Below are positions 1 through 30,968 of a DNA stretch of 30,968 nucleotides, one piece after another. The stretch's first letter is position 1. Every line of letters begins with the position of its first letter. The stretch is from Candidatus Zixiibacteriota bacterium (GTDB lineage: Bacteria; Zixibacteria; MSB-5A5; GN15; PGXB01): assembly GCA_900498245.1 (NCBI GenBank), contig LS998015.1, positions 2,989,091-3,020,058 of the forward strand, read 5' to 3'. Position numbers and translations under genes: made by a program. The notes beneath the pieces are model-generated. The model saw only the letters and a list, made by a program, of their open reading frames with translations, had not been told where the DNA came from and did no database searches.

Positions 1-63
1 GCATGCCCAATCCCCTGTAAGCACCGGTCCATAGAACGACCGGGTTACTTTCTCCCAAAAATT

Positions 64-96
64 AAGGGCGGTCCAAATCGACCGCCCTTCTCTTTT
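64..96. terminator. Bidirectional intrinsic terminator downstream of fumC
   Basis: A perfect 9-bp inverted repeat (AAGGGCGGT at 64-72, ACCGCCCTT at 81-89) encloses an 8-nt loop. It is followed by a T-rich tract on the plus strand (90-96) and by an AATTTTT tract on the minus strand. It lies about 20 nt past the fumarase stop codon, so it can end that minus-strand transcript and also any plus-strand transcript entering from the left. Bases 1-60 contain no recognisable gene. Confidence 0.8.
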
Positions 97-108
97 ATTA
101 TGGAGCTC

Positions 109-1506
109 TTACGATTCTTCGGGGGATTCCGTCATACGGTGCAAATCGAGGGCCTTGTCGAGCGTCTCTTTGTCGGCCAGTTTCTGTTCGAGAGCCAAAT
201 CTCTGACGGAGCGATCTTCCTTAAAAGCCTGTTGCGCCAAACGGGCGGCATGATGATAGCCGATAATGGGATTCAGTGCGGTTGCCAGCGAGGTGCTTCG
301 TTCGGCGAACCGCAGGCAGATATCCTCATTGGCTTTCAGCCCGCGGATGCATTTTTCGGCGAAAGCGGTCATCCCGGCGGCGAGGATCTGTATTTCCTGA
401 ATGAGATTATAGGCGATGATCGGCATCATGACATTGAGTTCGAGTTGCCCGGCCTGGGAGGCGTGGACAATACAGGCATCATTTCCGACGGCGTGGGAGC
501 AAATCATGTTAAGCATTTCGGCCAGTACCGGGTTGACCTTGCCCGGCATGATCGATGAACCGGGCTGGACCGGCGGCAATTGAATCTCATTGAATCCGGT
601 GCGCGGACCGGAGCCCAAAAGGCGCATATCATCGGCTATTTTTTTAAGACCGGTGATAAGAGTACGAAGGGCGCCGGCGAATTCCACCACGGCGTCGAAA
701 CTCTGCATCGCCTCGAACATATTGGCGGCGACACGAAAGTCCTGATCGGTCTTTTCATTAATATGCCTGATTACAAATTTCCGGTATCCTTCAGGAGCGT
801 TGAGGCCGGTTCCGACGGCGGTCCCGCCGATGACCAGTTCTTTGAGCCCCTCGAGAGATTCTGAGATTCGCTTCTTGTTGTTGCGCATCATGGCGGCATA
901 GGCGGAAAATTCCTGACCGAGGCGAATGGGGACGGCATCCTGAAGATGGGTACGGCCGCATTTGATGACGCGATCGAAATCCTTCTCTTTATTGGTCAGT
1001 TCCGTTTCAAGAAGATCGAGCGCCGGAAGGAGTTTCAGATTGGTCTCCATCACGGCGGCGATATGGATAGCGACATGAATGGTATCGTTAGTTGACTGCG
1101 CCATATTGACATGATCATTGGGGTGAACCAGTTTGTATTCGCCTTTCTTTCCGCCGAGGATTTCGGCGGCCCGGTTGGCGATGACTTCATTGATATTCAT
1201 ATTCTGCGAGGTTCCGGCGCCGGCCTGGAAAATATCAACGACGAATTGATCGGTCATTTGGCCGGAAAGAATTTCATCGGCGGCAACGGTAATCGCCCCG
1301 CCGATTTTTTTATCGAGCGCCCCGGCCTCCATATTGGCCCGGGCGGCGGCATATTTAATCACGGCTTGGGCCCTGATAAATTCGGCCTGGAGTTGAATGC
1401 CGCTAATCGGGAAATTGCCGACTGCCCGCTGGGTCTGGGCGCCGAAATAGGCATCAATGGGGACCTTCACTTCTCCGAGAGTATCTATTTCAATGCGATA
1501 ATCCAT
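109..1506 (-). CDS. fumC: Class II fumarate hydratase (fumarase C-type; aspartase superfamily)
   Basis: This 465-residue protein has the usual length of class II fumarases, which interconvert fumarate and L-malate in the TCA cycle in the cytoplasm as tetramers without an Fe-S cluster. Visible family features are the N-terminal GAQTQRA segment, the substrate-site GRTHLQDA block near residue 185, the IGGTAVGTGLNAPEGY block, and the signature loop GSSIMPGKVNP. The Gly in MPGKVNP favours fumarase over aspartase, which usually has MPAKVNP. The AGQLELNVM stretch is however aspartase-like, so aspartate ammonia-lyase activity cannot be excluded. The start is supported by GGAGG 7 nt upstream. It is transcribed divergently from the dockerin gene and ends at a hairpin terminator. 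Confidence 0.9.
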   Translation of the reverse strand: MDYRIEIDTLGEVKVPIDAYFGAQTQRAVGNFPISGIQLQAEFIRAQAVIKYAAARANMEAGALDKKIGGAITVAADEILSGQMTDQFVVDIFQAGAGTSQNMNINEVIANRAAEILGGKKGEYKLVHPNDHVNMAQSTNDTIHVAIHIAAVMETNLKLLPALDLLETELTNKEKDFDRVIKCGRTHLQDAVPIRLGQEFSAYAAMMRNNKKRISESLEGLKELVIGGTAVGTGLNAPEGYRKFVIRHINEKTDQDFRVAANMFEAMQSFDAVVEFAGALRTLITGLKKIADDMRLLGSGPRTGFNEIQLPPVQPGSSIMPGKVNPVLAEMLNMICSHAVGNDACIVHASQAGQLELNVMMPIIAYNLIQEIQILAAGMTAFAEKCIRGLKANEDICLRFAERSTSLATALNPIIGYHHAARLAQQAFKEDRSVRDLALEQKLADKETLDKALDLHRMTESPEES

Positions 1507-1561
1507 TTTATGCCTCCGGACTATAGGTATATATCAAGTTAAGTTACCAGATTTATTACGA

Positions 1562-1590
1562 AGGGTATCGTGCCATGATGGGGCTGTCAA
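1562..1590 (-). promoter_or_regulatory. Candidate sigma-70-type promoter for fumC
   Basis: On the minus strand a perfect TTGACA (plus-strand 1585-1590) is followed after 17 nt by TACCCT (1562-1567). The -35 is perfect and the -10 is poor. It lies about 55 nt upstream of the fumarase start in the divergent intergenic region. Confidence 0.35.
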
Positions 1591-1616
1591 GTTCTTTTTG
1601 TTGAGGGTATTTTTCG

Positions 1617-1645
1617 TTGACAGAAATGGACTTAAAGGGTATATT
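1617..1645 (+). promoter_or_regulatory. Sigma-70-type promoter of the BNR/dockerin gene
   Basis: A perfect -35 TTGACA (1617-1622), a 17-nt spacer and a -10 TATATT (1640-1645) lie 41 nt upstream of the start codon. A strong ribosome binding site, AAGGGAG (1674-1680), sits 6 nt before ATG 1687. The same promoter form recurs upstream of the other two secreted-protein genes in the window. Confidence 0.75.
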
Positions 1646-1686
1646 TTATCCGTAAATCAAAACTTCTTGCCTTAAGGGAGTCCTTT

Positions 1687-3624
1687 ATGATTATGCGGTT
1701 AATGGTCTTAGTTGCGCTAATTTTTCTCCTCACATTCCTCACCGCATCGGCGGCCCCGCCAATCCCCGAAAACCTTCAAATTTCAACCACATCATATCAG
1801 CTCCAGAACGAGGAACAGGTCTGGTTCTGCCCCACTGACAGCAATGTGCTGGTCGCCAACTGGCGCGATTTCCGTCTCGGATACCGCCAAATTGGGGTGG
1901 GACGGTCGGTTTTTGGCGGCGCTTTCTGGATCGACTCTCTGGTGACGCTGGATTTTCAGAAATTCGACCGCCAATCCGATCCGACCCTGACTGTTGACGC
2001 CGCCGGCAATTTCTATATGAGTTACCTTGACTATCAGTCAACCGTCGTGACTCAGGACGATTCGTCCTATATCACTTTCATCGTATCGACCGACAAAGGG
2101 GCTTCCTGGGTGGGACCGTACACGGTCGAGGGGACAATCGGTCACTATTTCGAAGATAAGCAGTTTATTACCGCCGATCGAAGCGCCGCGAGCCCGTACT
2201 TGGGGAATGTCTATGTGGCCTGGGCGCGGTTTCCGAATCCCAATAAAATAATGTTTGCCCGCTCCACGAATGGAGCCGTGAGTTTCGATCCTCCCCTGGT
2301 GGTGGGACCAGTGACAAGTTTCAGCTATCCCTGCGGGTCGGGATCTTTTGAAGGGGGGCAGTTTGCCAATCCCTTTACCGGCGCCGATGGTTCGGTTTAT
2401 GTCACCTGGACGGCGATCGGGATGAGCGACACGGTCAATTGTATCGGTAACTACTGTCTGAAACTGGTGAAATCGACCGATGGCGGAGTGACATTCACGG
2501 CACCATCGATTATCCGATTTACATTCGGAAATTGGGGGTTTGTCGACGGAGGTATCGACGTTTATAACGAACCGGTGGCGGTTGGCGATGTTACCGGCGG
2601 GCTGTTCGACGGTAACCTGTATATCGAATATGCCAATATGGATACCTCCAATACCGCCTATTTGGATTATAATATAGAATTTATACGCTCCACGGATGGG
2701 GGCGCTCATTGGACGGAACCGATATATGTCAATGACGACTATACCGGTCCCGGGGCGATGTTCGATCAATTTCATCCCTGGCTATTTGTTAATGAAGAGG
2801 GCTTACTGGTGACCATTTTTTATGACCAACGCACCGATCCGAACCATTACAAGTTCGATGTTTTCGCGGCCTATTCGTTCGACGGCGGTGAGACGTTCAC
2901 GACTAATCATAGAATTTCGGATGTTTCCATCAATCCGGGTCTTCTGGCCAAGGAGATCCCGGGAATCACACCCAACACCAACCCGCTACTGGTGACGCTG
3001 AGCCCGATGGCGGGGAAGATCGCAGAGTATATCGGGGTGACCGCTTTTCATGATAAAGTAATGGCGGTCTGGACCGATACCCGCAACGGAAATCAGGATG
3101 TTTTCGGCGCCAACTGGCATATTCCGCTTCTGGAGCCGCGTCTTCTTTCGCCGGTCGGGAGTGACTCGGTTCCAACCGGACTCCCCACTTTGCGCTGGGC
3201 GACAGGATGGAAGAACAATGACGATCGGTATCGCGCCGAAATCGCATCCGATTCCCTGTTCACCGATATTCTTTTCTCGGGCGTCTCGGACACGACATTT
3301 GTCACGTTATCGACCCCTGACCTGAACAAAGGGTATTATTTCTGGCGGGCCAAGGCGTTCAAAATTTCGACGGATGATTCCTCGGATTATTCCGTCGTGC
3401 AGAAGTTTTATGTGAACAAATTCATGTGCGGCGACGCCAATGCGAATGGGAGCGTAAATATACTTGACGTATCATACATCATAAATTATTTGTATCGCAG
3501 CGGTCCGCCGCCGGTTCCCCTTCAGTCGTCCGATGTCAACAACAGCGGGGGAACGAATATTCTCGATGTATCATACCTGATCAATTTTCTCTATAAAAAC
3601 GGACCGGCTCTTAATTGCCCTTGA
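1687..3624 (+). CDS. Secreted BNR/sialidase-like propeller protein with C-terminal type I dockerin
   Basis: The 645-residue protein starts with a signal peptide (hydrophobic residues about 3-20, likely cleavage after ASA near residue 22). Five Asp-box (BNR) motifs of the S-x-D/N-x-G-x-x-F/W type occur near residues 134, 192, 263, 335 and 397, which indicates a sialidase-like beta-propeller. A fibronectin-III-like segment follows at about 485-577. Residues 581-645 form a dockerin with two calcium loops (D583/N585/N587/D594 and D617/N619/S621/D628). No sialidase catalytic Arg triad or FRIP motif was recognised, so an enzymatic role is not claimed. The protein is probably surface-displayed or part of a cohesin-dockerin assembly, but no cohesin is in the window. 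It converges with cheB across a shared terminator. Confidence 0.88.
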   Translation: MIMRLMVLVALIFLLTFLTASAAPPIPENLQISTTSYQLQNEEQVWFCPTDSNVLVANWRDFRLGYRQIGVGRSVFGGAFWIDSLVTLDFQKFDRQSDPTLTVDAAGNFYMSYLDYQSTVVTQDDSSYITFIVSTDKGASWVGPYTVEGTIGHYFEDKQFITADRSAASPYLGNVYVAWARFPNPNKIMFARSTNGAVSFDPPLVVGPVTSFSYPCGSGSFEGGQFANPFTGADGSVYVTWTAIGMSDTVNCIGNYCLKLVKSTDGGVTFTAPSIIRFTFGNWGFVDGGIDVYNEPVAVGDVTGGLFDGNLYIEYANMDTSNTAYLDYNIEFIRSTDGGAHWTEPIYVNDDYTGPGAMFDQFHPWLFVNEEGLLVTIFYDQRTDPNHYKFDVFAAYSFDGGETFTTNHRISDVSINPGLLAKEIPGITPNTNPLLVTLSPMAGKIAEYIGVTAFHDKVMAVWTDTRNGNQDVFGANWHIPLLEPRLLSPVGSDSVPTGLPTLRWATGWKNNDDRYRAEIASDSLFTDILFSGVSDTTFVTLSTPDLNKGYYFWRAKAFKISTDDSSDYSVVQKFYVNKFMCGDANANGSVNILDVSYIINYLYRSGPPPVPLQSSDVNNSGGTNILDVSYLINFLYKNGPALNCP

Positions 3625-3649
3625 TGTCGAAATTAAACCGGAGATAAGA

Positions 3650-3673
3650 AAGGCGGTCATGTGACCGCCTTTT
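3650..3673. terminator. Bidirectional terminator between dockerin gene and cheB
   Basis: AAGGCGGTCA (3650-3659) and TGACCGCCTT (3662-3671) form a perfect 10-bp stem with a 2-nt centre. It is followed by T residues on the plus strand and preceded by A residues that serve as the T tract on the minus strand. It lies between two convergent stop codons (3624 and 3702). Confidence 0.85.
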
Positions 3674-3701
3674 CAATTTATAATCAATATTTCTGACAGG
3701 G

Positions 3702-5188
<1,487 letters not shown>

Positions 5189-5196
<8 letters not shown>

Positions 5197-5575
5197 TGAC
5201 GGCCTCCAGAATTCGGTCGATTATTTCTCCAATGGCCTCCGGCGTGAAGGGTTTGCGGATATACTCGCGAATACCCTTTTCCTTCAGTTCCTCAATTCTG
5301 GTCGTACTCCCGTCGGTGGAAACCACGATCACGGGAATATCCTTGAGCATCCCGTCTTTGGCCATGGCATTAATCAATTCGATGCCGGACATGACCGGCA
5401 TATTGAGATCGGTCAGGACCAGATCGATCCAATTCGCCTGAAGACACTCCAGCGCTTCCTGGCCATTGGCGGCCTCGAAGACCTGGTTGATCTGAAGTTT
5501 GGTCAGCCCGAGTGTTTTCACCAAAATGGACCTTATCGTTTTAGAATCATCGACAACAAGAATATTGTATGCCAT
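5189..5575 (-). CDS. CheY-like single-domain response regulator (second copy)
   Basis: The 128-residue protein is a stand-alone receiver domain without an output domain. It has the acidic pair D9/D10, phospho-acceptor D56 in LTDLNMP, S86/T87 at the switch position (VVSTDG) and K108 in RKPF, so it should be phosphorylatable. In chemotaxis, such proteins carry the signal from CheA-P to the motor, or act as phosphate sinks. It lies 4 nt after the HDOD gene and overlaps the downstream cheX-like gene by 8 bp. Which of the two CheY-type proteins in this operon contacts the motor cannot be told from sequence. Confidence 0.93.
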
Positions 5576-5579
5576 AATT

Positions 5580-6452
5580 TCATCTCCTGACGGCTTCGGT
5601 GGACGGAATTTCCTTAAACAAGTTTTCCATTTGCTCCATCATCAGTATGGTTTGACTGATGGCCAGTTCAATAGTCGTCACCGAAAGACTCAATCTATTT
5701 ATAGAATTTTCATTCAATCGATATTGCAGATCGTCCCGTCCCAGCCCGAAGCCCTCCATGAGGCAGACGGAGTCGGCGACATGAACAATATCAAGGGAGG
5801 GATCGATTTGCGGGGCGGAATCGGGATTATGGTGCCAGCGAATGCTATTGACGATCAATTCAGGGAAATGCCAGTGTTCGGAGATAATGGCCCCGACCTC
5901 GGAATGGTCGATTCCCAGAATCTCAAGTTCGGCCTCTTCGAAAGTCAATTTTCGTTGATTGACAAGTTCCTGGATTTCATCAAATTTCCCCGCCACGAAT
6001 TCGCTCATGGCGATTTTGCCGATGTCGTGAAGGAGGCCGGCGGTATAGATCGTGCCGGCATCGCGAATCCCCGACAAGGTACAGAGAGACTCGGACATGA
6101 TCGCCACCGCGGTGGAATGCCGCCAGAGTCCTTCGCTGGACAGATCGTATCCCGGTGCGGGCTTCTTCAGATTGGAATATATCAGCGATGACAGGGCAAT
6201 TTGATAAATCCATTTCGTTCCCAGACGAAATGTGGCTTCGGCCAGCGAGGTCACCGGGCGGTTGAACCCGAGAAAAGAGGAGTTGGCCGCTTTAAGGACA
6301 TTGGCCGTCAGGGCCGGGTCAATTTGAATAATACGGGATATTTCCTTGGCGGCCGACTCGGGATCGCCGAGCACAGCCAGGAGCCTGTTGACCATCACGG
6401 GAAGAGTCGGAAAGGATGAAATCCCGGATATAATTTTCTCTTTGGTTTTCAT
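5580..6452 (-). CDS. HDOD-domain signalling protein
   Basis: The 290-residue protein is a single HDOD domain (about residues 8-205) with a C-terminal helical extension. The segment FPTLPVMVNRLLAVL near the N-terminus and IIQIDPALTANVLKAANSS around 41-59 are characteristic. An HD pair is visible at H142/D143 in LLHDIGK. HDOD proteins are HD-GYP-like regulators that usually lack the full catalytic set and work through protein contacts in c-di-GMP or motility circuits. The start overlaps the cheD stop by 4 bp (ATGA), and a GGGGAG ribosome binding site lies inside cheD, so it is translationally coupled to adaptation genes. Confidence 0.9.
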   Translation of the reverse strand: MKTKEKIISGISSFPTLPVMVNRLLAVLGDPESAAKEISRIIQIDPALTANVLKAANSSFLGFNRPVTSLAEATFRLGTKWIYQIALSSLIYSNLKKPAPGYDLSSEGLWRHSTAVAIMSESLCTLSGIRDAGTIYTAGLLHDIGKIAMSEFVAGKFDEIQELVNQRKLTFEEAELEILGIDHSEVGAIISEHWHFPELIVNSIRWHHNPDSAPQIDPSLDIVHVADSVCLMEGFGLGRDDLQYRLNENSINRLSLSVTTIELAISQTILMMEQMENLFKEIPSTEAVRR

Positions 6453-6928
6453 AATTCGTTCTCCCCATGTGACGATTTAATCGTGACCAGACCGGTATCC
6501 AATTCAAACCGCATGGTTCGCGACAGCATCCCGCCCACATCACTGGAATTTATCAAAATATTGTTTTTCCATAAGATTTTCCTGAGAATCAGGAAATTAC
6601 GCTCGCCGATATTGAAGACTTTATTCTGATCCATCAACTGCGAACCGCCGGCGGCTTTGACTATAAGGCGGCTCTTGGCGGCTCCCCTGGCAATAATACC
6701 TTTCAAAAGCAACGGGACACCGGTATCGGCAAACATACCGGGTTTGGCCTCGGCTTTTTCGGGAGATATTTTTGACAGGGGGAGCATGTAGTGGATCATT
6801 CCGCCCACTTTAGCGATCGGATCGTAGGCCGTCAAACCAATGCAGGAGCCAAGCGAATATGTGATCAGCACATCGCCAGGATTGGAAGAAACCTGAATGT
6901 CCGATATTCCAACAACTATCAAGGACAT
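6449..6928 (-). CDS. cheD: CheD, chemoreceptor glutamine deamidase
   Basis: CheD deamidates specific glutamines of chemoreceptors and in many bacteria also binds CheC to tune receptor activity. The 159-residue protein has the normal family length. The catalytic Cys is C29 in SLGSCIG and the His is H46 in GGMIHYMLP; a conserved Thr (T69) in the FADTG segment is also present. It lies 3 nt after the cheR stop and overlaps the HDOD start by 4 bp. No CheC is encoded here. The CheX proteins are the nearest relatives, so the usual CheC-CheD regulation may be missing or altered. Confidence 0.95.
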   Translation of the reverse strand: MSLIVVGISDIQVSSNPGDVLITYSLGSCIGLTAYDPIAKVGGMIHYMLPLSKISPEKAEAKPGMFADTGVPLLLKGIIARGAAKSRLIVKAAGGSQLMDQNKVFNIGERNFLILRKILWKNNILINSSDVGGMLSRTMRFELDTGLVTIKSSHGENEL

Positions 6929-6931
6929 ATA

Positions 6932-7735
6932 CTATACCTTTAAATATATAGAAGGCCTGACACACCGAAAACCGTCGGACATACCGGTGATGCTTTCCGC
7001 ATGGCCGACCAATAAATAGCCCCCTGGTTTCAATAGCCTATTGAATTCATGAATCAAGCCGGAACGGACCCGGCGGTCAAAGTAAATCATGACATTGCGG
7101 CAGAAAATCATATCCAGTTGTTTCCTGATGGGGTACGGCGGGGTCGAAAGATTGAATTGCCGGAAGATAATCATATCCCGCAGGCGGTCGTTGACCCTAT
7201 AAATATGCCGCCCATTTTGACCGTGGCGGGTGAAATATTTCGTCCGCAGATGTTTGGGAACCGGCGCCACTTTGTCTTCGGTATATTCTCCGGTCACGGA
7301 AATCTCCAGGACCCGCGATGAAATATCGGTCGCAAGAATCTTTATATCGGCCGGCCGGTTACCTATGGTTTCAAGGATTTCAATGGCCATAGTGTACGGT
7401 TCCTCGCCGGTCGAAGAAGCGGCCGACCAGAAACGAAGAGCTTTCCTGCCGGACGCCATCCAGGAATCAATGGACTCGCGCATAAAGTCAAAATGGGACG
7501 GCTCCCGGTAGAAGGAAGTAACATTGGTGGAAATCGCCTCAAGCATCTGCTGAATTTCTTCGCCCGAGGTATCTTCCACGGCGTAATGATAATATTCGGC
7601 ATAGTCGGCAATATTAAGGAAGCGCATCCGCTTGGCTATTCGAGCCCGGACCAGCGCCTGTTTGTTGTCGCCCAGAGAGATGCCACTGCGCTCGTAAACA
7701 AGATCTCTAATCTTATTGAATGTTGTCTCTTTCAT
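6932..7735 (-). CDS. cheR: CheR, chemoreceptor glutamate methyltransferase
   Basis: CheR uses S-adenosylmethionine to methylate receptor glutamates, opposing CheB. The 267-residue protein has the all-helical CheR N domain (about 1-65), the TNVTSFYRE motif (70-78), the SAM-binding motif ending in SSTGEEPYTMA (107-117) and the FCRNVMIYFD motif near the C-terminal third, all expected of the family. It has no TPR extension. The start codon follows a weak AGGCG ribosome site. The single receptor in this operon lacks an obvious C-terminal CheR-tethering pentapeptide, so docking is probably through the receptor body. Confidence 0.96.
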   Translation of the reverse strand: MKETTFNKIRDLVYERSGISLGDNKQALVRARIAKRMRFLNIADYAEYYHYAVEDTSGEEIQQMLEAISTNVTSFYREPSHFDFMRESIDSWMASGRKALRFWSAASSTGEEPYTMAIEILETIGNRPADIKILATDISSRVLEISVTGEYTEDKVAPVPKHLRTKYFTRHGQNGRHIYRVNDRLRDMIIFRQFNLSTPPYPIRKQLDMIFCRNVMIYFDRRVRSGLIHEFNRLLKPGGYLLVGHAESITGMSDGFRCVRPSIYLKV

Positions 7736-7795
7736 ATTATCGCCTGTCGTACGCTCCGAACAATGTTAATCCATTGCACCCGGTCTCAACATTTG

Positions 7796-8158
7796 TCATG
7801 ACTGCAGAAATTTTTCCAACTTCGATTGGATATCCTTGGGACTGAACGGCTTTATCAGGTAATCATTCGCCCCGGATTTTATCGCCTCGATGACCTTTTC
7901 TTTTTCGGCCTCGGTCGTGACCATCACGACGGGAGTCTTGATACTGGCGGAACGAATCTTTTTGACGGCTTCGATCCCGGTCATGGTCGGCATGTTCCAA
8001 TCCATCAAAACAAGACCGATATCGGCCTGTTTGCCCAGAGTCTCAATCGCCTCCAACCCGTTAGAGGCCTCGATGATATCGTTGACGCCGCACTTTTTTA
8101 GAGCCCCTATGATGATTTTCCTCATTATCTGAGAATCATCGACTATAAGCACTTGCAT
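7796..8158 (-). CDS. cheY: CheY chemotaxis response regulator
   Basis: With the start at 8158 this is a 120-residue single receiver domain beginning MQVLIVDDSQ. That start is chosen because AAGGAGG lies 7 nt upstream; the frame stays open further upstream to 8233, but the extra 25 residues are low-complexity and have no ribosome site. Key residues are D7/D8, phospho-acceptor D53 in LMDWNMP, T81 (MVTT) and K103 in IKPF. The DWNMP signature is typical of true chemotaxis CheY. It overlaps the end of the upstream cheX by 23 bp, pairing regulator and phosphatase in one coupled unit. Confidence 0.95.
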   Translation of the reverse strand: MQVLIVDDSQIMRKIIIGALKKCGVNDIIEASNGLEAIETLGKQADIGLVLMDWNMPTMTGIEAVKKIRSASIKTPVVMVTTEAEKEKVIEAIKSGANDYLIKPFSPKDIQSKLEKFLQS

Positions 8159-8639
8159 GCTCTGCCTCCTTCTCGGAAACGACGGCCGGTTTGAAGCAGA
8201 CGGACACGGAAAAGGCGCCGTAAGCGCTGTCAAACGGCACGGTCAACCAGACGGTGTTGGACAGGTTGTTCAGTTTATATATGCTGCCGCGGACGACGGT
8301 CGGCAGGCTGAGGGAGATGGAATGTCCCCTAAATTTGGCCTTGGCGTTTCCGGCCACGATATTGACCAATTCCCCAACGCCATCAATTATGGACGAATCG
8401 ACCCCGCGAAATTCCGTTCCTACCATCTTGCCGATAACGGACAGAGCAGTCTTCACCGGCAGGCGAAGGGCCACGATACCCTGGGCGGTGCCGGACAACC
8501 CGATGACACCGATTATATCCGGGGCCCCTTTGTCGTCAATATCGACGGTCGGAGTTCCGGTCTCCACTTTGCTGTCAAGCATATTCTGAAAAACTTCCGA
8601 GACCGATTCGATAAAGGGATTGATGTTTTCAGCTTTCAT
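8136..8639 (-). CDS. cheX: CheX, CheY-P phosphatase
   Basis: The 167-residue protein begins MKAENINPFIESVSEVFQNM, a very typical CheX N-terminus, and contains the GTAQGIVALRLP strand and the catalytic helix with E90 and N93 in GELVNIVAGNAK. CheX dimers dephosphorylate CheY-P and replace CheZ in many non-enteric bacteria. The start is preceded by GGAG at 6 nt and overlaps the stop of the FapA-like gene by 4 bp (ATGA). The gene runs into cheY, so enzyme and substrate are made together. Confidence 0.92.
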   Translation of the reverse strand: MKAENINPFIESVSEVFQNMLDSKVETGTPTVDIDDKGAPDIIGVIGLSGTAQGIVALRLPVKTALSVIGKMVGTEFRGVDSSIIDGVGELVNIVAGNAKAKFRGHSISLSLPTVVRGSIYKLNNLSNTVWLTVPFDSAYGAFSVSVCFKPAVVSEKEAEHASAYSR

Positions 8640-10066
8640 GTTTGCTCCGTTCTATTTTCAAGTTCTGATGATAGTGCAATTTCAGCGGTCATGCGATCTA
8701 GACGGGCCTCGATCGGCCCGAGGAGGGCATTTTCGACCGTGTACTGGGAGTCAAATATCCTCAGGGTGACGCCGGGATAAACGGTCCCCAGGATGGTGAT
8801 ATAGGCATCTTTATTGGCAAATATTTCTTTGCGGATATTTTTGTTCTGTTCTTCCAGAGAATTAATTTCTTCATCGGCTTCGGTAATTTTGAACTCTATC
8901 TCCATCAGGCCCTCTTTTTGGGCGGCAGTCAGGGCCGCCATGCCGGCCTTGAGTTTTTTCAGAATCGGCGATAATTTTTTAATTGTCTCTTTCAACCCGA
9001 TTATGTCTTCGTTGTTCTTTTTCAATTTTTCCATCAGAGTAAAATTGACACCGGCGACCAGGGTAGTTTTTACATTGGCCTTCGAACCGGCTTCGTTTAC
9101 AGTTATGCCCTGTCCGGAGACTATTTCCCCGCCGACAATGCGGCCATCGCAGCGGACTTCGCCGCAGCATTTTATGAATGATTGAAATATTTCCGTACCG
9201 ACGACGACATTACCGCCGCATTCCACGACGCCATTGAGGATATATTTGGCTACGGTATTGCCGCCGACAATGACCCGCTTGGTGTTATTTTCGTTGATTC
9301 CTTCGCGGGCGGTGAGATTGCCGCCGCAGTTGATATCGCTGGCAAAAAGCATTCCGTGCACGTCGACACCGCCGGTCGCCTCCACCTTGAAATTGGCTTC
9401 AATGTTGCCATTAACCGCAATCTGCCCGGTATGCTTTATATTGCCCGTTTCGAGCCCGATGTCGCCGGCGACATAAAAGACTTCATCGACATCAAGGATT
9501 TTTCCGCTCAAGCGAACCTTGCCCGAGGTTTTGGCGCGATAGCCGTTTTCAGTGGCATCCCACAGGACATTGGGCCCGGAGCGCAGTTCGATATTATGGG
9601 GGCGGGAGACTTTAATCGGCAGACCATAAACATCCTGTCCATCCTTTCCCGGACGGGAGGGGATCATACGGACCAGAAGCTGGCCCTTTTCGACAGAAGT
9701 CTTTTCGACCTTTTGATGGAAATCGGTCCGCTTCGTGACGGGATCGACATAATATCCGGCCGTAAAATAATCATCGGTCCATTCCAGGCGCCCGTCTTCC
9801 GAGGGAACCGGCGGGATTCCGGAAGCGACAACTATGTCGACAATTCGGTCTTGTCCGGATTCATTGATCACGGCATCGGCCCTTTCCCAATCCGGAGGAC
9901 TTAATATTCCCATCTCTTTCATTTTTTCTTCGACCAGACCGTGCCAGTTGCCGTTCTGTAGTATGGATCTATCCAACGAGAGCAAAACGGATAATCCATC
10001 CCCGGCAATTTTAATTTCGAACGGCGCGGTTACCGGCGCAGTCTTATTTTCAGCAGTTTCCGTCAC
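8636..10066 (-). CDS. FapA-family (DUF342) protein
   Basis: The 476-residue protein starts with GTG at 10066, preceded by AAAGGAT. It has a FapA-like N-terminal region (about 15-190, with the GKDGQDVYGLPI segment), a right-handed beta-helix-like stretch rich in Gly and Val (about 195-340, repeats such as GDIGLETGNIKHTGQIAVNG), and a C-terminal coiled coil (about 345-430). FapA/DUF342 proteins are linked to polar flagellar assembly and to chemotaxis clusters, but their biochemical role is not settled. Its position between the receptor and cheX suggests a scaffold or localisation role in this array. That role is inference. Confidence 0.85.
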   Translation of the reverse strand: MTETAENKTAPVTAPFEIKIAGDGLSVLLSLDRSILQNGNWHGLVEEKMKEMGILSPPDWERADAVINESGQDRIVDIVVASGIPPVPSEDGRLEWTDDYFTAGYYVDPVTKRTDFHQKVEKTSVEKGQLLVRMIPSRPGKDGQDVYGLPIKVSRPHNIELRSGPNVLWDATENGYRAKTSGKVRLSGKILDVDEVFYVAGDIGLETGNIKHTGQIAVNGNIEANFKVEATGGVDVHGMLFASDINCGGNLTAREGINENNTKRVIVGGNTVAKYILNGVVECGGNVVVGTEIFQSFIKCCGEVRCDGRIVGGEIVSGQGITVNEAGSKANVKTTLVAGVNFTLMEKLKKNNEDIIGLKETIKKLSPILKKLKAGMAALTAAQKEGLMEIEFKITEADEEINSLEEQNKNIRKEIFANKDAYITILGTVYPGVTLRIFDSQYTVENALLGPIEARLDRMTAEIALSSELENRTEQT

Positions 10067-10077
10067 ACTTATCCTTT

Positions 10078-10106
10078 CGGGCGCGAAGTTTCGTACTCCG
10101 CGCCCG
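10078..10106. other. GC-rich stem-loop between MCP and fapA-like gene
   Basis: CGGGCGCG (10078-10085) and CGCGCCCG (10099-10106) form an 8-bp GC stem with a 13-nt loop. It sits after the receptor stop (10134) and directly abuts the ribosome binding site of the FapA-like gene. Neither strand has a T tract, so it is unlikely to be a full terminator. It may set the receptor-to-downstream mRNA ratio by stabilising the 3' end of the receptor segment or by tuning translation. Confidence 0.5.
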
Positions 10107-10133
10107 ATGTTTCATCAAGAATGCAGGTCGGCT

Positions 10134-11792
10134 TTAGAATTCGGCGACCTCTTCTTTTTCCAGCGGTATCACTTCTTCCGCTTTAGTCGTCTTTTTGGCA
10201 CTTTTGGCGGGTACCGCCTGACGGTGCATTTTTTCATTGTGGTGTTCAGCCATATTATGAATTCGTTCGCGGACCTGCCGCGTTTTGCTGACGCCCGACT
10301 GAGGCATTGTCGATGCGGTACGATTGACTGATGGATTGTAGGTATCGACTTTCTGCCGGGCGGTCGAGCCATCAACGATCATAGTCAGTTCGCGGACGAT
10401 GGCCTGAAGCTGCTGGGCCTGAGCCGAGAGTTCTTCACTAGCGGAGGCCGACTCCTCGGCATTGGCGGCGTTCTGCTGAGTCACCTGATCCATCTGCGAC
10501 ACGGCCGCATTGACCTGTTCGATTCCCTGGGCCTGTTCGTTACTGGCCGCGGAAACCTCGGCAATGAGATCGGTGACTTTCTTTACGGAAGTCGTCACGT
10601 CATTGAGAATGCCGATAAATTCCTCGGTGGCGCGGACGCCGTTCTCGGCATTTTTCTGAGAACCTTCAATCAAGGAACTGGTATTCTTGGCGGCTTCAGC
10701 GGAACGCTGGGCCAGATTGCGGACCTCTTCGGCGACGACGGCGAATCCTTTGCCGGCTTCACCGGCGCGAGCCGCTTCGACCGCCGCATTCAGGGCCAGG
10801 AGATTGGTCTGGAAGGCAATTTCATCAATGACCTTGATGATTTTGGCCGTCTCGTCAGACGAATGCTTAATTTCCTGGATGGCACCGGACATTCCCTCCA
10901 TTGCCCGGGCGCCTTTATCGGCGGCAGCGCTGGCTTCGGCCGCAAGGATGTTGGCCTGCTTGGCATTTTCGGCGTTCTGCTTAGTCATGCTCGACATCTC
11001 TTCGAGAGCCGATGAGGTCTCCTGCAGAGACGAGGCCTGTTCGGTTGTAGCCTCCGCCAGCGACTGGCTGGCCGAGGAGATATGCTCGGAGGCCGAACCG
11101 ACCTGTTCCCCGCCGCTTTCCAGAGAGGCGATAGCGCGATTGACCGGCCGCGTAATCGATTTGGCCATGAGCCACGATATCAGCAGACTGGCCACGACAA
11201 TAACGGCGGCGACGCTGAAAATGGTATAGAAGAAACTGGACATTTCGGCCTGCACGTCGTCGAGATAAATACCCGAACCGATGACCCAGCCCCAGTCGCT
11301 CTGCAATTTCACGTAAGAAATCTTGGGCACCGGTTTGCTGAAACCCGGCTTGGGCCAGCTGTAATCGACGAAACCGGCCCCCTTGCTGCGGCAGATATCG
11401 GCAAATTCGACAAATATCCGCTTACCGCTCGGGTCGGCATACTGGGTTTGGTCGGTGTTGTCCATTTCCGTCTTTATGGGATGCATGAGGACACGGGCCT
11501 GAAGATCGTTTATCCAATAATACTCGTTGTCACCGTAGCGCATGTTCTTGATTACGGCTTTGGCTTTCTCTTTGGCGTCCTCGACGGTCATGGTCCCGTT
11601 TTTGCTCATTTTGACAAATTCATCGACGACACCCCAGGCCGCTTCGACGACCTGCTGTGTCTTGACATATTTGGCATCAAACATCCTGGCTTTGAATTTG
11701 GGATAAATCCAGCTCAGAACGAGTGCGAAAGCCACGACGATAGATATTCCCAACAGCATAATCCGAGTTGAGAGTTTAAATTTATTCAGCAT
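10134..11792 (-). CDS. Methyl-accepting chemotaxis protein with single Cache sensor
   Basis: The 552-residue receptor has a first membrane helix (about 12-30), a periplasmic sCache_2-type sensor (about 35-185; motif [19 protein letters not shown] at 87-105 and [14 protein letters not shown] at 167-180) and a second membrane helix (about 188-209). The cytoplasmic signalling helix bundle follows, with its hairpin tip near [18 protein letters not shown] (333-350). Only the first HAMP helix ([10 protein letters not shown]) is visible before the signalling helices start, so the HAMP appears truncated. The last five residues lack the aromatic pattern of a CheR/CheB tether. Cache domains of this type bind small organic acids in known cases; the ligand here is unknown. 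A GGAGGG site precedes the start. Confidence 0.95.
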
Positions 11793-11868
11793 TTTTCCCT
11801 CCTAAATGCCCCTAGTGCATATTCCAGGATCAAAAGACATTTTAAATACCTAATTATTGTAGTTACAA

Positions 11869-13047
11869 TCAGAACCCCAGAATGAATGATGATTGGACGC
11901 GAAGGTCCTTGACCGGTTCAGCATTCTTATAATTGGTCACCCAATTGGACAGTTCCAGCCCGACCGTAACCTGAGGTACCAACTGATAACGGACATTACC
12001 ATAGACGCAACTGTTGCGGGAGCGGCCGCTGGCGAAATCGGTGTTATCGGGATCATCCATACCGTAACCGGCCGACAATTGCGTTTTGGGCGCGGCTTGA
12101 ACCCAAGCCGAAACCCAGCCGCCGAAATCGGCGGAGCCGTTGACTTCGCTGCTTCTCAGGATATTTCCGAAGTAACTTCCCAGATTGGAACCCTTGTGAA
12201 CCTCGCCGGAGAAACCATAATTCTTGGTAGGATTGATCAAAAGATGCCCGGCAACGACCCAGCTTTTATATTTCTGAACATGGCCCTGATTGGTTTCGGC
12301 CTGCAGTCTTCCGGTCAGCGCCGAAACACCGCCGCGGATCTGTCCGCCGGAGGCCAAAGTATGCTTGATATCAATCAAACCCTGGAAGGAAGGAATAGCG
12401 GCATCGGTACCGTCATCGGCACCCTCGGCCGTTTCGCCCAGAGCCAGAGTAAAGGTCGGAGTTAAATCGGTTCCGATGGTCCGGAACACGCCGGAGGCGA
12501 TGGTAAAATCGGTCGTTTTACCCGATTTGAAATTGTACCAGACGCTTAACTGCGGGCGGCGATAGCCGATATTGCCGACGCCCCAGAGAACCGAATAATT
12601 GAGGGTTGACGGATTCAGAGGAGAAATAAGATCCCAGGTCTGACCGGCGATCATTTTCCAGTGGTTCGACTCGACCGAGAAATAAGCATGACGCAACTGC
12701 AGCATGGCTTTGTTTTCGGCAATAGTAGCGCCGGTAATGCTGGCATAAAGGTCGAATTCCAATTTACCGCTTACTTTCACATTATTATAATTGACCCCGG
12801 TGGCGGTGATGCCGAAGCGGGTCTCATTGGCCGTCATGTTAAATTGATTGTCATGACCCGGCTGTGTTTCCGGCTGTACCCACATCACGAAGTTCCCGTG
12901 ACTGGTCATGTTACGGTCATACGCCCCATCGAACTTGAAATAGCCGTACCATTTCAGATCGACCGACGGTTTGTCGCCGGCCAGAACCGATCCGGCCATA
13001 ATTATGAGGGCGATGGCTATTAGGGACCAAACTATTCTTCTGGTCAT
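11869..13047 (-). CDS. Outer-membrane beta-barrel porin, DcaP-like
   Basis: With the start at 13047 the protein has 392 residues. This start is chosen because GGGAGG lies 6 nt upstream and it begins directly with a signal peptide (MTRRIVWSL, hydrophobic core, cleavage near VLAGD); the frame is open to 13134 without a ribosome site. The mature part opens with LKWYGYFKFDGAYD and continues as alternating amphipathic strands, including the AGQTWDLISPLNPSTLN segment reminiscent of DcaP-like trimeric porins. It ends in Phe (FILGF), the usual barrel-assembly signal. It should form a solute channel in the outer membrane. It is embedded between cheW and the receptor, with about 80-nt gaps on both sides, which is unusual for a porin. 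Confidence 0.8.
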   Translation of the reverse strand: MTRRIVWSLIAIALIIMAGSVLAGDKPSVDLKWYGYFKFDGAYDRNMTSHGNFVMWVQPETQPGHDNQFNMTANETRFGITATGVNYNNVKVSGKLEFDLYASITGATIAENKAMLQLRHAYFSVESNHWKMIAGQTWDLISPLNPSTLNYSVLWGVGNIGYRRPQLSVWYNFKSGKTTDFTIASGVFRTIGTDLTPTFTLALGETAEGADDGTDAAIPSFQGLIDIKHTLASGGQIRGGVSALTGRLQAETNQGHVQKYKSWVVAGHLLINPTKNYGFSGEVHKGSNLGSYFGNILRSSEVNGSADFGGWVSAWVQAAPKTQLSAGYGMDDPDNTDFASGRSRNSCVYGNVRYQLVPQVTVGLELSNWVTNYKNAEPVKDLRVQSSFILGF

Positions 13048-13130
13048 TGTAACCTCCCAATACATTATTGCGTTATCCCCTTTTTCATATTCACTTTCCG
13101 GCCGCTTGTACCGACCGCGTTTCAGTACTT

Positions 13131-13688
13131 TCAAATAACTGATTCCGTGACAGCGGCAGTATTTTCGGCCGCGACGTTTTCCAGCATCGAGACATCGACA
13201 TTCGTCAAGACCCGGTCGATATCGAGCAAAATCTTGACCGTGTTTCGGACTTTTCCGATCCCGAGGATGAAGCGAGTATCGACCCCGACACCAAAAACCG
13301 GAGTGTCCTCGATCTCGTTGGCCTGAATGTCCAGCACTTCCGAAACGGCATCAACCAGAATACCCATCAGAGTAGAGCCGTGCTCACCTTCGACATCGAC
13401 GACAATGATACATGTTTCTTCGGTGTCTTCCTTGCCATCCATATCGAATTTCAGGCGCAGGTCAACCACGGGAATGACCTTGCCGCGCAAATTGATGACG
13501 CCCCGGATATATTGAGGGGTGCGCGGAACTTTGGTGATATCCATTAATCCGATAATTTCCCGGACCTTCAGAATTTCGAGGCCGTATTCCTCAGCCGCCA
13601 GTCTGAAAGTGAGATATTTGCCAGCCCGTTCGGCCGCCTTCCCATTGGCCACTTTGTTATTTTCACTGCTTTTTCTCACATCGTTCAT
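13131..13688 (-). CDS. cheW: CheW, chemotaxis coupling protein
   Basis: CheW bridges receptors and CheA in the signalling array. The 185-residue protein is a single CheW domain (about 24-165), with the expected LTFRLAAEEYGLEILKVREI, VPRTPQYIRGVINLRGKVIPVVDLR-type blocks and the LGIGKV segment. Unstructured tails of about 20 residues flank the domain. A strong GGAGGAG ribosome site precedes ATG 13688. It follows cheA by a 39-nt gap and precedes the porin by 83 nt. Confidence 0.96.
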   Translation of the reverse strand: MNDVRKSSENNKVANGKAAERAGKYLTFRLAAEEYGLEILKVREIIGLMDITKVPRTPQYIRGVINLRGKVIPVVDLRLKFDMDGKEDTEETCIIVVDVEGEHGSTLMGILVDAVSEVLDIQANEIEDTPVFGVGVDTRFILGIGKVRNTVKILLDIDRVLTNVDVSMLENVAAENTAAVTESVI

Positions 13689-13727
13689 AAATCTCCTCCC
13701 TTCTGGAGTCAGTGTTTCAGGCAGTGA

Positions 13728-16133
13728 TCAACTCGCCAAAACTGTCTCCGGAGTGCAGGGATCGTTCTCCGTCAGTTTGCATTTATCGTTAGTTTTATTT
13801 TTCGCTTCAACTTCGGGGTCGGAGGCCTCGGTTTCCCGAACCGCCACCGGCCGCAAGGATTGTGCGGCCAGGGCGACCACCCCGCCGACATCTATTATGA
13901 GTCCGACATTGCCATCCGACAAAATGGCGCCGCCGGCCACCCATTTCTGTCCGCGGAAAATCGGACCAAGACTCTTAATGACAGTTTGTCTCTGGCCCAG
14001 CAGTTTATCGACGACCAGTCCCACCCGTTTGGAACCGTCTTCGACCACCACAACGGTCTTATCTCTGGATATCCCCTGGACCGGTTTGAACTCAAATAAT
14101 TCATTGACCCGAATCAGGGGAAGCAGATCGCCGCGCAGATCGATCATTTCGGCACGCCCGGTGACGGTGAATATCATCTCTTTAGTCAGACTCAGGGATT
14201 CCACGATAGAGAGGGTCGGGATGATCAATTTTTCATTCTCGACACTGACCAGCATACCATCGATGATGGCAAGCGTCAGGGGCAATTTCATCAGGAACAG
14301 AGTGCCTTTGCCCGAGATCGACTGAATTTCCAGATGTCCCCGCATCGCCTCGATATTCTTGCGGACCACATCCATTCCGACCCCGCGGCCGGAAATATCA
14401 GTGACTTTCTCGGCAGTGGAAAATCCGGGAAGCATGATCAGGCCGTAGATTTCTTTATCGGTCAATTCTTTGTTGCCTTCGATTAATCCTTTTTCCCGGG
14501 CTTTGGCCAGAATTTTGTCCTTATTAAGGCCGCGGCCGTCATCCTCGATATCAAAATAGATATTGCCCCCTTTATGATAGGCACGAACGGTTATTTTGCC
14601 GTTACGCGATTTTCCGGAGTGAACTCGATCCGCCGGCGTTTCGATTCCATGATCCACGGAGTTCCTGATCATATGCATCAGGGGATCACCGATATTTTCA
14701 ACAATACTGCGGTCGACTTCGGTATCTTCTCCGGAGAGAATCAGTTCGATTTCTTTGCCCGATTTTTTGGTGAGATCTCGGACGGCACGAGCCAGTTTCT
14801 GGAAAGTGGGACGGACCGGGACCAGTCGCATCGCCATTCCCATCTCCTGCAATTCGCGCGTAATCTTATTCAAGTGGGAGATATTGCGGGCGATTTTAGG
14901 CGAAACGATGCCCAGAATCTCCTCATCCTGGCCGACCATAGATTCGGCGATCACGAGTTCGCCGATAGTATCGACCAGACGATCCAACCGTTCCGTGTCG
15001 ATTTTCACGACTTCCTTGACGGCCCCGGTGCCGGTTTTCTCCTTGATCACCTGCTGTTGATTTCGCAGGGCCTGAGCGACCACCTTGGCCGGCACGATAC
15101 CCTGATTTACCAGAGTTTCTCCCAGTTTTTCATCGGTGCTTTTTTTCTTGGTCAGGGCCTCATCGATTTGAGGTTGAGAAACCGCACCCATTTGGATCAG
15201 GATATCACCCACGCGCTCGGGACGCGGTTCGGACGGAACCTGGTCGGGATGCTCGATGAGTTGTCTTAATTTGGCCAGGACGGGGACGGTGATGGAAGTG
15301 CCATCGAATGTTCCTCCATTCTTGAGAGCCATTTCGGTCCCCTCGAGGAGTTTTCTCAGAACGTCGATAGCATCAAATATAGTGTCGGCGATATGACCGG
15401 TGATGGTCAGAGTTCCCTTCCGTCCGAAATCAAGCAGAGTTTCCGACTCATGAGCCAGAACAGAAACAGGTTTGAGATCCAAAAAGCCGGCGGCGCCTTT
15501 GATGGTATGGAAACTGCGGAAGATGGCGTCGATGGCCGCTTGATTCCGGCAATCGGTCTCGAGATCCATCAGCATCTGTTCGGCAGTGGCGCAATGCTCG
15601 CGGGCCTCATTAATGAAATCGCCCAAAAGCGAGGTGTCGGCCGATTCCAGATTTATAATGAGGGATTGGTCCCGGGCTTCATCTTTGCGCGGCGCCTGAG
15701 GCGCACTCGCAGGCCGCATTTTAGCAGGTTTGTCCGGCTTGTTTTCGGCAGAGGCCGGGGATTCCGGAGAGAGAGCGACATCGGTTTTTGGCTTCATGGC
15801 CTCACCGGGCAACGAAAGATTCAGTTCTTTCGGAAACAATACTTCGGAGAGTTGACGATGATCCCGAACCAGCCCCTGCAGGGCCGCCACGGCGTCGTTG
15901 AGAACATCAATTATATGTCCCCGATCACCTTCGGGAATTTCCCCAAGGACAATTTTTTCTACAAGGTCGGCCAGTTTGCGGCAAGCCTCTCCAACCGGAC
16001 CTGACGTTTCCCCGGCTTCTTTGGCGGCGTTCAGGAAATCATCATGCAACCGGGCCAGCGACGGCAAATCGTCAAGACTGACCATGACAAGGTCGATCGC
16101 GGCCGTCTCAATCAAGGTTTCGAGTTCTTTCAT
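13728..16133 (-). CDS. cheA: CheA histidine kinase with MshEN-like insert in place of P2
   Basis: The 801-residue kinase phosphorylates CheY and CheB. Its domains in order are: an unassigned helical N-terminal region (1-100); a Pro/Ala-rich linker (110-155); Hpt/P1 (about 160-265) with phosphorylated H209 in FRSFHTIKGAAG; an MshEN-like segment (307-359); P3 dimerisation (about 371-435); the ATPase domain (about 437-618; N box with N491 in IRNSVDHGIE, G1 DDGRGL at 531-536, G2 GRGVGMDVV at 582-590); and P5/CheW-like (about 622-757), followed by a 44-residue acidic tail. No ordinary P2 domain is recognisable. The start lacks a strong ribosome site. It is the first gene of the 12.4-kb operon. Confidence 0.96.
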   Translation of the reverse strand: MKELETLIETAAIDLVMVSLDDLPSLARLHDDFLNAAKEAGETSGPVGEACRKLADLVEKIVLGEIPEGDRGHIIDVLNDAVAALQGLVRDHRQLSEVLFPKELNLSLPGEAMKPKTDVALSPESPASAENKPDKPAKMRPASAPQAPRKDEARDQSLIINLESADTSLLGDFINEAREHCATAEQMLMDLETDCRNQAAIDAIFRSFHTIKGAAGFLDLKPVSVLAHESETLLDFGRKGTLTITGHIADTIFDAIDVLRKLLEGTEMALKNGGTFDGTSITVPVLAKLRQLIEHPDQVPSEPRPERVGDILIQMGAVSQPQIDEALTKKKSTDEKLGETLVNQGIVPAKVVAQALRNQQQVIKEKTGTGAVKEVVKIDTERLDRLVDTIGELVIAESMVGQDEEILGIVSPKIARNISHLNKITRELQEMGMAMRLVPVRPTFQKLARAVRDLTKKSGKEIELILSGEDTEVDRSIVENIGDPLMHMIRNSVDHGIETPADRVHSGKSRNGKITVRAYHKGGNIYFDIEDDGRGLNKDKILAKAREKGLIEGNKELTDKEIYGLIMLPGFSTAEKVTDISGRGVGMDVVRKNIEAMRGHLEIQSISGKGTLFLMKLPLTLAIIDGMLVSVENEKLIIPTLSIVESLSLTKEMIFTVTGRAEMIDLRGDLLPLIRVNELFEFKPVQGISRDKTVVVVEDGSKRVGLVVDKLLGQRQTVIKSLGPIFRGQKWVAGGAILSDGNVGLIIDVGGVVALAAQSLRPVAVRETEASDPEVEAKNKTNDKCKLTENDPCTPETVLAS
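15057..15215 (-). other. MshEN-like tandem motif inside CheA (residues 307-359)
   Basis: Residues 307-330 and 336-359 are two 24-residue units separated by exactly 5 residues. Both follow the pattern R/K-x-G-x-x-L-hydrophobic-x-x-G-hydrophobic-V-x(7-8)-A-L. That matches the MshEN (GspE N-terminal) family, whose 24-5-24 arrangement binds c-di-GMP. Deviations from the usual consensus are V308 for Leu after the first Arg and K330 for the final Gln. Binding is inferred, not shown. Confidence 0.7.
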
Positions 16134-16572
16134 TTAGCATCAACCCGATTTATGTTCAATTGTACTATTCATAACAATCATTTTTGTCCGTGCGAATTTA
16201 TCCCATCCAATGGCATGACTGCCGGACGGCTACCCCTTTTAGAGCTGCTTACAGTTCCTACCGCAGCAATTTACTCAATTAATCGACCGAACCAAAACCG
16301 CCTTAACATTTTCGCTTGACGGCAGACTAAAACTGTACCAAAATTGCCATTGGTATGGCTCGCGGGCAATGTTTCAGAGTGCGACAAATTAAGCCTTTTT
16401 GAAACGGCTTGCGGAACCATGCGATAGAAAAATGCGGGCCACCGGTCTTGAAGATCGACCCAATAGGATAAACCGTTATGCGTATAAGGGATGAGGGAAT
16501 CAGAGTCAATATATGGCACTACCTTGATGATTTCCAGAAAAGAAAGACCTGCAATTCAGGATGGAGGATATA
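16134..16572. other. 439-bp divergent intergenic region between cheA and pntAA
   Basis: No convincing gene lies here. Open frames on the minus strand (16271-16519) lack ribosome sites and family resemblance. The region must hold the promoters of the che operon and of pntAA. A possible plus-strand promoter is TTGACG (16316-16321) with CAAAAT 17 nt downstream (16339-16344), which is only moderate. On the minus strand no clear sigma-70, sigma-28 or sigma-54 promoter for cheA was found by eye. Confidence 0.5.
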
Positions 16573-17775
16573 ATGCCAGGATCCGAAAATAAAACAATTA
16601 CAATAGGTGTTCCGCAGGAGACCTTCCCGGGGGAGGCCAGAGTGGCCCTGATTCCCGACCATATACCGCCCTTAGTTAAAGCCGGAATGAATGTCATGAT
16701 AGAAAAAAGTACCGGCACGAAAGCCGGTTTTCCGGACCATAAATACACCGAAAAAGGGGCCTCGCTGGCCCCGAGCAGGGAGGAATTATTCAAAGTATCC
16801 GATGTCATTCTGCAGATCCGGGGGCTAGGTGCCAATCCAGAAAATTGGAAAAGTGATGTCGCCTTTTATCGACGCGGTCAATGGCTGATAGGTTTTTTTG
16901 AGCCGTTGGCGGAGCCGGAAGAGGTCGCTCGGCTTGCCCCTCGCGAGGTCACGGCCTTTTCGATGGAGTTGATGCCGCGTATCACCCGGGCGCAAAGCAT
17001 GGATGCCTTGTCATCGATGGCCACGATAGCCGGGTACAAGGCGGTTCTGATAGCGGCTAATACGTTGCCCCGAATGTTTCCGATGTCGATGACGGCAGCC
17101 GGGACCCTTACGCCGGCCAAGGTCTTTGTAATCGGCGCCGGGGTAGCCGGTCTTCAAGCGATTGCGATGGCACATCGCCTGGGCGCCATGGTCAAGGGGT
17201 ACGACATTCGTCCGGCCGTGAAAGAGCAGGTAGAAAGCCTCGGCGCCAAATTTGTAGAACTGCCGCTGGAGACATCCGATTCCGAGGATAAAGGCGGTTA
17301 TGCCAAGGCGATGGACGAGGAATTTTATCGCAAGCAGAGGGCGCTTCTGGCGCAAGCGGTCGCCGACAGTCATGTTGTCATTACCACCGCTCTCGTCCCG
17401 GGCAAGCAGTCGCCGATATTGATTACCAAAGAGATGGTCGAAGGCATGGCGCCCGGCTCAGTAATCATAGACCTGGCGGCGGAAAAAGGGGGCAATTGCG
17501 CCCTGACCCAGCCGGATAAAACAATTGTCATTAATGGTGTGACTATCATCGGCCCGGTGAATATTGCGTCATCGGTTCCCTTTCACGCCAGCCAAATGTA
17601 TTCCAAAAATATCGTGACTTTCCTTCAGTATCTTCTGAAAGACGGCAAACTCGCAATCGATCCGAATGACGAAATTGTCAGGGAAACAATGGTGACCCGT
17701 TCCGGGCAAATCGTGAATTCGAGATTACGCGAGACGCTGGAAAAGGAAAGTGCTTCTAAGTCGGCAAATGGATAA
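16573..17775 (+). CDS. pntAA: NAD(P) transhydrogenase subunit alpha, soluble domain I (PntAA)
   Basis: The 400-residue protein is the NAD(H)-binding domain I of proton-translocating transhydrogenase, which moves hydride between NADH and NADP+. The start at 16573 is chosen because GGAGG (16563-16567) lies 5 nt upstream; an in-frame ATG at 16561 contains that ribosome site. Family features are GVPQETFPGEARVALIP at the N-terminus, the AQSMDALSSMATIAGYKAV segment, the Rossmann motif IGAGVAGLQAIAMAHRLGA, the TALVPGK and VIIDLAAEKGGNC blocks, and the mobile loop near YAKAMDEEFYRKQ. It lacks the membrane helices that are fused to this domain in E. coli PntA. Genes for PntAB and PntB are absent downstream. 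Alanine dehydrogenase is a homologue but fits less well. Confidence 0.9.
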   Translation: MPGSENKTITIGVPQETFPGEARVALIPDHIPPLVKAGMNVMIEKSTGTKAGFPDHKYTEKGASLAPSREELFKVSDVILQIRGLGANPENWKSDVAFYRRGQWLIGFFEPLAEPEEVARLAPREVTAFSMELMPRITRAQSMDALSSMATIAGYKAVLIAANTLPRMFPMSMTAAGTLTPAKVFVIGAGVAGLQAIAMAHRLGAMVKGYDIRPAVKEQVESLGAKFVELPLETSDSEDKGGYAKAMDEEFYRKQRALLAQAVADSHVVITTALVPGKQSPILITKEMVEGMAPGSVIIDLAAEKGGNCALTQPDKTIVINGVTIIGPVNIASSVPFHASQMYSKNIVTFLQYLLKDGKLAIDPNDEIVRETMVTRSGQIVNSRLRETLEKESASKSANG

Positions 17776-17787
17776 GATAGCCTCTAA

Positions 17788-18090
17788 ATGTGCGGGCAGT
17801 TTATGGAGCAAGATGAAATAAGGCATTTTTTCGGGGAAATCCTGAAGGAAAATCGCTATATCTCATCGGAATCGATGGCGGTTTTCGGGAAATTGATTCG
17901 TCTGACTCTGCAGTTTCGGGACAGTTATTTTGAATCGCACGCCGAAATTCTAACGGTGGAGGAAACCCGGCGGGGACTGGATGTCTATCAAAATGCTGTC
18001 GGGAGCGGCCGTTTGCCGGAGAAACTCTCGCCCAAAATTGCCGGACTTGTCAAACTCTGGCTAAAGGAAATAAACGGGATTAAATTGTAA
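17788..18090 (+). CDS. Small hypothetical protein
   Basis: This 100-residue (or 95, if starting at the in-frame ATG 17803) protein is not recognised. It is soluble, charged and probably all-helical (segments such as MAVFGKLIRLTLQF and PKIAGLVKLWLKEI), without a signal peptide or membrane span. It begins 12 nt after pntAA and ends 15 nt before pcm, so it is probably co-transcribed with both. Neither candidate start has a good ribosome site. It occupies the place where pntAB would be expected but cannot be PntAB, which is a hydrophobic membrane protein. Confidence 0.6.
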   Translation: MCGQFMEQDEIRHFFGEILKENRYISSESMAVFGKLIRLTLQFRDSYFESHAEILTVEETRRGLDVYQNAVGSGRLPEKLSPKIAGLVKLWLKEINGIKL

Positions 18091-18105
18091 GGAGGGAAAT
18101 CGGTT

Positions 18106-18873
18106 ATGAAGGGTGTCGAAACGAAAGGCGCGGAAGTGGTAAACCCTCGCTTTTATCATTATTTATTTCTATATTTGATTGTTATGGCAATCTTTTTTTC
18201 GTGCGTGGGGCAAACAGAATCAAATGAGTTTTCCGATTCCGCTTATGCCGCTCTCCGGGCTAAGATGGTTGAAACACAATTGATTCCCCGGGACATCAGC
18301 GATGATAGAGTTCTGGCAGCGATGGGGAAGGTCAAACGACATTTATTTATTCCCAAGGAATTTCGGGCCGAGGCATATACCGATGGCCCGCTGCCGATCG
18401 GTCAGGATCAAACTATTTCTCAGCCGTACATCGTAGCCCTGATGACAGAACTCCTGAAAATCGACTCCAGTTGCCGGATTCTGGAAATCGGCACCGGTTC
18501 CGGGTATCAGGCGGCGATTCTCGGGGAAATAGGAAAAATGGTTTATTCCATCGAAATTATCCCGTCGCTTGCCGATAGAGCCGAGCGGCTTCTGGATTCT
18601 CTTGGATACAAGAATGTTGAGGTAAGAACCGGGGACGGTTATCTCGGATGGCCGGAAAAGGCCCCGTTTGATGCTGTTATTGTCACGGCGGCGGCGCCCA
18701 AAATTCCCCAGCCGCTGATTGATCAATTGAATGTAGGGGGGCGGATGGTGATCCCGGTCGGCGATTTCAGCCAGGAGCTTTATCTTATCGAGAAGACCAA
18801 AGACGGCGTCATCAAAAAAGCGGTAATCCCGGTCCGATTCGTTCCCATGACGGGCGAAGTACAGAAAAAGTGA
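18106..18873 (+). CDS. pcm: Protein-L-isoaspartate O-methyltransferase with N-terminal export/anchor segment
   Basis: Pcm methylates isoaspartyl residues in damaged proteins using SAM so that they can revert to aspartate. The core (about 44-255) has TISQPYIVALM (103-113, with the conserved Ser S105) and SAM motif I ILEIGTGSGYQAA (125-137). Later family blocks include AAPKIPQPLIDQL and GGRMVIPVG. Unusually, residues 16-32 form a hydrophobic helix followed by C33 in FFSCVG, resembling a signal anchor or a weak lipobox, so the enzyme may act in the periplasm or be membrane-tethered. A GGAGG site lies 10 nt upstream of ATG 18106. Confidence 0.92.
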   Translation: MKGVETKGAEVVNPRFYHYLFLYLIVMAIFFSCVGQTESNEFSDSAYAALRAKMVETQLIPRDISDDRVLAAMGKVKRHLFIPKEFRAEAYTDGPLPIGQDQTISQPYIVALMTELLKIDSSCRILEIGTGSGYQAAILGEIGKMVYSIEIIPSLADRAERLLDSLGYKNVEVRTGDGYLGWPEKAPFDAVIVTAAAPKIPQPLIDQLNVGGRMVIPVGDFSQELYLIEKTKDGVIKKAVIPVRFVPMTGEVQKK

Positions 18874-18911
18874 TTTTTCTTTCTCTTCCTTCCGGTAATA
18901 ATCCATATTAC

Positions 18912-18940
18912 TTGACTATAGCCATAAATCTCCATAAGAT
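18912..18940 (+). promoter_or_regulatory. Sigma-70-type promoter of the aldolase gene
   Basis: TTGACT (18912-18917), a 17-nt spacer and TAAGAT (18935-18940) lie about 63 nt upstream of the aldolase start. The leader contains a small GGGAC/GTCCC inverted repeat before the AAAGGAG ribosome site. This marks fba as a separate transcription unit from pcm. Confidence 0.6.
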
Positions 18941-19003
18941 TGACTTTCAGGGACGGCCTTGGCTCTGTCCCGGCAATGAAATGAAAATTGAAAGGAGTTA
19001 GAT

Positions 19004-19927
19004 ATGCCACTGGTTTCATTGATCGATATGTATAAGCCGGCCAATGAAAAGCGCTATGCGATCGGACAATTCAATGTCAACAACCTGGAATTCATACAGG
19101 CGGCTCTGGAAGCCGCAGAGGAATTGAAGTCACCCATCATTCTGGCGGCCTCGACATCGGCCATTAAGTACGCCGGATTCGACTATCTGGTCAATATTGT
19201 CCGGACCGGAGCATCCAAGATGACCGCCCCCGTGGCTCTTCATCTGGATCACGGCGCCACTATCGATGATGCCAAGAAGTGTATTGACGGCGGTTTTACA
19301 TCAGTGATGATTGACGCCTCGCACGAGTCGTTTGAAGAAAATATCCGGATTACCAAGGAAGTGGTCAAAATGGCGCATCCCAAGCATATCGCCGTTGAGG
19401 CGGAACTGGGACGGCTCGGGGGAATCGAGGATAATGTTTCGGTCTCGGAGAATGAAGCGAAACTGACCGATCCCGATCAGGCGGTGGAGTTTGTGAGGCA
19501 AACCGGATGCGACGCCCTGGCCGTAGCCGTGGGAACGAGCCACGGAGCATACAAGTTTAAAGGCGAGGCCAAACTGGCTTTTGATCGTATCGACGCAATC
19601 AAAAAGCGGGTGAATATACCGCTGGTTCTTCACGGAGCGAGTGGCGTCGGGCAGGAACTTCTGGACCGGGCGCAAAAATATGGCGCCAAATTGCCCGGAG
19701 CCAAGGGAGTGCCCGATGAGGCATACAAGAAGGCGATTTCCCTGGGTATCAATAAGATAAATATTGATACCGATCTCCGCCTCGCCTGGATCGGGGTGGT
19801 ACGCGAAGTCATTGCCACCAAGCCGGAAGAATTCGATCCGCGCAAAGTTCTCGGCCCGGCCCGCGACGCCGTGAAGAAGGTGGTCATGAGTAAAATGCAT
19901 CTATTTGATTCAGCCGGAAAGGCCTGA
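19004..19927 (+). CDS. fba: Class II fructose-1,6-bisphosphate aldolase
   Basis: The 307-residue zinc enzyme splits fructose-1,6-bisphosphate to glyceraldehyde-3-phosphate and DHAP, and makes it in gluconeogenesis. Key residues are catalytic D82 and zinc ligand H83 (LHLDHGAT), H180 in GTSHGAYKF and H210 in LVLHGASG. The phosphate-binding NIDTDLRL segment (253-260) and EAELGRLGG (132-140) are also present. Length and the TSHGAYKF form match the shorter class IIB (Fba/GatY-like) group. The start follows AAAGGAG by 8 nt. Own promoter and terminator make it monocistronic. GlpX, encoded 5 kb downstream, provides the opposing gluconeogenic step. Confidence 0.95.
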   Translation: MPLVSLIDMYKPANEKRYAIGQFNVNNLEFIQAALEAAEELKSPIILAASTSAIKYAGFDYLVNIVRTGASKMTAPVALHLDHGATIDDAKKCIDGGFTSVMIDASHESFEENIRITKEVVKMAHPKHIAVEAELGRLGGIEDNVSVSENEAKLTDPDQAVEFVRQTGCDALAVAVGTSHGAYKFKGEAKLAFDRIDAIKKRVNIPLVLHGASGVGQELLDRAQKYGAKLPGAKGVPDEAYKKAISLGINKINIDTDLRLAWIGVVREVIATKPEEFDPRKVLGPARDAVKKVVMSKMHLFDSAGKA

Positions 19928-19940
19928 TTGAAGCTGATAA

Positions 19941-19972
19941 AAAAAGCGCCGGATAACCGGCGCTTTTTTTTT
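19941..19972 (+). terminator. Intrinsic terminator after fba
   Basis: AGCGCCGG (19945-19952), loop ATAA, CCGGCGCT (19957-19964), then an uninterrupted run of T to 19972. The A run before the stem makes it potentially bidirectional, so it may also end the convergent TPR gene (stop at 19981). Confidence 0.92.
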
Positions 19973-19980
19973 GAATATTT

Positions 19981-22161
19981 CTATAAATCGCGAAGGGTAT
20001 TTTCTGCTTCGGAACGAAGCCGATCGGGAAGTTTCCCCGCCAGTGCTTTTCTAAGGCACTCTCCGGCCTGATTGGGTTTTTTGTCCTTAAAATAATTTAT
20101 TCCCGCATAGTAATTGATCAGAGGATTTCGGGGATCGAACTTAAGGGCCTTCTCGAAACTGCCCCGAGCCAGATCGTACCGCCCCATTTTGTAATAAGCC
20201 CAGCCCTGTGTCATATGGAATTTGGGGTTTGAGGGATCGGTGGCGATGGCCGACGACATCTCATTGGCGGCGTTGGCATAATCGTTCTTTTTCTCGATTA
20301 ATACGGTTGCCAATCCGTCAATGGCTTCACCGGCGTATTGATCCGCGGCGATGGCCCGTCGATATGTTCTCAGAGCGTCGTCATACCGCCCCTGAAGCGT
20401 ATCCAGCCGCGCTTCCAAAATAAATCCGGGAACGCTGAGAGAATCAAGAGCCGTCGCCTTTGACAGACACTCGGCGGCCTCATCGGCTTTTCCAATATCT
20501 ATGTAAAATTCTCCGGCCAGGGCAAATCCGGCAGGGATCCCGGAATTGAAGTCAACGCACTGTTTTATTAATTTCAGGGCTCTTTCCTTATCATTGATTT
20601 GAATGGCCAAATTTATCGCCGTTCTGAATCGATTCAGATCGCGAGGGCCGAGGCCGGCTTGTCTTTCCGCTATATTCAAGGCCCGGTCCCATTGGCGGTT
20701 ATCAGAATAGTAAGTGATCTTGTCATTCGCGATCAAAGGGTATGAAGCAGCAGGCTCTCCCTGTTTTTCCAAAAATGCAATTGCGGTATTGGACCCGTCC
20801 TGCTTTACATAGAGCGATGCCTGGCCTATCATGGAAGCGTAGGAAATCTTATCGATCTCAAGAGCCTTAAAGAAACAGCGGGTCGCCGCACTTGCAGAAT
20901 CGGCTCGGGCATAAATCCCACCGGCTTCCGCCAGACGAACCGGATTATTTGCAATCGCCTGCTCGAAAATTTCCAGCATCTTTCGGGTCGAATCGGGGGG
21001 GGCATATTTCAGGTAAATTTGCGCCGCCATCTCTATGACCTGATAGTCCTGAGGAAAGGCGCCGATCAGCATACGAAGAAGCATCGGTGTCTGCGAATTG
21101 GCTCCGGTCTTTTCCATCGCCCTTATCCAATTCAACTGAACATCGACCAAGACACCGACCGGCAGGGAGTCTCTCTCGATAATATCGATGGCGTTGTTCA
21201 TGTAAGTCTCGCCGATAGTGCTGTTATAAACATCGTAGTAAAAAATGGCCTCGTGAGAGAGAACGGTGGGCGAATTGGGAAGAACGACGGCGGCTGCACC
21301 GTAGGTATCGAGGGCGTTCCAGGATTTTCCGCGAAATTTAAAGATGGAGCTTTTCAGCATGATGGCGCGATGCGATTTGCCGTTGGTTTTCAATAATTGA
21401 TCTGTCAACGTCTCGGCGGGATAGTCATAGCCGATCGCCAGCAGTTTTTCGGCGATATCGGCCTTGTGATAGAAATTATCTTTATCGGCCTGCAGAGATT
21501 TTTCATAATACTGAGCCGCGGAATCGGTTTGTCCCATGAGTGCATAATATTCACCAAGAAGGTTCAGGGGGCCGGCCAGATCTGAACCGGCATCGCGGGC
21601 TTCATCAATCAGCTGACGGCTCTTATTTGGGTTGCCGCTATGAAGATAGTACTTGGCGGCGACCGCCTGCATTTCGGGGTCATCGGGAAATTTGGAAAGT
21701 CCCTCATTAACAGCCGTTTCCGCATCTTTATAATAACCCAAAGAGATCAGGGCGTCGGCTCGAAGCGCCAAAATGGAGGCACTGTCGCCGACCGCTTTGC
21801 GATATTGATCCAGCATAGAAACACATAAGCCGTCGAGACCAGCCCGATGACTCAATATGGCCAGCGATCTTAAGGCCGGAACGAAGTCTTTCTCTTTGGC
21901 TATCAGATTTTGATAGGAACTGATGGCTTCATACAGCAATCCCTCGGCGTCAAAAGTCAGGGCCTCACCATAAGCGCCATCGGGCGAGGAGGCATCGGTT
22001 GTCGTCAACTGGCGAAAGATTTTAAGCGCCTCGTCGGGATTTCCCGCCGCCAGGGCGGCCAGGCCCTTATCAAAGTTGGTTTGATCCTTGACAACGGCAG
22101 GTTTGGAACAGGTCAGAAAAATCAGGGGAAAAAGCAATCCAATCAGGGCAAGTCTTCTCAT
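19981..22161 (-). CDS. TPR-repeat lipoprotein-like protein
   Basis: The 726-residue protein has a signal peptide (MRRLALIGLLFPLIFLTCS) with Cys at 18 in a loose lipobox context (FLTC), so it is probably a lipoprotein or periplasmic protein. The rest is a continuous array of tetratricopeptide-type helical repeats (e.g. near 30-65, 130-165, 200-235 and, very typically, 560-710 with PDEA, YKMGRYDLARGSFEKALKFD-like units). Such proteins are scaffolds. In didermic bacteria they often serve outer-membrane assembly, secretion or gliding, but no specific function can be assigned. It is divergent from lptB with a 138-bp AT-rich spacer. Confidence 0.88.
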   Translation of the reverse strand: MRRLALIGLLFPLIFLTCSKPAVVKDQTNFDKGLAALAAGNPDEALKIFRQLTTTDASSPDGAYGEALTFDAEGLLYEAISSYQNLIAKEKDFVPALRSLAILSHRAGLDGLCVSMLDQYRKAVGDSASILALRADALISLGYYKDAETAVNEGLSKFPDDPEMQAVAAKYYLHSGNPNKSRQLIDEARDAGSDLAGPLNLLGEYYALMGQTDSAAQYYEKSLQADKDNFYHKADIAEKLLAIGYDYPAETLTDQLLKTNGKSHRAIMLKSSIFKFRGKSWNALDTYGAAAVVLPNSPTVLSHEAIFYYDVYNSTIGETYMNNAIDIIERDSLPVGVLVDVQLNWIRAMEKTGANSQTPMLLRMLIGAFPQDYQVIEMAAQIYLKYAPPDSTRKMLEIFEQAIANNPVRLAEAGGIYARADSASAATRCFFKALEIDKISYASMIGQASLYVKQDGSNTAIAFLEKQGEPAASYPLIANDKITYYSDNRQWDRALNIAERQAGLGPRDLNRFRTAINLAIQINDKERALKLIKQCVDFNSGIPAGFALAGEFYIDIGKADEAAECLSKATALDSLSVPGFILEARLDTLQGRYDDALRTYRRAIAADQYAGEAIDGLATVLIEKKNDYANAANEMSSAIATDPSNPKFHMTQGWAYYKMGRYDLARGSFEKALKFDPRNPLINYYAGINYFKDKKPNQAGECLRKALAGKLPDRLRSEAENTLRDL

Positions 22162-22299
22162 CTTTTATATCCTCTTAAGATTCAAGTTTTCCTTTTAAGG
22201 CCTGTAAAATAATAGTCTTGGGCAAGTTTAGCAAATATTATGCTGAAATTTAAAATTGAGTTGTTTTAATGATAATATGGCGTATATTATCTATAGAAG
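22162..22299. promoter_or_regulatory. AT-rich divergent promoter region, TPR gene / lptB
   Basis: This 138-bp spacer is strongly AT-rich compared with its flanks. A plus-strand TATTAT (22284-22289) with TTGTTT 18 nt upstream would give a very short leader for lptB. No strong ribosome site precedes lptB, whereas AGAGGAT precedes the TPR start. Exact promoter elements are uncertain. Confidence 0.4.
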
Positions 22300-23025
22300 A
22301 TGGACTATTTGAGCTCAGTCGACCTAGTCAAAAAATATAGAAAAAGGGTTGTTGTTGACAGTGTCTCGATAACCGTGAAACCGGGCGAAGTTGTCGGTCT
22401 TCTGGGGCCTAACGGGGCAGGAAAAACAACCACCTTTTATATGATTATCGGATTTATCCGACCCAACGCCGGCAAAGTCTTTATCGGCGACAGGGAAATA
22501 ACCCGGCTGGCGATGTATAAAAGAGCCGGGATGGGAATTGGCTATCTGGCTCAGGAAACCTCGGTTTTCCGCAAATTGACGGTTGAGGAGAATATCAGGG
22601 CGATTTTGCAGATGCGGCATATGTCGCGCAAAGCGCAGAATGAACGGCTGGAAGAACTTCTGGCGCAACTGGATATAACCCATTTGAGGAAGGCCAAAGC
22701 GTATACTCTCTCCGGAGGGGAAAGGCGGCGGGTTGAAATTACCCGGACCCTGGTGACAGAGCCGAAATATATATTGCTCGATGAGCCATTTGCAGGAATC
22801 GATCCGATTGCGGTGGAGGATATTCAGAAGATTATTTCGCGGTTGACCAAACAGGGGTTGGGTGTCCTGATCACCGATCATAATGTCAGGGAGACTCTCT
22901 CGATCTGCGACCGGGCATATATAATGTGCGACGGGAAAATATTGAAGGACGGCACCTCGCAGTTCCTGGCGGAGGATCCGGAGGCGCGTAAGATATATCT
23001 GGGTGAGAAGTTCCGGCTTAACTGA
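22300..23025 (+). CDS. lptB: LptB, ATPase of the LPS export ABC transporter
   Basis: LptB energises the LptB2FGC complex that extracts LPS from the inner membrane. The 241-residue protein has Walker A GPNGAGKT (36-43), Q85 in the Q loop, signature LSGGE (137-141), Walker B ILLDE (158-162) and the switch H194. The LptB-specific forms [18 protein letters not shown] and [15 protein letters not shown] clearly separate it from amino-acid ABC ATPases such as LivF. It is followed by rpoN as in many didermic bacteria, but lptA and lptC are not immediately upstream. Confidence 0.95.
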
Positions 23026-23048
23026 GCGTGAAGACTGAACAATTATTG

Positions 23049-23054
23049 TATAAT
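23049..23054 (+). promoter_or_regulatory. Possible -10 element upstream of rpoN
   Basis: A perfect TATAAT lies 124 nt upstream of the rpoN start in the 152-bp lptB-rpoN gap. No good -35 is visible at 16-18 nt spacing, so this is only a candidate internal promoter. Confidence 0.3.
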
Positions 23055-23177
23055 GTTATAGAAGCGGCGGCGAAAAAAAGATAAATCTAAAAAAAAAGGC
23101 GATCAGGCCGATAATTTAGAATATGACGCGAAGGTGAGGACAAACAGCATAAATCGTTAAAGGATAAAGCGTTAATT

Positions 23178-24584
23178 ATGAAACTCGGATTACAGCTCAA
23201 GCTCAAACAGACTCTGGCACCGCAACTTATCCAATCTTTGAAGATGTTGCAGATGCCTATCTTGAAATTGGAACAGACCCTTCGTCATGAGCTGTCTGTC
23301 AATCCTATGCTTGAGGAACTGGAGCCGGTCGAAACGCCGGAAACTTCGGAGCGGGACGACGATTCCTCTCTTCCTCAGGAAGACAATCAGATCGACCCCA
23401 AACTGGACAAAATCGACTGGGAGAATTATCTCGGCGATGACCAGGAATTCAAGTACCGCAGTAATTTCAACAAGGAAGAAGAAGAGACCTTCGAGCGCGT
23501 TCCGGTCATGGAAAAATCGCTCTACGACCATCTTCTCGAACAGTTATCCTTCATGAAATTATCCGAGGATGAGCATCTCATCGGCGAATATATCATCGGC
23601 AATATCTCTCCCAAAGGGTATCTGGTCTGTTCCAACCAGGAGATGGCCGATGAACTTAAACTGCCGCTGGAAAAAGTCGACAAAGTCCTGAAAATAATAC
23701 AGTCATTCGATCCTCCGGGAGTCGGCGCCCACGATTTGCGGGAATCACTCATGATACAACTGGAGGAAAAAGGGTACAAGGATTCGCTGGCGTATCAAAT
23801 TGTTGACCAATATATCAATGTCCTCGATAGAAAATCGATATTGCAGATTTCCCGCGCCATGGGGGTACCGTTCGAGAAGGCCCAGCAGGCGATGGACCTG
23901 ATTAAGACCCTCTCCCCCACGCCGGCGTACGGGCGTTTCGAATCCTCGGCCATACCGATTGTCCCCGACCTGATCGTGGACCGTCTCGGCGAGGAATATA
24001 TCGTGTATCATAACGACAAGAATTTCCCGAAACTGCGGATCAACCCGGGGTACCGTCAGTTGCTGAAGCCGGGAAGCAAAATCACCAAGGATACGCGCAA
24101 ATATGTCCGGGAAAAACTGGAGCAGGCCCGCTGGCTTCTGAACTCCATTAATCAGCGCCGCACCACCATGATTCGGGTGATGGACGCGATCGTGGACGAG
24201 CAGAAAGATTTCTTCGAAAAGGGGCCGGCCTTTTTGAAACCGCTGATCATGGAGGATATCGCCCAGAAGGTTAGCATGAATGTCGCCACGATCAGCCGGG
24301 TCTCCAACGGCAAATATGTGCAAACACCTCAGGGGGTTTACGAGATCAAATATTTCTTCAATTCCGGTATCGCCAGCGAAGAGGGCGAGGATATCTCCAA
24401 GCGACATGTCAAGAATCGGATCGAGGAGATAATCCGGGCCGAGGACGCCGAGCATCCGCTCTCCGACCAGGAGATTTTCCAGAAACTGCAGGATGAGAAA
24501 ATCATGCTGGCGCGCCGGACAGTAACTAAATACCGGGAGGAACTGAAGATTCCTCCGGCCCGTTTTCGGAAGAGAATGGTTTAG
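23178..24584 (+). CDS. rpoN: RNA polymerase sigma-54 factor
   Basis: The 468-residue protein shows the three regions of sigma-54: the glutamine/leucine-rich activator-interacting N-terminus (LAPQLIQSLKMLQMPILKLE, then NPMLEEL); an acidic region II (about 50-110); and the core-binding and DNA-binding parts ending in the RpoN box ARRTVTKYRE (445-454) near the C-terminus. HTH residues ATISRVSNGKYVQTPQGVY precede the box. Sigma-54 needs AAA+ activators, none of which is in the window. The start follows AAAGGAT by about 12 nt. The lptB-rpoN order is conserved in many phyla. Confidence 0.97.
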   Translation: MKLGLQLKLKQTLAPQLIQSLKMLQMPILKLEQTLRHELSVNPMLEELEPVETPETSERDDDSSLPQEDNQIDPKLDKIDWENYLGDDQEFKYRSNFNKEEEETFERVPVMEKSLYDHLLEQLSFMKLSEDEHLIGEYIIGNISPKGYLVCSNQEMADELKLPLEKVDKVLKIIQSFDPPGVGAHDLRESLMIQLEEKGYKDSLAYQIVDQYINVLDRKSILQISRAMGVPFEKAQQAMDLIKTLSPTPAYGRFESSAIPIVPDLIVDRLGEEYIVYHNDKNFPKLRINPGYRQLLKPGSKITKDTRKYVREKLEQARWLLNSINQRRTTMIRVMDAIVDEQKDFFEKGPAFLKPLIMEDIAQKVSMNVATISRVSNGKYVQTPQGVYEIKYFFNSGIASEEGEDISKRHVKNRIEEIIRAEDAEHPLSDQEIFQKLQDEKIMLARRTVTKYREELKIPPARFRKRMV

Positions 24585-24665
24585 AATTGTTCGTTATAAA
24601 TTTTAATCCTCATATGAACGGCTTTCGGGCCGGAATATCTCTGCCCATAGGAAGGACAGGACTCG

Positions 24666-25622
24666 ATGGATCGGAATCTGGCACTTGAAATTGTTCGTGT
24701 AACCGAAGCGGCCGCCCTGGCCAGCGCGCAGTGGGTCGGACGCGGCGCCCATAACGACGCCGACCGGGCCGCGACCGAAGCGATGCGCCGCACTCTCGAC
24801 AGCATTCCCTTCAAAGGCACGGTTGTCATCGGCGAAGGCGAGCGGGACGAGGCCCCGATGCTTTTTATCGGCGAGGAAGTCGGCGGGGGAAGTAATCCGC
24901 TGGTCGATATCGCGGTCGATCCGCTCGAGTGCACCAACTCGGTGGCGTACGGCCGTCCCAACGCTTTGGCGGTAATCGCGATTGCCCCCCGCGGGCAATT
25001 GCTTCATGCTCCCGATTGTTACATGGAAAAAATCGCGGTCGGGCCGAAAGCGGCCGAGGCGATCGATCTCGACAAATCGCCCGAAGAGAATATCGGGCGA
25101 GTGGCGGAAGCGCTGGGGCTCAAAATTTCCAATCTGACAGTGGTGATTCTGGATCGGGATCGGCATCAGGACCTGATCAGTCGGGTGCGCCAGACCGGGG
25201 CAAGGATTCATCTGATTGCCGACGGCGATGTCTCGTCGGCAATTGCCGCGGCTCTTCCCGACACCGGAGTCGATATGCTTCTGGGGATCGGCGGAGCGCC
25301 GGAGGGGGTTCTGGCGGCGGCGGCTTTGCGCTGTATCGGCGGGTCGATGCAGGGGCGGCTGGTGTTCCGCAACAAGGAAGAGATGGAGCGGGCGAAAAAA
25401 ATGGGGATTAACGATATTCAAAAAGTTTTCCAAACCGACGAATTGGCGTCCGGCGACGGGATCATGTTTGCCGCTACGGGTGTAACCGACGGCGATCTCC
25501 TGAAGGGAGTCGTGTTCCATGCCGGCGGAGCCGTAACCCAGTCTTTGGTATTGCGCCAGACTTCGGGGACGCGTCGGTTTATAAAGGCAGAGCATTATTT
25601 CGAAAGCAAACCGGTTTATTGA
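24666..25622 (+). CDS. glpX: Class II fructose-1,6-bisphosphatase (GlpX)
   Basis: GlpX hydrolyses fructose-1,6-bisphosphate to fructose-6-phosphate in gluconeogenesis; relatives in phototrophs also act on sedoheptulose-1,7-bisphosphate. The 318-residue protein has the usual length and conserved blocks: RVTEAAALAS, VIGEGERDEAPMLFIGE (54-70), the metal-site motif at 85-90, APDCYMEKI, PDGDV-equivalent ADGDVSSAI, GIGGAPEGV and ATGVTDGDLL. At the metal-site motif it reads DPLECT, with C89 where Gly is normally found (DPxEGT). The acidic ligands D85 and E88 remain. It sits between rpoN and hpf, an unusual insertion in that neighbourhood. Confidence 0.94.
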   Translation: MDRNLALEIVRVTEAAALASAQWVGRGAHNDADRAATEAMRRTLDSIPFKGTVVIGEGERDEAPMLFIGEEVGGGSNPLVDIAVDPLECTNSVAYGRPNALAVIAIAPRGQLLHAPDCYMEKIAVGPKAAEAIDLDKSPEENIGRVAEALGLKISNLTVVILDRDRHQDLISRVRQTGARIHLIADGDVSSAIAAALPDTGVDMLLGIGGAPEGVLAAAALRCIGGSMQGRLVFRNKEEMERAKKMGINDIQKVFQTDELASGDGIMFAATGVTDGDLLKGVVFHAGGAVTQSLVLRQTSGTRRFIKAEHYFESKPVY

Positions 25623-25647
25623 CCCAAACAGGAAAGGAGTTGTAGCG

Positions 25648-26007
25648 ATGAACATTGAAATTACCGCGAGGCATTTTGACCTGACTCCGCAGTTGAAAGA
25701 GAACATAGAGAGGGAACTGAATGGGCTGACACGTTATTTCGAGAACATTATTTCGGCCGATGTCATTCTCGATGTCGAGAAGTACCGTCAGAGCGCCGAA
25801 ATCAAGGTCAAGGTTTATAATCAGAGCATTACCGGCAAGGCCGATTCCAATGATATGTACGCCTCGATCGAGATGGCCGTGGACAAGGTGAAGACGCAAC
25901 TCAAGAAGTACAAAGGGAAACTCAAAGAGAAGCATCCGGACAAGATCGAGGAGAAAGTGGAGCGGATAACGCGCCCGAAGACCAATGTGGATGAGGTCGA
26001 TCAATAG
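25648..26007 (+). CDS. hpf: Ribosome hibernation promoting factor (HPF/YfiA family)
   Basis: The 119-residue protein is the short type of the S30AE family, which binds the 30S decoding region and stabilises inactive ribosomes in slow growth. Visible features are the N-terminal NIEITARHFDLTPQLKENIE, the strand-forming ADVILDVEKYRQSAEIKVKV segment, and the second helix SNDMYASIEMAVDKVKTQLKKYKGK with a basic tail. The C-terminal dimerisation domain of long HPF is absent. A GGAAAGGAG ribosome site precedes the start 25 nt after glpX. In proteobacteria hpf commonly follows rpoN, which supports the assignment. Confidence 0.94.
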   Translation: MNIEITARHFDLTPQLKENIERELNGLTRYFENIISADVILDVEKYRQSAEIKVKVYNQSITGKADSNDMYASIEMAVDKVKTQLKKYKGKLKEKHPDKIEEKVERITRPKTNVDEVDQ

Positions 26008-26033
26008 CGAGGATTGAGACATCGATTTGGAAG

Positions 26034-26062
26034 CCGCCCGGCAGGAGCCGGGCGGTTTTTTT
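26034..26062 (+). terminator. Intrinsic terminator after hpf
   Basis: CCGCCCGGC (26034-26042), loop AGGA and GCCGGGCGG (26047-26055) form a perfect 9-bp GC stem, followed by seven T residues (26056-26062). It ends the lptB-rpoN-glpX-hpf unit. Confidence 0.95.
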
Positions 26063-26420
26063 ATGGGTGACGGGGATATCGATGGAAACGGGCGATCATA
26101 AGTTCTTGGCGCACAATATGGGGCATGAAACGGAGCCAATCGATTTTGGTTGTAAGCGTTTATTTTGTATGGTGATGCGGGAGATTTGGCTTTGTTGTCT
26201 GATACAAAAGGGGGACCCATTTTCTGCGTCTTTTCGCTCAAGCGGTTGAGCGGACGGAGATTACAGGAATGTTTGAGTGTAATTTGGTGTGATGGTTCGT
26301 GAATGTGGGAATTGATCGGCTTTTGGTACATATTAATAGAGTTCTCTGTACCTATGGGCCCGGCGAGACAAGGCACATCGAAATGGTATCGGAATTGCAC
26401 GGGGAGGTAGATTATAGCCG

Positions 26421-26478
26421 CCCACCCCAAGGGGTGGGTTACCTGTCTGATAGGACTCCGGTATGGCGGAGAGCAGGT
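26421..26478. other. Nested inverted repeats next to the 37-bp repeat
   Basis: CCCACCCC (26421-26428) pairs with GGGGTGGG (26431-26438) around a 2-nt centre. Next, ACCTG (26441-26445) pairs with CAGGT (26474-26478) and encloses CTCCG/CGGAG (26456-26460 and 26467-26471). Together with the palindrome that follows they give three consecutive foldable units within about 100 bp. Confidence 0.5.
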
Positions 26479-26486
26479 CAATCAAA

Positions 26487-26523
26487 AAGATGTCGAAACC
26501 GCGAGGGTTTCGACCTACCCTTG
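26487..26523. repeat. 37-bp palindromic repeat, copy 1
   Basis: This unit is identical over 37 bp to 27540-27576 and in the same orientation. It contains GTCGAAACC (26492-26500), a 5-nt loop and GGTTTCGAC (26506-26514). On the minus strand the stem is followed by a CTTTTTG tract, so this copy could act as a terminator in that direction. Confidence 0.85.
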
Positions 26524-26550
26524 ACTGCAAAATGGGGGGAAAAAGACCAT

Positions 26551-26578
26551 TTGACAGAGTTAAATGAACTAGTATATT
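26551..26578 (+). promoter_or_regulatory. Promoter of the dockerin-FISUMP gene
   Basis: A perfect TTGACA (26551-26556), 16-nt spacer and TATATT (26573-26578) lie 66 nt upstream of the start codon. GGGGAGG (26633-26639) is the ribosome site 5 nt before ATG 26645. Both hexamers are the same as at the BNR/dockerin promoter (1617-1645). Confidence 0.7.
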
Positions 26579-26644
26579 TAAATTGGTTTAGAGTTCGGAA
26601 CCGCCACATTAATACGAAATTCTCCTATTATCGGGGAGGTAATT

Positions 26645-27502
26645 ATGAGATATGTCTTAATGGCTTCGCTGGGAATTATTTTGGTTCCTATGATGATCTC
26701 ATTTGCAAGTGTATGTGGTGACGCCAACAGAAATGGTGTTATCAATATTCTTGATGTCAGTCATGTCATTAATTATCTTTATAAATCGGGGTCGCCGCCT
26801 ATTCCGCCGCAATCGGCCGATGTGAATTTATCAGGAAGCGTGAATATACTAGATGCAACATATTTAATAGATTACCTGTATAGATCGGGCCCGGCACCAT
26901 TATGCCATATGGTGTCAGACATTGATGGCAATGCATACTTTACAGTTACCATTGGCACGCAGGTGTGGATGGCGGAGAATTTGCAGGTGACCCATTATAG
27001 TAATGGCGATGCCATTCCCTATATAACAGACGCAATCGCCTGGTCGAACTTAACAACCGGAGCCTACAGCGACTTTGATAATAATATAAATAATGCTGCG
27101 ACCTATGGCAGGCTTTATAATTGGTATGCGGCAGCCGACAGCCGGAATATTGCCCCATCAGGCTGGCATGTGCCAAATGAATCCGATTGGTTGACATTGA
27201 TAAATTATCTTGGGGGATTCGGCTATGCTGGTTGGAAAATGAAAGAAGCCGGAACAATGCATTGGTACAGTCCTAACACAGGGGCTAATAATGAGAGTGG
27301 TTTCTCCGTGTTACCTGCCGGCTGTCGTTATTTCGATGGAGTGGATTTCCTTAGTATGGGTTACAGCGCATTCATTTGGTCCGCGACGGATCACACCGCT
27401 GACTTAGCATGGAACTACTATTTCTTTTGGCAAGACCCAGGTGTCAGCCACGGAGTAGATAATAAGCACTACGGTTTCTCGATTCGATGTGTGAAGGATT
27501 GA
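26645..27502 (+). CDS. Secreted protein: N-terminal dockerin plus FISUMP (Fib_succ_major) domain
   Basis: The 285-residue protein has a signal peptide (1-22), then directly a type I dockerin (24-87) with calcium loops CGDANRNGVINILD and ADVNLSGSVNILD. Residues about 92-284 match the Fibrobacter succinogenes major paralogous (FISUMP) domain: DIDGNAYFTVTIGTQVWMAE-type opening, YGRLYNWYAA (154-163), GWHVP (173-177), GFSVLPAGCRY (219-229), WSAT (245-248) and the terminal IRCVKD. FISUMP domains are found in surface proteins of unknown function. Dockerin before FISUMP is an uncommon order. The gene is bracketed by two identical palindromic repeats and lies in AT-richer DNA. Confidence 0.88.
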   Translation: MRYVLMASLGIILVPMMISFASVCGDANRNGVINILDVSHVINYLYKSGSPPIPPQSADVNLSGSVNILDATYLIDYLYRSGPAPLCHMVSDIDGNAYFTVTIGTQVWMAENLQVTHYSNGDAIPYITDAIAWSNLTTGAYSDFDNNINNAATYGRLYNWYAAADSRNIAPSGWHVPNESDWLTLINYLGGFGYAGWKMKEAGTMHWYSPNTGANNESGFSVLPAGCRYFDGVDFLSMGYSAFIWSATDHTADLAWNYYFFWQDPGVSHGVDNKHYGFSIRCVKD

Positions 27503-27539
27503 TAAAAGAAGCGTTAAAGGGGCACTGCTAAAAACAGAG

Positions 27540-27576
27540 AAGATGTCGAAACCGCGAGGGTTTCGACCTACCCTTG
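27540..27576. repeat. 37-bp palindromic repeat, copy 2
   Basis: Identical to copy 1 over 37 bp, same orientation. It lies between the convergent stops of the FISUMP gene (27502) and the unknown minus-strand gene (27579), only 2 bp from the latter, and may therefore serve as a terminator. The nested hairpins next to copy 1 are absent here. Confidence 0.85.
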
Positions 27577-27578
27577 TA

Positions 27579-28445
27579 TTATTGTGCTTTTTGCCTGGCG
27601 ACCAGTTCCTGGCAATAGGCAATTCCCTCCATTATGCTTGGATCATCGCCGCAAATCTTTCTTGCGGCTTCATAATAACGGAGTGGGAGTTCCTTCGGCC
27701 CAGGGACAATCTTAAGCGCATTCGCCCAATTTGCTAAAGATATACCGACGGTATATCGATCGATGAATATGTCCTCTTTGAACATCTGCCCGAATATCAG
27801 GTGGGAGCGCATTGATAATTGGTAAATCTTTTCCATCGTCTGTTCATCAATTCGAACCGTTCTAACGGCAGATCGCGCAAGGAATGCAGCATGGCGGCGG
27901 AATAGTGTAGCGAGAGAGCCTTTCATAACGGTCAGATAGGCACTAACCGGTATTGAAGACTGCTCCTTTATAATCGATTCAATAAGTTCCAAAGCCTTAA
28001 TATGGCAATCCTCAATCACTCCATATGTGTCAAATATCTGTTTTTTTATCAGAATTAACTCAGGGTCGCTGTCGATTATCTCTCGTTTGCTTATGATATA
28101 ATTCTCGCGGGGAATGAGGGCTAGAAGCCAAATTCTGCCTTTTAGATAATACAATTGATAGTATTTGGGGACAGCATCTATTAGGGTGTCTATTCGATCT
28201 ATAATCGCTTCAATTGTCTTGAGATTTCTTTCCAATGGCCATTCCAATACTTGATTTTCGAGGTTGTTGACCATTCCAAAGAATTGGGCTCCGTCGAATT
28301 GCCTACCAGACTCAGCGGTTATGATGACTTTTTGCAGCAATTCTGAATATTTTTCAGCATCGGCTCGCAATGCCGCAACAACTTGTTCCCGCTCTTCGTC
28401 AGTAAGGTAAGTAACCTCAAGGTCAGCGATAACATCCCGTTCCAA
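27579..28445 (-). CDS. Hypothetical helical protein
   Basis: This protein (288 residues from a TTG start at 28445) is not recognised. It is predicted mostly helical and cytoplasmic, with no signal peptide; the C-terminal part LPLRYYEAARKICGDDPSIMEGIAYCQELVA resembles a single TPR-like hairpin. There is no in-frame ATG before residue 58. An ATG at 28458 has a better start context but is in another frame and stops after 11 codons, so either TTG is used or the 5' end is frameshifted or truncated. It stands alone, convergent with the FISUMP gene. Confidence 0.6.
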   Translation of the reverse strand: MERDVIADLEVTYLTDEEREQVVAALRADAEKYSELLQKVIITAESGRQFDGAQFFGMVNNLENQVLEWPLERNLKTIEAIIDRIDTLIDAVPKYYQLYYLKGRIWLLALIPRENYIISKREIIDSDPELILIKKQIFDTYGVIEDCHIKALELIESIIKEQSSIPVSAYLTVMKGSLATLFRRHAAFLARSAVRTVRIDEQTMEKIYQLSMRSHLIFGQMFKEDIFIDRYTVGISLANWANALKIVPGPKELPLRYYEAARKICGDDPSIMEGIAYCQELVARQKAQ

Positions 28446-28603
28446 AATGCTTTTCCATATTTAAGGATTTGCCCTTGTCTTGCTCCTAATTAGCCTGCCC
28501 CCAGTTATCGTTCCACTTTTCAAGTTAGTTCTTTCACAGAAATTGTCAATTCCTTTCTAGTTATAATGATTTCCGCCGCCTTGGGGTGGTTGAAAGGAAA
28601 ATT

Positions 28604-28632
28604 GGGGATGGCCGCAAGGCGGTCCCCTTTTT
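28604..28632 (+). terminator. Orphan intrinsic terminator
   Basis: GGGGA (28604-28608) pairs with TCCCC (28623-28627), and GCC (28611-28613) with GGC (28618-28620) around a GCAA tetraloop, with a TG/GG internal loop between the two helices. TTTTT follows at 28628-28632. The hairpin points along the plus strand, but no plus-strand gene precedes it closer than the FISUMP gene 1.1 kb away. Confidence 0.7.
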
Positions 28633-28710
28633 ATTTCCTTCCACTGACAGGATCTGGCAGTATGACGGCATTTTGGCCGCAAATGGACCGTTTGGTGGTG
28701 CAATTTTCCC

Positions 28711-28738
28711 TTGCCATAAAATGGGAATATTCTATATT
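28711..28738 (+). promoter_or_regulatory. Promoter of the lectin/VCBS gene
   Basis: TTGCCA (28711-28716), 16-nt spacer and TATATT (28733-28738) lie 47 nt upstream of the start codon. The -10 hexamer is identical to those of the two dockerin genes. GAGGG serves as ribosome site about 6 nt before ATG 28786. Confidence 0.6.
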
Positions 28739-28785
28739 GAGGACAGTCAAAACCTTTTCAACATTACCTGTCATGAGGGACAAGT

Positions 28786-30968
28786 ATGGGGAAATATTTA
28801 AAAGCTCTTTCATTTGCATTAACTACATTGGTCATAATTGCATTGCCTCAGTTGCCAGATGCCCAAGTATATTTTCCTTTTACAGGTCATTATTACGAAA
28901 AAGTGCTTATTCCGCCAAATATGACATGGCAGCAATGTAGAGATTCTGCAATATCTCTGGGCGGATATTTGGCAACAGCGACTTCAAAAACAGAAAATGA
29001 TTTTATCGCTTCTCTCGCATATCCATTTGACACATTTCTAGGTGGTACAGACGAAGATTCTGAAGGGAATTGGCATTGGATTTCTATTGAGCCATGGCAA
29101 TTTACAGCCTGGCGTGCTGGAGAACCCAATAATCACTGGGAGGACGAAGATTATGTTGGTCTATCGCCTTTGGATAGTCTTTGGAATGATATGCGAAATT
29201 GGTTCATTGATGCTCAAGCCATGATTGTGGAATATAATGACCGCACTGGCATATTTGTTGGACCAATAAATTATGGTGTTGGCAGTTGGCCCTGGTCGAT
29301 TTGCGCCGCTGATTTTGACAATGATAGTGATATTGATTTGGCCGTAGCGAATTGGGAATCAAATTCCGTGACAATATTAAAAAACGACGGTAGTGGCATA
29401 TTCCCAAATATCACTAGCTTTGGAAGCGGTGCAGCCCCTTGGTGTGTAGCGTTCGGGGATTTGGATGAAGATGGCGATGAGGATCTGGCAGTTGCTAATT
29501 ATACCTTATCTGCAATAACAATTCTTGAGAATAATTCGTATGGAATATTTACCATAGGTGCCACTTATTCAGTCGGTTTAAATCCTATTTCAATTGCAGT
29601 TGCAGATTTCAATAATGATAATCATTCTGATTTGGCCGTAGCCAACGAGGGGTCAAATTCCATTTCCGTATTATTTAATTCGGGCAATGGCGATTTATTG
29701 CCAAGAGTCGACTATGGTGTGGATAGTCTGCCTATTTCGATATGCGCCAGTGATCTTGATAATGACGGGGACCTTGATTTAATTACGGCCGACGTTGGTA
29801 CTAACAACATTACGGTATTATATAACGATGGTTTAGGAAATTTCAGTGATAGAGTAGAATTTGGTGCTCATTCGGGGCCATGGTCTGTAAAATCTCATGA
29901 TATTAACGGGGATAATTATAAAGATTTAATAGTCGCAAATGTATATTCAAGTGACATTTCCATATTAATTAATAATGGCACAGGACAGTTTCATTCAATT
30001 CAGAATTATCCTGTATTGGAAGGGGGCGCTTATTCAGTTGAAGTTGCAGATTTTAATAATGATTGTGCCCCGGATATTGTGGTCGCAAATGGAGACGCCA
30101 ATAGCATATCCTTTTTGGAAAATAACGGAACAGGGGCGTTTTCATTAATTGAGAGTTATCCTGCGGACAATGCGCCGGTATCCATTATTTCTGCGGATTT
30201 TAATTCAGATGGGATTATGGATTGTGCTGTGGCAAATGCTCATTCTGGCTCGGCCTCAGTCTATTTTTCCAGAAAATCCTATGGTCATGATTTCAATGTA
30301 AGTGTCTTGGGTGAATCTTCCGATCATGTAATGGGCACAACTCCAATATTCAATTGGGCCAAAATAGGCGAAAATCACTGTGCGCAGGATACGTTCTTTC
30401 TCCAGGTCGGCGCAGATACTGATTGGGCGTATGCGGAGATGTGGAATCCGGAGCCGGTGGCATCATCCGATACTTTTGTCACCTATGCCGGGGCGCCATT
30501 AATCGACGGGCAGACCTACTATATGCGGTTGCGGGTGCATAACGGAACAGTCTGGTCGAACTGGTATGATACATCGTTTCATATGAACTCTCTCCCCTCG
30601 ATTCCAGAGCCGTCATCGCCAATCAACAGCATGGTTGTCAATACCCTTACCCCGACGCTATATCTACATAATTCAACCGACGCCGAGGATGACACGCTCA
30701 CTTATGATTTCCGGATCGACCACCACAGCATGTTCGGGCCGCCGTCGCCAATCGAAGATTCCAATATCGCGCAGGGGGCCGATTCGACCGGCTGGACGGT
30801 GAGTGCGCCGTTGACCGAAAACTGGCGGTATCTCTGGCAGGGGCGGGCGTTTGACCAGTACGAGAAATCGGGCTGGTCGGCAACGGGGGAGTTTTATGTT
30901 AACGCGGTCGAAGAGGCGCCGTGGGGGTTCGGGCTTATCATGCCGCCGGACACGGCCGGGTCGATTGT
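28786..30968 (+). CDS. Secreted C-type-lectin / VCBS (FG-GAP) repeat protein, 3' truncated by window end
   Basis: The frame is open for 727 codons to the window edge with no stop. A signal peptide (1-26, cleavage near PDAQ) is followed by a C-type lectin-like domain (about 28-152) with the carbohydrate/calcium motifs EPN (113-115) and WND (133-135); the usual disulfide cysteines are mostly missing. Seven VCBS/FG-GAP repeats follow at a regular spacing of about 49 residues, each with a calcium-type DxDxDxxxD loop starting near 176, 225, 274, 323, 372, 422 and 471. From about residue 520 two fibronectin-III-like segments begin. Such proteins are surface adhesins or matrix components. Base composition shifts to higher GC near 30350, inside the gene. 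Confidence 0.88.
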   Translation, partial: MGKYLKALSFALTTLVIIALPQLPDAQVYFPFTGHYYEKVLIPPNMTWQQCRDSAISLGGYLATATSKTENDFIASLAYPFDTFLGGTDEDSEGNWHWISIEPWQFTAWRAGEPNNHWEDEDYVGLSPLDSLWNDMRNWFIDAQAMIVEYNDRTGIFVGPINYGVGSWPWSICAADFDNDSDIDLAVANWESNSVTILKNDGSGIFPNITSFGSGAAPWCVAFGDLDEDGDEDLAVANYTLSAITILENNSYGIFTIGATYSVGLNPISIAVADFNNDNHSDLAVANEGSNSISVLFNSGNGDLLPRVDYGVDSLPISICASDLDNDGDLDLITADVGTNNITVLYNDGLGNFSDRVEFGAHSGPWSVKSHDINGDNYKDLIVANVYSSDISILINNGTGQFHSIQNYPVLEGGAYSVEVADFNNDCAPDIVVANGDANSISFLENNGTGAFSLIESYPADNAPVSIISADFNSDGIMDCAVANAHSGSASVYFSRKSYGHDFNVSVLGESSDHVMGTTPIFNWAKIGENHCAQDTFFLQVGADTDWAYAEMWNPEPVASSDTFVTYAGAPLIDGQTYYMRLRVHNGTVWSNWYDTSFHMNSLPSIPEPSSPINSMVVNTLTPTLYLHNSTDAEDDTLTYDFRIDHHSMFGPPSPIEDSNIAQGADSTGWTVSAPLTENWRYLWQGRAFDQYEKSGWSATGEFYVNAVEEAPWGFGLIMPPDTAGSI

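Follow-up and report, generated by a model that had tools for sequence, protein, structure and literature searches.

The known links between c-di-GMP and chemotaxis act around the kinase CheA, at the motor, CheR, CheY-like proteins and receptors; a ligand site within CheA would put the signal at the core kinase itself, and, through an MshEN domain there, the kinase that steers the cell could respond directly to the signal to "stop and stick". Among the closest described systems are MshE (structure 5htl) and the GSPII-B domain of Thermus PilF, which share with the protein described here two half-sites of 24 residues and a four-helix fold; isolated VcMshEN_N bound c-di-GMP at 0.35 µM (Wang et al. 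2016, PMC5013675). The same work states, with reference to its Supplementary Table 4, that MshEN occurs together with CheA, CheX and other domains, so that the combination of MshEN and CheA in one protein, as found here, is already on record and less novel than the first-pass annotation of this DNA had implied. The surprise is limited accordingly, and the new question is the regulatory function of the predicted site. No functional test of the MshEN-CheA fusions is described in the available part of that paper, literature text searches found no paper testing MshEN in CheA, and the MshEN domain is absent from the main text of a survey of CheA architectures published in 2023.

We analysed a stretch of 30,968 nucleotides (the window; contig LS998015.1 of Candidatus Zixiibacteriota bacterium, assembly GCA_900498245.1), which contains the only cheA found in this genome; a genome search gave no second copy, and a single cheA makes for a simple testable case. 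The encoded protein has the core in common with E. coli CheA (P1-P2-P3-P4-P5), namely Hpt with its phospho-accepting His, P3, P4 and P5, all of which are present as expected of a CheA histidine kinase. Unlike the E. coli protein, it has no P2, carries MshEN ahead of P3 and possesses an additional N-terminal helical bundle:

13728..16133, minus strand: cheA, 801 aa
15819..16133, minus strand: N-terminal four-helix bundle of CheA, residues 1-105, predicted, of no known family
15354..15629, minus strand: Hpt (P1), residues 169-260, phospho-acceptor H209
15144..15215, minus strand: MshEN unit 1, residues 307-330 (NF053729, motif, PDB sequence match, contact conservation)
15129..15143, minus strand: spacer of 5 residues, 331-335, KSTDE
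15057..15128, minus strand: MshEN unit 2, residues 336-359 (NF053729, motif), its last helix predicted to continue to residue 367
14829..15014, minus strand: P3 dimerisation domain (H-kinase_dim), residues 374-435
14274..14687, minus strand: P4, HATPase_c, residues 483-620
13875..14258, minus strand: P5, CheW-like domain, residues 626-753

The phospho-acceptor H209 lies within the motif SFHTIKG. The N-terminal bundle (pLDDT about 84) is followed by a linker predicted to be disordered (residues 111-155), and it contains a His (H30) in an LH[DE]xF-like motif, which is invariant in 13 relatives. It is not detectably a further Hpt: a profile comparison by hhalign with the Hpt domains of these CheAs gave a probability of 6.8, and a search of PDB sequences yielded a V-ATPase subunit as the best match (E 0.004) and no family assignment.

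The region 15057-15215, for which an MshEN-type c-di-GMP motif had been claimed from the letters alone, corresponds exactly to CheA residues 307-359 (15215-15057 on the minus strand). Two units of 24 residues of the type RLGxx(L/V/I)(L/V/I)xxG..., RVGDILIQMGAVSQPQIDEALTKK (unit 1) and KLGETLVNQGIVPAKVVAQALRNQ (unit 2), are indeed separated by 5 residues, and both fit the relaxed 24-residue motif (Wang et al. 2016). In 20,000 shuffles of the CheA protein, one unit arose in 14, and the pair with 5-residue spacing in none. The NCBIfam profile NF053729 ('c-di-GMP_motif') matches residues 307-359 with 53 bits (curated cut-off 38 bits), covering model positions 1-53 of 53 (E 2.2e-14), and it is likewise matched by all 17 aligned CheA orthologues at E<=0.01. 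Conserved Arg, Gly, Leu and the second Gln are shared with MshE and PilF, and the 5-residue spacer is that of MshE; in contrast to both, CheA lacks the MshEN_C subdomain, has Lys at the first Gln, and houses the domain inside a histidine kinase instead of at the N-terminus of an ATPase. Pfam PF05157, the family named MshEN, gives no match over its gathering score in CheA. This should not be taken as counter-evidence, because PF05157 covers the C-terminal subdomain: in one ATPase of the same genome (C1, minus strand), the PF05157 match (836019-836279) and the NF053729 match (836286-836441) adjoin and do not overlap. PF05157 is therefore a model of the MshEN_C part, which has no counterpart in CheA, and since it describes the stretch behind the c-di-GMP motif, Pfam-based annotation overlooks stand-alone MshEN_N domains such as the one in CheA.

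Homology to structurally characterised receptors was found at the level of both sequence and predicted fold. With phmmer, the MshEN part of CheA retrieved from the PDB both Thermus PilF (6f8l) at E 5e-15 and the c-di-GMP-bound MshE of V. cholerae (5htl) at E 5e-7, while a profile of the orthologues reached E 1e-9 for 5htl and 2e-21 for PilF among PDB sequences. The isolated domain, modelled by AlphaFold2 on 17 orthologues (pLDDT 76), is predicted to form four helices (3-10, 15-24, 32-39 and 44-62). Its best fold matches in the PDB are all c-di-GMP-bound MshE or PilF, and superposition on them, a check that the first-pass annotation had proposed for the MshEN-c-di-GMP complex, gives an rmsd of 1.7-1.9 Å over 56 residues (TM 0.72; Z 8.9 for 5htl). 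For this small helical domain Foldseek reports weak E values (0.018-0.03), yet a probability of 1.00.

Adding 298 to the MshE residue number gives the corresponding residue of CheA, and the ligand-contact and turn positions given in the available part of Wang et al. (2016, PMC5013675) can so be compared one by one. Nine of the 14 are identical (R9, G11, G18, L29, L39, G40, G47, L58, Q61) and four conservatively replaced (L10 by V308, L25 by I323, R38 by K336, L54 by V352); the sole non-conservative position is Q32, which is K330 in CheA, and most close relatives likewise have a basic residue (Lys or Arg) there. Conservation of the contacts in orthologues, on which the claim of ligand binding had been made to depend, exceeds that of the remaining MshEN columns (0.61 bits compared with 1.47 bits in 17 orthologues; p 0.0004 by permutation), with R307, G309, G338, L356 and Q359 invariant, although the conservation of these columns may partly serve the fold. 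The altered Gln does not appear disqualifying, because single Gln mutants of PilF retain weakened binding (KD 0.95 and 0.46 µM; wild type 6 nM) and only the Gln double mutant lost it (PMC11731258), bearing in mind that the published exchanges are Gln to Glu, whereas K330 is Lys. In the same protein, Lys at the Arg position of the first motif bound more tightly than Arg (PMC11731258). Profile match, homology to 5htl, predicted fold and the conservation of ligand contacts thus support the MshEN identity, and, judged from sequence, residues 307-359 are likely to bind c-di-GMP, since PilF deprived of one Gln binds more weakly but still binds; the affinity would probably be sub-micromolar to micromolar.

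How widely this arrangement occurs was surveyed within the phylum, where 65 of 132 genomes contain a CheA match. In 22 of these 65 the profile is matched from the MshEN part onwards, and one further genome (G123) has the domain at a greater distance upstream of P3. Most of the remaining CheAs, of ~600 residues, have a poorly conserved linker in place of MshEN. The named relatives are Candidatus Zixiibacteriota MAGs. Phylogenetic analysis of P3-P5 groups all 17 MshEN CheAs in a single clade (support 100/98), enclosed in a larger one (96/99) together with variants of altered spacer length and plasmid-borne CheAs of Aeromonas and Pseudomonas.

Among the variants, Gly47 is replaced by Asn in L019 and L020; L047-L049 have lost Gly47 and have spacers of 7 residues; and L023 and L024 combine a 3-residue spacer with loss of the tenth-position Gly from both units. 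With such losses and spacers of 7 or 3 residues, binding may have been lost in parts of the lineage, which leaves room for non-binding descendants in the CheA family. The site apparently decays in all of these proteins, and the last helix remains conserved. This helix (VPAK.VA.ALR.Q) is strongly kept, including R357, for which no contact in MshEN has been reported; this suggests a second role apart from the ligand, perhaps touching P3. One could argue that nucleotide binding is gone from the CheA studied here as well, and that its MshEN fold survives ahead of P3 because it serves as a docking module or spaces the neighbouring domains. K330 in place of Gln32, the lost Gly47 and variable spacers of some relatives, and the constraint on VPAK.VA.ALR beyond the ligand contacts, with its invariant R357, would fit such a loss, for which XpsE provides a non-binding precedent among the secretion ATPases (PMC5013675, available part). 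However, XpsE dropped many contacts together, according to the same part of that paper, whereas in CheA just one of the 14 motif positions carries a non-conservative change, and neither of the polar contacts, R307 and Q359, varies among the 17 orthologues; we consider the loss of binding rather unlikely.

The plasmid CheAs of Aeromonas sp. BC14 (L069, WP_168966300.1) and Pseudomonas sp. HR96 (L070, WP_320579546.1) are annotated in the database just as 'chemotaxis protein CheA'. As in our protein, tandem MshEN-like units adjoin P3; they differ in that a domain of ~90 residues comes first and in that the spacers are longer, and they score 31 and 28 bits with NF053729, both below the cut-off of 38. 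The ~90-residue domain had no meaningful match among PDB sequences and Pfam, and these comparisons give no proof that it is a P2.

These proteins bear on the question of P2. The motif had been described as occupying the place where P2 should be. Its location between Hpt with H209 (169-260) and P3 (374-435) stands, and so does the absence of P2: no Pfam P2 model matches CheA, and the fewer than 50 residues between Hpt and the MshEN units are too short for a P2 domain. The notion of replacement holds for the position alone; the units directly precede P3. In one survey, more than half of CheAs are without P2 (PMC10782961). A functional substitution, in which the units would dock CheY or CheB, has their position between Hpt and P3 and the missing P2 in its favour; against it, all similarity is with nucleotide-binding MshEN domains, many CheAs function without P2, and in Aeromonas and Pseudomonas the tandem follows the ~90-residue domain and thus also occurs in CheAs whose P2 position is not empty, which together make a docking role highly improbable. 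Since the units adjoin P3 here and follow a further domain of ~90 residues in the gammaproteobacterial relatives, we conclude that they are a P3-proximal module and not a stand-in for P2.

For such a module we propose the following mechanism. Residues 307-359 are an MshEN_N domain of four short predicted helices, whose two 24-residue half-sites would hold one c-di-GMP immediately ahead of the P3 dimerisation helices. Closing of the half-sites on the ligand would move the last MshEN helix, directed to P3, and this shift would alter either autophosphorylation or the access of Hpt to P4 and to CheY/CheB, so that the cellular level of c-di-GMP would set the gain or output of the single chemotaxis system. 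Taken as a whole, from the receptor domain through the ligand-driven helix shift to altered kinase or Hpt output, we regard this explanation as somewhat probable. In the full-length model, the last MshEN helix spans 349-367, and residues 364-380, between MshEN and P3, are of low confidence and probably flexible; for this reason the coupling of MshEN to the kinase output is something we can only infer. Direct gating of kinase activity or phosphotransfer by c-di-GMP, in a CheA subfamily of Zixibacteria and, in variant form, of some Gammaproteobacteria, we consider an evenly balanced proposition; if true, it would constitute a direct allosteric link from c-di-GMP to the core chemotaxis kinase. 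The same flexible linker on the P3 side would also agree with a module which binds c-di-GMP but, instead of catalysis, influences where CheA is located (for example at the cell pole) or how arrays are assembled, the more so as MshEN is reused across many unrelated proteins (PMC5013675, available part). On the contrary, the domain immediately precedes P3 throughout this CheA subfamily, as should be expected if it is coupled to the core of the kinase, and we judge an effect restricted to localisation or assembly to be distinctly unlikely.

The genome encodes two GGDEF proteins with intact GGEEF/GGDEF sites, one partial GGDEF match and six HD-GYP-type matches, so that c-di-GMP very probably is both made and degraded. 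A search of the genome for EAL domains gave none, and breakdown seems to be left to HD-GYP proteins alone. Three PilZ and five NF053729 matches were also found, and the presence of flhA makes a flagellar apparatus likely. As the ligand, 3',3'-cGAMP or some other cyclic dinucleotide might be considered, given that one section of Wang et al. (2016, PMC5013675) is headed 'MshEN can also bind cGAMP'; the canonical GGDEF proteins with intact motifs in the genome speak against it, and we regard this option as very improbable. The rest of the chemotaxis genes in the window lie on the same strand as cheA:

13131..13688, minus strand: cheW, adjoining cheA
10134..11792, minus strand: chemoreceptor with a single Cache domain and MCPsignal
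3702..8639, minus strand: remaining chemotaxis cluster of cheX, cheY, cheR, cheD, a gene for an HDOD protein, cheY, cheX and cheB

Between cheW and the chemoreceptor gene, an open reading frame of 421 residues (11869-13134, minus strand) has no Pfam match. The two cheX-like phosphatase genes of the cluster (4699-5196 and 8136-8639, minus strand) each have their own adjoining cheY. Elsewhere in the window, two dockerin type I proteins are encoded on the plus strand (1687-3624 and 26645-27502), one of them with a Fib_succ_major domain.
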